From Melieria omissa (Eukaryota > Arthropoda > Insecta > Diptera > Ulidiidae), in assembly GCA_963971225.1 (NCBI GenBank), contig OZ020269.1:31889264-31953263 (forward strand): a DNA stretch of 64,000 bases, written 5' to 3'. Below, in pieces: positions 1 through 64,000 of this stretch. A program made the translations under genes and the position numbers. Numbering within the stretch: the first letter of the stretch is position 1; every line of letters starts with the position of its first letter. A model generated the notes under the pieces. It was given only the letters and a program-made list of their open reading frames with translations, did no database searches and was not told the origin of the DNA.

Positions 1-164
1 CGGTCAAAATCAAGAGTTTTTTATTAAACCCAAAGCGATATTAAGTGAGTAGTTATAAGCCATTGTGTAGTATTTATTTACATATTAATTTTTTTAATTT
101 TTCTTAGTCTGTAAGATCTTGTACACCATAAACTAGATAGACTTGAAATAAAATTTAATGAAAT

Positions 165-494
165 TTATACGAACACCCAAAATCCATCAAGCTCAGGTCC
201 GGCGAACATGCTGGCCACTCCAGAACAGGTACAGATTTTGCCCTCAGCCATGGCATTTGTTTCCTTACTAGTAGTGTGTATGACTGTGTTATCCTGTTGG
301 AATAACCAATAGTTATCCTTGTTTTCGTCGAGGGAATTGATGAGACTGCTTTTAAGGACTGCAAAGCAGTTGGAACTTTTCATGCGGCAGCAACAAATAA
401 GAAGTAACAAAGTTTGCTTTGTAGTGAACGCACTCCAGACGATTAACCCTTTCGACGCCAAAGTTGCCTGAGAGCAACTTCGCCTATTTGTCAT
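165..494 (-). pseudogene. Tc1-like transposase remnant
   Basis: On the minus strand one frame reads WLFQQDNTVIHT and an overlapping frame reads LEWPACSPDLSLMDF. These are the second and third catalytic neighbourhoods of Tc1-family DDE transposases (QQDNxxxH and WPxxSPDLNxIE). The two blocks lie in different frames, so at least one frameshift separates them, and the N-terminal half is missing. The usual final Glu after SPDLNxI is Asp here. This is a dead remnant. A TTAACCC sequence at 443, like a piggyBac end, abuts its upstream side, but no matching partner end was found. Confidence 0.7.
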
Positions 495-599
495 AGCAAA
501 AGCTACGATTGATTTATGGGTTTAATTTAAGTATGCACCAACAATTTTGAAAAATTATTTCTATTTTTATTTTCTGAAAAATCACAAATTTTGAGTTGT

Positions 600-1008
600 G
601 TCACTTTTGTTGTGCGTGTGCAATACACTGCGGGACACTTGATTACCCTCACTTTACTTTGTTAGCTAAGATTTGTAGCAGTATATTTAGGGTACGTTCT
701 CCATTGCCTACTGGGTACTTTTGTACAGACGCTATTTCCCCTGGTTATCACGCCATATTGTTAGCTTGCAAGAACCGCCACCTCTGCTGACTATCATGTC
801 ATCCTTTTAGCATGTAAGCGCATTCTATTCCCTCTCCTTATTGTATCATTTCTCTAGCTTATAAGTATCGTTATTTCAGCTGATTGTTAGCATGTAAGAT
901 TTCCCCTCCTGATTGCATCATCTTTTTAGCTGGTAAGAACATTTTGTACAGTTGATGAATTGAGAATAAAGATATCGGTTGAAACGAGCGGATGCGTCTA
1001 CTAAAAAC
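600..1008 (+). repeat. putative 5' LTR remnant of SAP-Gag retrotransposon
   Basis: This stretch lies directly before a tRNA-Leu-like primer binding site and a Gag reading frame, the place where a 5' LTR is expected. It contains three variants of TTAGCATGTAAG (near 808, 886 and 919), which recur near 24048 and 24108. An AATAAA is near 964. The left boundary was not defined. A 20-bp string, GGGACACTTGATTACCCTCA, occurs near 633 and again near 1767 and may mark LTR starts. Confidence 0.4.
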
Positions 1009-1024
1009 TCAGAAGTGGGATAAG
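1009..1024 (+). other. primer binding site, tRNA-Leu-like
   Basis: TCAGAAGTGGGATAAG would pair with the 3' acceptor arm of a tRNA-Leu. The mdg3/micropia-type group of LTR retrotransposons is known to prime from tRNA-Leu. The same motif precedes the Gag at 27585 and, in mutated form, the Gag remnant at 63121. Confidence 0.55.
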
Positions 1025-1138
1025 CCGGACGAACAAAGTGAACAAAAAAGGAAAAGTTATAAGTTAATTAATTAAAAAAAAACCAAAAAAAAAACAACAC
1101 AACAACACAAAAAACAATCTAAGAAAATTACACGGAAA

Positions 1139-1629
1139 ATGGACACGGTCTCGGCGACGGAATTCATCAGTGCGCAGCTGCGCGCATGGCTGCACCAGCT
1201 GAATTTGGCCACAAACGGCATCAAAAGTGCGCTCGCCCTCAGACTCAACGAGGTGCCGCCGGAGCAGCGTTTCGTGTGTCCAGCTGTGGTCGACGAAGGA
1301 GGCGAGCGGCGAGCCGGTGATCAAGTCACCCCCGCACATGAAGCGCGCAGCTCGAGTGTTGAGGACGGCGGTCAGGTGGACGTCGAGGAGTCGACGGTAG
1401 AGCAACTGAAGGCACGGAATTTTTGTTTGTTGGAATAAATAGAAAAGCTGAAGACAAAATTGTTGGAGTTGGTCTCGGTGCAGACGGATGGCGGTGGTGC
1501 GGTGTGTGATACCGGTGGAGTAGACTACGATGGTACAGCGATTGGCGTCGCCAGGACGACGGGTGAAACCAAAGCAGGCGATGGCGACGGTGTAACGGGT
1601 GAAATAGAATGCGCTTACAGATTTTTGTA
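1139..1629 (+). pseudogene. SAP-domain Gag N-terminus (LTR retrotransposon), with stop
   Basis: The translation opens with ATEFISAQLRAWLHQLNLA, then NGIKSALALRLNEVPPEQR. This is the helix-turn-helix pattern of a SAP DNA-binding domain (residues about 6-40) and is closely similar to the N-termini encoded at 27585, 50217 and 63121. A TAA at 1436-1438 interrupts the frame, which then stays open to about 1629 with a short predicted helix (IEKLKTKLLEL). The Gag core and zinc knuckle are missing. This is the 5' part of a decayed retrotransposon downstream of the tRNA-Leu-like PBS. Confidence 0.7.
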
Positions 1630-1926
1630 ACGAAGTCAAAAACTTTTTTATTAATGTCAAAATTTTCTGGATACGTAGTTCCATGTGTTCCTGTTTTTGA
1701 ACTGCAAAAATTGTATGCAAAATTAGTATGAACCACATTTTTGCCCTTTTTAGGCCTGTTTCAAGTGGGACACTTGATTACCCTCATTGCAATTTTGGAC
1801 CTGTGACAAGTGTTAGAAGGTAGGATTAGTGTAAATCGGTTTGAAAAACTGAATTTAAAGTATAAGGTATATAATTTTTGCGAAATTTACAAACGGCAGA
1901 ACTAATGGTTCGCGGTAAAACCTTAA

Positions 1927-2707
1927 CCCTAGAAAGGTAATCATCGTCGATTCGATGAACACCACATGCATTTTATCAAATTTCTCGTTATTCTCCGAAC
2001 TTATTGCTTTCTCTTTTCGTATGATCTTAGTTGGCGATGCGCTTTCGCGGAATACAAGGTTTTGCAGCACGAGCGCAGCGTAAGTTTTCTTTTTTTTATA
2101 CAAAAACAAAACTAGGCTTCGTCGAAACGACGAAGAATACCATTAACGTGACTTTTTGCAACTGAATACGAGTACTTTACATTGCATTTCAGTATTTCAA
2201 AATGTCTCAGAATTCGGGGTTATCGGAAGAATTAATTGAAAAATTTTTTGGAATTGGTTAATTAATTAATTATTAATTAGTTAAGTTGATTAGTTAATTA
2301 GTGTACAAGTAAGTTAGTTAAACAGTTAATTAGAAGTGTAAAAAATTAGTTATATTTATTGTTTTTATTTGTTTTTTAAGGAATTATAATTGTATTTCTG
2401 TCTTCATGAAGAAGCTATGTATTGTTCTTCACTTTACTTTAATTTTAATTATTTTTTTTAATTTCTGATACTCATTCCGATCTCAAAAATAAATGTACCA
2501 CAACACAAATTACTGAAAAATACACAATTAATTTTTAAAAATATATACGGTGCGAATTATTTACACAAAAATGTCTAAGTATAATTATATAATGAAGTTG
2601 GAGTTTATACGATTTCTAATACTTTCAAAAATCGGAGTTGAATGCGACTTCTTCGATTCGACGAAGATTACCAACAACGTATGTAAAATATGATTACCCT
2701 TCTAGGG
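1927..2707. mobile_element. 781-bp piggyBac-type MITE, TTAA duplication
   Basis: The ends are TTAA-CCCTAGAAAGGTAATCAT (left, TTAA at 1923-1926) and, inverted, ATGATTACCCTTCTAGGG-TTAA (right, TTAA at 2708-2711). The terminal inverted repeat differs by one base over about 18. CCCTAGAAAG resembles the known piggyBac terminus, and TTAA is the piggyBac target. Inside there are subterminal palindromes of the type CTTCGTCGAATCGAAG near both ends and an AT-rich core. No transposase frame is present, so it would be non-autonomous. Confidence 0.85.
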
Positions 2708-2711
2708 TTAA

Positions 2712-3123
2712 TAAAGTTGAAGAGGGAGTAACAAAAAAAATATTGCCAAGCAGTTTGCTTCTTTTGAGATACTTCGAACCTTTGTGGAGATGAAGAGCAA
2801 CGTACCGAATAATGTTTTTAAGTTTTTAAATGTATTAGAAGGCTTTGTTGAGAAAGACAAATTAAAGGGTGTAATCCAAACTAAAATACCTTATTATTTT
2901 TAATAAAAGATGAACAAAAAATCATAATTTCTATATATTGAAGTTTCTATATAATGAAGCTTTTTTCTGGTCCCGTGCGAATTCATTATAGGGAAGTTAT
3001 AAGTAGAAGTAATTTCTCTATGTATATCCTTAAACTTTTACAAAATACAACTATCATATGGGTGGGATAAAAGAAAAAACGCAATTTTGTTGGCATTGAG
3101 TAGAAAGGGGGGTCCCCCAGAAA
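2712..3123. other. no recognisable gene
   Basis: AT-rich sequence without a convincing frame or terminal repeats. It contains TATATAATGAAG-like short repeats near 2935-2960. Confidence 0.4.
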
Positions 3124-3843
3124 CTAATGCAAGCAAAAGCCAACTGCCTGGTCGCTCTGGCACGCACCGTCGGTCTGGAGGTCAACATCGCCAAGACCAA
3201 CGCCATGAGAGTCAATCATAGCAGCACAAACCATATAATGATTGACGGTTGTGCCGTGGAGTTCGTCGACAGCTTCTGCTACCCCGGCTGCACAATCAAG
3301 GCAGACGGCGGAACGGAACAAGATGCCAACTGCAGATTGAGTAAAGCCAGGGCAGCATTCGGACGGCTGCATTCAGTATGGGCAAGCTCGCAAATCTCCA
3401 TACGCACGAAGCTACGAATATTCAACGCATGTGTGAAGTCGACATTGTTGTACGGAAGCGAGTCTCGAATGCCATCACCCAGAGGCTACAAACTTTCGTC
3501 AACAAATGCCTGCGAATCATCTGTAGGATATTCTGGCCCAATACAATTAGTAACGACGCGCTGTGAAAGATTACCAATGAGGATCCCATTCTGAGGCAAA
3601 TAAAGCGCAGAAAATATAAATGGATAGGTCATACGCTAAGAAAATCACCCGACAACATCATGAGAATGGCACTGGACTGGAACCCGCAAGGGAGTAGAAG
3701 TCGCGGTCACCTGGAAAAGGTCGACCTACGCGAACTAGCCGCTTTCAATACATGGGACGGCGCAAAAACAACGGCCCAGAATCGTGTACGATGGAAGAAT
3801 CTTGTTGAGGCCCTATGCTCGAGTGAGGAGAGAACAAGGAATA
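3124..3843 (+). pseudogene. non-LTR retrotransposon, reverse transcriptase C-terminal remnant
   Basis: Three successive frames together give a typical LINE RT thumb and C-terminal region. The first runs from about 3127 (GLEVNIAKTNAMRVN, then TKLRIFNACVKSTLLYGSES). The second, near 3460-3660, gives RLQTFVNKCLRIICRIFW and KWIGHTLRK. The third runs from 3660 to 3843 (MALDWNPQGSRSRGHLEKV, then NRVRWKNLVEALCSSEE). Frameshifts and a stop separate the blocks, and the catalytic FADD region lies upstream of the preserved part. I cannot fix the clade. It is a 5'-truncated, inactive copy. Confidence 0.8.
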
Positions 3844-4723
3844 CAAAAAATGGGTGGGATCGATCTCATGGCCGACCTATTAGGTCGTTACCATATTCGA
3901 TTCAAGACACGCAGCTACTTCCTTTGCCTATTTTATCATTTCGCAGATATGACTGAAAACAGAACTGACGGATTTTGGAACTATAGTATCAGATGTCTTT
4001 TACGGATATGAAGCAAATGGCAAGACAACTATATCCTCAAATCCAGACCCTCCTCCAGACGTATTTACCACCATCAGGCACCACCGTTTTGACCAAATTG
4101 GTCATTGGCCAAAGTTTTTGGATAGAAAAGGCAACAAAAATTTGTAAATCTCCAGGTTGCACTTCATCAACACAGGTTGATTCATCAACACGATGAGAAA
4201 CTCCGTGCCGTACTGTACATAAATGCTTTTTCAAGCATACTTTTAGGCATGTACTTTGAAGTATGGCAAATTTGGTATAATTCGCTTGGATAGTCCGATA
4301 TGGCAAGAATGGTTCGCGAAAGGTAATGAACTTTAATAGAACAATCGAGATAGAGAGTACAACTGGAATGTGCAAGAAACTTCGGCGCGATAAGAAAACT
4401 AGTATAAAAGCAGCAGTGGCAGCACAAGGGGTCGAGTCTGAGTTGAATAAGCAAAGTGGTAACAAGTGTAGATACGAGCAAAGTTTAATTCTGTAAATAA
4501 TGAGTAATTGAAGTTGTTTTATTTTCAAACACAATCAAAACGAACCTTGGAAAACAAACTTGGATTTTCGTAACAATATCATTTTCGTCTTTCTCATGAC
4601 GAAATTAACCAACCACAGTGACAGTTGTTCTTGTTTTCGTTTTATTCACGCTCGAAAATGTCCGTTTATGTTTCTCGCCATTTGCGGGAAGTTTTACTTT
4701 TCTGTTACAATTCGAAAAAAAAT
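3844..4723. other. no recognisable gene; possible LTR/promoter piece near 4400
   Basis: There is no family-level protein match. GTATAAAAGCAGCAG near 4401 looks like a TATA box followed by a short GAGTCTGAGTTGAATAAG region, as in an LTR U3/R segment. No matching second copy or PBS was found. Confidence 0.3.
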
Positions 4724-5145
4724 GCAGCTGAAGCGCATCGAACGCTCTCAGAAACTTACGGTGATGCTGCTCTGAGTGAAAGAACGTGTCGGGAGTGGTT
4801 TTAACGTTTTAAAAATATCAAGAGCGACATGACAAAGTCATCCTCCAACACGACAATGCTCGGCCTCACGTCGCAAAAGTGGTCAAAAAGTACCTGGAAA
4901 TGCTGAAATGGGAAGTCTTGCCCCACCCGCCGTATTCCCCAGATGTCGCCCCTTCTGACTTCCACCTATTCCGTTCGATGGCACACGGCCTGGCAGATCA
5001 ACATTTTCAATCCTTCGAAGAATTGGAAAAATAGATTGCTTCATGGATAGCGTCAAAAGAGGACTCCTTTTTTCGAGCCGGGATCCGAAAATTGCCGGAA
5101 AGATGGGAGAAAGTTGTCGCTAGCGACGGACAAAACTTTGAATAA
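4724..5145 (+). pseudogene. internally deleted mariner transposase
   Basis: The frame first gives AEAHRTLSETYGDAALSERT and CREWF, the N-terminal helix-turn-helix of mariner. After a stop and a frame change it jumps to VILQHDNARPHVAKVVKKYL and PPYSPDVAPSDFHLF, the second and third catalytic Asp blocks spaced as D34D. It ends with KLPERWEKVVASDGQNFE, the mariner C-terminus. About 140 residues are missing between the two parts, including the first catalytic Asp. One further stop interrupts the C-terminal half. Terminal repeats were not identified. Confidence 0.85.
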
Positions 5146-5351
5146 TACATCTTTAAGCACTTTTTCGCAATAAAGCTTTTAATTTTGGAAAAAAAACGGC
5201 GGAAGCAAAGTTGTACACCTGATAATTAAGCCTTTTTTGGTTAATTGAGCCTTTTGACTTCAAATATGGTGCAAGCACTTTAAATAAGAAATAATTAGAT
5301 ACGATTTTCTTCATAAAAATCTGACGGGATCAACAAAGGTTTAAGAAAAAC

Positions 5352-5373
5352 TTAGGCCGCGGGGCCTTGCTAG
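5352..5373 (+). other. Helitron-like 3' terminus
   Basis: AGGCCGCGGGGCCTTG forms a short GC-rich hairpin (AGGCC/GGCCT) and is followed at once by CTAGT. A hairpin just before CTAG|T is typical of Helitron 3' ends in insects, and the end at 30067 looks similar. No 5' end was found. Confidence 0.45.
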
Positions 5374-6345
5374 TTTAAAATATTCTCAAGACTTCAAACT
5401 ATTCTAAAGAGTAAAACAATTTTTTTTCAAATCTATAAAGAACCAATAAAGAATAGAATGGATTACTTTACTTACCTTTAGGTCTGTTATGAATCTTCTT
5501 AAGTATTAAAAAGCCAATCCAGCACTTTGTGTTTGTAGTAGATTTATTTTGTCATATATCAAAACTTTTAATTACAAATTTATGTTCTTAATTTTAAATG
5601 CATTTTAACTAACATTAGTTATAAGTTTTGTTTGTTTGACTTTGATTGTGACTTAAGTACTAATTTGAATATTAATTTTTACAATGCAAGTCTCTTAGAT
5701 TTAATAGCCATTTAATTTCTTTGACATGTCAGACTATAATATATACAAGTTTGTGTGTTCATATTCCGTGTTTCAGTATTTATAGTAATTAGAAGAGATA
5801 AATTCATATTTTAAGGACAAAAGTTGTGTGTAGCTATAAGCAGCTTTGCGAAATGTTTTCATAAATCCTTTTGAGTATCAGCACAACGCTGACTTTCGCA
5901 CACTCACACACAGTCAAACACGAGACGCTACAGAACGCTCCACTTGACTGCTTGCGCAATGCAATGCTTCGAAATCGTTTCACATGAGCTTAAGGAAATT
6001 TACTGTATGTCGCAGCATTATTACCATTAGTATTATTTTTATTTTTTATTGTTGTTACTGGCGTAGCTGCTGCTGATGTTGCGCTGTTGGGATTAATAAT
6101 CGAGCTAATAATTTCTTAAACGCACAGTTACGTAAATTCACAAAGTGTGCGACATGCAATGTTAGTAATCTTTTCTGTAAACTTTTAGAAAGTGTTGTTG
6201 AAAGGAAAAAATGCCTTTTGTCAACCATATTGCTTTTCACTTTTTAGTTGGGATTTACCAGGAACACAAGCAAGGCTCAGGAGAAGGTTTGTTTTTTAAA
6301 TGAAGTTAAATTATAGGAAATACGGACCACGGTGGCCAAATATTC
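5374..6345. other. no recognisable gene
   Basis: AT-rich sequence with scattered short CACACTCACACACA microsatellite (near 5898). No coding similarity was seen on either strand. Confidence 0.4.
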
Positions 6346-6348
6346 TTG

Positions 6349-7162
6349 GCTTGTGGGAAACTCTATCAAATGTTAACGCCGAGAAGGACTATTTGCGTCG
6401 CGTACTGTCTCAATCCGTTCCTCGAAACGGACGGCCTGATGAGAGTTGATAGTAGATTGGCCCAGGCGGCGCTAAGTTACAATGAGCGCCATCCTATAAT
6501 CTTGCCAGAGGCATCTCGGTTCTGCACGTTGTATCTTGAGTTCCTGTTTAGAATGGCTCGTCAAGAGTTCTACATTCCCCGTCTAAAGCCTCAGATCAAG
6601 AAATGAATTCGCCTATGCAAGGTCTGCACGGTTCAAGGACAAAAGGTTCGATCACAAATTATGGCAGCCCTTCCGCCAGAGCGTTGCACCTTGTCAATCC
6701 CATTCTCGACGACAGGTGTTGATTTTGCTGGCCCATTTCAGCTTCGAGCGGCAACCTTCGTCAAAGGTTATGTCGCGGTGTTTGTATGCTTTGCTACCAA
6801 GGCCATTCATTTGAAATTGTGCTCCACCCTTTTGCCAGATTTGTCAAATCATGTCCGCAAAATCATGTCGGACACTGGCACAACATTCATTGGCGCCCAA
6901 AGGGCCATGAGCCAAAAGTTCCTCAAATTCTCCAAGGAGGTTTCCCACGACATTCTGAAGAAGTATTCCGCTCAAGGAGTCAATTGGGTTTTCATTCCCT
7001 CCGGTGCACCTTACATGGGCGGGTTCTGGGAATCCGCAGTCAAGAGTTTCAAATTTCATCTTAAGGAGACTGCTGGCCATCACAAATTCAACTTCGAAGA
7101 GTTCACCACTCTACTTGCTCGATTTGAGGCCGTACTGAATTCCTGCAACCAGCACCTAAATT
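6349..7162 (+). pseudogene. BEL/Pao retrotransposon integrase fragment
   Basis: In one frame, broken by a TGA at about 6604, the region gives ALSYNERHPIILPEASRF, PPERCTLSIPFSTTGVDFAG and GYVAVFVCFATKAIHLKL. It then gives IMSDTGTTFIGAQRA, FIPSGAPYMGGFWESAVKSF and FTTLLARFEAVLNS. This order (zinc-binding linker, first Asp in VDFAG, second Asp in SDTGT, Glu in WESAVK) is that of BEL/Pao integrases. About 30 residues between the first and second Asp blocks are missing. The frame is lost after VLNSC, before the end of the integrase. This is a decayed copy, and the family is clear. Confidence 0.9.
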
Positions 7163-7182
7163 GGCGAAGACAGCAATAAGCA

Positions 7183-7719
7183 GTGGGGCAGCAGCAACAA
7201 GGACAGCCGCGAAGATGGAGAGATTACGAAAGGATGAACGACTTTAACGTTCGCCGTAACAATGGAGTCTGGGCTGGAGAAGTCGCAATTGAAGAAAGAT
7301 ACGACCAAGCTCAGCAGATATATCAACCTAAGCAACAGCAACCACAACGCCCATGTCGTAATACGCGTGGACCACCCCCAAACATTAGCAACGACCGAGA
7401 CGCCTCCCAAAGATGAGGTGTCATATACAGTTGCGATCTCAGGTACATTACCGATTAAGGCCACTGCCAGCCACATTCTCGACTACTCGGGATTTATAAC
7501 AATACTTGAAGACTTTTGGAAAATGGCCGTAAGGGATAATAATCTGTTCGAAAGGCAAGTACCTTTCTGCATGTTTCAACACGTAATGTTTGTTGCATTA
7601 CAAATACGAATTGCCCAGCATCAGAGATTTGACAATGGTGACAGTCTTTTCTCTGCATTTGTAGATACTAAATCATCGCTTTTGGTGATGATTTTGGCAC
7701 GAGACGACCCCCCTTCATA
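7183..7719 (+). pseudogene. unidentified frameshifted ORF, Q-rich N-terminus
   Basis: A first frame (7183-7416) gives a low-complexity Gln/Arg-rich stretch (MGQQQQGQPRRWRDYERMNDF). A second frame, meaningful from about 7412 to 7719, gives a folded-looking segment that includes SGTLPIKATASHILDYSGF and VPFCMFQHVMFVALQIRI. I do not recognise it. The composition, a disordered basic start followed by a hydrophobic helical region, would suit a viral capsid or nucleocapsid protein, but that is only a guess. It sits between a BEL integrase fragment and a hAT fragment. Confidence 0.35.
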
Positions 7720-7780
7720 AAAAAACTACGCCACCAAAAAGAACCAGACCCAGATCGACCAGGCGATGTTGACAGCGAAA

Positions 7781-7966
7781 GAAAGCCTCCTACGGGAACA
7801 AGTGAAAAATGCGGAATTACATTTAATCATGTTTGTGTTAATTCATCACCTACCCTTTCGTATATTTGACGATTTCGCGGGAATGTGCGCAAAATGCTTC
7901 CCCGACTCAAAAATCGCGAAGACTATTTCATTTAAACGGACTAAGGCGGAGGAGTGGATTCCAAAT
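7781..7966 (+). pseudogene. hAT-like transposase N-terminal fragment
   Basis: The frame gives ELHLIMFVLIHHLPFRIFDD and MCAKCFPDSKIAKTISFKRT. This resembles the helical segment after the BED finger in hAT-type proteins (xxLPFxxxDHxxxxxxxxFPDSxIAxxxxxxRTK). Nothing else of the transposase follows. Confidence 0.5.
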
Positions 7967-8083
7967 CAAGGAAGACATGAGACAACCGACGTCAGCACTT
8001 CGAAGACGCTTGCACTGGTTGCGCGATTTTATGACAGATTAAAGCAAAAAACGGTCGATCAATAAGATCATAAGACAAACAAT

Positions 8084-8160
8084 TCGATTGGCGCGGTGTC
8101 CACAAATTGCCTGAAAGATGGACAAAATGTGTGGCAAACAAAAATTATGAAAATAATAAC
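8084..8160 (+). pseudogene. mariner C-terminal scrap
   Basis: One frame reads DWRGVHKLPERWTKCVANKN, which matches the conserved mariner C-terminal motif GIHKLPERWxKCVAxxG seen also at about 5100. No other part of the transposase is present. Confidence 0.6.
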
Positions 8161-8261
8161 AACAAAGAAAAAAATTACTTTCGTGTTGAAGGTATCATTG
8201 CAATATTTGCATAAATTTGCATTGATTTTGAAACACTTTTTTCACCATCAGCTGCCACCGC

Positions 8262-8397
8262 GATGTTTTTGCGGGGATCAGTGCAGAAAAAATAAAATTA
8301 ACGAAAGGAGCAATGCCACTGTACCACGATCGCCTCGTTGCAGATGCCGCAGCACATGTAGCAATAATAGAGGAAATTGAGAAAAAATGAAGCTTTG
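8262..8397. repeat. 135-bp direct repeat, copy A
   Basis: This copy is about 93% identical by eye to 8501-8635. It starts at GATGTTTTTGCGGGG and ends at AAAAAATGAAGCTTTG. The offset is 239 bp, so the unit could be a tandem duplication of about 239 bp with diverged spacer sequence. Confidence 0.8.
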
Positions 8398-8500
8398 TTC
8401 GCTCGACATACACAACGTCGATGGGATCGGTTCAGGTGCCCCACCAGATGCAGCAACAACCATTGCGGGTGCCGCGTAAACGGAGTCATCTGCAACGGGA

Positions 8501-8635
8501 GATGTTTTGCGGGGACCAGTGCAGAAATAATAAAATTAACGAAAGGAGCAATGCCACTGTACCTCGATCGCCCCGTTGCAGATGCCGCAGCACATGTAGC
8601 AATAATAGAGGAAATTGAGAAAAAATGAAGCTTTG
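8501..8635. repeat. 135-bp direct repeat, copy B
   Basis: Partner of 8262-8397. A plus-strand frame in this copy ends PLYLDRPVADAAAHVAIIEE, but the frame is not conserved in copy A, so it is probably not coding. Confidence 0.8.
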
Positions 8636-8814
8636 GGTTTGTTCGAGTTGTAATCACAACCGCAGTGTTGCAAGTTTTGCCAAAGCATCACGTTCGATGC
8701 AAATTTCTGGCAACCCTTGCAACAGTCAAACGTTCGAGCTGACAGAAATTTGACATTTGTTGCGCGCTAAATGCAGGAAACCGGCATCAGAAAAAATTTG
8801 ACTGCAGAGTTATA

Positions 8815-8985
8815 ATGGAAGACGAAAGGTAAGAAATATATATATATGCTTATCCAATTTTATATGATTATTAATGTTAACTAATATTGTATTTATTTAT
8901 TTTTTTAGCGAAAAACTGGGCACCGCTATAAATAAACTGCTGGTTAGATGTCGGCTGGACATGGAACCGGGAATTCGCGGCAGGC
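8815..8985 (+). other. possible short first exon and intron of an unknown gene
   Basis: ATGGAAGACGAAAG at about 8815 is followed by a good donor (GTAAGAAATAT). About 80 bp later a T-rich acceptor (TTTTTTTAG) leads into an open frame beginning [15 protein letters not shown]. The pattern resembles the short-first-exon style of Harbinger accessory genes. I do not recognise the protein, and the frame is lost where the virus-like sequence begins near 8989. Confidence 0.25.
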
Positions 8986-8988
8986 AAA

Positions 8989-10475
8989 AAGAAGAAATCA
9001 GTTCTTTGGGGTGTTATATATAAACACTGTGGCAAATGTTGGAAAGAATTTTTAGCTGAAATAGACTCCAAAGGATTAGATCAAGACGATTTAATCATAG
9101 GTTTGAAAGCAAAAGAAGGGGAAATCAAACCAGATGGGAGATTCTTTTCACTCATGTCATGGAAATTGAGAGATTATTTTGTATTCACTGAATACTTGAT
9201 AAAAACTTATTACGTTCCACTATTCTATTCTAATGGCTGACGATCTCAAAACAGTTGTAAAGAAAATGCTTGAAACCTGTAATGGACAAGGATTGGACCA
9301 TTATGAACAAATATCCATTGCCAATCACATAGACTATGAAAAATGGAATAACCATCAACGTTTTGAATCAAATCAAGCTGTTTTTACTGTAATGGGTCAA
9401 TTTTTTGGTTATAAAAATTTATTTTCGAGAACAAAATTCATTTTTTTTTTCAACAGAGTCTCATTTATTACAATGATAGAGGAGATTTACTGGATGTAAA
9501 AGGAAACCAGATTGTAAATAAAGGGACTGAATTGGTATCATGGGAAGGTCAAGCAGGAGGACTAGAGGGTTTACGTCAAAAAGGGTGAAGTGTTTTAAAT
9601 TTGTTAGTTGTCAATAGAGAGTCAAGAGCAAGAAACACAAAAATACAATGTTTGGTACAAGGAGATAATCAAGTCATATGTACTCAATACCAATTGCAGA
9701 AAACAAGGACCGAAGAAGAAATAAACTTTCAAATTAACAACATCATAGAAAACAACAATATAATTTTGAAGAAAATAGAAGAAGGAACAACAAAAGTAGG
9801 GTTAATAATAAACCAAGACGAGACCATGCAAAGTGATGATTATTTAAATTATGGTAAGGTTCCCGTTTTCCGAGGGAATATAAGGGGATTAGAAACAAAA
9901 AGATGGTCACGGGTTACATGTGTAACTAATGATCAACTACCAACTCTGGCGAATGTAATTTCAACTGTATCTAGTAATGCATTAACTGTGTCCCATTTTT
10001 CTTCAAGTTGTATAAATTCTATGTTTCATTATAATTATTTGGGTAACTTCACTAGGATTATATTAGAGCATCATAATCCAGCCTTAAGGAAAACTGTAAA
10101 GGAATTTAAGAATATAAATAGCATAGAACATAAAATTAAGGAGGAATTTCATTAGGAGGAATTTCAGGTTGTTCTTTGACTAGGTTTCAGATTAGGATGT
10201 TTCCAGACCCAATAACTGAAGGACTAAGTTTTCTTAAAATTGTTCATGACAAAATTGTCCTAACATTAAAATTAAAAGATCAATGATAAGCATAGGCAAT
10301 CCGAAATTAGGGAATTTTCAACCGTCTGATATAAGCAAATTAATTGAAGACCCCTTAGCATTAAATATTCGTAAGGCTCGTAATTGACTCGATAAGCTTA
10401 ATAAAAAACGAAATTAAACATCATTTACTAAATAATGCATGAATGAATGAATTAAGAATAATAATGGAAATAAAG
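8989..10475 (+). pseudogene. endogenous rhabdovirus-like L (RNA polymerase) fragment
   Basis: This is an endogenous copy of the RdRp core of a mononegavirus L protein, closest in character to rhabdoviruses. The blocks appear in the correct order. They include the segment around [15 protein letters not shown] (about 9088), [33 protein letters not shown] and [13 protein letters not shown]. These are followed by WEGQAGGLEGLRQKG, catalytic motif [12 protein letters not shown] (about 9660), [47 protein letters not shown] and SKLIEDPLALNIRKA. Defects: frameshifts near 9231 and at a T-tract near 9445, TGA at 9586-9588 in place of the expected Trp, a frame change with small deletion near 10150, and further shifts near 10283 and 10390. 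It cannot make polymerase. The rest of L and the other viral genes are absent. The 3' end runs into a gypsy LTR remnant. Confidence 0.93.
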
Positions 10476-10479
10476 AGTT

Positions 10480-10570
10480 AGTTCTGATTTGGAATTCAAG
10501 CGAGTCGGTCGTATTTTATTTCGGCAGTTGGCTGATTATTTTTATTTTCCGGTAAACCGCAATTTATAAT
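10480..10570 (+). repeat. truncated gypsy LTR (3' end only)
   Basis: About 90 bp between the end of the L-like sequence and a perfect-looking PBS are probably U5 of a gypsy LTR (ending CGCAATTTATAAT). The rest of the LTR is missing, replaced by the virus-like sequence. I infer LTR identity only from its position before the PBS and gag. Confidence 0.5.
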
Positions 10571-10588
10571 TGGCGCCCGAGCAGGGAC
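10571..10588 (+). other. primer binding site, tRNA-Lys type
   Basis: TGGCGCCCGAGCAGGGAC differs by one base from the classical tRNA-Lys3 primer binding site. It marks the start of the internal region of a gypsy-type element whose gag begins near 11243. Confidence 0.85.
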
Positions 10589-10984
10589 CCGACGCAACAA
10601 GTTGATGTGAAGTTTGTTGAACGTCGGGAATAATTGTGGCCACAACGCGTCCACACGAAAGTGCGATTTATAGCTCCGGAATCAAAAAGTACGGACGTCG
10701 CGAAGGTGGAAAGTGCGCGTGGAGTACTCGAATCCAGGAAAGTAACGACAAAAAAAGTTACAGGATTTGGGGCCACACGAAAAAAGCCAGTATCCGTAAG
10801 AAACGGAGAAAAGCATAAAAACACCACAAATAGAAGCAGCAATTTGAAGACAACTGAAGCAGCGACCGAAGAGGCAGCTTAACGATAAAAAGAAGCAGCA
10901 ATTTGAAGACAACTGAAGCAGCAACCGAGGAGGCGATGTGAGAGTAGCAGGAAGCAGGAAAGTTAAGTAAGTTAAGATAAGCTT

Positions 10985-11224
10985 ATGGACATAGTTAAGG
11001 ATATATTTTATAAAAAGAAGGGTTATATAAGATTATACGATTGTAGGAAGTGTGGGGGAACACATAAGACAAAGGACTGTTGTTGCGGCCTAGGCGAATG
11101 CGACCCTGGCGTGATGCCATTTTCGCAATCTTCTACGTTTTGGACTTTTTGGGAGGACGCTGAGCAGGAGGAAGGGAAGCCATGTTGTTCAAATCATCAA
11201 ATATTGAAACGCATCAGAAATTGA
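10985..11224 (+). CDS. small leader ORF with knuckle-like Cys/His motif
   Basis: A 79-residue frame upstream of gag reads MDIVKDIFYKKKGYIRLYDC, then CRKCGGTHKTKDC. This has CX2CX3HX4C spacing, one residue shorter than a retroviral zinc knuckle. It lies in the leader between PBS and gag and is not in frame with gag. It may be non-functional leader sequence. No family is recognised. Confidence 0.3.
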   Translation: MDIVKDIFYKKKGYIRLYDCRKCGGTHKTKDCCCGLGECDPGVMPFSQSSTFWTFWEDAEQEEGKPCCSNHQILKRIRN

Positions 11225-11242
11225 ATAAAGTTTTTAATATCC

Positions 11243-12391
11243 TTGTATACACCAACCGATTTTTTGTCTGCGGTCGCATTGGGGCGGCCACCACTGTACA
11301 AAACCAAACTGGACGACTTAATTAAAAGTTTTCAAAAAATGACAACGAGTGGTACAAATATGGCAAATACGGATTTAGTGGCTAGGATAGTGGCAGCTAG
11401 CATGAGTTCGTTGAGGACAGAGGTAGAAGCGCTGCGGAGGCAGCTCGAAGCCGTGGTAAATACAAATAGTGTGACAGAGTATGTGAGGCAAACAATCGAT
11501 GAAAGTCTGTGAAAGTGTGAAGAAAGTCTAGACGTTATAAAATCTTTGCCGGGATTTAGCGGTAAAGCAGATAATTACGTAAGTTGGTCCGAGGCTGCCA
11601 ACAGTTCATTGAGTTTATACCTAAGGGGAAGTAAGAGGTATTTTGCGGCTCTTACTATTTTAAGAAATAAGGTAACTGACGAGGCGAATAATGTTTTGAC
11701 TAACCATGGCACGGTTTTGAATTTTGAGGCAATATTGAGTAGGTTGGATTTCGCTTATGCGGATAAGCGCCCCATTCACATAATCGAACAAGAGTTGAGT
11801 ATATTACGACAGGGTAATATGACTATAATCGACTACTATAACGACGTTAATAGGAAATTGACATTACTTATAAATAAAACGATAATAACATATGGTTCTG
11901 GAAATCGAATCACCAAAGAAATGAATGACAAAAATAGAAGCAACGCTCTCAGGGTATTCATAACGGGTTTGAACCGAAATTTGTCAAACGTTTTGTTTTC
12001 GCTAGAGCCCACGGACTTGCCAAATGCATTGGCCAAGGCACAGGAATTAGAATCAAATAATGTAAGAGCGAACTTTGCTTTACAATTCAATAAAGGGCAA
12101 ATCAACCCTAGTAAAAATTACAATTACAATAATAATAATAACAACAATTTGCGTTTCCCAAGGAGTAACAATTTTAGACCTACGCAAAATAATGTTCCGA
12201 ATAATTTTACGTATGGGAATAGACAACCATATACAAATAGAAATTTTCAGCAAAAACCTATTACAATGGAAGTTGATCCTTCTTTAACTGATGCAAGGTA
12301 TAAATCATCCTTTGCAATCCACAGTATAAATCATCCTTTGGACAACAAGAATATAGATACGGTCCACATAGTCGGGAGAAAAGGCCAATAA
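11243..12391 (+). pseudogene. gypsy-type (errantivirus-like) Gag with one stop
   Basis: The likely Met is at 11339 (MTTSGTNMANTD). A coiled-coil-like helix (LRTEVEALRRQLEAV) is followed by a TGA at 11510-11512. In the same frame comes the Gag core: LPGFSGKADNYVSWSEAA, AALTILRNKVTDEANNVL, LSRLDFAYADKRPIHIIEQE and ALRVFITGLNRNLSNVLF. The C-terminus is Asn-rich (AAT/AAC microsatellite near 12120-12150) and lacks CCHC knuckles, as in insect errantivirus-type Gag. It ends at 12391, and no pol follows. The core is clearly homologous to the Gag at 40225. Confidence 0.9.
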
Positions 12392-12865
12392 GCGAAAGTG
12401 TGCAACAATCGACAAAAAGTGCTTATTTTAAAAACGTTGGGGACTCCAGTACATTAATTTAGTATACTTAATGTTTAGAGTTTTTAATGTCTCCGCTAAA
12501 GTAGCACATATTGTAACAACTCTGAACTTCTTGTAAGCCGTTAGCAACAAACACTTTCGTCCTCTTGATGCGCGGCAATCCGGCCTTGGCCCTTTTCTTA
12601 TTTACTTTGCTTCGTCACTCTCGATTATCCAACAGGAACGAAGCAGAATCATTTGAGAAGTAATAAATATCAAAGAATAAATATCAATGAATCTGTAATG
12701 AACAAATCCTGTGCATCGGGAATTACAATTAGCAATATCGTAGCGTAAAAAATGCAACCCTGAACAAACAGCAGGAATTGGCAACGCTGGCTGATCTACT
12801 ACAATAAAACGAGGAAAAGCGAAATCAGGCCAACGAAAAACGGAAGCGAGGAGTCACGCACGAGA
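12392..12865. other. no recognisable gene
   Basis: Mixed sequence after the truncated gag. AATAAATATCA repeats occur near 12662-12685. No coding match. Confidence 0.4.
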
Positions 12866-13636
12866 TTGGGAACGAGACGGTTGAGCAGAGAGAAAAAGGA
12901 AGAACGTGCAGGCTGGGACGATCAGAGTGCGGCGCCGAGAAAAATCGGAGGAGACACGTGGAAGGGTAGCAGTCGAAGAGTGCAACTGCCAGCGTGTCCC
13001 CCGGAAACCGGCACTACGCCCGCCGTGTGGTTAACTGGAGATCGACAGACGCGAGGCACCACGACGCAGCCACCGGGACGCGCACCACGGCTTCGTGCCC
13101 TTGCTACTTACAACCAAGGCCTCGACGGTGCCGGCGCTGCCACTACTGCAACGAACACTGCCACTCACCGCTTCCAGCCCTGCCTCGGCTCCAGGCGCCT
13201 ATCGCTCACAGCTGCTCAGTTGCGTCACCCCAAAAAGCAGCTACGTTCGGAGCTACTCGGCGGGCGAAGACCACGCGACAACGGCGTGCTATTGGCGTGG
13301 CTTGGTTGTTCATCGTCGCAACGCGTACAGCCAGTGACGTACACCATTCCGGTGGCTTCAATTCCCTTCGACAGCTATCCGACTCCTTGCCCCACCTCAG
13401 CTCTGTACGCTCCCGCATTGGGCATTTCGGAAGCACTGTGCGGCAGTCCGGCACAGGCCACTCCAGAGGAGCGGCTTCGCATCGACCAGGGCAGTCGTGC
13501 TAGCTCGTTCAGCAGCCAGTCACCCCCCCAGAATTGGCGGCCTCAGCAGGAGTGTTCCCGCGTAAAACGCGACAGCTACGCCACGGGGCCTGGTGGCATG
13601 ACGAGTGCAAATCATAATGGCGGTCGCCGCCATTAA
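12866..13636 (+). other. GC-rich block with overlapping open frames
   Basis: About 850 bp that is clearly more GC-rich and CpG-rich than its surroundings. It carries a 256-residue frame plus a 169-residue frame in another phase. Open frames are expected by chance in GC-rich DNA because stops are rare. The predicted protein is Pro/Arg/Thr/Ala-rich without a domain I recognise. It may be a 5' leader or gag-like region of a retroelement. I do not call it a gene. Confidence 0.3.
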
Positions 13637-13722
13637 CCTCGTGGGCGCATAATGGCGACCAAAGACAGCGAGCAAACAACAGCACAACGAGACCCACCCC
13701 GACGAGTGACAGCAGCGAGGGA

Positions 13723-13786
13723 AATTTAAGAGCAGTGGCTCAAATTTTTTTTGATTAAAGGAAAATTTAAGAGCAGTGGCTCAAGT
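13723..13786. repeat. short tandem repeat AAATTTAAGAGCAGTGGCTCAA x2
   Basis: Two copies of a roughly 22-bp unit at about 13723 and 13764. Each contains GAGCAGTGGCTC, an imperfect palindrome. They are separated by about 20 bp at the edge of the GC-rich block. Confidence 0.7.
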
Positions 13787-13903
13787 GTAAACTAAGGGAA
13801 AAATGGGTAGTTCCGCGGTAACCTTTTGTGGTAAAGTATGAAATATTTTACGCATTGAAGTTGCCCCCTTCAGAGTATAATGTTGTTGAAAATTTTTCCA
13901 CAG

Positions 13904-13952
13904 CACGGCGATCTGCGGAGGAGGCCTTCGACGCAGGATTCAGCAAATACAT
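13904..13952 (+). other. possible internal exon
   Basis: A 49-bp segment has a pyrimidine-rich acceptor (TTTTTCCACAG) and a strong donor (GTGAGTGC). One frame reads RRSAEEAFDAGFSKYM. Joined to 15422-15483 the phase can be kept open, but no protein family is recognised. Confidence 0.25.
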
Positions 13953-14327
13953 GTGAGTGCTAACTTGTGCTGGGTTAAAATTTGTTTGTGATTAAAAATC
14001 AAATTCCGTTTTTGCAATTAAAATTTTCTTAAAGCTAAAAAATTTTGTAAACGAGGTGGCCAGGAAATTTCTTTCGCAAAACCGATTACTTCTGTCACAA
14101 TTTCTGTCAGAAATGCATGTTACCAACTGCAGCAAGTGTCAAATGTACACCATGCGGACTACCCTCGTTGCATTTCCGCGGAAGTTCGGTCTTTTCTATT
14201 TCCAACTCTCGAGCAGATCGGTCGACAAATAAGGACCATAAAAATATATTCTACTTCGGTATTGAAGTGTAAAAGTTCAGTGAGTGCATTGTGTTATAGC
14301 CCCAATTGGGAAACAAAACAAAATTAA

Positions 14328-14605
14328 CCCTCCGATGGGCAGTAAATAGTTACTACACATTTGCACTTTGTCGTCTGGCCAGACGAAAACTGGGCGAGGC
14401 TTCTGACAAAGGTAAAGCACAATGACAGATGACGTTAATTATGTTAATATGGTAGGCAACATATGTAAGTATATATATATACAAATTATGTTCATATATA
14501 CTAACTTAGTTACCCACAAATACACTGTAAAAGGGAGATGAATCTGTGAGTTTTTTATTTGTTTGAACCATTTCGTCTGGCCAGACGACAAAGTCCATCC
14601 GAGGG
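14328..14605. mobile_element. 278-bp piggyBac-type MITE (CCCTCSGATGG ends)
   Basis: TTAA at 14324-14327 and 14606-14609 flank inverted ends CCCTCCGATGG and CCATCCGAGGG (one mismatch). Just inside lies a second inverted motif around a palindrome, CGTCTGGCCAGACG, present at about 14372 and 14574. No coding frame. Confidence 0.85.
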
Positions 14606-14779
14606 TTAAAACGAAGCAAAAAAACAAACCCCAAAATATACTTTGTGAAGCGCACCACGATAAAAGTAGAGAGGGGGCATTACAATCATCGACTCTGCTG
14701 CAGGATCGCACTTTGACGGTATCGCCGTCGCGGTATTTGCAGAGAATTTTAAGTGCAGCATACGTACACCTTAATCGGT

Positions 14780-15219
14780 AAGAGTCTAATTAGTTGTCCA
14801 TTTTGCCATTTTGCGCATTTAGTTTTCTACATGCAAATAAATTTGCAGTGCATTGGGTATTTTCATTTGCGGTGCTGCTTGTGCTGGCCGCATGGCCGTG
14901 GCTGTAACCGGAGAGCAAAATTTAAGCGAAGAAGAACCACCCTAAAAGAATGCCAACTATGCATCATCTCATCAGATTGTGAACTCCGCCGACGAAAACA
15001 ACCTAGCTTTATCTTCAATCTCGCCATCGGCTTAATTTCTACTCCACCACTGTGCCTCGGGACTAAACGTTATTAATTACTATTCGCCAAACTTCATTAT
15101 GCCGTGTCATTATAACCACTCTCAGAAAATTTGTTTCTAAATTATATTTTATATACTTACTAAATCCTTATCTTAACTATCTTAAACTTAATCCTAAACT
15201 TAAATATCCCAGTTCTTAA

Positions 15220-15253
<34 letters not shown>
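14780..15253 (+). repeat. probable LINE 3' end with 30-base A tail
   Basis: The segment ends in TTCTTAAATAAA followed by about 30 A (15221-15250), the signature of a poly(A)-tailed non-LTR retrotransposon or retrocopy. Upstream sequence has TTAAACTTAATCC-like repeats typical of a LINE 3' UTR. The short ORF there (to 15076) is not recognised. The left boundary is approximate. Confidence 0.5.
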
Positions 15254-15255
<2 letters not shown>

Positions 15256-15421
15256 AAAGTCTTGGCTATTGCACTATTTTTTTGTAGTTCTAAGTTTATG
15301 TACATAATTATCATTAGCTTATCATTTTCCCTTTTGTAACTTAATTCGTAATTTGGTCTAAATTGTCATTCGCGAGAAATGAATAGAGCGGCGAATATGT
15401 GCCAATAACATTTTTTTTTAG

Positions 15422-15483
15422 CTCAGCAACTAAGCATCGACTCAGCTGGAGGCCTTCATCTGATCGCGCTGCCGAATTCCAAT
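15422..15483 (+). other. possible internal exon
   Basis: A T-rich acceptor (TTTTTTTTTAG) and a consensus donor (GTAAGTTGC) bound a 62-bp segment that is open in more than one frame. It is a candidate exon only; no homology is recognised. Confidence 0.25.
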
Positions 15484-16060
15484 GTAAGTTGCTTTTCTCT
15501 TTTCTCTTTGTTTCCATTGTGCATATTTTCGCCTCAATATTATTTTCTCATACGGTTTGTCAACCAACTACATAAATGCATACACAAACAAGTTGACATC
15601 CCGTATATACATTTGTTCTCGCGCAACATTTGCTATGCAACATGTTCACTTGCATACGTTTACCCCATTTGCTATTATTTTTTTTGCCACTTAAATTTTT
15701 TACTATGTACATATATGTATTCCTAATGCGGTTCAATGATTTATATTAAAATGATTTGTTAATTTGAAAACTATTAATGGTCTGAAAGTTAGTGAGAGGG
15801 GGAGTATTTGGGACTTTCGGTAACACCTTATGAAAGTCATGGAAGGGCGGGTATAGAGCAGCACAATAAATGTAACTGCGCTGCATGTGTCGGCAACATG
15901 TCGCTAAAAGGTATGTGTAAGTGTTTGAGGGCGTTCGGAAGTTGCATTGTCATAGCCTATAATAAGTTTTTTTTCAGTCTACGTTCTTGGTCAATATAAC
16001 TTTTTTTATTATCGTGTGCATAATTTTTTTTTTCTTTCTCTCTCTCTCGTTCTACTCCTA

Positions 16061-16243
16061 GACCTTTACGGTATCGAAGATTTTCGAATTTATGGCTGTC
16101 TACATAACCCACCCCAGACTGAGCTTCGGGACAAAAGCCAGATGCACACGGTCAGCCATGAATTCTTCTGTAGGCCAAATCTTCCGGTTTATTCCATAAC
16201 AAACTATAAGTTGTTCTGTCAATATCGTACTTCTGAGGGGTAG
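16061..16243 (+). other. possible terminal exon of an unknown gene
   Basis: A long pyrimidine tract ending in CTCCTAG leads into an open frame reading DLYGIEDFRIYGCLHNPPQT and ending RTSEG-stop. It has a protein-like composition, but I cannot assign it to a family. Confidence 0.3.
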
Positions 16244-17447
16244 GTAGGAAAAGAAACTGGTGCGAAGAAAAATTACTTAGCGGTTGCGCCCTTTCTAAAG
16301 GGGTTGCTTTTGTAAAGGGGGTGGCGCACCCGAGGTTGACATACGCAGCGGAAAGGTTATCGTAGAATAGTAAGAACAATGTTCTAGTGTTAAGAATTAT
16401 TGAATATGTTGTTACACCATGAATGAAAACGAATTAAAGGAAATGAATAGATAAACAGAGTTGTTTATAGGAGGGAGAGGAGGGGCCAACTATTGGATAT
16501 GGGGATCTGGTTAACTAAAAGCAACAGATCCAAAGGTAGGGAGGGTATAGATGCGTGAGTACAAAACCGACCTTCGTACTCGTCGTGAACAGGATACCAT
16601 CGTTTCCAGCTTGTGCTCGAGTTGATTGCCCACTTCGGTCCGAGACACCTTTTTTGGCTTTTTTCCACCTTGCCGCCCCACATACAAATTTTTTTTGCTG
16701 GCTTTTGTGTAAATTTAAATAACAAGGGACTCTAGATAACAACGGTAGTGGAGGGAGCTTTTGAAACAGGTCACGAACCCCCCCAACCGACTCTTTAGCC
16801 AGCCATATAAGGGTCCCGCAGACCTAATTTCAAGGCTTGGTCCAATTGTCCATACGGGCACTCGACCACTCCCCCCCCCCCCCCTTAGAAAGAAAGTACA
16901 CTACATATAACAGAAACTCAAATCTGCGACTCCGTAGCCCCAAAATCCAGACCATCCAGGTTAGAAGAGTTATGATAATAACAACATCCTTATGAAGGCA
17001 TAGTCCAATTAATTGGACACAAGGAATGAGACCAATATATGGAGCCCTTCCCGCGTTTTTATCGTATGAACCAAAAACCAAATTTTACAGGAGACGTTTT
17101 TTTGGTTTTCTCTGCATTGGCACAACAAAGCTGCATTATTTTTGGCATACACACTTTATTTAGGATTACACACTTGGAAAGGGTTTTTTAGTAACTTCAG
17201 CAAAGCGCAACGGTGTTATTTTGGACATACGATAATTTGTGCGGGCACTATTATGAGCGATTCAAATATTGCAGTGGCACATACGATAAACTCGTTTCTA
17301 AGTAAAAAAAGAATGTTTTCCTTGGTAAATGTATTTTCATTTATTAAATACAAAATAATGTTACTTTCAGATTGACATAGTGTAATTCATAGTGATATAG
17401 TGAAGTTTTATATAAAAAATAAAAAAAATTTCAGAAAAAATTAAATA
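16244..17447. other. no recognisable gene; poly-C tract
   Basis: No coding similarity on either strand. A C-tract of about 16 bases lies near 16870-16885. The minus-strand frames here are short and compositionally random. Confidence 0.4.
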
Positions 17448-18379
17448 CAGTGGACGTCCAATATAAAGAATCTTATCGAAATTTAGAATCGATCGAAATT
17501 TTTTTTTGTTTTAAACCATCCTTCTTAAAGAAATAAATCTCACATATTCAGTTTTTAACCTTCTGCCTGTCCCTTGGGGTCTATTTGACCCCAGGCGGAC
17601 GAAAAAAAACTCGTGTACTTGTGTTATTTAGTGTTAATCGCGCTTACAACCCAATAAAAAATCAAGAAAAACACTATTCGAGGCTTTTCTCTTTTCTTTT
17701 GTGATTTATGTGTAAGATTTCTTCATGATTTGTCAGTAAATTATATAACAGTTTGATTGGGGTCATCTTGACACCAAAGGACAGCGAAAGCAATTTTGAG
17801 CAAAGGACAGAAGGTTAAAAAATATCATGTTTTATTCCAACATTTTCAAAATACAAAATGGCTAATGTGAAAAGTCTTCGATGCGGACTGCTTCTTTACC
17901 GCATTTATAGGGGTTTCCCCTGCGCGTTGGCTCGTATTTAAAAACAAAAAAAAAAACAAAAAAAAAAGTAAACTTTTCTGTGTGGACATTTTTCTTGATT
18001 GGTTATTGAAATTTAAATTTTTAAAAGAAAAACGCCGACCGAACGCAAAACAAATCATGTGAAAATGATCAGCAATGCATACAAACAGAATTTGAAAATA
18101 TTGGTAACTTGACGTAAATTTGAAAGTTTTAACGTAACAAAAACAAAAACAATTGAGGTACCGTTCACTTGACGAATCCAAACATTCATTGTTATTGTAA
18201 AGAATGTGAATGCTCAAACAAAAACAATTGGAAGGGTGAAAAACAGCATAAATATTCGTTATATCGAATAGCAAATTTCACTTTTGTTCTTAATATAGAA
18301 CCAGCAATGGAGAAAATTTGGCCGTACGTTAAATCCATAATTCGTTAAATGGAAAGTTCGTTATACTGGACGTCCACTG
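17448..18379. mobile_element. pogo/Tigger-like non-autonomous element, TA duplication
   Basis: Ends CAGTGGACGTCCAATATAA (17448) and TTATACTGGACGTCCACTG (ending 18379) are inverted and flanked by TA (17446-17447 and 18380-18381). CAGT ends with a TA duplication are typical of pogo/Tigger elements, including the coding copy at 47475. No transposase frame remains, and a piggyBac-type MITE (17559-17814) is inserted within it. Confidence 0.85.
17559..17814. mobile_element. 256-bp piggyBac-type MITE nested in the pogo-like element
   Basis: TTAA at 17555-17558 and 17815-17818 flank inverted ends CCTTCTGCCTGTCC and GGACAGAAGG. The core holds GGGGTCTATTTGACCCC and its partner GGGGTCATCTTGACACC. No coding frame. 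Confidence 0.8.
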
Positions 18380-18579
18380 TACTGTATTCGTCATCTCTTT
18401 TGATGACTAGCACATCTTTTATCATTCCCTCAAATTTTAAATCTAAATATTCGTGAGCCAACTCCGCCGTCCGCCTGATTTTCAACTCTTTTTGGCAAAT
18501 TCTTATTTCTCCTTCCCCGCTTTCCTACACAAATTTCTGGTTCTTCATTAAAACTTGTATCGTTGTCGCTGTCCCTTAC

Positions 18580-19223
18580 GGACGAGCTTTGTTAAGAGCG
18601 ATAAGAAATAAAATAGAGGGCAATGCCAATGAAACTCTAAGTATGTATGGAACCCCATTAAATTGGGTTGAAATAAAAAGCAACCTAATTTTAAATTACT
18701 CCGATAAACGCACCGAAACCTCTTTAATCAGGGATTTGCATAATATGAAACAAGGCGGAAAGACCATAGAAAATTTCTACAACGACATAATTGAATTACA
18801 GTCAACACTAACAATGTTTTGATCCACGAATTCAAGGTATCCTAAATGCAAAGAAAGACCTCTTCAACAAAATGTGCCTCAATGCTTTCTTGACAGGATT
18901 AAGCGAACATTAGTGCGATGAGACCAGATTCCTTACCAATTGCCCTCGCTTTCTGTATTAAGGAACAAAACATATATCACCAGAGAACTGAAACGTTTAA
19001 ACCACAATATAGACAACAATTCGTACCTTATCACGAAAAAACACAAAATTACCCGAACACCAGGAATTCGTTTTCAAACTTTAACCAGTTTAATAGAGGA
19101 TTCAACCATAACAGACCACAAAATCCATTCAATGAAATGTATTTTAAAAACAACCAAAATGCTTACAACAACAGCAACGCCAACAGTAACAGTGGCAGAA
19201 GCGCCAGCAGTAATACAGGGTAG
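18580..19223 (+). pseudogene. gypsy-type Gag fragment
   Basis: The frame gives LRAIRNKIEGNANETLSMYG, LILNYSDKRTETSLIRDL and KQGGKTIENFYNDI, which align by eye with the Gag core at 11600-11860. After a frameshift near 18820 the N/Q-rich tail (FNQFNRGFNHNRPQNPFNEM and an Asn/Ser-rich end) continues to 19223. No PBS or LTR is attached. Confidence 0.75.
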
Positions 19224-19344
19224 GCCATTTAAACTGGAAGCATCTGGTAACCCTATAACTTTTGACAGAGCTGTCAGATCGACTAATGACATAGCGCGTT
19301 GGAAGCGTCATTCCAAGACAATTTATACCATGGAACAGTACACT

Positions 19345-19686
19345 CCAAAAGTGGTCCATTGAAATGGCTGAGAACGAAGGTGACTTTTGGCGAAAAATCA
19401 TCATGTCAGACGAGGCACATTTCACGTTGAATGGAGGCGTAAACAAACAAAATTGTCGCTTCTATGCCACTCAAAACCCTCAATTATTTGAGGAGCAGCC
19501 TCTATACGACCAAAAAGTCACAGTTTGGTGTGGTGTTTGCGCCGATATGATCATCGGGCCGTATTTTTTCCAAGACAACCGTGGAAAGACCTTATCCATC
19601 GATGGTGACCGTTATCGAGCCATGATAACCAATTTTGTGATGCCAATTGTTCGTGATAATGGTTTGGATAAATGGATTAAGTGCTA
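19345..19686 (+). pseudogene. Tc1/mariner-superfamily transposase fragment
   Basis: The frame reads FWRKIIMSDEAHFTLNGGVN, VTVWCGVCADMIIGPYFF and DRYRAMITNFVMP. It carries the first catalytic Asp (SDEAHF) and the central block of a Tc1/mariner-group (DDxD-type) transposase. It stops at TAA before the second Asp block, and the N-terminus is absent. The gag tail above runs almost into it, so one element probably inserted in the other. Confidence 0.8.
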
Positions 19687-19901
19687 AGTTAGGCAAATAT
19701 AGAGTATAAATAGTCGTAAGAACAGAACAGTTGTGCAGTTGCTGATTGGACACAAGAAATAAAGAAGTGAAATTTTAAAATGATTTTTTTTAAAAACGTC
19801 CAGAAGGACCTATATAAGTCGTGGGACACAATAATCGAAGTGCAGTGCACGAAAAAACTGCCGGCCTTTGAAAAGACAAATTGTCGCTGTGTATACCTTA
19901 A

Positions 19902-20222
19902 CCGTTTGGCAGCTACGCAGCGCCATCGCGCTTCGATATTTCGTCTCTAAAACAGCTGAGCGGCGCGATAGCGCTGCCATTTCAGTGCAAGTTTGTCGAT
20001 CGTCGTGTGAGGTTGTATCTTGCCGTTCATGTGTTTTATAAATAAAAGTGTTCTTTCTCAAGTTTAAAAACTACGATACATCAGTTTTTATTTTTTAAAT
20101 ATTGTTTTTAAAACTTTTTTTTCGCATTGAAAAACGTAGCCATGTCGAGTGATGACTTTTCTATGAATTTTCTATAGCAGTTTTGGAATGTATTAGCATT
20201 TTGATAGTTAGCTGCCAAACGG
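19902..20222. mobile_element. 321-bp piggyBac-type MITE with perfect 14-bp TIRs
   Basis: TTAA at 19898-19901 and 20223-20226 flank CCGTTTGGCAGCTA and its exact inverse TAGCTGCCAAACGG. A near-palindromic GCGCCATCGCGC / GCGCGATAGCGC pair lies close to the left end. No coding frame. Confidence 0.9.
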
Positions 20223-20226
20223 TTAA

Positions 20227-20525
20227 GCTGTGGACAGTGCTGAAGTCAGTGGACTAGCAGCCCATGCGGACAGAGAACCCGGAGTAATCAGGAATCATCG
20301 GAAGATCGACCCCGTAGAAAACGGACAACTCCTCCCCGCCACCGCAGCCGAAACATGCTTATATTAGTTCTATAAGTCTAGTTTATGGAAAAGAGCAAAC
20401 ACAAGAATCGTTGTAAAAATAAATATATTTTATCAGAAATATCAACAGAAAGGAAACCCCCCACCAACCCAACATGTTCCAGATCCGCAACATAATAGCT
20501 CGAAGTCTTTAATTAAATTAATTAT
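20227..20525 (+). repeat. putative gypsy LTR end
   Basis: This sequence lies between the MITE and a PBS. It ends in AATTAAATTAATTAT directly before TGGCGCC. An AAATAAATAT polyadenylation-like stretch is near 20418. The left boundary is unknown. Confidence 0.4.
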
Positions 20526-20543
20526 TGGCGCCCAATGTGGGAC
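20526..20543 (+). other. primer binding site, tRNA-Lys1,2-like
   Basis: TGGCGCCCAATGTGGGAC differs at few positions from the tRNA-Lys1,2 type PBS (compare 38764). The leader continues to about 20715, where an unrelated Myb/SANT-like fragment begins. No gag follows. Confidence 0.75.
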
Positions 20544-20749
20544 TTCGAACAGTAAATCGGAAGTGTAATTTAAAGATTGAACAAATTAAGTAATCACCAA
20601 GCAGCAAGAATCCTAAAGACGAGCCGGGCATAAGAAATCAGAATAGAAGATTCAGAGAATCCTGAAGATAAGCCGGACAAATACGATTAATTCTTCAGAA
20701 GATAATGTAAGTAAAATGCTCATGTTTGGCATAAGACTGCCAACTAGAG

Positions 20750-20890
20750 CAAAATGTTCTTCGATTTTATGGAGGAGAATGCGGACATCGCAAGTCGAAG
20801 TTGAAAATAAGTGGAAGCATTTAACGCAGTTGCTGAACGGGCAAGGATCACCAACAAAAAAAGTAACGGAGTGGAAAAAGGTGACAAGTA
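20750..20890 (+). pseudogene. Myb/SANT-like fragment (Harbinger partner type)
   Basis: Two frames give FFDFMEENADIAS and then VENKWKHLTQLLNGQGSPTK followed by EWKKV. This is the trihelix Myb/SANT-like pattern (xFMxxxPxxAxG...W..LtxxLNxxGpp.k....WkkV) of the second gene of Harbinger elements; compare 54405-54577. It is frameshifted and ends at the donor-like sequence after EWKK. Confidence 0.6.
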
Positions 20891-21285
20891 CATTTAATAA
20901 ATTAATTTTTAAAATTTTCTTTAACCGTTAGAATGCTACGCGGCGCAAAACTGATCCGATAGTTTGTATCGAAAATTGCGGCGAGGCGCAAAACTGCTGC
21001 GCGAGTTACGTACACACTCCCCACACCTACAACAACAATAGCAGTCGACGGCCAATGCACCTGAAAAACCACAACTTGCACTTTTACACATACAACAACA
21101 ACAATAGCGGGCAACAGCCAACGCACTGCAGAAAACGCAACCTCAGCGGTCAAGCCTGCACCGCAGAAGACGCAAGCTCAGCGGTCAAGCTTCCGACCGA
21201 ATTAATTATTAATTGCTTACACTTTCTTTTAATATAAATTTGTACATTAGCATTAAGGTTTCAACTTAACAAAAATATGAAGAAA

Positions 21286-21361
21286 GAATCGAGAAAGAAA
21301 TTGATAGTCACGAAATAAACTTGTGTATTTTTTTGAGCTCCGCGAACCGCGAGTACATATT
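21286..21361 (+). repeat. LTR 3' end, copy 1, followed by PBS-like TGGCGCCGTCTGT
   Basis: About 70 bp from GAAAGAAATTGATAG to CGCGAACCGCGAGTACATAT is nearly identical to 24531-24602. TGGCGCCGTCTGTAATGG follows at 21362, which looks like a PBS. Sequence upstream of the shared 70 bp does not match, so these are two LTR ends of one family rather than one intact LTR pair. Confidence 0.55.
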
Positions 21362-21479
21362 TGGCGCCGTCTGTAATGGATTTCCTTTTTGCGATTGCCC
21401 AAAATAGCTCAAGGTAACCCTGACAAGCTTGTAGGGCTACATGCTTGAATACCCAAAATCCATTGCCCTGCATGCTTCT

Positions 21480-22400
21480 CGATTCGCTGAATAAACTGTA
21501 AAGTGCGAATAGGTGACACAGAGAAATAGGATTACCGTTAGCTTATGAGGTGACTTCTGCGCGGCGTACGTGACTAAAGTTCAGCGAGTTGCAAGAAGGT
21601 TAGCGAACAGTGAGCATGTTAGTGAGGCAGTGGAAAGTGTCGGAAAAATTCACTAAAAGCATCTTGTCGTTTACCGCGTCCGTTCAATTCCCCCCGGTAC
21701 CAACGGCAAATATTTCGTCGGGAGGCGGATTGAGCAGCTAACTCGAAAAGTTTATGCCGACCTCGCCAGTCGCCATCACCGTTCTTGCTTTGTGCGGTTG
21801 GTTAGCTTGGCAGTTTCGTCCATATTCGCTGTGCGCGTGCGGATCCTCGTTGTAGCTGTTCGCTGCTGCGCAGCTGGTGTATTCTGTCCGTGAATAGCCG
21901 ACTAACTTCTTCCACATCTCTCTGGACGCAATCATTTAGCGAAGCGGTATCGAGAGAAGCAATCGCCAAGGATTCGGCGGCCAAGAATTCCTCCAGCTGG
22001 ATTAAACATATATTTTTTTTGTCTTCTTCCTCTCCTCGTTCTGGGTAAGAGCAAATGGGACTAAAGTAGCATAGCAAATGAAGTAGCTAAGCCTTTGAAT
22101 CATTTCTAGCGGGAGCACATGAACCACGTTTCCGGTGACAAGTCCGCGTGGCAAAGTCCAGCGGCAGCCAGACGACTAACTTCGTTTGGGACTTCTTCTG
22201 CGCTGCCAAGTCCAACAACTGCGAGTAGCAGCTATAACAGCCTCATGGGGGCGACCTAACCTCTGACCAAACACATTTTTCTTCCAATCATCACGCATGG
22301 TGTTACTTGGCTAAGCGGTTCCTCTGAACGCGCAGCGGCGCTGTCTGTTTCCTCAGATCTTGCGCCGGTCATTCCTTTATTGTAAAAACTCTTAACACAT
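21480..22400. other. retroelement leader-like sequence, no recognised gene
   Basis: No protein family recognised. A minus-strand frame at 21802-22077 (containing EEFLAAESLAIASLDTASLN) is open but unassigned. Confidence 0.3.
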
Positions 22401-22410
22401 TTTTTTTGTA

Positions 22411-23045
22411 TTATTCTCAAAATGTCTTTAAAGCTTTTCTAGTAATTTTCCAAAAACTTCAATAACTAAATAACTATCTAACTATATAAGTTACCACCAG
22501 CGCAGTGAACGATTGCGCAAAGTCGTCGACAACAACAACGAATTCCTGGAACGCTGAGCATCCACCTACGCAGCTATGCGATCTGCTGCGAAATCTTTGG
22601 ATTGCTTGCGCAGCTGCACATCTGCTGCACTGACATCGGATCCCTTCATCCGCCCACGCAGCGCAGCGCATTCCTAAGCCAGCGCAGCTTCAGCCGCGGA
22701 TTTTTAGGTTCTAAGTTTTAGTCTTAAGTGAGCAATCAAGAGGTGCATAGCACCATAAAAAGTACTTAATAAAATTGGTGCATAGCACCTAAGGAAAACC
22801 TCATAAAAAATAGTGTTTTAATTGGTGCATAGCAACAAGTGGAAAAACTCCCAGTGAAACCAGAATTGTTAATTTATATTATATAAAAGAAAATAATGTT
22901 TAAATTGTCTTAATTATTAACAGTTTTCTTCAAATGTAAACTTTAAATGAGATTTGCAAAAAAATTAAAAATTTGCTAACTATTGATACCTAAGTGAATC
23001 CCTCCCCAAATCAGCTAAACCCGCAGCAAGCAATGTAGCGCACGC
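22411..23045 (+). repeat. dispersed leader repeat, long form
   Basis: 22411-22488 and 22878-23045 are nearly identical to the two halves of 40963-41210, where the intervening 390 bp is absent. The sequence is AT-rich and non-coding. It ends CCCGCAGCAAGCAATGTAGCGC in both copies and is probably part of a gypsy-type LTR or leader. Confidence 0.75.
22741..22843 (+). repeat. GGTGCATAGCACC hairpin repeats
   Basis: GGTGCATAGCACC occurs at about 22742 and 22778 as a perfect inverted repeat, with a decayed third copy (GGTGCATAGCAAC) near 22825. A related GGTGCATAGCAG occurs at about 40022 in the leader of another gag. Each unit could form a 5-bp stem with an ATA loop. Each also carries TGCATA, the core of known Su(Hw) insulator sites in gypsy. 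Confidence 0.6.
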
Positions 23046-23184
23046 GACAAGTCGAACGGCCAGTTACGGCTCAAACGTTTCTGTAAAGTGAAAGACTCTT
23101 AACAAAATATATAAAAATATAAAAACATAAAAATACAATTCGAAGTGAACATTTAATAAACAAAAAAAAAGAAAAAGTATAGAA

Positions 23185-23650
23185 TAGAGTGAAAGCATAT
23201 CACTGTTAAAATAAAAAGTTACAAACAACAAAAACAATACGGTGCGAGCATATCACCGCAAAACAAAACCCTACAAAAAAATAATAATCTGTAATGCCAG
23301 AGCTTTGAACTGGTTTGGCACCACTGGAGTCGGGAAAATCCATCCCTGGGCTTCGGTGGTGGCGTGGGTGAAATTGGGCAACAGGGCAGATGTTTGGCAA
23401 CGGCGGAGATCGGCGACGGTGAAAGTTGGTCGCAGCGAGAGCAAATAGGATAAGAGCTGAAGTTTATAAATTAAATTTAATTAAATTAAACACATCAATA
23501 AAAGTCAAGTTTATAAATCATAAAATAAAAACTTTTGTGCGAAAACTAACACGGTGAGATCATATCACCGCGAAATAAAGTCACGCTACAAAAACAATAA
23601 TAAACAAAACTCGTGTGTGAAAACTACGGTGAGAGCATATCATCGAAAGT
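23185..23650 (+). repeat. four hairpins with CATA loop (CGGTGA-n-TCACCG)
   Basis: Units near 23191 (AGTGAAAGCATATCACT), 23241 (CGGTGCGAGCATATCACCG), 23551 (CGGTGAGATCATATCACCG) and 23629 (CGGTGAGAGCATATCATCG) share a CATAT loop region. Their stems stay paired despite base changes: G-C becomes A-T in the first and G-U in the last. Each is followed by an A-rich stretch with CACACTACAAA or similar. The array looks like a repeated RNA structure in a retroelement leader. Confidence 0.6.
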
Positions 23651-24047
23651 GGAACCACACTACAAATAAATACAAAAAATCAGCGAGGGAACATCGTTGA
23701 AATCCGAGACTGAAACTTGAAAGAAACACCTGAGCTGTTGGATATCAATCCATTTACAACTGGAAACCTACCACACAAGGACATCAATTACTTTCTCAAT
23801 GAGGGCGATCATATATACATATTGTTTGTAAGTTGTCAATAAAATTATAATAGCAACAATAGAGCTGTTTGTGTGTTTATTTTTTATTGTTTTCTTTATT
23901 ATTATTACTTGTACGTAAACACAGCCGCATGCAAGCGGACACTGACCACTGCATTGCAATATGATACTACTGCAAGCTAGGCAGCAAAGTGGTTCAGTGT
24001 CCGCTGCAACAGTTATGCAAGTTAGCATTTTACCCCTTTGTACATTT

Positions 24048-24130
24048 TAGCATGTAAGCAATATTGTAATTTTGGTATTTTTGGGCTTTGCATTTATATA
24101 CATTTTAGCATGTAAGCAATATTGTCACTA
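24048..24130 (+). repeat. TTTTAGCATGTAAGCAATATTGT x2
   Basis: Two copies of a 23-bp unit at about 24046 and 24106 (60-bp period), followed by CACTATAAATAAGGG, a TATA-like site. The motif also occurs in the LTR-like segment at 800-930, suggesting the same LTR family. Confidence 0.6.
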
Positions 24131-24194
24131 TAAATAAGGGTTCAATAGTCAATAAAGTTTGAGTGATAACCCAACGTGACAGCGTTTCACTAGT

Positions 24195-24382
24195 TTCATT
24201 CTCCAAGGCCACACAGTTCAAGTGCTGTTGTTCGCACCGTTGCTATACTCTGGTGGTACGACCAGGAGTGCCATTCATAAACATTTTGAATCATTTCACT
24301 CTCCAAGGCGACACAGTTCAAGTGCTGTTGTTCGCACCGTTGCTATACTCTGGTGGTACAGCCAGGAGTGACATTCACAAAC
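24195..24382 (+). repeat. 100-bp tandem duplication
   Basis: CTCCAAGGC at 24201 and 24301 starts two copies of about 88 matching bases (through CCAGGAGTGnCATTCAnAAAC) with a period of exactly 100 bp. The 84-residue frame across it is an accident of the duplication. Confidence 0.9.
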
Positions 24383-24530
24383 AAGAGCATAAGCACAAAA
24401 TTGTAATTAATGTTTAAGCGCAAAGCCAAAACACTAGCTTTATCAAAAATACAAACCACAAAAAACAAAGAAATTTAGAAACAATAATTGAGAGCAATTA
24501 CTTCGAAACACCAAATTTTGTAAACTTATC

Positions 24531-24602
24531 AGAAAGAAATTGATTGTCACGAAATAAACTTGTGTATTTTTTTGAGCTCCGCGAACCGCGAGAACATATT
24601 TC
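24531..24602 (+). repeat. LTR 3' end, copy 2
   Basis: Nearly identical to 21286-21361 up to GAACATATT, then diverges (TCGCGCGTCAGTG instead of TGGCGCC), so its PBS has been lost or replaced. Confidence 0.55.
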
Positions 24603-24914
24603 GCGCGTCAGTGTGTTTTTGGTGCTCCACGGGAGTAAACGTATTCTTAACCTCGCGCTTAATTTGTTACTAGAGTGCATTCTTATACTTTTAAAAATAA
24701 TAAGTAAATAAATAATAATTTTCATACATATTTACAAAAATTGCTTAGCACTAAAACGGTTAATCATAGACCTGGGTTGATTGTGAGGTAAGAAGGAAGC
24801 TGCCGTATTACAGAAGAGAAGCTTAAGCGACCGGCTATGGACCTCTTAAGAAGACCAAAATGGAAGAAGGCTGTTGCCTTTCTTACCGATCGTTGATAGC
24901 CTCCTGAAGAAGAG

Positions 24915-25050
24915 ATAGCCTGAATGAAGATGGAAGTCGTAACAAATTATACGTTGAACTTATCTTCGGATTTGGCAACTGAACCAATATACAGCAACGC
25001 AAAAAAAATTGCAAAACTGAGGAGCCGAAAGCGAAAACTATTAGCCCAGG
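24915..25050 (+). pseudogene. Harbinger transposase N-terminal fragment
   Basis: The frame gives MKMEVVTNYTLNLSSDLATE, then NAKKIAKLRSRKRKLLAQA and a stop. It matches the segment at 31959-32087 (SDLASEP..NAKYIAKFKSRKRKLL). Only this first exon-like part is present. Confidence 0.55.
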
Positions 25051-25407
25051 CGTAAACGGACACGCAGGCCGCAGCACAGCTCAGCTTAGTTCAATTTTTT
25101 GTAAATAATGCGGTCATCTTGCACACAGAAACATGAACGAGTTACATAACACTCTCGCTTTGCTCTCCCACCTCACCCACACCCACCACCTCATATCTCA
25201 CCTCACTGTAACCCATTCTCCCCATCTTACTTAGTTTCTTTCGTTTTGCTCTCCAACCTCACCCACTGCATATCTCACCTAACTGTAACCCTTTCTACTC
25301 ATTTTAGTTAGTTCCTTCGTTACTAGAATTAAGCAGTGGTATTTGAAGTCTCGAAGAATTAAGTCTACAGAACTTATCCATCGAAAACATTACTAACGCA
25401 TTGCCAA

Positions 25408-25482
25408 AATTTGTGATAAGCAGTTTGCGCTTCCGATGCTTATCGATTACTTGATGCCTGCGTTTAGGAACAGTATTTGTAA
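25408..25482. repeat. 72-bp dispersed repeat shared with 36512-36584
   Basis: CAAAATTTGTGATAAGCAG through GATTACTTGATGCCTGCG matches 36516-36584 with about six differences. In the 36-kb copy this sequence lies directly upstream of the Myb/SANT-like gene, so it is probably Harbinger promoter or terminal sequence. Confidence 0.7.
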
Positions 25483-25499
25483 ATATTCCTTCGTTACAT

Positions 25500-25753
25500 G
25501 CTGTGTTGCCAGAAGAGGGATTTGTCCCAGTTTTTAGGGAATTTTAAATATTGTACAAAAGGGATGGCGGGAAACATGATCTTGCACTAGAAAATCACGT
25601 TCGCCCTTCAATAAATTTATACAATAAAATATATACAGAACTGATGACATGCACGGTTCTGTAATGAATTCTGTGATGATGCTGTGAGCGACAGCGTGGC
25701 AGAATAAAATTGACTGCGAAACCAAGCGGACGTGTTTTGTTGCGGCTACAATC
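25500..25753 (+). repeat. putative LTR of SAP-Gag retrotransposon
   Basis: The region precedes the tRNA-Leu-like PBS at 25754 and contains AATAAAATATATAC and AATAAAATTGACTGCG polyadenylation-like segments. The left end is not defined. Confidence 0.4.
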
Positions 25754-25772
25754 TATCAGAAGTGGGATAAGC
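25754..25772 (+). other. primer binding site, tRNA-Leu-like
   Basis: TATCAGAAGTGGGATAAGC is complementary to a tRNA-Leu acceptor end. It begins the leader of the element whose gag is at 27585. Confidence 0.65.
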
Positions 25773-25789
25773 GGAAAATTTTTTTTTAA

Positions 25790-26035
25790 ATCAAAGAAAA
25801 CTGATTAGAAACTGATCGAATTAAATTAAAGAACTGATTAAAAACTAAAATTAAAAACTGAGTGAATTAAAGAACTGATTCAAAACTGATCGAATTAAAT
25901 TAAAGAACTGATTAAAAAATAAAATTAAAAACTGATCGAATTAAATTAAAGAACTGATCGAAAACTGATCGACTTAAATTAAAGAACTGATTGAAAACTG
26001 ATTAAAAACTGATCGAATTAAATTAAAGAACTAGT
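25790..26035 (+). repeat. leader tandem repeats, first part
   Basis: About six imperfect units built on AACTGATCGAATTAAATTAA and AGAACTGATTAAAAACT form the 5' leader of the retrotransposon. The same repeats resume at 27435-27530 after the inserted LINE, so the leader is split. Confidence 0.85.
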
Positions 26036-26118
26036 TCCTAAATCCTAGTTGCTCTAGAGATATACTGCGAAAAAAATCAGCTCCTGATAAATACAAAAAA
26101 AACCCAAATTATTCATTT

Positions 26119-27432
26119 CAGGAAAGGAGGGAAATCCTCATCAGAAAACTTCTACTTTCATAAACAAAAGCTGGATATAGTAAAGAACTACACGTATCTA
26201 GGAGTAACTTTCTCCAGCTCGGCACTAGGGAAATGCGCGACTGATTCGGCCATCAAAAAGGGTAGAGTTGCATTAGGCGCGGCTCTTCAGACCTTAAGCA
26301 ATTGCAAAGCGGATTCTTGGGATGGAAGAGTCAAACTCTTTGATAATGTTATCTCTTCGTCTCTTCTATACGCGGCCCAAGTCTGGGGCTTAAGGTACAC
26401 CGACCAATTGGAGATTGTCCAAACTACGTACTTCAAAAAACTTCTTGCATTACCAAAAGCTACTCCAAATGCACATCTAAGACTTGAGCTGGGTCTATAT
26501 AAAGTTGCCTCAAAGATTTTTAAAGCCGCCTGGAACTACATTATCAAAGTGCTTCAAATGGATCAAAACCGTTTACCAAAAATCGCCCTTCTTAGATTAT
26601 TTCATCTCCATCAGTCCTCAGTGTCACAAATGGAATACAACTGGGTTACTCAGTTTAACTGTTTCCTGGATAAAATTGGTTTAAAAAATATGTGGGAATC
26701 TCTAAATGCAGAAAACTGGCTAAGCATGAAACCAGTTGCTTTCGAACGCTTCGACCGCCACCTGAAATTTCAAGATGTACTCAGCTGCGCAAGTACTTCT
26801 TCTCTTAACTGTAAGTTACTTAGGGCACTTGATGATAAGGTAGCAGCTTACTTATTTCACCGCAACCAATTTTATATGAGCAAGGTTTTCGCCCAACTTC
26901 GCTTGTCAACCAAATACGTTCTAAGGTTTTGCATTAAAGGCTTAATTTATAAAATTGATCAAAATAATATTTGTAAGTTGTGCAACCTAAATACTTTTGA
27001 AACTCTACGACATTTTCTCCTAGAGTGTCCGAGTTTCCTTCAAATTAGAAGGCGATACATACAGAGCTACCTTGCCCAAACAAATGACCACTTAAATGCA
27101 TTGGCAAATTGCTATGACCCGTACCCGATCAAAATGTTGTACTATTATATTGTAAACAGCCTTAGATTAAGAGCAACCTTGTTAAATGAATAACATTACA
27201 CAAACATCTATATTATGCCAAACCATATTGTTGTAAATACGACTACCATATTGTTGTACCATATATTTCACTTTGTTGTATATATACCTTGTAAAGTACT
27301 TCATATCATGTAAATTATTTCATATCTTATTGTTCCGACATCTTTTTGCACTATACCTGCTTAATAGTTCTTTAAGTGAAACCCCTGCTACAAACGATAC
27401 GTTTAAAGCAGTAAATGAAATAATAATAATAG
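26119..27432 (+). mobile_element. 5'-truncated LINE with (TAA)n tail, RT C-terminus open
   Basis: A single open frame from 26123 to 27193 encodes the RT thumb region (YTYLGVTFSSSALGKCATDS, then LFDNVISSSLLYAAQVWGLR) and the C-terminal domain ending with a zinc-knuckle-like CKLCNLNTFETLRHFLLECP. The 3' UTR runs to GAAATAATAATAAT at about 27431. A TAA-repeat tail is known from the I-factor clade, but I do not assign the clade firmly. The copy lacks the RT core and endonuclease. It interrupts the tandem-repeat leader of the SAP-Gag element. No clean target duplication was found. Confidence 0.85.
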
Positions 27433-27434
27433 AA

Positions 27435-27530
27435 ATTAAAAACTGATCGAATTAAATTAAAGAACTGATTAAAAACTTAAATTAAAAACTGATCGAATTA
27501 AATTAAAGAACTGATCGAAAACTTAAACTA
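27435..27530 (+). repeat. leader tandem repeats, second part
   Basis: The AACTGATCGAATTAAATTAA units continue here, followed by an A-run and the gag start at 27585. They show that the LINE inserted into a pre-existing leader. Confidence 0.85.
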
Positions 27531-27584
27531 AAAACAAAAAAGAAGTGATTCGGAAAAAAAAAAAAAAAAAGAAGCAGTGCAGAA

Positions 27585-28523
27585 ATGGAGGCAATTGACG
27601 CCAGTGATTACACGGCGGTACAGCTGCGCACCTGGCTGCGTAAGCTCGGGCTGCGCAGCAACGGCACAAAGAGCGAGCTCGCTGTACGCATAAGTGAAGT
27701 TCCAGCGAACGAGCGTTGCGAGTCCCCCGATGCAGGGGAAGGCGACGGAGAAGAGAGCATGTGTGGTGGTGCGGCTATGCCGGTCGTCGTGGGTGGTGCA
27801 GTTTCCGTCGAACGCGAGGTAGAGCTGTTACGTCGGGAGAAAGCAGTCCTGCTCAAGGAAAACGAACTCCTCAATAAAACATCGAGCAAAGCAGTTGGCG
27901 AATTTTCTTTCAATACATTGAAGGAGCTGCTGTCTGAGTACGATGGTACCGACAGTGCAGACACATGGGTGAAACAGTTTAAAATTATTCACGATGTGTA
28001 CAGCCCGACGGAGAGTGTGTTGCGTGCACTTCTGTTAAATAAAGTTAAAGGAAAAGCGCAAGTGTGGCTTCATGGCAGGCCGAATTTTGCGGAGGAAACC
28101 GTGGAAGACATACTAGCTGACATGTTGAGCGGGTTCGGAATGGGCGAAAGCAAGCTCGTGCTGCGTCGACAATTTGAAGGCCGTAAATGGAAGAAAGGTG
28201 AACCATTTGTCAAATACTACAACGAAAAGAAGGCGCTGGGCAGCAGGCTTCAACTGGAGGAGGACGAGATGTTGGATTACATCATTGAGGGCATTCCCAA
28301 CGAGCAGTTGCGCACGCAAGCGCACATCCAGTGTTTTGAGTCAACGACCCGATTATTGCAGGGGTTTAACAAAATCACGCTTCAGCCTGATACCCCTGGA
28401 AGGCCAATAAACCCATCAGGAAGGAAAGAAGTACGGTGCTATAATTGTAATTCTCTCGGACACATGGCCGCGGACTGTCAAAAACCAAAGAGGGAGTACG
28501 GCTTTGCTATGTTAATATTCTAA
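27585..28523 (+). CDS. Gag with SAP domain and one zinc knuckle, open
   Basis: An uninterrupted 312-residue Gag. Residues about 5-40 (SDYTAVQLRTWLRKLGLRSN, KSELAVRISEVP) form a SAP-like DNA-binding domain. Residues 75-100 form a coiled-coil-like helix (EREVELLRREKAVLLKENEL). Residues 105-265 match the retrotransposon Gag core (FNTLKELLSEYDGTDSADTW, VKGKAQVWLHGR, LRRQFEGRKWKKGEPF, YIIEGIPNEQLRTQAHI). Residues 287-300 form one CCHC knuckle, CYNCNSLGHMAADC. The frame ends soon after the knuckle, and no protease or RT follows, so the element is 3'-truncated. It is the best-preserved of four related Gag loci (1139, 50217, 63121). A nuclear or DNA-binding role for the SAP domain is inferred from the fold only. 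Confidence 0.9.
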   Translation: MEAIDASDYTAVQLRTWLRKLGLRSNGTKSELAVRISEVPANERCESPDAGEGDGEESMCGGAAMPVVVGGAVSVEREVELLRREKAVLLKENELLNKTSSKAVGEFSFNTLKELLSEYDGTDSADTWVKQFKIIHDVYSPTESVLRALLLNKVKGKAQVWLHGRPNFAEETVEDILADMLSGFGMGESKLVLRRQFEGRKWKKGEPFVKYYNEKKALGSRLQLEEDEMLDYIIEGIPNEQLRTQAHIQCFESTTRLLQGFNKITLQPDTPGRPINPSGRKEVRCYNCNSLGHMAADCQKPKREYGFAMLIF

Positions 28524-29479
28524 TAAGGTTTTACGGATAAATTTTTCCTTTATTTTTGATTTGTATCATTTTTATTGACTGTTGATCGTATAAAAAGAGA
28601 AGGGGAAAAACCAACGCCGGACAAGACAGAACAAAACGGACCGTCAAGTCAAGCGCATCGAAAATAAAACGGAACTCTGTAACTTGAAATAATAAAAAGT
28701 GAAGAAGAACTTGTGAAAATAGAAAGCCCTTATTTCCTTAAAAAAACTTACCAGCAACAGGATAGAACCACAGAAGTTTTTTTCTAAAGAACTGCTGAGG
28801 ATCGGAAATGGACAAATTCCGGCAGTTGCTTGCAGTGGTTTAATATCGATTCCACCTGCCATTTGCCAGTTCATTTCAACAAAATATGAACTCATCACTA
28901 CTGTATGTCCGAACATTGATCAAAACTATCGTAACTATGACTGGTTGAGCGCACGAGTTACGGCACCGGCCGCAACAACAACAAAGTCACCAACGACAAC
29001 GGCAACTACGTCACTGTTTGGCTCCAATTGCAGTTGAACGTGGGAACAGATGCTAGGCCAGCGTTTTGAATCACGTCGCTAAAACCTTTTTCGCTAAAGA
29101 CAAAATGATAATAAAGGCAGTCGTTGTGCAAACTTTACAGAAAGCAGTTGTTTTCTTTCTTGCGAAATAAAACTCACGCGCAATTTAAGCAGCGAAAAAT
29201 ATTTAAGTCAAAAACTTGAATTAGACGATTCCCGGAAAATTGCGTTCAAGTTAAGGTATCAGTCTCGAAATTCTACCGCCACGAGTAGTGCAACATAAGC
29301 ACTTCCCACACTCGTCTGGATAAGGGAAACATGAGGCGTTCCCACAACGTGGCTTTTGGCAATTCAACCGGATAGCGAACCGCAATTATGCTGGAGGCAG
29401 TCTTAAATTTACAACCTAAGCGAGCGGAATAAAATGAAATAAATATTTTAATAAAATTCACAGACTGAATTTTTCATAC
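28524..29479. other. no recognisable gene; TATA-like site near 28590
   Basis: GTATAAAAAGAGAAGGGG near 28589 could be the TATA region of an LTR. The rest shows no coding similarity. Confidence 0.3.
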
Positions 29480-30067
29480 AAATCAATCGATCGCGTTGAA
29501 AACGAAGACGAAGTCGTTAATTATCCAGTAGAGTTTCTAAACTCTTTAGATTTGCCTGGCATGCCGCCTTATCATTTGAGACTTAAAGTGGGATCTGACA
29601 TAATTATGCTACGGAATCTTCATGCCCCAAAACTATGCAATGGGACCCGGCTGACAGTAAAAAAGCTAATGAATAATATGTAATTGGAAAGGATTTTGAA
29701 AGGGCCGTTCAAGAAAAAATAATGTCTAACTCCACGAATTCCCTTCCACCGACTTACCGTTTCAATTCAAACGTATTCAGTTTCCAGAGAAAATTGCTTT
29801 TGCGATGACCATCAATAAGTCACAAGGGCAGTCGGCATAAATCTATAAATGTCATATTTTTCACACGGCCAGCTATATATGGCGTGTTTCCGAGTTGGGA
29901 AACCAACCTCACTCTTTATTTACACTGCAGAGCAAAAAAAGAAAAATATTTTGTATCATGCAGCCTTACATTAAATACAACCATTGCTCAATTATTTTTT
30001 TAAGATTTCAATAAAACAATTAGAATTCAATTAAATTAAACGAGACGAAGTCCGTCGGGACAGCTAG
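29480..30067 (+). pseudogene. Helitron: PIF1-like helicase C-terminus and 3' end
   Basis: The frames read [20 protein letters not shown] and [20 protein letters not shown], then after stops and shifts EIAFAMTINKSQGQS and FSHGQLYMACFRVGKPTSLF. These are PIF1-type helicase motifs V-VI as encoded by Helitrons. After a short AT-rich tail comes GTCCGTCGGGAC, a hairpin, then AG-CTAG (30064-30067) followed by T. This is the expected Helitron 3' terminus, with insertion before T. Several stops and frameshifts show it is inactive. The Rep domain and 5' end (TC) are absent. Confidence 0.88.
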
Positions 30068-30880
30068 TTTATATCTAAAATCATAAATATTCTCAAACTG
30101 TTTAACGAAACCTAACCTATTCAGTAAAACATACTGAAGCCGCAAAAAGGCGCAAAAGTGAACTGAGCAATCCAGCACCAGGCGTTCTTGAAGTATTGTT
30201 GTGGTAAAATTGCAAATCAGTTTCACATGGATATTTGTAAAACCTTTCTTTAATAATGAAAACTAAAACACGTAAAGTTGTTTTCTAATATTCTTTCTTG
30301 GAAAATGTTTACGTTTATGTTGTAAGCACTGCATAAAAAAGAAAGAAAAATACGAAAATTACATAATTTGATGCACCCTGTGGCGTGCCAGCCGCGACCA
30401 ACTGGGCTACCGCGGCCAACGTGTCAAGTTTTTTTCTTTTCGGGATTGAACATAAAAGGAAAGAGGTCGAATAAAAGGAGCGAACCTTTAAAATCAAAAC
30501 GAATCACTGTAATCATCAAACAAAATACAAGATGTTGTAGTATTTAATGGTACGGTGGCATCACCCGAGCAGTGGCACTGTTCAGTGTGCATTGGCAACA
30601 CTCGAGCGATGGCACTGCTCGCGGCATGATGGCTGACGTTGCCGCCAAAAGCCAAAGTAGCAAGTGAAAAACGCGCGAAAGACACAGGAAGACGAATAAG
30701 TGACAGCGAACGAGACGGACGTGCCGAGCGGAGTCGGCAAGACACCAGTTACCTCATATATTGTTTTTTTCCAATCCTTTGTATTACACACTTCTATTAA
30801 ATAAAGCAAGTAAGCTGAAAGTTACAAAAAATAAGCTTACTACCATATACTGTTTTTATAATGTACTTTTAATTTTTCTG
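30068..30880. other. no recognisable gene
   Basis: No family-level similarity. A GAGCAGTGGCACTG / GAGCGATGGCACTG pair of related short repeats occurs near 30569 and 30603. Confidence 0.35.
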
Positions 30881-31081
30881 CTCGCTTGGCCAACCATGCG
30901 GCAAGAAACCGAGACAAATGCAGATATTGACGGTGTAAAAAATAATAATAAACGCGCTTCGGTCGAGCTACGGCAGGAAGCTAAAAAAATTAAAAAGAGT
31001 CAAAAGTCTGGCTCTGGATTTCTTAAGAGATCAGGAGAAGCAAATAGATGGTGTATCTTCAATGAATATTGCAGCCGATGA
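30881..31081 (+). other. possible N-terminal fragment of a hAT (TTF-type) protein
   Basis: The frame gives KRASVELRQEAKKIKKSQKS and SGSGFLKRSG, a Lys-rich start like those of TTF/ZMYM1-type hAT-derived proteins. It is short and has no diagnostic motif. Confidence 0.2.
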
Positions 31082-31958
31082 GTGCGGCCTTGTGAATACA
31101 GAAGATACAGAAGAAGTTAAGATATTTTATTTTATTCGTGTTGATACATTTCGGTAGCACAGAAATATTCATAAAAATTATTTCTAGCCGATGGCTTTTT
31201 CCCAAAGAGTGTGTGTTTTATTTAAACCAATTTTACATTTCGCAGTTTCCACCGCCAATAGAAGATGGTGGAAATATTTTGGTCGTTCGAGCCGGATATT
31301 AGCGACCAATGGAGCGCCCATTTTTTCGATTCCTTTGTGCGCGAAAAATCGGATGAGCAGACGAAAGAAACGGGACATTTCCAGCGAACAGCGTAGTGCG
31401 TGAAGAGCGGGACGAGCGCAGTGAGGCGCGAGAACAGGGCGCAAGGAACGAGAAAAGGGAAAAAGGAGCGAGTCGCCGATTGTTGCGCAATTCGTTTTTC
31501 TGTTCACTCGATCAGTGAATGTTGAGGTGAAAGTATCGTTCAGAAGTTCGGAAGTTAAAAAGTGTGTTTGAAGGGTGTGAAATTTAAAAAGAGAAAGGAA
31601 AAGCAGCAGCAATCGGTGAGCTACAGTCCACTAGGAGCTTGGTGCGGGTAGTCTGATTTAGAGAGCAAATGTGTTACTATTGTGCACGAAAAATCGTTTG
31701 ATCTTCAGTTGAATGCTTGTTTGGTGCATGCGTTTTAGTTCGAGTAAGCATATTGTCATAATTGTTGTGCACGGAAATTTCGTTTGTGTGCCAGTTGGGT
31801 GCTTGGCTGTATTCTTAAACGTACTTATGCAAAGCAGTGATGCATCACTACTGCCGCAGTGAAACATTTTCTGAATGCTACTGCGATGCTTTGCATAAAT
31901 CTGGTTGGCATCACTTTTTTGTTTAGGAATTCATTTCATGCGCAACATTGTTAATAAG
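31082..31958. other. no recognisable gene
   Basis: Moderately GC-rich, GA-rich segment with a GCGAGTCGCCGATTGTTGCGC stretch near 31465. No coding match on either strand. Confidence 0.35.
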
Positions 31959-32092
31959 ATGGAGGCGGTAATAAATTGCATGTTGGAATTATTTTCAGAT
32001 TTGGCAAGTGAGCCAATCTGCAATAACGCAAAATATATTGCAAAATTTAAAAGCCGAAAACGAAAACTATTAATCGCTGCTCCATTCCACTG

Positions 32093-35008
32093 CACTGTGG
32101 TCGCTTCCATAGGCCAAAAATAAAAAAATCGAAGTTCAAATTTTAAAATTAAAAGTACCTAGATGGTCTCCCATATAATCAAGCTTTCTAACGGTAAATT
32201 TTTTTTGGTGTGATTCTTGCGGTACTTTCTGCAAATAGCATCAGAAGTGAGAACATTTGTTCACTTGGTTAGTGCAGTGTGAGCAGCGTGTTACAATAAT
32301 CAATTTTATAGTGTTAAAAACTTTATTAAAAAATCACCAAATTTAAAATTGAAAAAATGGATATTGAACACACAGGTAGTGAACTTAATTTTATTTCATG
32401 ATATATATTTAAATTTATGTGTACTTAAAAACAAAAATCAAAAATCACAACTAGTATATTCTGTGTTTTTCGTCTGAATTCTAGAATTTCACTTAAAGTT
32501 TTAGTTGTGTTCCCCCGCGTTGCCCCCATTGATATTTATTTCTTTGTACTAAGTCACGTTTTGAGATTATAATGTGTTAGTTTCAGCTGCCAGAATTTGC
32601 CAGGCTTCGTGCAATCTTCCACAGACTGTGAGTGTCTTTACTGAAAATGCGGAGCAAACCCAGAAGTGCAAAAGAAGCTTGGCATTTTGTGCGGTGGTGT
32701 TGTTGTTTGTTAGTGTTTTTGTGTTGTTGTTTGTAAGTAAAGTGATGCAAATAAAATGTGTTTTGCAATTTTTTACTTTTATGTTTTAAGGCACATCTTA
32801 TCAATGCGTGTTTTCGCACTTGTATATATTTGAAATTTGGAGTTCCGAAAGGGGTACAAACGCCAAAAAAGTGCGAAAGGTGTTAGAAACAGTGCACATG
32901 AACTTTGAAAAAAAGGGCTGTAAAATAGAATCAGAAGAGTTGCTCACATGCATTAATTATATTTGCAAAAAAATTTCAATGTTTTGGCAACGTTGCAAGC
33001 GCACAAAGTCATTAATTGTGCACAACTATTCTGATTGGCTTGCTATAAAGGAAACTATTTCTTTAAATTGTGATGTTCAAAGATCAAGGCCAAATAGAGA
33101 CCGTGGTCGTCCTAAAACTGACTTTGCAGAGTCTTCAAAGAGAACGAAGCGACGGCGAATAGCCGAACTAGCAAAAAGTAATGAGACTGCTGCTTCTGCT
33201 TTACGTGCTGCCAACTTACAGCCCAAACCAACGTTTTCACAAGCAAATATTAATGAAGTTTTATCACTTATAATGGAAACAAATTTAACAAAACACCAAT
33301 ATTTAGTTATTCGAAACTTCATAAACCGTAAAGTGTCTTATGATTTGTTACCCAGTTACGACAATGTTTTGAAAGGCAAGCAAAATTGTTACCCAGAGAA
33401 AATTACTGTGAGTGAATCCCACGCTGAAGTCGAACTGCAAAGTTTACTTGACCATACAGCTTCGCGAATACTAGAGCTGCAGAGTAATGTAATCGACGAT
33501 ATTACAGATGATTCCGTAAATAGCCTCACTTTAATAGGAAAATGGGGTTTCGACGGCAGCACGGGACATAGCGAGTATAAACAAAAAGTTTCTGATAGTA
33601 ATTTGGAAGACAGCAGTTTATTTGTTACCTCGTACGTACCGCTTCAACTTATATCTAAATCAGATGAGTCCCACAATATTAAAATAATTTGGAAAAATCC
33701 TCGGCCATCGTCGACCCGTTACTGCAGACCAATTAGGTTTCAATTTAAGAAAGAGACCACTCAAGTGTCTATTGATGAAGAGAGGTATTTTAGAAAAAAA
33801 ATTAGCATGTTACAGGCAACACAATTCGTTACACCTGATAGGAAAATACGCATTGAACATAGCCTGCAGCTCACTATGGTTGATGGTAAAGTATGTAACG
33901 CTTTAAGCCAAACGTCCTCTGCAAAATGCTACATATGTGATGCGAAACCGACAGAAATGAATAATGTAGAAGAATGTCTACAAAAAGAAGTTCACGAAAG
34001 CCGCTATGAATTTGGGTTGTCACCCCTACACTCGTATATACGATTTTTTGAGTATTTTGTGCATGTCTCATATAGACTCGACCAAAAACTTTGGCAAATT
34101 AGGTCCCCCGAAGGAAAAGTAAAACTTTTGGCAAGAAAACTAATTATTCAATCGGAATTTCGGAAAAAAATGGGTTTAATAGTAGACAGACCGAAAGCTG
34201 GAGGTAGTGGGACGTCTAATGACGGAAACACGGCAAGAAAATTTTTCAATAACCCTGATTTGGCTGCTGATATTACGGGCATTGATAAGGATATAATTGT
34301 CAGATGTGCAACAATATTGCAAGCTTTGTCTTCGGGTTATAAGATAAATGTCGAAAAATTCAGGAAATATGCGCTCGATACTGCTAAGAGGCTGATAGAG
34401 ATGTATCCGTGGTACTATCTTCCACCTTCTATTCACAAAATTTTAATTCACGCACCTGACGTCATAAACTATGCGCTAGTATCTATTGGGGAGCTCTCTG
34501 AGGAAGCTGCTGAATCTAAAAATAAGGATATAAAAAAGTTTAGGCTTCAGCACACGCGTAAATTTTCACGCGTTTCAACGAATACTGATTTAATAAACAG
34601 ATTGCTTTTGAGCTCAGATCCTTTTATCACAGGACAGAGAAAGTTGCAATGCAAACCAAAATCAACTTTAATGAAATCAGTTTTTGATTTGCTGGAGGAT
34701 TGACCATAATGCATATTACTTATTTAATTACTTTAATGAATTCCATATTTTTTGTTGTTTTGAGTTAATAAACTGTATATATATTTGACTTTTGTCGAAA
34801 AAATCTTGGAAACAATTAGTTTTTCATTAAAAAAAGCACAACTTTTTATCATTGCCTTTCATGGGGGCAAGCGTATAGATGTCCGACCACGCCCATTTTC
34901 ACATGAAATCATTTCTACATTCTCAGGAACCTGTGACCGAAGTTTCAGGTTGATATCTCTGCTAGAAGTATTTTTGACCGCTACGCCCATATAAGTCCGA
35001 CCACTGTG
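32093..35008 (+). mobile_element. Transib/RAG1-like DNA transposon, apparently complete
   Basis: A 2,916-bp element flanked by perfect 5-bp target duplications CACTG (32088-32092 and 35009-35013). The ends are CACTGTGGTCG (left) and, inverted, CACAGTGGTCG (right). Transib transposons and V(D)J recombination signals share ends of the CACWRTG / CACAGTG type and a 5-bp duplication, and the encoded protein is RAG1-like. A second GTCCGACCACGCCCA motif lies inside the right end (near 34880). The element contains one two-exon gene and little else. Nothing in the ends or gene shows decay, so the insertion may be young. Confidence 0.88.
32357..34703 (+). CDS. RAG1-like (Transib superfamily) transposase, two exons
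   Basis: Exon 1 is 32357-32375 (MDIEHT plus one base). A 415-bp intron (GTAGTG...TTTTAAG) follows, and exon 2 is 32791-34703. The long frame has no ATG before residue 31, so the spliced start is preferred. Counting residues from the GTG at 32808, a basic region (RSRPNRDRGRPKTDF, KRTKRRR) spans 92-118. The RAG1-type core follows: Asp249 in GKWGFDGSTG, Asp359 in TMVDGKV, Cys374/Cys377 in CYICDA, SEFRKKMGL and DGNTARKFF (449-480), His543/His548 in HKILIHAP, and Glu569 in AAESKNKDIKKFR. By spacing and local sequence these match the RAG1 catalytic Asp-Asp-Glu and zinc-binding CxxC...HxxxxH. The final segment FSRVSTNTDLINRLLLSSDP also fits. RAG1 RING and nonamer-binding regions are not evident. No stop or frameshift is seen. 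Role: cut-and-paste transposition in the nucleus. The assignment is from motif comparison by eye. Confidence 0.8.
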
Positions 35009-35340
35009 CACTGCAGCAAAGTTATAAGGAAGGTTCCCAAATGCAAGGAAATTTTCGAGACAGTCAAAGAGATGCCAAACGATATATTTTACTCTCATTT
35101 CAGAATGCAAATACAAACTTTCGAGGTACGAATGTGTAATACAAATATAATTCTTTAACTGCAGTTTCTTTTTTAGGGATTACGTGAAATGGTTCGGCCA
35201 CTCTGGCCCAAAGCAGAAACCGGTCGTCCAAATATTCCTCTTGAGCATGCGCTCACTTGATTGGTAGGTCAGTCCCGGCGGAACTTCTGTTTTCTAAAGC
35301 CGGTTCAACTGCTACAGAAAGCCGAAGCAGACTAACAACC

Positions 35341-35505
35341 AAAAAGCTTTCGAAATTACTTTTTTTGCAAACTAATTTAAGCCAAAATTGTAAGTGAATT
35401 ATTTTAAATGTGTCGAAGCCGAAAAGCTTTCGAAATGACTTTTTTTGCAAACTAATTTAAGCTTAAATTGTCAGTGAATCATTTTAAATATGTATCAAAA
35501 TAAAT
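35341..35505. repeat. 88-bp tandem duplication
   Basis: AAAAGCTTTCGAAATTACTT at 35341 and AAAAGCTTTCGAAATGACTT at 35429 begin two copies of about 80 matching bases each. Confidence 0.85.
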
Positions 35506-35873
35506 TTAAAAAAATGCAAACGAGCTCTTTATTTGATCATAAAAAAGAAAAACAAAAAATAATCGAAAATGGCGATTAATCCATTAAATTCTTGTAATTA
35601 ATTGCAATTATTTTATTGGCCATGCAATTAATTATTTGATACATTAATCGATTAGTAAATTTTTTTTGCCATCCCTTGATCTCTCGTTGATTCAACGAAC
35701 ACTGAAAGAAGTGAAGCTACATTAAAACGCAACCAACTAGCAAATTTGTTGTCAGCTTGAATTTATAAATAAATGAATGAATGAGCTAAAAATTGATTTA
35801 ATGAGAAATTCCCTTTGTACTTTATTTATAAGGAACACAACAAGTATGATATATAAGCATAAGGAACATTGCA
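35506..35873. other. no recognisable gene
   Basis: AT-rich stretch with TAATTAATTGCAATTA-like palindromes near 35596-35640. Confidence 0.4.
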
Positions 35874-36499
35874 TTACAGTCTGTTTGTTACATTTAACAT
35901 AGCTTCTCTGAGCTTCTTTATTTTCTCCACTTTTTCTCTTTCTACCTTTATTCTTTCTTTTTCACATTCAAGAAACTCATCCATGAACTTTCTATCAACT
36001 TCGCACTCGCGTGATAGAAGCTCTACAAAATCAGCCTTGATTTTTTTTGGTGGCGGAGTCTCATCTGCTTCACTGTCGAGTACAATATCTGTTAAAGATG
36101 ATTCTAACAAATTCTCGGGCACCACAATGTCCGCTCGCGTGCCAAAAACTTCGTCAAACATATCAAAAAATTCCCACGTCGTGGCAGCTTCCCCGGATTG
36201 GTTCCTCTTCTTGATCCGCCGATATGTCACCATAAGATTGAGGAACTTTCTTGCTATATTATCCCGACTAAACTGAAACACCGGTTCGACCGCCTTTATT
36301 TTCTGGAGTACTCGCTCCCATAGCGCTGATTTCTTCTTCCTTTTTCCACTGAAATCGGATTCTTTTTCCAGCCGTGTTGATATGAGAAGTTTCGTCAAAT
36401 TGTAAGTCCACTTTCTGTCCCTAATAAGCAAAATAAATACGTTTTAATTAATAAAAATCAAAACTAAAATATCACCACTTACCATTGAGACTCCGCCAT
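35874..36499 (-). CDS. Myb/SANT-like DNA-binding protein, two exons, intact
   Basis: Minus strand. Exon 1 is 36499-36483 (MAESQ plus part of Trp). The intron is 36482-36421 (62 bp, GTAAGTGG...TTATTAG), and exon 2 is 36420-35874. Splicing joins to MAESQWDRKWTYNLTKLLIS, giving 187 residues. Residues 6-85 form a trihelix Myb/SANT-like domain (Trp at W6, W10, LWERVLQKIK, KFLNLMVTYRRIKKRNQSG, WEFFDMFDEVFG). Residues about 120-130 are acidic, and PPPKKIKA looks like a nuclear signal. The C-terminus is a long charged helix (ERIKVEREKVEKIKKLREAM). This is the design of the accessory DNA-binding protein of Harbinger elements, which helps the transposase reach DNA. It lies next to Harbinger transposase exons (31959-35261) and may belong to that element. 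A domesticated host gene is the alternative. Confidence 0.8.
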
Positions 36500-36511
36500 C
36501 TTGTAAACCAA

Positions 36512-36584
36512 AGCATCGACAAAATTTGTGATGAGCAATTTGCGCATCTGATGCTTATCGATTACTTGATGCCTGCGTTTAGAA
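36512..36584. repeat. 72-bp dispersed repeat, copy upstream of Myb-like gene
   Basis: Partner of 25408-25482. It starts 13 bp upstream of the Myb/SANT-like start codon, so it may be promoter or 5' UTR. Confidence 0.7.
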
Positions 36585-36669
36585 TTGTTTCAAGAAAGGT
36601 CACGGAAGGTCACTTGATTCAAGCAATCAAGCAGCAGCAAGCAGGAGAATTGTATCAGTTATCTGATTA

Positions 36670-37053
36670 ATGTACTCATACATGAATATAACTTATGAAC
36701 AAAACGGCAATCTTGACGACGTATATATAACAGTTGAAACAGAAAATAGAGTGACATACTTGATAAAAGGTGAATTGTGTACCAATCCTGAGTGTAGACT
36801 ATTGTATCCAATAGCAGAATTGTTGAATAACAGGACCTGCCGTTTTCAAGTTAAAACTGGTAGTCTGACACCTTTTAAGTACGACACAAAATTGACTGGG
36901 TTCAGTGATCTTGAATCATTGTCAAATAATTTGTCTGACGTATACGAACTTGATCGTCAGATCGCGTTGCATAGTTTATTATCATTCATACGTGTAATAT
37001 ACAGTAATGGCAACAGGAGTAAGTATCCCGAATGCCCAAAACTTGGCACTTAA
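36670..37053 (+). CDS. unidentified ORF, 127 residues
   Basis: An open frame starting MYSYMNITYEQNGNLDDVYI and ending NGNRSKYPECPKLGT. The composition is protein-like: mixed, with alternating hydrophobic and polar residues, no low complexity and two Cys in CTNPEC. It overlaps the next ORF by 47 bp in another frame. No family recognised. The overlapping-gene layout is more typical of viruses than of insect genes, so an endogenous viral fragment is possible. Confidence 0.45.
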   Translation: MYSYMNITYEQNGNLDDVYITVETENRVTYLIKGELCTNPECRLLYPIAELLNNRTCRFQVKTGSLTPFKYDTKLTGFSDLESLSNNLSDVYELDRQIALHSLLSFIRVIYSNGNRSKYPECPKLGT

Positions 37054-38026
37054 AGGGTCTAAACCAGATGATCTCAGAAATATGATAATGGACACAGAGA
37101 CTATGCTGGAACCTATGACAGTTGCCGAATTGGTAAATAAATATTCTAGTGCCACATTTGACATAGATGCATTAAGAATTGAGTTTGCCAAAGCATGCAG
37201 TGATTACAATTCTGTACCTAACAAGGACACTGCAACTTATGCTTTATCATTTGCAGCTGACATATTGTTTAAGGTAGGACCAGAAGCTAGGAAAGTCAAG
37301 AAACCAGCCAATGACAGAACATGGAAATTTTCCATTAGGAACCAAACGTACATTTTTGTATCAACTTTTAAAAATTCATCTGGACCTAATAGTGCACCAG
37401 TTTTCAAGGACAATCATATAATGATGACAATGAAACAGGCTGGCTTGATAGCTTGTGACATCTTAAACAGGTATACAGCATTGTTATATGAGCTAGGCCA
37501 CATCGTTTTCACACTATTAGCAGGTGCATTGTTCTCAAAAAGTGACATACAGAGCATAGCAAAGATAGACATGAATACACACACTGGAGACACAAATTCG
37601 GCAATTGCTACGATTAAGGCTATTAATTCGAGCTGTCAGCCAGGTGGGTTCTATCTAAAGGAAAGCAATGGCAACATGTTAATATTATGTGCAGTATGTG
37701 CAACAAGCAGATGTAACAAGTCCATAAAAGAAAGTATAATTAAGGGGTTACGCCACTGTAAAATTAAAGAAAATCGATTTTTTTTTATTGGCTTAAAAAA
37801 GGTTTGGCTTAAAGAGGTTTTCGATGTCAACAGCGAATTTGGATATCGAATTATCAATTTTCTCGCCGTTTTTTTCGTCATTGCCCAACATGTAAAGTGC
37901 AAAACATGCGGATCTGATATTTCTTTCCAAGAGAAAAGTCCCCGTGGCTTAGGCTTTAAAATTGTAATCGCTTGTCCGAACTGCCGTGATGTGGAAATTC
38001 CGAGTTGCAAATTAAAACGCATATGA
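37007..38026 (+). CDS. unidentified ORF fused to transposon zinc-finger segment
   Basis: A 339-residue frame. Residues 1 to about 225 (MATGVSIPNAQNLALKGSKP, KDTATYALSFAADILFKV, TWKFSIRNQTYIFVSTFKNS, MTMKQAGLIACDILNRY) are not recognised. They look like a compact helical structural protein, possibly a viral nucleocapsid. From about residue 250 the character changes. VKCKTCGSDISFQEKSPRGL, FKIVIACPNCRDVEIPSC is a CxxC...CxxC zinc segment seen at the N-terminus of Mutator-like transposases in invertebrates. The frame is probably a chance fusion of two insertions, with the join near 37690-37790. Both parts lack stops. Confidence 0.4.
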   Translation: MATGVSIPNAQNLALKGSKPDDLRNMIMDTETMLEPMTVAELVNKYSSATFDIDALRIEFAKACSDYNSVPNKDTATYALSFAADILFKVGPEARKVKKPANDRTWKFSIRNQTYIFVSTFKNSSGPNSAPVFKDNHIMMTMKQAGLIACDILNRYTALLYELGHIVFTLLAGALFSKSDIQSIAKIDMNTHTGDTNSAIATIKAINSSCQPGGFYLKESNGNMLILCAVCATSRCNKSIKESIIKGLRHCKIKENRFFFIGLKKVWLKEVFDVNSEFGYRIINFLAVFFVIAQHVKCKTCGSDISFQEKSPRGLGFKIVIACPNCRDVEIPSCKLKRI

Positions 38027-38400
38027 AATAAATCGAAAACATAGCCTAGGAGGATGCAGTGGAGCCACCTATATGTTGATAGAGCTGTGTCAAAAAATTC
38101 AAAAATAAAGTCTAATATGTGTCCAATAACACCTGTGAATAACTTCTTCTACAAACTTTTTGAAAGCGAGGAAAAAAATCACAAAAAAAACCCTATTTTC
38201 CTTTTCGAAACCCGATACTCCGCACGTTCTGCGTAATCAGCGGAGTTCGGGTGGTCGCAGCGGAGCCGACAACGGTTCACGGCCGCACAAGTTACGTCAC
38301 AGGCAATGTCTAGCGATAAGAGCAGACTCTCGACATTGCCAGTGCCCAACCGAAACCTCAAGATAAACTGGGAAACATAAAACCTCCCAAACAGTCCCGA
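38027..38400. other. probable continuation of Mutator-like remnant
   Basis: The 38054 frame (MQWSHLYVDRAVSKNSKIKS...) follows directly on the zinc segment but shows no catalytic motif. Confidence 0.2.
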
Positions 38401-38763
38401 TATTGTAAACCATCCAAACAGTCGTAAATCAACTGATAAGAGATGTTTGGGTGCGTAGTAAAAGGGACTGTTAAAAATAGATAAGCAACAATTATGTATA
38501 TTAAGATAAGGATTATTGAGCTAGCACTTAAGATGATATTTGAAAAATAAAACAGAACATATTTGAGCTCTGAAGAGACCAGACGTGTTTCAATACGAAA
38601 AATATAATTCACACGATAGTGCGCGGTCAACAGGCCTGAGCAGGGCTTGCGGAAGAACTTTATTTGGTTGGAGTTTTTAGTTTTAAGTGATAACTCAAAG
38701 AATAAAGGCGCAGCCAACAGCTCGCCCCAGCAAACCCAAATGTCCATTGTTTCTTTTATTAAT
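38401..38763 (+). repeat. gypsy LTR (left end approximate)
   Basis: The segment ends TTCTTTTATTAAT directly before a perfect PBS. AATAAAACAGAACA near 38547 and GAATAAAGGCGC near 38700 are polyadenylation-like signals. The start of the LTR could not be set because the partner LTR is absent. Confidence 0.6.
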
Positions 38764-38781
38764 TGGCGCCCAACGTGGGGC
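38764..38781 (+). other. primer binding site, tRNA-Lys1,2, perfect
   Basis: TGGCGCCCAACGTGGGGC is the exact classical tRNA-Lys1,2 primer binding site, immediately after the LTR. Confidence 0.9.
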
Positions 38782-38859
38782 AATCACACGAAAAACATTC
38801 GTTTGAAATTCGGCAAAAACAACAGCAACAACTACAACAAGACAGAACAGCAATTGGCG

Positions 38860-39140
38860 CAACTGGAAAGGAAAGGACCTAGAGAAGAGTGGCTCGACAT
38901 ACGAAACGAACCTTTTCCCCTCGCACCATATGAAAACGCTACTGGACTCTTAAAGGTAATCGCGGGGACTCCGGACTTCGGTGTGCCAACTTCAGGCAAT
39001 ACAAATCAGTTGATCGAGCGCCTCCAAATGCATCGGGATGACGATTCGATTAACAGCAAAAATTAAGAACCCACAATTGTGCAACGACTTACGCATCTGG
39101 AAAACACGATAACCGATTTTATTCGGTCGCAACGTGATGT
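38860..39140 (+). pseudogene. N-terminal Gag fragment after tRNA-Lys PBS
   Basis: The frame reads PREEWLDIRNEPFPLAPYEN, then ATGLLKVIAGTPDFGVPTSG and LIERLQMHR, a SAP-like helix-turn-helix. A TAA at about 39064 is followed in frame by VQRLTHLENTITDFIRSQRD. The Gag core is missing because another LTR (39148) begins here. Confidence 0.5.
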
Positions 39141-39147
39141 GAGCGCT

Positions 39148-39448
39148 AGTTAAGGGTGAATCTATCAGATTACACAAAGTGGAGCAACCAGGTGAAGCTC
39201 CACAAAAAAGTTCAATATTTTAAGTAATTAACCCGTACTCGCAATTGCTGAGCCCTGAATTTCGGCTTCCGCTGCAAAGTCAGCAAAACACAAAAGTCAA
39301 CGAAAAGCGAACGTTGCGAAGTCAGGCAGCGAATGCGAATACGGGCAATAAGTTGTTAGTCTAGATTTGGAATGAAATAAAGACGGTCGACTTACTAAGT
39401 TGGTCTGTGTTCGAATTGGTTTTGTGTTTGATATTCAACATTTTTTAT
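39148..39448 (+). repeat. 301-bp errantivirus-type LTR
   Basis: It begins AGTTAAGGGTG, as many gypsy-group LTRs do, and ends TTTTTTATT directly before TGGCACAGTCAG. GAATGAAATAAAGACGG (near 39370) is a good polyadenylation signal. It sits immediately after the truncated gag of the preceding element, so it inserted there or recombined with it. Confidence 0.65.
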
Positions 39449-39466
39449 TGGCACAGTCAGTTAACG
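39449..39466 (+). other. primer binding site, tRNA-Ser-like
   Basis: TGGCACAGTCAGTTAACG resembles the tRNA-Ser PBS used by the 17.6/297 group (TGGCGCAGTCGGTAGG) with a few changes. Confidence 0.55.
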
Positions 39467-39641
39467 TAACCACAACGGAAACGGGAAGAACGACGTGAAC
39501 GACTTCAACCGTAACCAACAAACAGGAGAGAAACACAGCTGCAGGCAAATTTATCCTGCAGCGAAGAAACAACACCAAAAAGAAACCAAAATTTAAAGGA
39601 CGAGAAGGAATAGAGATTTCGACAGGAGTCGAAATATAACA

Positions 39642-39953
39642 ATGAGTACGGTGGAACAATGTTTAGTTGCGCTAACGAACATTCTTAGCCAACAACAGCG
39701 GACTTCGGCCCGAACGAGACTGGAGAAGGAATTACGATACTTGCCAGCATTCGAGGGGGAACCAGAACAGCTGCCGTCATTCATTGACAGCGTCAGCAGA
39801 GCGCTATTGGATTATCCCGGAGAGGAGCAGGAGGCCTTCAACACCATATACAACCTCAAAATCGTGGGAAAGCCGAAGAATTTGTTAAATATAAATCCGC
39901 CAACATCTTGGGAAAGATGCAAGGAAAGGCTAATGGACCACTATCGGTTTTAG
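39642..39953 (+). pseudogene. 17.6/297-type Gag, truncated
   Basis: The frame reads RLEKELRYLPAFEGEPEQLP, then SFIDSVSRALLDYPGEEQEA, NTIYNLKIVGKP and PTSWERCKERLMDHYRF. This is the start of the Gag core of the 17.6/297 type (LPxFxGxPxxLPxFI; W..C...L..HY). It ends at TAG 39953, and unrelated leader sequence follows. Together with the LTR and PBS above it is a 5' fragment of one element. Confidence 0.8.
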
Positions 39954-40224
39954 TTTTTTTTTTAGTTTTAGTTTGATTTTAGAACTCAACAGTGTAAAAC
40001 CTCAACCAACTGTTCAATAAACGGTGCATAGCAGTTAGCACGTAAGCATAATCACGCAACCTTGCCGCTGTCACCATCGCCGTCGCCGCCGCCGTATTCG
40101 CAGAAGTCAGTGTTCGCACGCTCATTTATGTAAGTGAAGTGCCCAGCAACGATTTTAAACGATTTCATTTCAATATAGTTTTTCAATAGAATTTTTCAAT
40201 AGAATTTTTAAAATTTGTTCTTCA

Positions 40225-40965
40225 ATGGAGGTACAAGTAGTTCAGCAGTTGCTAAACGCGGCTATAAAAGCCGCAACAGAGCAAACTAGGGCCGAATTCC
40301 GGGCTACCGTAGACGACCTGACTAATAGACTGGCGACCCTAGAGACCCCTACGGCAATCGTCGAATACGAACCAGTGACGATCAGGGACGGCGTAGACTG
40401 CGACGAGTCGTTGGACTTGGTGAAGTCTCTGCCTGATTTCCGCGGGGAACAGCTGCATTATGTCTCTTGGAGACAGGCAGCACATGCTGCCTACAAAATT
40501 TTTGAAAGATACGAGGGCAGCTCCCGTCATTATCAAGCAGTGGCTATCATTAGGAACAAGATTGTAGGGGCTGCCGACACAGTACTGGCGTCCTTCAACA
40601 CCGTTCTGAATTTTGGGGCAATTATAGCCAGGCTGGACTCCACGTACGCAGACAAGAGGCCTGTGTACTTGATAGAGCAGGAAATGTCCACATTACGTCA
40701 GGGTAAGCTTTCTATAACGGAATTGTATGACGAGGTGGAGAAGAAGCTGACATTGATAGTTAATAAAACTATCATGACTTATGGGGAGCAAAGGGACCTC
40801 ATAAAATCCCTGAACAGGAAGTACAGGGAAGATGCGCTCCGAGTCTTCATTTCAGGGCTTAACAGGCCTTTGTGTGACATTCTTTTTTCATCAAGACCCG
40901 CTGATATGCCTACGGCTTTAGCCCTCGCACGGGAGCTAGAAGCCAACCAGGCCCGCACGTATATT
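40225..40965 (+). pseudogene. gypsy-type Gag, open but truncated
   Basis: It starts MEVQVVQQLLNAAIKAATEQ with a heptad-like helix. The core LPDFRGEQLHYVSWRQAAHA, AIIRNKIVGAADTVLASF, DSTYADKRPVYLIEQEM and ALRVFISGLNRPLCDILFSS follows. It is clearly homologous to the Gag at 11546, but with different codon choice and higher GC. There are no stops. The Asn-rich tail is absent because the dispersed repeat (40963-41210) begins abruptly within the frame. Confidence 0.88.
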
Positions 40966-41210
40966 ATTCTCAAAATGTCTTTAAAGCTTTTCTAGTAATT
41001 TTCCAAAAACTTCAATAACTAAATAACTATCTTACTATATATTATATAAAAGAAAATAATGTTTAAATTGTCTTAATTATTAACAGTTTCCTGCAAATGT
41101 AAACTTTAAATGAGATTTGCAAAAAAATTAAAAATTTGCTAACTATTGATACCTAAGTGAATCCCTCCCCAAATCAGCTAAACCCGCAGCAAGCAATGTA
41201 GCGCACACCG
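40963..41210 (+). repeat. dispersed leader repeat, short form
   Basis: Nearly identical to 22411-22488 joined to 22878-23045. The join near 41040 replaces about 390 bp including the GGTGCATAGCACC hairpins. It begins exactly at the break in the gag frame. Confidence 0.8.
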
Positions 41211-41394
41211 ACTTCGTTTGGCCAATCGAGTTCACCGGTGGACTACACAATGTAAGTCAATCCCTCCGCAAAAAAATAAATAAAATTTATTCTATTTTAC
41301 TTAAGCTATTAATAGTGTAGCATCCGCAAATATGTATGTATAATCATTAACAATCTCATTATTAGCTCAGTAAAAGTTTCCTATTTAACATCCT

Positions 41395-41448
41395 TGTTGG
41401 CAGCACAGCCAAGTTAAGCGATGTTGGCAGCACAGCCAAGTTAAGCGA
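41395..41448. repeat. 27-bp tandem repeat x2
   Basis: TGTTGGCAGCACAGCCAAG with TTAAGCGA repeated twice in tandem. Further on, GATCCGTCTTTTATTGCCTTG occurs at about 41590 and 41658. Confidence 0.85.
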
Positions 41449-41699
41449 GGTGGCAGCGCCAGCCGGCCCTGTCCGATTGTACGTTTTGGGCGCAGGCTGG
41501 CAACGCGATCGCGAGGAGTAGTCAGTCGTCGAAGAAGAGAGGTGCTTGCCTGCAATTGTTTAACAATCAACCAACCAACCAACGAAGCCAGCGATCCGTC
41601 TTTTATTGCCTTGTGACAATATTGTATAACTTTTAATTACATATCCAAAATACAATCGATCCGTCTTTTATTGCCTTGCGACAATCCTTATAATTGTTA

Positions 41700-42700
41700 A
41701 ATACCCTGTATGCAGTGTAAGCAATAGACAGCGGCCCTCATGCATTCCAGGCATACACACTCACGCACATAAATTCCACTCAATCATAATTTCTCTTTCA
41801 CTGAGTGCGAAATGAATGCGTGCGCAATTTAACCTTATATTATTGTCCTAATTTTCGGAATGCATATACATAGGTACGAATTGAATTTGAATAATGTTTA
41901 TCTTAAAATGATTTGTTAAATAAAGCCCCACTGAAGGGAATACTACAGGAGGTCATGTGCGATGTAACTTGAGAAGGGTGTAATCAGTAGATAGGGGCAA
42001 TCTAAAAATACGAGTGCGTGGATTGCCATGGCGTCGGATCTTCTTATGAGAATCCGGGGGTGGGAAAACTGCACTCTCTGTGAAAACACCACACAGGCCC
42101 TGAGGGTGGCTAAATAACATAGATAGATAGATGAGGTTTATAGGACCCGCAGCGACATAAGCTTTCCGACATAAGCCCAGTTCAATGGCAGCATTGTTGG
42201 CCACACTTCTACAAAACTATCGATTATTTAATCGAAATGAAATGTAGAAAATTTGAGTTCTACCATCTCACATTTAAATTTCTATCAAACAGATGAAAGA
42301 GTTCGACATGAATAGGTAAGTAATTGAATAAATTTCAAAATATTATACAATAAATATGCATTTTAGATAGATTCTTAATTAAGAAACCAAGGCTCGCAAA
42401 TGACCGTCGAAGCCGGACCTTTACATGAAAATAGGTAATGAGTGAAAGCATGAGTACATGAAGCATGAACGTTAAACATTTTTTATAGTGGTGAAGCTGC
42501 AAAAACGAAGGAAGTAAGAAAGTTTCGACAGGAATGGTTGCAACAATTTCCATGGGTAGAAAACAAAGAGGGAAAAGCCTTTTTTCATTAAAAAAATTTG
42601 TAACTTTTGGTAACTTTTTGTAAAAGATTTTGGTAGACAAAATTTTAGGCGAGTGGCAACCATGGTTGTAAGTAGCAACGTCACTTATTAACGGTCACAA
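41700..42700. other. no recognisable gene
   Basis: No family-level match. A minus-strand frame at 41953-42204 is open but unassigned. Confidence 0.35.
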
Positions 42701-42754
42701 GGAGTGCAAATGTGAGAGCCACTCAAGAATTCGAAATCGAAACGCCGAAAACGA

Positions 42755-42910
42755 ATTAATAAAAGGCAAAAGTGAACAATAAATAAGGCGAATTAAACAA
42801 AATAGAAGACAAAGTTGAACAATAAATAAAAGGCGAATTAAAGAAAATAGAAGGCGAAAGCGAACAATAAATAAGAGGCAAGTGTGAACACAAAAATAAA
42901 AGGCGAAGGA
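42755..42910. repeat. degenerate tandem repeat AACAATAAATAAAAGGCGAATTAA
   Basis: Five to six imperfect units of about 30-40 bp built on GAACAATAAATAAAAGGCGA. Composition is strongly purine-rich on the plus strand. Confidence 0.8.
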
Positions 42911-43189
42911 CATAGCACGCAGAGGCCGTTCCGTAGCCAACGTAGGAAGACAACTCACCGCAAGAGATATGCAACGTCGCTGCCGCATACAAACTGCCGA
43001 ATAACGCCGAATTAAAGGACAATGGCAACGAAGGGAAAATATTTGCACATCTTACTAGTAAGATAGGCATAATATGGGACATCCCAATGGAAATTACGGA
43101 GGAAGAACTCCAAGAGAACATCGAATAGGACATTCGAATTTTAAAAATTCAGAGAATTTAGGAGAAGAATGTAGATGTGCCCGTAAGTG

Positions 43190-44030
43190 CTGCTTCTTTT
43201 ATGGAGAGTAGAAAGCCGGTGTTAGTGAGAAAAGTTGCTCCCGGATTTTATACTCATTTGGACCTGGAAATCAATTAAAGAAAATTTGGTCCAAAATTTC
43301 CTCATTTGAAATAATAGTAGCCGCAATTAATATAGACGGGTTACGTCTATTTAAAAGGTCACCAATACAATTATGGCCTATTTTGGTGACAATTATAAAC
43401 ATTCCCAACTTGTCAGTATTTGCCATTGGAGTTTACGTTGGTAAAGCGAAGCCAAGCTGTGTGGATGATTTTCTAAGAGATGCAATATCAGGGATAAAAA
43501 TACTAACGGAAAGCGGATTTTCAATTGAAAACAAAACAATTTGATTTCGGATAAGCGGAATTATTTGTGATGCACCAGCGAAAGTATTTGTTTGTGAAAC
43601 TGTTGGTCACATTTCTTCCCACGGTTGCTCAAAGTGCACACAAGTTGCAAACAAAATAAATAACGTACTGACATATAATGTTGAAAGAGTCAATCTAATA
43701 TCTGAGGACGACTTTACTAGACGAAAATATATTCTTCACCACAACAAGATTTTTCGACAAAACTCCATTTGAATTATTGAATTTAAAAATTGTTAGCCAA
43801 GTACCATTAGATGCGATGCACTTAGTTGATCTTGGAGTCATGGGAAAAATTGTGATCTTTTCAATGACAAAATTAATTTCAAAATTACTAAAAACCAGAA
43901 GAATTACATATGCGGTCACTTACAATCGCTTGCAAGTCATATTCCAATAGAATTTGTATGAAAACCGAGAACGAAGTTTTTCATTGGAAAGCGACCGAGT
44001 TCCGCCAATTTTTTCAATACATTCCGAATT
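43190..44030 (+). pseudogene. CACTA/EnSpm-like transposase remnant
   Basis: Blocks in shifting frames read KVAPGFYTHLDLEIN, INIDGLRLFKRSPIQLWPIL, VFAIGVYVGKAKPSCVDDFL, IICDAPAKVFVCETVGHISS, AMHLVDLGVMGKIV, IPIEFV and EVFHWKATEFRQFFQYIP. This block order (INIDGLPLFKSS, CDAPARA, MHLVxLGVMK, WKATEFRQF) is a widespread invertebrate transposase family with CACTA-like features. Stops and shifts interrupt it. The frame ends in the WKATEFRQFF block, where mariner sequence takes over. Confidence 0.65.
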
Positions 44031-44034
44031 ATGC

Positions 44035-44845
44035 AGCAAGCGTATTGCGATGCTTGTTTATCAAGATCAAATGTTTTTTTATGGCATAAACGTTTTGTGG
44101 ATGGCGGACGCTGGAAATGATCCGGAAAGTTCGTAATTTTATTGCAGAAGACCGCAATGCTTCACTGAAAATGATGGACGAGGCCTTAAACATCAACAAA
44201 GAAACTATCCGACTCATTCTTCACGAGGATTTGTGCAAAACAATGGTGTGTGCAAAATTTGTTCCACACACATCGAACGAGGAGCAAAAATTAATGAGAG
44301 TCAGTCACTCTAGAGACATCGTTGCAGCTGCAGAAAATGATCCAAACTTCCTGAAAACACTTGTTACGGTTGATGAAACATGGTGTTTCCAATACGATCC
44401 AGAAACCAAGCGTCAAAGCCAAAAAACACGAAAAGTTCGATCAAATAATCAAAACAATGCTCAGCACATTCTTCGATAGCAATAAAATTATCCACAAAGA
44501 ATTTGTTCCAACTGGTCAAACAGTTACTGCCACATATTACCTCGTTTCAGGTAATTTTTTAAGCGCTTGGTGGCCAGAATGCGTCGTATTCGACCAGAAT
44601 ACCGCGATCCAAAAAGTTGGTCTCTGTTGCACGATAATGCACTGAGCCACACAGCACTCATTGTTCGTAAATTTTTGGCTCAGAATCAGGTCTGTCGATG
44701 CTTTTTTGATGACATTCAGACCATACAACGGGCTTCAACGAGGGCGCTGGAGGAAATTCCGAAAAATGAGCTGGAACACGCGTTTGAATCATTATTAAAT
44801 CGATGTAACAAGTGTATTGAATTAGGAGGAGAATATTTCGAATAA
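44035..44845 (+). pseudogene. mariner transposase, frameshifted and internally deleted
   Basis: Blocks: VFLWHKRFVDGGRTLEMI, DRNASLKMMDEALNINKETI, LVTVDETWCFQYDPETKRQS (first catalytic Asp), TMLSTFFDSNKIIHKEFVPT, SWSLLHDNALSHTALIVRKF (second Asp) and a C-terminus ending CNKCIELGGEYFE. The third Asp block (YSPDLAPxDF) is deleted between FLAQNQ and the C-terminus, and there are two frameshifts. It starts within the preceding CACTA-like sequence, so it probably inserted there. Confidence 0.85.
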
Positions 44846-44923
44846 ATATACCGAAAAATTAGCAGATATCGTGTTTTAATTGTGTTTTCTAGAGGCAGTC
44901 TTAATACTGTAATTAATGAGACA

Positions 44924-45138
44924 CCCTCTTCTATGAAACACCCCAATTGTAATCTGGCAACGCTGAACAATTTAAAAGAACCTGAGTCACCCGGTTGACA
45001 AAGCAAGTCTTACGTCAACTAAGTTACTTCAGCCCTTTTAATTTGAGCAGCGACCGGAGACAGATGGATCAAGAGAAATAAATCGTGAAAATTCACGCCA
45101 ATCGCTTAAATTAAACTGTTTAAAACTGCGTTAAATCT
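44924..45138. repeat. 215-bp dispersed repeat, copy 1
   Basis: About 97% identical by eye to 49796-50012, from TTCTATGAAACACCCC to TTTAAAACTGCGTTAAA, in direct orientation 4.87 kb apart. An LTR fragment is plausible, since gag pieces at 45932-47284 lie between the copies. Confidence 0.85.
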
Positions 45139-45385
45139 CAAGTGTGGGGTAGATTGTAATAAATGTATATATATGTAAAGTAACACATGAATAACGGGAG
45201 TCGCCACATGCATTACTTTGTTGTTGACTTTACCTCTCGCTTGCTCAACTGACGAGGTGACTGATACGAAATTGCGGGAGTGGCCAGTTCAAACTGAGAC
45301 TTCATAAAGTGAACACGTGTCACGTGTAAAAGAAATTGAATTGTAAAAATAAGTAAAAAATCACAAAGTGAATCAGAAACTTTGA

Positions 45386-45500
45386 ATGTTGTTTCTTTGA
45401 TTTCAGGTATGTTTAGTACTTAGTTTTAATTATGGTATAGTATTTTTGTACAAAATAATAAAAAACTTTGATTTCAGAGAAACAATTCTGGCTTTCATTC
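45386..45500. repeat. repeat shared with the 58.6-kb insertion
   Basis: GAATGTTGTTTCTTTGATTTCAGG, ACAAAATAATAAAAAACTTTG and TCAGAGAAACA match 58833-58925 with small differences. Both copies carry the internal doublet TCTTTG..TTCAG / CTTTG..TTCAG. Confidence 0.6.
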
Positions 45501-45557
45501 ACACCAAGATATAACCTTATATAAGTTAAGACTCCCCTTGCAACCCCTTCAACTAAC

Positions 45558-45756
45558 GCAAATTTCGCTGATCACAATGTTGCCATCATAATGTCAACAT
45601 TGGATCAATTACAGTTCGACGCCTGATCGACTGCGCTGCACGCGCATCCGTTCTTCCACTTCGCACACAAATTTCGCTGATCGCAATATTGCCATCATAA
45701 TGTCAACATTGGATCAATTACAGTTCGACGCCCGATCGACTGCGCTGCACGCGCAA
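45558..45756. repeat. 109-bp tandem duplication
   Basis: AATTTCGCTGATC at 45561 and 45670 begins two copies of about 85 bases that differ at about four sites, each ending GCTGCACGCGCA. Confidence 0.9.
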
Positions 45757-45931
45757 ATCCAAAGTGCTGACAAGGCAGGCTCAGGCGTAGGTTACCAATT
45801 AAGCAGGGTAGCAAGTAAGCTTTAGTCTGGAAATCAACTTGAAAGAAAGCACATAGTGCTGCAAAAATAAAGACTCAGACAAAAATCAATTTTGATTCGT
45901 TTAATTTATATATTGACCACCGAATAGTAAG

Positions 45932-46261
45932 ATGGGAAAGAGAATAACTCGCAGCACTTTGGCTGAGGCCCTCACTGCTGCTGGAGTTCCGTACGCCACC
46001 AACGCTCAGCTGAAGGCCCTGTACGATAGCCACCAAGCCTCTGCTAGGCTGGTGGACGGTTCATTTGGCGTACCTGTTGTCAACCGCTGTGTCGGATCTG
46101 ACTCGGATGGCAGCGAAAGTGATGCCGTCAGCACTGAGGACGCTGACGTAAATATTGAGCTCGCCGTACCCACTGCCGCCTCCCTCCCAGCTGATACTAT
46201 GCGCCAACGAAACCTGCATGAGCTACGTCGTAGCCATGCAAACGATCGCAGCCCTGTCTGA
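45932..46261 (+). pseudogene. Gag N-terminal fragment (gypsy-type)
   Basis: The frame reads MGKRITRSTLAEALTAAGVP, then NAQLKALYDSHQAS, followed by an acidic Ser/Asp stretch. The start looks like a helix-turn-helix Gag N-terminus. It ends at 46261 and probably belongs with the zinc-knuckle piece at 46868. Confidence 0.45.
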
Positions 46262-46867
46262 CATTGAGAAGGAGAGTTGGTCGATTTAATTATCGACGGG
46301 GTGACAGACAACACCAACAACAATGTTGCTGTAGTGGTACCACATAGTCGTCAAGACCGACACAAATAAATGGGCCACACAACTTGCAATATGCACGCCG
46401 TTATGCGCTAGTGTCAGGTTGCCACTCGCGATGCCGTTTGACCAGCAATAGCGTAATACGCTTAATGTAAACAAAGCACTTATGCTGACTCGCCGACTGG
46501 GTTCAATGATCGATACCGCGGCGCGAGCAGTGCAAGCGAGATGGATACCACCAACTGCAGCGTTCTAACGGAAATGTGCGAGATCAGCATATTGCCCTTC
46601 TTCTCGGATTGGTCAATAGAATTAGTACACTGGAATAATGGGCGGAGTGTTGGAATGCTCAAACTGGTATAACAGTTATGATTTACTTTATAAACCCCCG
46701 TTTTTCCAAAATAAAGTTGACTTCTGTTTTACAATCAAAACGCACTTGTTGCCTTTTTATTTACCCAGAAGTTCAGGTCGGCTTTTTAGCCAAACCAAGT
46801 TGGCGTGGCTCGCCCTTAAGCCAACCCGGACAAAACAGACGACACAATTAAAGATATTCACATTACA

Positions 46868-47284
46868 TTGCCATCTTGTATGGTGCCACCTCAATTGATG
46901 ACCTGGTGCGCCGAATGGACGATTAAAACCCCGAAGCCCCCGATGACACCGAAGGCAGTTACTACCGCCGAAAATTTATCCGAGGTCCGCTGTTTTAACT
47001 GCTCGAAGTTTAGACACTACCAGAGTGCTTGCCCATCGCCGTTGCGCCCGCCTGGATCATGTTTCACGTGCCACCAAAGGGGGCATATGCATAGGGACTG
47101 TCCAAAGAAGAGCCGAAGACCTGTACCTGTTGCTGCCGTCAACTTCGATTCTTCGGATGATGACATTTTTGTAAAGACTAAACACATGGTGAGTGGGGCA
47201 TTTTACAATTCTGCTGGATTCAGATACACAAGATATTACCAAACGATCGATATGTCATTCGGGATATTGATAATTGCCGGTTAA
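46868..47284 (+). pseudogene. Gag C-terminus with two zinc knuckles
   Basis: Two CCHC knuckles, CFNCSKFRHYQSAC and CFTCHQRGHMHRDC, are followed by a basic stretch and an acidic SSDDD segment. This is the nucleocapsid part of a Ty3/gypsy-type Gag. The frame ends at 47284, and no protease follows. Confidence 0.8.
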
Positions 47285-47474
47285 CCCATCTACCCTATGA
47301 CGGTGTTGTCGAATCTATCAAGATACGTAAATGGCTTTTGCCCGTTGATACCACGATTTCAGAAAGCCCACCGTTATCTGACGCAGAAAGCCACTACTCA
47401 CCTGCTACTAACCAATTCGGCTAAGAATTGCCCACTAACTTTAGACCTTAAGTTAAAATAAGAAAACAAAAATA

Positions 47475-49735
47475 CAGTCAAACCTGGATAAGTGAGAACT
47501 GGATAAGTGAGAAAACTCTATAAGTGAGAGTAATAGCCAGGACCCGTCATTTTAAGCTCCCAAAACCTCTATTAGCGAGAAACAGAAACCTCTGTAAGAG
47601 AGAGTCGTTTTTCCCTCATAGACCTCCGTTAGTGAGACTGCTACTTATCTATACCTCTATAAGCGACAGTCGAGCTTTATTTACAAATTTAACGTGTGCT
47701 ATTTTATGACTCATTCTTAACTTTCGTGGAACTTCCTACCATTGTTTTTGTATTCTCGTCAATTTTGTATCTATCGTATCGTATCTATTTCGTGAAACTA
47801 ACTGTTGTTATTTTATCGCATTCTTTTCAAATGGACACGTGTGCCTGTGTACCGTCCTGTTTGTCGGACTTACTCAGTTTATAGTTATCAATTGCGAAGG
47901 AAAGTTGTGTTCTGCATCATGTCAAAACGGAAAATGAAAGTACTGTCATTAAGTGATAAACTTAAAATAGTGAATGCGTTTGAATCCGGAAAATCGCGAA
48001 ATGAAATTCAGAGGGAGTTTAATTTACCAGAATCCACCTATTATAAAATTATAAAATCAAAAGACTCTATAAAGTCTGAGTGCTCTGATGGACATGGAAA
48101 TATTAAGAGGGCTAGAGTTTCTGAATTTCCCAATATCGAAAAGTGCCTTTTGGAATGGATAAAACAAACTCTCGATAAGAATATTCCCATAGATGGACCT
48201 TTGTTGAAAGAAAAATCAAAAGAGTTTGCTACAAAACTAGGAATCCAGAACTTTTCTGCTAGCAACGGCTGGTTAGAGGGTTTTAAAAGGCGTCATGACA
48301 TAGCTTTTAAAAAAGCAGCTGGAGAAAGTAAATCTGTGGACCAAGGTGTGTGCAACCACTGGACTGAAGATCTGCCAAATCTTTTAGAAGGGTATGAACC
48401 AGACGATATTTACAACGCGGATGAAACTGCTTTGTTTTTTAAGTGCCTTCCGGATAAAACGTTTACGTTTAAAGGCGAAAAATGCCATGGAGGAAAACAA
48501 AGCAAGGAACGCCTTACACTTCTCCAGTGTGTAAACATGAGTGGTACGGACAAACTCCCACTTCTCATCATCGGGAAATCAAAGCGACCTAGATGTTTTA
48601 AAGGTGTCAAGACTCTACCCGTTGATTATGCCAACAATACAAAGGCTTGGATGACCAAGATATTATTTAAAGATTGGTTGAAAAAAGTTGACAAACAAAT
48701 GAAGATAAATCGAAAAAAAATTCTGCTATTCATTGACAACTGTGCTGCCCATACGGACTTACCAACACTTGCAAACGTAAAAGTAATGTTTTTACCTGCT
48801 AACACCACTAGTAAACTTCAACCATTAGATCAAGGCGTCATTCACACTTTTAAACGCTTTTATCGCAGAGAAGTCGTTAAACATATTCTTACGAATCTGG
48901 AAGAAAACAGTAGCCCTGACATTAACGTACTTCTAGCTATGAAATTTGCTAGAAAAGCATGGTACTTAGTCAGTGACGTTACTGTCAAAAACTGCTTCAA
49001 GAAAGCTGGGTTTTGGAAAAGTACAGATGAGCATGACCTGCCAGAGGAAAATGATGTTGAAGTTGGACCTAGCAACGAGGAATGGACTAAGCTTATGTCC
49101 CACGAATCCAATATGTTAATGCCGAGCTTCGAAGATTTCGTTCAAATTGACGACGACGTAACTACCACTGGAGAACAAACCGACGACGATATCGTTAAAA
49201 ATTGTGTGAACACCTGTATTGCTGGAAATGACAGTGAAGACGAGGCACAGATTCCGGAAACAGAAATAAAGATCATTCCAATGAAGCTAGCTTTAAATGC
49301 GTTGAAGACGGTGCATCAGTACTTTGAATACGCGGCGGTTGTTGATCAAGCAATATTCGACAAAATTTATGAGTTAGAGAAAAACATTCAAAATACAAAG
49401 ACAGAAACCCAAACGAAATTGACGGATTTTTTTGAGTGCAAATAAGTTCTAAATAAAATAAAATTACATAGTACATGAATTTTTGTTTTGTTTTCGTAAG
49501 CATTTAAAAATATATATGTACATAATATATGTTGTGCATATCATGCACATAATTTTATCATATTACATATTTACTACATTTGTACTTGCTGTGACTTGTT
49601 ATTGCTGCGTACCTCTATAAGAGAGAAACGCTACCCATGTACCTGCTTTAGTGAGAAACTCGGGTTAGTGAGAAACCTCTATAAGCGAGAATGAGATTGT
49701 GCTCCCTTGAACTCTCGCTTATCCAGGTTTGACTG
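47475..49735 (+). mobile_element. pogo/Tigger-like transposon, complete, TA duplication
   Basis: A 2,261-bp element with inverted ends CAGTCAAACCTGGATAAG and CTTATCCAGGTTTGACTG, perfect over 18 bp and flanked by TA (47473-47474, 49736-49737). Subterminal regions on both sides carry many copies of CTCTATAAGTGAGA-like repeats in direct and inverted form, probable transposase binding sites. It encodes one intact transposase. Confidence 0.93.
47919..49445 (+). CDS. pogo/Tigger-like transposase, intact, PIP-box-like C-terminus
   Basis: The frame is open further upstream, but the natural start is the Met at 47919 (MSKRKMKVLSLSDKLKIVNA), giving 508 residues. Residues 5-50 form the CENP-B-type N-terminal helix-turn-helix (AFESGKSRNEIQREFNLPES). 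Residues 60-130 form the second CENP-B DNA-binding domain (LLKEKSKEFATKLGIQNFSA, GWLEGFKRRHDI). The DDE domain has its first Asp in IYNADETALFF, second in LLFIDNCAAHTD and third in LQPLDQGVIHTFKRFYRR, about 30 residues apart as in pogo (DD30D). An acidic tail follows, and the last residues QTKLTDFF match the PCNA-interacting motif (Qxx[ILM]xx[FY][FY]), which is known in pogo transposase. No defect was seen, so the copy may be functional. Confidence 0.93.
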   Translation: MSKRKMKVLSLSDKLKIVNAFESGKSRNEIQREFNLPESTYYKIIKSKDSIKSECSDGHGNIKRARVSEFPNIEKCLLEWIKQTLDKNIPIDGPLLKEKSKEFATKLGIQNFSASNGWLEGFKRRHDIAFKKAAGESKSVDQGVCNHWTEDLPNLLEGYEPDDIYNADETALFFKCLPDKTFTFKGEKCHGGKQSKERLTLLQCVNMSGTDKLPLLIIGKSKRPRCFKGVKTLPVDYANNTKAWMTKILFKDWLKKVDKQMKINRKKILLFIDNCAAHTDLPTLANVKVMFLPANTTSKLQPLDQGVIHTFKRFYRREVVKHILTNLEENSSPDINVLLAMKFARKAWYLVSDVTVKNCFKKAGFWKSTDEHDLPEENDVEVGPSNEEWTKLMSHESNMLMPSFEDFVQIDDDVTTTGEQTDDDIVKNCVNTCIAGNDSEDEAQIPETEIKIIPMKLALNALKTVHQYFEYAAVVDQAIFDKIYELEKNIQNTKTETQTKLTDFFECK

Positions 49736-49795
49736 TATAACCTTTTGGTGATTGAGGCCAATCATTTAAGTCAGATTGACCGAGATGTTATTTAT

Positions 49796-50012
49796 AAAAC
49801 ACTCTATTCTATGAAACACCCCAATTGTAATCTGGCAACGCTAACAATTTAAAAGAACATGAGTCACCCGGTTGACAAAGCAAGACTTACGTCAACTAAG
49901 TTACTTCAGCCCTTTTAATTTGAGCAGCGACCGGAGACAGATGGATCAAGAGAAATAAATCGTGAAAGTTCACGCCAATCGCTTAAATTAAATTGTTTAA
50001 AACTGCGTTAAA
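49796..50012. repeat. 215-bp dispersed repeat, copy 2
   Basis: Partner of 44924-45138. Sequence diverges sharply after TGCGTTAAA in both copies. Confidence 0.85.
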
Positions 50013-50216
50013 ATTGTAATATACACTGTGTACACCTGTATATATAAATACATGTAAAACTTCGAAGCTCAAACTGTTATACAATATGTTTATATTACAA
50101 TATGTTTTATATGTTTATCTCGCTCTATTGTATCATTGTAATGTAAGATCATCCCCATTCCTATTGTTGGTTTACTCTATTTGTAAGAAATTAGCTCTAA
50201 GGAAACCTTAGTACAT

Positions 50217-51173
50217 ATGGAATTGGAAAGAAACGGACAGTTCAATTTTCTGCTGTCGAAGCGAGCGGAACGTATTATAGACACGCAGCCTTTGGACAAT
50301 TCAGTTGATGTACGGAAGTACAAAGTAGCACAGCTGCGGGACTGGCTGCAGCACCTCGGTCTACCAACATAAGGGACAAAAAGCATGCTAGCTTTGAGAT
50401 TGGGAGAAGTTCCTTTGGCCGAGCGTGGCACATATTTCAGTAGAGAAGCAGCGAACAGCACCAATAGTGAGCCAGCAGAGAGCGCGGAGGACGGAGAAAC
50501 AACGACGGGTCAGTGGAGCCCGAGACAGAAACTGGCGAGGCAGCGCTATGCAGTAGACGACGTTGCAGGTGGCAATATGGCGGCGCTGAGCATTGAGGAG
50601 AGAGAGGTGCGATTGCTGCGTCGCGAGATGGAGTTGCTGGAAAGGGAAATGCATGGTTTCGCCAGGCGGAAATACTCGTCCAGCAGAAGAGACATGTTCA
50701 GCGGGGTTGTCGTTTAGCGCAATTAAGGACTTACTACCGGAGTGTGATGGTGGAACCAATTTCGACATATGGGTCACGCAATTTAGTAGTTTGTGCGATG
50801 TGTATGCGCTTGATAAAAAACCATGCGCGATCTTCTTATAACCAAACTAACGGGCAAGGCACAGCTATGGCTACATTTCAAGCCACTGTATGCTGCAGAT
50901 GACGTTGATGCTTTGCTGGGAGAAATGGTTGAGTTCTTTTCGTCAAAGAAAAACAAGTTGGCGCTGCGTAAAAAATTTGAAGCGCGCCGATGGAAGTACG
51001 GCGAAATATTTCACGACAAAACTATATTGGCAAATCACGTACAAGTTTCCGAGGAGGAGCTGGTAGATTACCTTATTGATAGTATCCCGAATGAGCAGCT
51101 ACGAATACAAGCTCTCCTACAGTGTGTAATATTCGATTTCGCGCTGAACAAAAATTTTCTTCTTTTAATTTGA
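50217..51173 (+). pseudogene. SAP-domain Gag, stop and frameshifts
   Basis: The frame gives VRKYKVAQLRDWLQHLGLPT, a TAA (about 50369), then GTKSMLALRLGEVPLAERGT. A helix REVRLLRREMELLEREM follows. After frame changes near 50700 and 50830 it gives LSFSAIKDLLPECDGGTNFD, LTGKAQLWLHFKPLY, LRKKFEARRWKYGEIF and YLIDSIPNEQLRIQALLQC. The order matches the intact Gag at 27585. The zinc knuckle and pol are missing. No PBS was found upstream. Confidence 0.85.
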
Positions 51174-52591
51174 ATTGTAATGCACTGATCAAGATAAACA
51201 AAGAAATGTTGCAGATATGAGATCTTGGCAACAATGTTTCCGCAACATTTTAGAACTTATAACCGATGACCAGTCAGGATAGGCAACCGTTTAAAACGAC
51301 TGACGAACTCAGCGACCGTCGTAGGCAGACGAGCAAAAGGTCAGATAGAAAGTCACGATCGAATGATCTGCCTTTCTATCATCCGACTCGGTCTAGAGCA
51401 GACCTACTCAGTGAAGTGCAAGTTCAAAGTTAGAACTCCAGTGCAGTGTGTGTGATAGCCGCAAAGCCGGCAGCGGTACAAATTGTATAAGTGGTGAAAA
51501 GTTTATAAGTTTAATTCGTAGCAGCAGCTTTTTAAAGTTAGCCCAAAACACATTAATAAAATTGGCAAGTTTTGGCTACCACAAGTATATATTTTAATAG
51601 GCTAGATAGATTTAGAAGTGAAATTTTATTTCACTCATTTTTGTTTAGAGTTGTAAGCGGCCAAGGAACAAGATCATCAGCCTGCATATAGAGGTGGAGC
51701 ACAGCTCCCAAAAATCGAGCAAACAACCGAGGCCGCAGAAATCTCCTATTTTGAACGAGGCCGCAGAGATTATACCATTTTCACCAGAAACAGCAGCAAA
51801 TCAAGGCCCAGCAGCATCACCCCTCCAAAAGATCACCACTCCAAAAAGATCAGCAACCACCAGAAATCACCACTCACCTCTGAAAGAAAGAAGCACGGAC
51901 GGACGGAAAGCCCGCAAAAATGTACAAAATTAATCTGAATTCACGCGCTTTTTTGTGGCATTGCCTAAGTTATTTGCTAAAATAATTTTGATGGCTCCCA
52001 ATGGATAAGTAAGTATATCACGCATATGCTTTGAAATGCAAATGTATTCATAATAAATACAAAACATGCATATTGGGACCTTTTAATATATCCTTCATCA
52101 ATTAATTTAAGGGGAAAACAGTTTTTTTACAGAAAATCATCTCCTTAAGAAATTTATTTAAAAAAAATGAGCTCCGAAAGGTAAAATAATGAAAGTATGT
52201 ATTTATATACATGGCTGGTCTGAAAAAACAATTTTTGCACTCCTTATTATTGTGCATGATTATTATAGATGTAAGAGAGAGAACGCGAGTAGTAAGCGAA
52301 CAGTCGGTGAGTGCGGAAGTGTTTCGGTGTAAGCGCGTGCTAACGGTCGTTGTTCTTTTCCAGTCGTCGCTGCCGTCGTCGCTGCCGGTGATCACCTAAA
52401 CGCGATATTCATAAAATACCTTACATATATATATATCTAAATATATTTCATAAATTTTCTAAATATATTTCATAAAATACCTTACATAGATGTGATATTT
52501 CTCACACTAAAAACATTAAAAATCATAAGACAATGTAATTACATGTTGTTTCTATCATTTTACTTAGTAGTTTTTTTTCTTTTCATATTTT
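51174..52591. other. leader-like sequence, unassigned short ORF
   Basis: 51220-51640 has the look of an LTR/leader, with TTAATAAAATTGG (51553) just before a weakly PBS-like GGCAAGTTTTGGC. The 79-residue frame at 51694-51933 is Pro/Ser/Lys-rich and not recognised. Confidence 0.25.
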
Positions 52592-52825
52592 CTACTGGAG
52601 TTTCGCGACGAATCGACGACCGTTGTAGCGCCTCTCAATGTGCGATATATCCTGATGAAATCTTTCACCGTGTTCATCAGATACCGCTCCAAGATTTTCG
52701 GGAAAGAAATCTAAGTGAGAATCTAAAAAATGAATTTTAAGTGACATGTTGCATTTTGCATACAAAAAATACAGAATTTCAAGGTATTTAAAAAAAAATT
52801 TTTTTAAAGTTTTACGTGATAGCAA
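52592..52825 (-). pseudogene. fragment of a widespread TE-encoded protein
   Basis: The minus-strand frame reads KCNMSLKIHFLDSHLDFFPE, then LGAVSDEHGERFHQDISHIE. This block is common in many invertebrate transposon-derived proteins. The following conserved YCWxL segment is not present. The family name is uncertain. Confidence 0.6.
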
Positions 52826-52949
52826 AAAATAGGAAGTAAATCTAGATTCAGCATGTTAAGCTCTTCATATTTATTTTTATTTAAAGGAGAATTTCGTTGC
52901 AGATCAGTGTTATTATTACATATGACGTAAACTGTAATAATCGAAAGTG

Positions 52950-53145
52950 GCACCTTCAAGTGGCACCTTGCTTACACTGCCTCATAGCTCTGCAAAGCGA
53001 AAATGTTCTGAACTTTTTCTTATTAAAACTAAACTTAAAAATAAGCTAGAAGTTGATACAATCAACAATATAATGCTCTCCAAAGAGATTTTGCCAAGAA
53101 ACATTGAATCTAAATATGTATGGGCTCAAAAAAGCGAACTGTAGT
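52950..53145 (+). pseudogene. hAT transposase C-terminal fragment
   Basis: The frame begins LPHSSAKRKCSELFLIKTKL, then KNKLEVDTINNIMLSKEILP. This is a shifted version of the hAT dimerisation motif (hPHSSAxxERxFSxxNxIKTKxRNxLxxxTxxxLM). The frame shift lies directly after LPHSSA. Nothing upstream matches. Confidence 0.55.
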
Positions 53146-54296
53146 TGGAACTGTGCCTTTTTGATTTATTGCAATCAGTTTTACTACAAGTCCACCAATT
53201 TCCTGGTTTTTATTTATTTTGCACCTTAAAGTTTTCAAAAGAATTTACAAATGGAGAAATGCTTTAAACGACGAGATGTGATTGTTTTTTGTTTTATAAA
53301 TAAATATGATATATATATAATATATATATTTTTTACAGATATCACCATCTGACAAGATTCAACCGAGTTCTGCCTACATTCCACAAAATCGATTTAATGA
53401 AAAAAATAATCCTGACACCCAACGATCCGCAACTTGCTTGCCAAAACTTTCAAACACTCAGAAAGATCGGGATACTCAAAACTCTTCAGCTCTCTCTGTA
53501 GAACCTTCAACATCTCAAGAGAATAACATCCACAACGACAAGAGTCCAAACCAATCTGTAGATCCCGTCCAATTTAACTATTTTTCGGCGCCTGGCGAAC
53601 ATTTTCTAGAAAATTTCTTCCAATTTCATCCACATCAACCATCTGGAGACTGCAAGTTACCATTCAAAAGCTCTATTTTCAAGTCTAAATATGACGTCAT
53701 TAGAAAATAACATATTCTTAACATATTCTGATTCAGAGAAGGCCTTGTTTTGTTCATTTTGCTTGGCGTTTGGAAAAAAGACTGAACGTCATCTTTTCGT
53801 CGAGGGCATGGATGATTATCGCCATGCGTACCAACGGGTACAAGAACACGAAGAAAGTTCACGTCACCGTCGATCAATTGAATCTTTCATGAATTACGAA
53901 GTTTCCAAAGGAATATTAAATGTACTGGTCCCATCGCATTTGGAAAGCAATAAGAAAAGAGTCAATGAGAACAGAGAATTCTTGGAAAGAGTCGTTGAAG
54001 TTATAAAACTTATCGGGAAACGTGGATTGAGTTACAGAGGAAAGAGAAACGAGGCAGCTTACTCTCAGCAATGATGATGTTGATCATGGAAATGTTCTGG
54101 ATATACAGGCAGGTGCCAGATTTCACTTTCACTCGAAATCGAAATTGAATTCGACTGAAATCGAAATTTGGGGTGCTGCATTTCACTACTGTCGATTTCA
54201 TTTTCGAAAATGAATTCATGTGAAATGACAAGTGCCACATTTCGATTCCATTTTTTTATATGTGATTTGAATTCGAATAACTGCGTTGAAGTGAAA

Positions 54297-54577
54297 ATGG
54301 TCGCAAAACCAGTAAATCGGAAAACAGAGGCACAAAAAATGTAAGAATATTGCAATTTTTCGCAAAAATAAAATTATTTACAATAATTTTTACTTTTACA
54401 TCAGGGGAAAACATAAGAACGCTGCGCAAGAAGCCTTGCTAATTTCTTTCATGCAAAAACACACGGACATGGCGAAGGGGTTCATAAAGGGAGATCGCGT
54501 GGCTGTGGATGCATTGTGGAACGACATCACAAAAGACCTAAATAGTCAAAGTCAGAAAGATGCTTCGGAGTGGAAAA
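54297..54577 (+). CDS. Harbinger Myb/SANT-like accessory gene (partial)
   Basis: Exon 1, 54297-54340, encodes MVAKPVNRKTEAQK plus two bases. A 64-bp intron (GTAAGAATATT...TACATCAG) follows, and exon 2 starts at 54405 with GKHKNAAQEALLISFMQKHT. It then gives VDALWNDITKDLNSQSQK and SEWKK up to a donor-like GTAAGG near 54578. It is the trihelix Myb/SANT-like domain of Harbinger partner proteins. Later exons were not identified. Confidence 0.7.
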
Positions 54578-54909
54578 AAGTAAGGAGTTAAAATTTGTAT
54601 TCTGCATTACATTACCTTTATTGTTTTAATAGGTTTGGATCGATTGGAAAAGTAATATACGAAAGAAGCTCGCCCACAACAAAGCCGAAGCTAGAGCTAC
54701 TGGGGGGTGGACCATTTAACCAATATGTGATTTCACTGGCAGAAGAGTCAGTGGCCACGATCTGTGGTATCTACACTGCAGTCGAGGGCATTGCACACAC
54801 TCTCGACTTCAGTGTAGAAGACTCAGCCACTGTATAAAATGATCTCGATCATCTGGATGATGATGACGATTTGCCTGGGCCATGATGATCATGTTGTAAT
54901 CGCATATCT

Positions 54910-55391
54910 ATGTAATTGTAGGTCTGTTAGTCCGGAATATGTATATACAGGTACTCATACACAGCCATATGTGTATACTTACAATCATAGCATTAATGCT
55001 GAAATATCCCTGTCTATTGTAAAATAGTGATTCATCGTGATGCGGCTTTGTTATTTTGATGTCCGTGCCATCGACGCAACCTATGACACCGGGAATGCAA
55101 AAAATTTTCGAGAAAATGCCGCTTCGACTTGCGACGCTCGTCATTAGAGCTATTGAATTTTATCCAGGTAGCACAAATCTTTCTTTCCAAAATGGTAAGG
55201 TTTCTTGTCAAAACTTTAGAAACTGTGCTACGGTTCAAGGCTATGTCAGCATCCTTTCCAACTGATTTTTGGAAACTTTCTTCTGCTAAAAACCGTAGAA
55301 TGGCTGCTAGTTGAAGCTGGGCAGGAATTGAAGATGATGGTAGGTGCGGTGAAATAATTCTTAACAACATATTGAACGCAAATTTGTTCAC
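54910..55391 (-). pseudogene. Harbinger transposase fragment
   Basis: The minus strand reads FNMLLRIISPHLPSSSIPAQ, LAAILRFLAEESFQKSVGKD and STVSKVLTRNLTILERKI. After a frame change near 55140 it continues FSKIFCIPGVIGCVDGTDIK and HDESLFYNRQGYFSINAMIV, the HARBI1-type core with the first catalytic Asp in GCVDGT. The second Asp and Glu blocks are absent. Together with the Myb-like gene it identifies the element as Harbinger. Confidence 0.85.
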
Positions 55392-56918
55392 GCGTTAGTA
55401 TGATATGAACCTTAAATGCAGTTACAAATTGTAATTACAAACTCGCAGCCAAATAATATTTCAAAACACTTACACCCAGTGGCGTACCTAGAAAATTGAG
55501 CGCCCGGGGCAAAAAAATTCGCCGCCCCCCCCCCTCCCGCCCCCTCGTTTTATATGATCCCCATACATACAAACTACGTAAATCGAGTCCTGTTATAATT
55601 TTGCAGATAATTTTTTACAATTTTAATGCTTTATTTTCTTATTTACGCAAATTTGCGTACATATTCTTACGTCACTGACGATATTTTCTCGTGGCCACAA
55701 CATTGTGATACATTACGGTGTAATAAAAATATGAAAAGTGCTTTGCCGATGATTTGAGTTTTAAAACATGCGCGCGCTTCGCGACCAATCACATTCGTAG
55801 AACTCAGCGACCGCAGCACTACGGTGGTAACGCTATGAGTTCCTATCTTTGTGCATTTAAGAGTCACTTGTCAGTTCGCTCCACTTTGCTCCATGCTCTT
55901 GACCCATCTTTCCGTCTATCGTTTTTTATACATAACCTCAAATAACAAACCGAATGCGTTTGACAGATGCATATCTCTTGCTTATCGATATTAATGGATT
56001 TTGTGCGAGAGTAAGTATTCATTAGGCTTGAATAAGTGGATTGTTGATAACCATCACATGTTAATAATGTAACTTTTCTACGATTTGCATTTTCTATAAT
56101 AGCATTTTTTTCACAGGATTCTTGTTGAAGGCTTTACCACTTCTTTTATTAAAACTTTATTATTATTTGTTTAGTTCTTTTAGAAATTTCAATACAATTT
56201 TCGCTTTCCCTTGGAACGGCGTCTATCACTGCAACTCCCGCAATATCAGCTTCTCTGCTCTCTCTGTCTTTGCGTGTGTGTGAGTGTCGTGTGTGCGGCG
56301 TGTGTGTTCAAATTCTGGTGTGCACTTGAACTGTCCTTGAACTTGAAACGATCCACAAAGTCCACACAAATATAATTAGGGAATGGCAACACTTGCATCA
56401 TATGGAATGTAAGGCTCGTATTCATTTGCGGCGACAATTCTTGCAACTTAATCGTATAAGAAACGCACAAATAAGTGGTTCTACCTGGCCGTGCCCTTTT
56501 GAAGTTGAAGCCCAAAATCGAACGATTGTTACTCAACTTTTTCAGTTCACAGTAAGTATCTAGTTCGCTTTAGTAAAAATTGATGTCCGCGACATTGCGT
56601 TGATGTATGTAAAAATCGTTTTCTGAAAAATGAGGTTATGTTATTCATAACACGATAGCAAAGGGTATTTAGTTTCGGCAGGCGTCGTTTGACATTATGG
56701 ATTACGAGGCGGCAGTCATTAGAACTAATTTCTCTGCGGTGTTTTGTTATGAACAACATAACGTTTCAGGCTTGTTACAGGCTTGTTGCGTATGGAATAT
56801 ATTTATCTCTTCGGAATGTTGCAGTTTTCTTTCGTTTTTCCTATCACTAATAATATAATAAGATGATTTATCTGGATATTTCCCGGTTTCAGATAAACCT
56901 TACTAGAAACGAAACAAA

Positions 56919-59891
56919 ATGAAGAGAAACAAACCCAGTGGTGCCCAGTTTCGAAAAATGAAAATGCAAAAACTGCAGAGTTCTACGAAGTCTAAAAACT
57001 TTATGGAAGCTTTCGTCGAAAAAGGCACGACTGCACAAAATCCTGTTTTTTCAAGTGAGGACTCGACATCAGCTGAGGAAACTGATATTGAGTACGATAA
57101 GAATGCAGATGAAGTCAGTAAGAATAGCGAAGAAAAATCAGAAAAACATTCATTAAATGTCATTGGAACCAGCGATGAACTTGATATTCACTCAAATCAT
57201 CCGGAAGAAGATATTGCTTTCCGTAATCCTGAAGAAGATGACAAGAGTCCAAACGCAAGTGGTGTGAATGCTACTTTTACAAAAGATGTGGGAACTTGGC
57301 CTGTTAAGATAGATTCATCTTTTCGCGATTTCATGGTTGGACAAGGCACGAGCAGACTTCAAAATATTGATGCGGAATTCCTACAGGATGATACTGGACG
57401 ATCTTTAACCAAAACTTGGTTTGAGAAAACTTTGAAAAATGGCGAACGGATCGCTCGCACCTGGATGTGTTTTTCCCTGATCAAAAATGCTTTGTTTTGT
57501 TTTTGTTGCATCTTATTCCCACAAAAAAGTTGTCAGAGCAATCAGAGTCACTTTACCAATGCTTCGGGGTTTTCATCGTGGCGTAAATTGAATCCACGTG
57601 TCCAAGATCATGAAAATAGTCCTGCTCAACGCTTAGCTTTCTTAGAATGGAAGGAATTAGAACGAACTCTGAATCAAGGTGGAGGTATCGATGATGATTT
57701 ACAACGCCAAGTTGCTGAAGAGGAAAAATATTGGAGGAATATACTCGAAAGAATTATTGTAACTATTCAAACGCTTGCACAACAAAATTTGGCTCTGAGA
57801 GGACATCGCGAGTCGATCGATAATCTGAATCCTGGGAATTTTTTAGCTCTGCTGAGATATTTGGCCAAATTTGATCCTGTCATGAAATCTCACTTCGAAC
57901 ACATTTCTTCACAACCAGGATGCTTATCGTATCTTTCTCCCAGAATTCAAAATGAACTCATCACTATGATGGGGAACAAAGTGCGTAAATTTCTCATTTC
58001 TCAGTGCAAAGATGCGAAATATTACAGTCTAATGTTCGATTCAACTCCGGATTCCGCACATGAGGAACAGATGTCTCAAATTATCAGATTCGTCGAAGTT
58101 AAACCAAATTCAGTAAAAATCAGAGAAGTCTTCATTGATTTCATACCTCTGAAAGTCAAAACAGCAGAAGGAGTTACTGAAGCTATTACGAACAAACTGG
58201 ATGAAGATGAATTAATCCTGAAAGATTGTAGAGGTCAATCATACGACAATGCACCAACAATGGCCGGTATCCATACAGGAGTCCAGCAGAGAATCATCGA
58301 CCTGAATGAACAAGCTGTTTTCGTTCCTTGTGATAATCATTCTCTCAATTTGGCAGGAGTACACGCAGCCCACGTCAATGTCCGAGCAGTAACATTTTTT
58401 GGAACAATACAGCGTCTCTTCACTTATTTCTCCTCCTCTACCCACAGATGGGACGTTCTTAAAGAATACGTTAGTATAACGGTCAAAAGGCATTGTGAAA
58501 CTAGGTGGAGCTCAGAAGCTAAAGCTGTGAAACCAGTATCAACACAATTGGACGAAGTCATTTCAGCGCTGGAACACTTGAGAGATACGGTCACAGAAAA
58601 TATTGATGTAAGAAAAATACCGTATACTTGATTTGACTTAGCACATAAGTAAAGAATGTATGTAAGCGACTCGGATTGATGTGTCAGTAAGACAATAAAC
58701 GCTTACGCAGCATCAGCCGACGGACAGTATAACGATGTAAGCCACGAGGTGCGCACGTGTGTCTCAAATCAAGTAAAGTCATTTTATAAAAAAGAAAGTT
58801 ATTCAGAGCAGCATAGAGTGAATAATAACATTGAATGTTGTTTCTTTGTTATTACAGGTATTTAATTATAATTAGATTAATTCTATACAAAATAATAAAA
58901 TATCTTTGTTATTACAGAGAAACACTTATTTTATTATTTACAAAAGCAACCATATTATATTGATACCAGACAAGATGCAGCGTTGGTTATCAATGCTATA
59001 GAAACATTTGATTTCATCGCTTTTTTGTTTTTTTGGGCAGAAATTCTTGTATCATTTGATAGAGTTCAGAAACGGTTACAAGAAAAAGGAATCAGTTTTA
59101 CTTATGTACTTGGACAATTGCAAATGTTGACAGACAAACTGAATGATTGGAGAATCGACTTGTGCGACCGTGCCATTTGTAAAGCTAAAGAAAAATGTAA
59201 CGAGTTGGGTGTGAGCATTGTCAAAAGAATTCGAAAAAAGCGAAATATGCCAGGAGAAACATCTGAAGATTCTGGATTGGATTCAGAAGAAGAAATGCGA
59301 CGATCTCTAATTGAAATTTTGGATAAACTTTCAATGGAAATATCTACACGTTTCACAAATTTGAAGAAGCTCGATGAACGTTTTGGTTTCCTTTGTAACT
59401 TTGAAAAAATAATACAACTACCCAGAGATTTTTACAAAGATGAGCTTCTCAAAATAGAAGGAAAATGCAAGAAACTTGCCGAGTTTTATCCAGATGACTT
59501 GGACAACGAAGACTTGTTCAACGATATTCAAGACGTCCTACTTTTATTAAAAAGAGCGAAGAAAAATGAAAAGGAAATTGGATTTTCGCCTGAACAACTT
59601 CTGTTATACATTTCATCAATGGGACGCGAAGCTTACAAGACATTAGCGACAGCTTTGCAAATATTACTAACCATACCTGTTTCAGTTGCTTCCTGTGAAA
59701 GATCATTCAGCAAACTTAAATTGATAAAATCTTACTTGAGATCAACCATGAGTCAAAGTAGATTATCAAACCTTGCAATTCTTTCAATCGAAAGTGAAAC
59801 TGCTGCAATGTTAGATTACGAGGATATAATACGCGAATTTGCAGCAATTAAATCGAGAAAAGTTAACTTTTGGGTTTTTTCAATGTTATAA
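56919..59891 (+). pseudogene. TTF-type hAT transposase, interrupted by 351-bp insertion
   Basis: The N-terminal 565 residues (56919 to about 58607) contain an acidic lead. A TTF zinc finger follows (KTWFEKTLKNGERIARTWMC, FCFCCILF). The DDE core comes next (YYSLMFDSTPDSAHEEQMSQ, RGQSYDNAPTMAGIHTGVQQ, DNHSLNLAGVHAAHVNVRAV, HCETRWSSEAKAV). After the insertion the same frame resumes at about 58966 (TRQDAALVINAIETFDFIAF). It ends with the hAT dimerisation motif (LTIPVSVASCERSFSKLKLI, SRLSNLAILSIE). Apart from the insertion no stop or shift was seen. The insertion adds stops right after NIDV, so this copy is inactive. Confidence 0.9.
58608..58958. mobile_element. 351-bp insertion in hAT transposase, TATTGAT duplication
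   Basis: Flanked by TATTGAT at 58601-58607 and 58959-58965. Without it the coding frame is continuous (ENID then TRQD). It starts GTAAGAAAAATACCG and ends AAGCAACCATATTA, and it shares its right third with 45386-45500. It may be a solo LTR (TGT... start if the duplication is one base shorter) or a MITE. The class is not decided. Confidence 0.8.
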
Positions 59892-61284
59892 AGAAAAAGT
59901 TTGAGTTTTCAATGTTTCGAGAGTATGAAAATAGGATCGAAGTTTCATTTTTCATCAAAAATTCATATAAAATGTCAACGTCATCTTTTTCATAAATGTA
60001 AAACACAATTTAATTGTAATAAAAATATTTTTTATAAAAAAAATTTTTGTGTATTATTTCTCAATTTTGAGGAACAGCGGAGCTCATTTTGCCGCCCCCA
60101 AATCGTTGCGCCCGGGGCGACCGCCCCCCCCCCCCCTAGGTACGACAATGCTTACACCGCCTCTGTAAGTTCCATGGGATTGGATTGGTCCCTTAATGCA
60201 CGCCGCTTAATTTTTTCGTAAGCGTTTCTCTCTCGTTTAATGGTTAAAACCGTGGTAATAAACAATGCACTCATTTTTATAAATCTCACAAGAAATGTTT
60301 GTTTCAAATTTAATAGTCAAAAATTCAACTGAACTTCAGTCGAAAGTTTATTGTTAATCGATTTCGAAACTATGAAAACGAGTGGAATACAGCACATGAA
60401 AAATGAATTCACTCGATTTGCAATTTCGATTTCAATTCGATTTCGATCGAAATCTGGCACCTGCCTGATAATGAAATTGTTGGGAAAATTTGATGAAACG
60501 ACTCACAAGCACTTAGATAAGGCAACAAAAGCAAGTAAAAAACGAGGTTTACCCCGCGCACAAGTCTCTCAAGGTCGGGGTGGGTTAGTCACCTTTTTAT
60601 CGAAAACAACAGTTAATAATATTCTAGAGATAATCCGCCGGCTCATGAAAGACGCTATTTCCGAAGAAATTCGTGAAGCTGAAATCTTTTCCATACAAAT
60701 CGACTCGACGCAAGATATTTCAATCTTGGACCAATGCAGTATCATTATCCGATTTGTGACAGATTCTGTGCATGAACGATTGCTATCAGTCGTTAGATGC
60801 ACATCATCAACCGGTCAGTCAATTTGTCAACTGGTGTGCAACGAGCTGAAAGTTTTAGGCATAGACGTTAACCGTTGCGTTGGAAACTCAACTGACGGTG
60901 CAGCAAATATGCAGGGGCAATATAAAGGATTTTCGAAGTGGTTGTCTGATGAAAGTCCTGGTCAAATACATGTTTGGTGCTACACTCATGTTTTAAATTT
61001 GGTCCTCGCTGATACGACAGGAAACAACATTGAATTAAGCAACTTTTTTGGGCTACTCAACTCGGTCGCGAAATTCATCCGGGAATCTTACTTGCGAATG
61101 GATATTTTTCTTGACATTTGTATATGTACATTTAATTTCTCCGTTATCACCTGTACTTAAGGAATTTACTATCAAAAAGTTCTTGCACTGTTATTACTAA
61201 TTTATTATCTAACAGAAAACTTTAATGTGGGGCCCTTCTTTCAATATGCCCGGGAGGACCCTGAAGCCCCAGTCCGCCCCTGCC

Positions 61285-61465
61285 TATGGCTAGTGGAAAT
61301 CGGACATTGCTTGATTGTTTGATTGATTTTATGGAACAAGCAGGCATCGTTTTGAATATGGGCCAAAAATATTGGCATTTTGAAAACTGCCCAATTATTG
61401 AAGAAAGAAGAATACAACTTCTGCAGTGTGGGGATTTTAGTAGAAAAAATTGCTGGATAGCGTAG
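61285..61465 (+). pseudogene. gypsy-type protease/RT-linker fragment
   Basis: The frame reads LLDCLIDFMEQAGIVLNMGQ, then KYWHFENCP, resembling the end of the aspartic protease domain (GxDFMxxxGxVxxxxxxxWxF) of insect gypsy-type Pol. It is short and ends at TAG 61462. Confidence 0.4.
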
Positions 61466-61871
61466 GGAAAAAGGGATTTTGTCACATCGCGTAAGGATTA
61501 AAAAAATATATGTAGGGACGTATGGACGGACGAACACAAGCAACCCTGACTGAACGAACATTGGACGAGACGCGGACGGATAACGGGACGGTTGAACGAA
61601 CTAAACGGACAGTCGGTGACAAAAAGCCTAACGAGCAGACGTGAATCCGCAAGCCGTGCGATAATTATAAGACTAACATTTTAAGAACCTCTTGTAATAT
61701 TAATTAAAACACTTAAATAAAAGGCTCGAAAGCCAACAAAACCCTACATATATATAAATGTAGGACGGGACGGGCAAGTGCGACTCTGCACAAGGGACAG
61801 ACCAGTGCGACCCTGACAGACGAACGACTAGACAAAGCGGACGAGACACCTACGGCCTCAGTATTAATGAA
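61466..61871. other. LTR-like non-coding sequence
   Basis: Rich in GGACGGACGAACG-type short repeats (61515-61620 and 61765-61850). AAATAAAAGGCTCG near 61716 looks like a polyadenylation signal. No coding match. Confidence 0.3.
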
Positions 61872-61929
61872 TTGCAGAAATTGGTTTATCAGTTGGCAGT
61901 CAAACTCAAAGTGAATTATCAGAAGAAGA

Positions 61930-62165
61930 CACAACCAGCGCCACCCAAGTATACCAAAGTAACAAGACAATCAAAACCATCTGATGAGGACATTGATTTT
62001 TGCATCCTTTGTTTGAGGTTTTTGCCTAAAGAACGGACCCCAAAAAACTCCATCGAATGCAACACATATTACCGGCCTGTTCTCTGCGCCAATGTGAGAA
62101 CGGGTTCGTATTTCACACGGAAACATTGCGACACCCATAAGGATGAAGATGAAACAAAATTGAAC
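61930..62165 (+). pseudogene. PHD-like zinc segment of a transposon protein
   Basis: The frame reads FCILCLRFLPKERTPKNSIE, CNTYYRPVLCANVRTGSYFT and KHCDTHKDEDE. The spacing of Cys/His resembles the PHD-like C-terminus of some pogo/jerky-type transposase genes. No DDE domain is attached. The frame runs on into piggyBac sequence. Confidence 0.4.
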
Positions 62166-62289
62166 ATTTTTATTAATTGCGCTTTTGTTAGTGTAAGTGG
62201 TGCCATTATAATTTTTTTTACTACCACTTTACTACTTTACTGCGTAGCCGAAACTCCTGCCATGTGCAAAGAAATATGTATTTTATCTC

Positions 62290-62747
62290 CAAAAGAGGCT
62301 CCGCTGGCGGAATCTGACTGCGACTCCGAACCGTCGGATAATGAAAATACTCCAACTTCTTCTGCTCTCAACCACGTAGGGCGTTATTTGATGAACACTG
62401 AAGCAATATTCCGTCACATCACAGCGTATTGATATGATTCAGATTCAATAGATATTTTTGATTATTCTAACTGCATTTCTGAACATTCTCCAAAAAAGAA
62501 GAGACGGACTCTTCACCAACTGAATTTATTCGGGATAAGCCTATTCGCATTGGATATAAAGTTTGGGCTCTGTGTATCAGCGACGGCTACTTATTAAATT
62601 TTATTATTTATACGGGAAGAAATTCGAATTCGTCGGATTAGATGGTTCAGTTGTAATGCAGTTAATTACAAGGATCAATTTACTACCAAATCGAGGTCAC
62701 AAAATAAATTTTGATCGCTTTTTAACTTCACTTAAACTTATGTCGTA
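62290..62747 (+). pseudogene. piggyBac transposase fragment
   Basis: An acidic N-terminal-like stretch (SDCDSEPSDNENTP) and ISEHSPKKKRR are followed, after a frame change, by DKPIRIGYKVWALCISDGYL, NFIIYTGRN, GLDGSVVMQLI and GHKINFDRFLTSLKLM. The latter are the second and third blocks of the piggyBac DDD domain (xKPxRxGYKxW; DNFFTSxxL). Most of the protein between N-terminus and core is deleted, and a stop and a shift occur near 62620. Confidence 0.75.
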
Positions 62748-62816
62748 GATATCTGCCATGGAAAGGATATAGTTGCACAATATCATTTCCATAATTGTAG
62801 CAGCGTTTAGCTAAGT

Positions 62817-63020
62817 GTTGATATGTAAAACATACCTTATTGTTCCACTCATGTAATAATCTGTAAACCTGACCTTATTGTTCCATTTATGTAATTATCT
62901 GTAAACGATATTTTAAAGTTTCCATTCCGCATGTTCCATGTGAGAAATTGGAAGTCGAAAAGACAGTATTAAAGAGAAATCGAAAGAAGACGGTCGTGTT
63001 TTAAATTTGACTCCTAAAAC
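62817..63020 (+). repeat. putative LTR with internal 41-bp repeats
   Basis: It begins TGTTGATATGTAAAAC and precedes a degenerate tRNA-Leu-like PBS. CCTTATTGTTCCAnTnATGTAAT...CTGTAAAC occurs twice (about 62832 and 62873). AGTATTAAAGAGAAATCG lies near 62966. Confidence 0.5.
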
Positions 63021-63036
63021 AATCAAAAGTGGGATA
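63021..63036 (+). other. degenerate tRNA-Leu-like PBS
   Basis: AATCAAAAGTGGGATA differs by a few bases from the PBS at 25754 and is followed by a leader and a SAP-type Gag start. Confidence 0.45.
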
Positions 63037-63120
63037 GAAAAGCGCGCGCCGGCAATCAACTTTCTCTTTCTCAATAATATTAATATTAAACGTGTTCAAA
63101 ATCGATTCGTGGAGGTCAGT

Positions 63121-63500
63121 ATGGAAAATTGAATCTGCTCGGATGACTACACTACCGCGGAGCTGCGAGAGTGGCTGAAAAGATTGCAGTTGTCAACGGC
63201 CTGGAACAAAGAATGTTCTGGCAATTCGAATAAGTGAAATACCAGCAGAAGTTCGCGGCGAATGCCCGGCCGCATGCGCAGAAACCATACACACGCAAGC
63301 CGAAGGTGCCGCATGCGTCGAAGCTTCCCCAGGGAACGAGAGCAATGATATCGAAGTGTGTGTTAGAACGGGAGAACATACGTTCGAATTCGATGTCGCG
63401 CCACACGGACGCTTGCGACGCCGCATCTATCGCACCTACTGTACCATTTGGCTGTGCCCGTATTTCATTTGAAATTGAAGGAAATAAAGTTCTAATTAAA
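63121..63500 (+). pseudogene. SAP-domain Gag N-terminal remnant
   Basis: The frame has a stop early (ATGGAAAATTGA). It then gives CSDDYTTAELREWLKRLQLS, shifts near 63195, and later gives ISEIPAEVRGECPA. This matches DYTAVQLRTWLRKLGLRSN ... VRISEVPANERCESPDA of the intact Gag. The Gag core is absent. Confidence 0.65.
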
Positions 63501-63506
63501 AATTGA

Positions 63507-64000
63507 ACACAGCCCTGTCAGACAGAGGTAACCACTTCACCAACACTTTTACAAAATTTTAAGCTTAAGCTTAAACATGGACAAAAATTTCTTGGACCAT
63601 TTCTTCAAGAGCAAAAGAGACGCTTGGACATTATGCATGACCCCTATGTTAGAATGAAATAAATAATAATTATCACAACACATTTTCAATGTGGCCAACC
63701 CTTCTTGTGTAAAAAATTGGAATACTATTGGTGAAAGTAAAATACGAAAATTTGCCCCGAAAGCCACTAAAATTTCCCAGAAAAATTATAAATATTAACA
63801 GGATCCAAAATTTGGCAAGTTGGGGACTTCTTCATAGCCAAGATTACTCTTAGAGGTTTTCCATTGCCTGCTGAGGACAGCCGCCGAAAGAAAAGTTGCT
63901 TTTCCTGTATTCGGTATTTAGCAGCAACTGGATTCGAATGCGAGGTCCGAATGTTGCGTTTAGTCGGGAACAATTGTTAGTATTAAGAATCAGAAATAAA
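63507..64000. other. no recognisable gene
   Basis: No coding or terminal-repeat signal seen up to the window end. Confidence 0.4.

Follow-up and report, generated by a model that had tools for sequence, protein, structure and literature searches.

We are confident that the feature described here is a complete and young Transib DNA transposon, probably autonomous, which keeps an intact frame. It lies within a stretch of 64,000 nucleotides from the fly Melieria omissa (contig OZ020269.1; hereafter the window), and as a new member of its superfamily it is well preserved and young, and otherwise ordinary. The main interest extends beyond the single element, to the geometry of its ends and to the apparent repeated origin of that geometry in one genome. 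Asymmetric Transib ends have been published before, for a few elements; what deserves to be followed up is the apparent double origin, together with its link to the length of the NBD of the transposase.

The element and its ends

The element is bounded on both sides by perfect 5-bp duplications of CACTG (Table 1). Its termini are inverted, start with CAC and resemble the RSS heptamer, and the two ends, CACTGTGGTCG on the left and CACAGTGGTCG on the right when read inward, agree at 10 of 11 positions. The duplications, the ends and the identity of the right-end CACAGTG with the V(D)J signal heptamer had all been called in the original prediction, and all were confirmed at the positions tabulated; the left heptamer differs, being CACTGTG. 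Exact matches to CACWGTGGTCG in the window are confined to the two element ends, and with one mismatch allowed there are four matches, as against 0.79 expected from shuffles. The unequal heptamer-to-nonamer spacing of the element was missing from that first reading of the sequence.

Table 1. Features of the Transib element, in window coordinates
Feature	Position	Strand	Basis or remark
Left target-site duplication CACTG	32088..32092	.	sequence
Transib element, complete, 2,916 bp	32093..35008	+	
Left heptamer CACTGTG	32093..32099	+	
Left nonamer-like CCAAAAATA	32114..32122	+	14 bp from heptamer
Predicted exon 1 (MDIEHT...)	32357..32375	+	prediction
Predicted GT-AG intron	32376..32790	+	prediction; acceptor favoured by residues with homologue counterparts
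Exon 2, remainder of predicted 643-aa transposase	32791..34703	+	stop 34701-34703
NBD-like stretch, GRP (residue 106) to Y171, 66 residues	33105..33302	+	two helices in model, moderate confidence
Catalytic Asp255 codon	33552..33554	+	
Catalytic Asp365 codon	33882..33884	+	
CxxC (C380, C383)	33927..33938	+	alignment
HxxxxH (H549, H554)	34434..34451	+	alignment
Catalytic Glu575 codon	34512..34514	+	
AATAAA polyadenylation-like signal	34767..34772	+	63 bases past stop
Subterminal repeat, family D9	34875..34890	-	14/16 identical to right-end 34989-35004
Right nonamer-like TCAAAAATA	34969..34977	-	24 bp from heptamer
Right heptamer CACAGTG	35002..35008	-	equals RSS consensus heptamer
Right target-site duplication CACTG	35009..35013	.	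sequence

When the flanks of the element are joined, a single continuous open frame runs across the insertion point; this suggests an insertion into some other coding stretch. A search with these joined flanks returned 21 matches and no empty site. Two of the matches are the window's own flanks, and the other 19 cover the left flank only (72-92% identity), end at or before query position 163 and stop at least 10 bp short of the join at query position 173.

By analogy with the biochemistry of HzTransib, for which the formation of flank hairpins is reported (PMC6941560), the single gene would give rise to a RAG1-core-type DDE transposase that cuts beside the heptamer, hairpins the flanks and excises the element. 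Insertion at a CRNYG target with a 5-bp stagger would then yield the 5-bp duplication, and duplications of this length are described for both Transib and RAG (PMC7204232). The ends are bipartite, with a CACWGTG heptamer, presumably for cleavage, and an A-rich GGYCAAAAATA motif, to which the GRP-containing NBD is proposed to bind. Most probably a transposase dimer would grip one end, through heptamer and A-rich motif, with a short spacing and the other with a spacing about one helical turn longer, as RAG does with 12- and 23-RSS.

End geometry among the Transib families of the genome

In the window family, the GGYCAAAAATA block common to both ends is separated from the heptamer by 14 bp on the left and by 24 bp on the right, which places an A-rich, nonamer-like block at both ends and about one helical turn deeper at one of them. 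The 14- and 24-bp spacers fall outside 1 bp of 12 and 23, and those of the L020 and L021 families fall within it. The best inner block common to the window ends (GGCCAAAAATA / GGTCAAAAATA) has a displacement of +10 bp, and both spacers are kept in all 38 shortened copies described below, which are about 89% identical to the element at the left end. Because 27 of 2,000 shuffles do as well as this inner block, it is by itself only suggestive, and it gains its weight from the presence of the same block in other families.

Ends with 5-bp duplications were sought in 29 coding loci and four longer stretches. The 29 loci represent no fewer than 12 Transib families, among which symmetric, 12/23 and 14/24 ends all occur; ends were found for 10 families, of which three are asymmetric and seven symmetric. 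In the L021 family the left end reads CACAGTG-12-ACAAAAATC and the right end CACAGTG-23-ACAAAAATA, and six of the seven copies examined have these 12/23 ends with perfect duplications; copies are separated by 0-9 substitutions and 0-7 gap columns in 3 kb. L020 has exact 12/23 ends with a perfect duplication, and the related L033 shares these ends, with a duplication that carries a single mismatch. In L020 and in L021, the shared block at 12 and 23 bp is equalled by none of 2,000 shuffles. Of the asymmetric families, at least two are young and have open frames. Symmetric ends, with zero displacement, characterize L011, L012, L013, L016, L018, L019 and L031, and a clear RSS-like nonamer is lacking in L011 and L012. 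The ends of L015 and L032 were not found in the loci and longer stretches searched, nor were those of L034-L038 and the copy L026 found in 1.5-kb flanks.

The heptamer-gap-nonamer arrangement is abundant across the genome. With a spacer anywhere from 8 to 32, the pattern CACAGTG-gap-GGNCAAAAAT has exact matches at 1,495 sites (718 + 777), as against three for a control in which the pattern was read backwards. Among the 100 sites listed, all on contig C1, the spacer is 12 in 47, 23 in 28, 24 in 19 and another length in six, so that 94 have a spacer of 12, 23 or 24; the sites listed also include 17 converging neighbour pairs within 6 kb, every one of which combines a 12 with a 23. When the heptamer is replaced by CACTGTG, found at the left end of the window family, the pattern occurs at 129 sites (control, three), and the spacer is 14 in 78 of the 100 listed, one of the 78 having been assigned by length alone. 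All these sites are copies derived from a restricted number of elements, so that the counts speak to the abundance of the architecture and not to how many times it originated, and we claim no significance for them.

The alternative that survives best accepts the element as a real Transib and takes the 14/24 placing of the A-rich motif to be a functionless by-product of A-rich DNA. The frequency with which shuffles reach the window-family block is consistent with such a by-product, as are the published ends of HzTransib, said to be symmetric and to resemble the nonamer little or not at all (PMC8289069), which suggest that the nonamer may be dispensable. We nevertheless consider this explanation rather unlikely, as two other families carry the GGNCAAAAAT block at distances that no shuffle reproduced, and as the listed genomic sites, although copies and therefore not independent, are concentrated at three spacer lengths out of a wide permitted range and are nearly absent from the control.

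Unequal ends in Transibs are not without precedent. Transib5 of Drosophila melanogaster and Transib2/N1-N3 of Anopheles gambiae are reported to have 12/23-asymmetric, RSS-like ends and, compared by description, differ from the window element in having spacers of 12 or 23 +/- 1 instead of 14 and 24 (PMC8355894). According to Tao et al. (2022), symmetric as well as asymmetric ends occur within Subgroup II of the Transibs (PMC9435367), and symmetric ends are reported for most Transib families (Tao et al., 2020; PMC8289069). HzTransib (Helicoverpa zea; PDB 6pqn-6pqy) belongs to the same superfamily and has the DDE residues found in the window protein (PMC6941560), but the window element departs from its end structure in that its spacers are unequal and each end carries an A-rich block. 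Within the same genome, L020 and L021 share with the window family their RSS-like asymmetric ends, the GGNCAAAAAT block and a short NBD-like stretch; they differ in their exact 12/23 spacers and in their proteins, which are about 41-42% identical to the window's and fall in a separate clade.

NBD length and the number of origins

The stretch from GRP to the core tyrosine measures 66 (window), 68 and 69 residues (L020, L021) in the three asymmetric families, as against 98, 98, 93, 97, 97 and 76 in the six symmetric families in which it can be read; L018 is unreadable, and the intermediate stretch of 76 residues is that of L031. Across 121 proteins (the window's and 120 listed homologues), the length is 64-67 in 29, 79 in one and 90-100 in 52, with no value for 39. 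In the AlphaFold model of the window protein, two helices separate GRP from the core (block pLDDT 59-82); the model of the long-type P0043 has four there (blocks 55-81), the last two of these being the least certain. An NBD with GRP has been reported in Transibs by Tao et al. (PMC9435367), and the GRP stretch aligns weakly with the RAG1 nonamer-binding domain.

We compared this trait with a maximum likelihood tree of 33 cores (the window, HzTransib, 11 loci of the genome and 20 database proteins), from which the NBD columns and the RAG1/RAG1L rows were left out. The window clade and the L020/L021/L032 clade are separate in the tree, and the fewest changes between short and long NBD amount to two, in a count that treats HzTransib, L018, P0097, P0113 and L031 as stateless and L032 as short from an incomplete frame without GRP. 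Forcing the 14 rows labelled short-NBD into one clade was rejected (AU p 0.0016, or 0.003 with P0034 added), in a test whose group was chosen on the trait itself and on an unrooted tree in which some forks are modestly supported.

From these sequences, a short NBD and unequal ends appear to go together in two separate lineages, a correlation to test that comes from a small sample (three families versus six). It is tempting to speculate that end asymmetry arose at least twice here, each time with an NBD some 30 residues shorter than in most symmetric families, and that the transposases enforce long-short pairing without RAG2; we offer this as a tentative possibility, and one that we ourselves find more doubtful than convincing. 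If true, the 12/23 arrangement would be a repeatable solution for transposon ends, and not an invention of vertebrates or of RAG2. Recognition according to the 12/23 rule is tied to RAG2 in jawed vertebrates in one review (PMC8355894), and the parts of the open-licence literature that our search covered made no mention of separate origins of Transib end asymmetry, or of NBD length. Transposases that are related and yet unlike in end geometry, and apparently in NBD length as well, make a natural panel in which to ask whether the transposase alone sets the pairing.

Transposase identity, copies and age

A stop-to-stop frame of 637 aa (32790-34703) is open, and a predicted first exon and GT-AG intron would extend it to a 643-aa protein with a Met start. 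Of the open two-exon gene proposed originally, the open frame therefore stands, and the exon 1-intron part is a prediction. Other splice sites would also preserve the frame (acceptors 32871, 32886 and 32892; a second donor at 32379), but the predicted acceptor is favoured because the later ones would delete QCVFSHLYIFEIW, which lies just past it and has counterparts in P0003, P0007 and P0016. The catalytic triad first given as D249/D359/E569, counting from 32808, is D255/D365/E575 of the 637-aa frame, and the triad and the CxxC and HxxxxH motifs called with it (C380/C383 and H549/H554) are invariant in a 28-row alignment. In a phmmer alignment the triad corresponds to residues 109/208/419 of the HzTransib chain, each lower by 17 than its published number in D126/D225/E436 (PMC6941560).

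The profile search and structural superposition proposed as checks both point to Transib. Profile scores were 582.5 bits for HzTransib, 39.8 for RAG1L and 31.0 for RAG1; the modelled protein has the RAG1 fold and triad, and it aligns structurally with HzTransib at 43-44% identity in the best alignments (rmsd 2.3 over 473 residues). Known Transibs are the nearest family of RAG1-core-type DDE transposases, with the closest public relatives up to 71% identical and named ones including those of Drosophila ananassae (66%) and D. yakuba (60%). The Transib assignment of the original prediction is upheld by the profile scores, fold, ends and duplications alike.

Its further suggestion, of a distinct RAG1-like lineage in insects, was not supported. 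An element of this kind, whether a RAGL/ProtoRAG member or a new insect lineage nearer RAG1 than Transib, would account for the RAG1 fold and triad, for the right-end CACAGTG, and for a Pfam RAG1 match at residues 548-592 that is weak (20.7 bits) and under the cut-off of 25. With RAG1/RAG2 and ProtoRAG the window element has in common the core fold and triad, and also the heptamer and 5-bp duplications (PMC7204232), but its sequence is far closer to Transib than to RAG1L or RAG1. Pfam matches at E up to 1 comprise only the weak RAG1 core and DUF1280, with no RAG1 N-terminal domain, and the element holds no second substantial gene that could be a RAG2-like partner, its other overlapping frames being at most 106 codons long. 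Low identity and a missing N-terminal region are the features by which Martin et al. tell Transib from RAG1/RAG1L (PMC7204232). On profile scores, fold and gene content, we reject a RAG1-like lineage as highly improbable and treat the element as a Transib. Among viral contigs, 56 pattern stretches yielded no confirmed Transib, in a set that may omit records near the window's genome.

In the 490-Mb host assembly (G000) we scored 40 of the 218 DNA candidates from a first look and 69 of the 2,519 candidates at the protein level, which leaves room for additional full copies. Contig C1 carries the single further full copy found. Relative to the window element, it has two substitutions between the duplications and a 5-bp deletion at 32962-32966 that puts exon 2 out of frame; its own target-site duplication is CAGTG (element orientation). 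Two substitutions in 2.9 kb indicate a very recent common source, in agreement with the youth originally proposed for the window copy. Further copies whose ends and CACTG-type duplications match do exist, and their absence would have counted against the original reading; of the identical copies and empty sites that it proposed to look for, the genome search supplied a near-identical full copy and no empty site. The window copy is the only intact one among those scored, and from its sequence current activity is possible. Kapitonov and Koonin describe a single copy, or a few at most, as typical of autonomous Transibs (PMC4411706), a low number that the two full copies of the window family fit and that the L021 family, with seven coding copies of 100% protein identity, fits less well. 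Recent Transib activity in flies is already known from the invasion of D. melanogaster by Transib1 around 2013 (PMC11656972).

A domesticated host gene merely resembling a transposon could likewise present an open frame as the sole intact copy among those scored, but it would not be expected to have matching ends and duplications, to interrupt another open frame by its insertion, or to recur as a near-identical, frameshifted full copy on another large contig. We reject domestication chiefly on this second copy, and consider it scarcely credible; derivation of the transposase from another DDE family (hAT, P or CACTA), against which the profile scores speak, is more improbable still.

The genome also holds a set of shortened relatives. 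Among the 40 DNA candidates scored, 38 loci hold a relative of 1,660-1,678 bp (about 1.7 kb), except that one locus, L070, consists of two overlapping shortened copies (3,337 bp). One such copy, L040, matches the window element over 697 bp at the left (89%), 136 bp inside (85%) and 229 bp at the right (86%). Longest frames of 79-112 codons (37 loci measured) imply that the shortened copies do not code for a transposase, and they were most likely moved in trans by the window transposase or a near relative. No full-length parent was seen, the best other protein match in the genome being at most 47% identical among the 69 of 2,519 candidates scored. Mutual differences among 37 of the copies average 0.9% and reach 2.1% (substitutions only), and distance from the majority sequence splits the copies into two groups.

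Perfect 5-bp duplications flank all 38 shortened loci, and they conform to CRNYG in 34 and to CANTG, the Drosophila Transib target type, in 22. This target preference is biased towards CACTG, because the search query contained that motif and thus favoured copies with similar duplications; in 37 of the 38, three or more of the five letters agree with CACTG. The preference itself is already known from the published motif CCANTGG of hopper and transib2 in D. melanogaster, which also make 5-bp duplications and whose motif, compared by description, is compatible with CRNYG/CANTG (PMC3276498).

The L021 Transib family

In addition to the window element, the assembly containing the window harbors a young Transib family, named here after its locus L021, whose loci carry open frames of 560 codons and whose copies are bounded by perfect 5-bp duplications. 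Its ends resemble the recombination signal (RSS) of antibody gene rearrangement in an exact 12/23 arrangement, reading CACAGTG-12-ACAAAAATC and CACAGTG-23-ACAAAAATA, and the family mimics the RSS more closely than the window element does.

Shortened copies

Two shortened relatives of the window element, L044 and L059, belong to different groups and lie on different contigs, and were found inserted at the identical base of similar flanks (ungapped identity between the two loci, 80% on the left and 60% on the right). This common position reflects either two insertions at one repeat site or gene conversion between copies.

The window transposase and neighboring frames

The predicted N-terminal domain of the window transposase falls outside the part of the 637-aa frame (residues 149-637) that aligns with the Helicoverpa zea Transib. 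The window Transib itself interrupts another frame, which is open when 31899-32092 and 35014-35160 are joined, and which we take to resemble a PIF/Harbinger-type transposase.

Transib loci, transposase domain and other frames
Feature	Location	Strand	Description
N-terminal domain	32790-33065 (residues 1-92 of 637-aa frame)	+	mostly helical; predicted model, block pLDDT 71-93
L021-L024, L029, L030	contigs C1-C4		Transib family
342-aa frame	36998-38026	+	partial matches to PF20700 proteins
547-aa frame	47802-49445	+	uninterrupted; DDE_1, Tc5-type and CENP-B-type domains
Two long frames	56907-59891	+	DUF4371 in one, hAT dimerisation domain in the other

For the 342-aa frame, 18-26% of its length matches 13 PF20700 proteins, with approximately 80% identity in the best rows. 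The 13 include two named insect proteins, of which one bears the name Mutator-like. The remainder of the frame had no match in the same search. The 547-aa frame is presumably a pogo/Tigger-like transposase. The two long frames are probably parts of a single hAT-type element, and an additional frame (60333-61160) has a DUF4371 match slightly under the cut-off.
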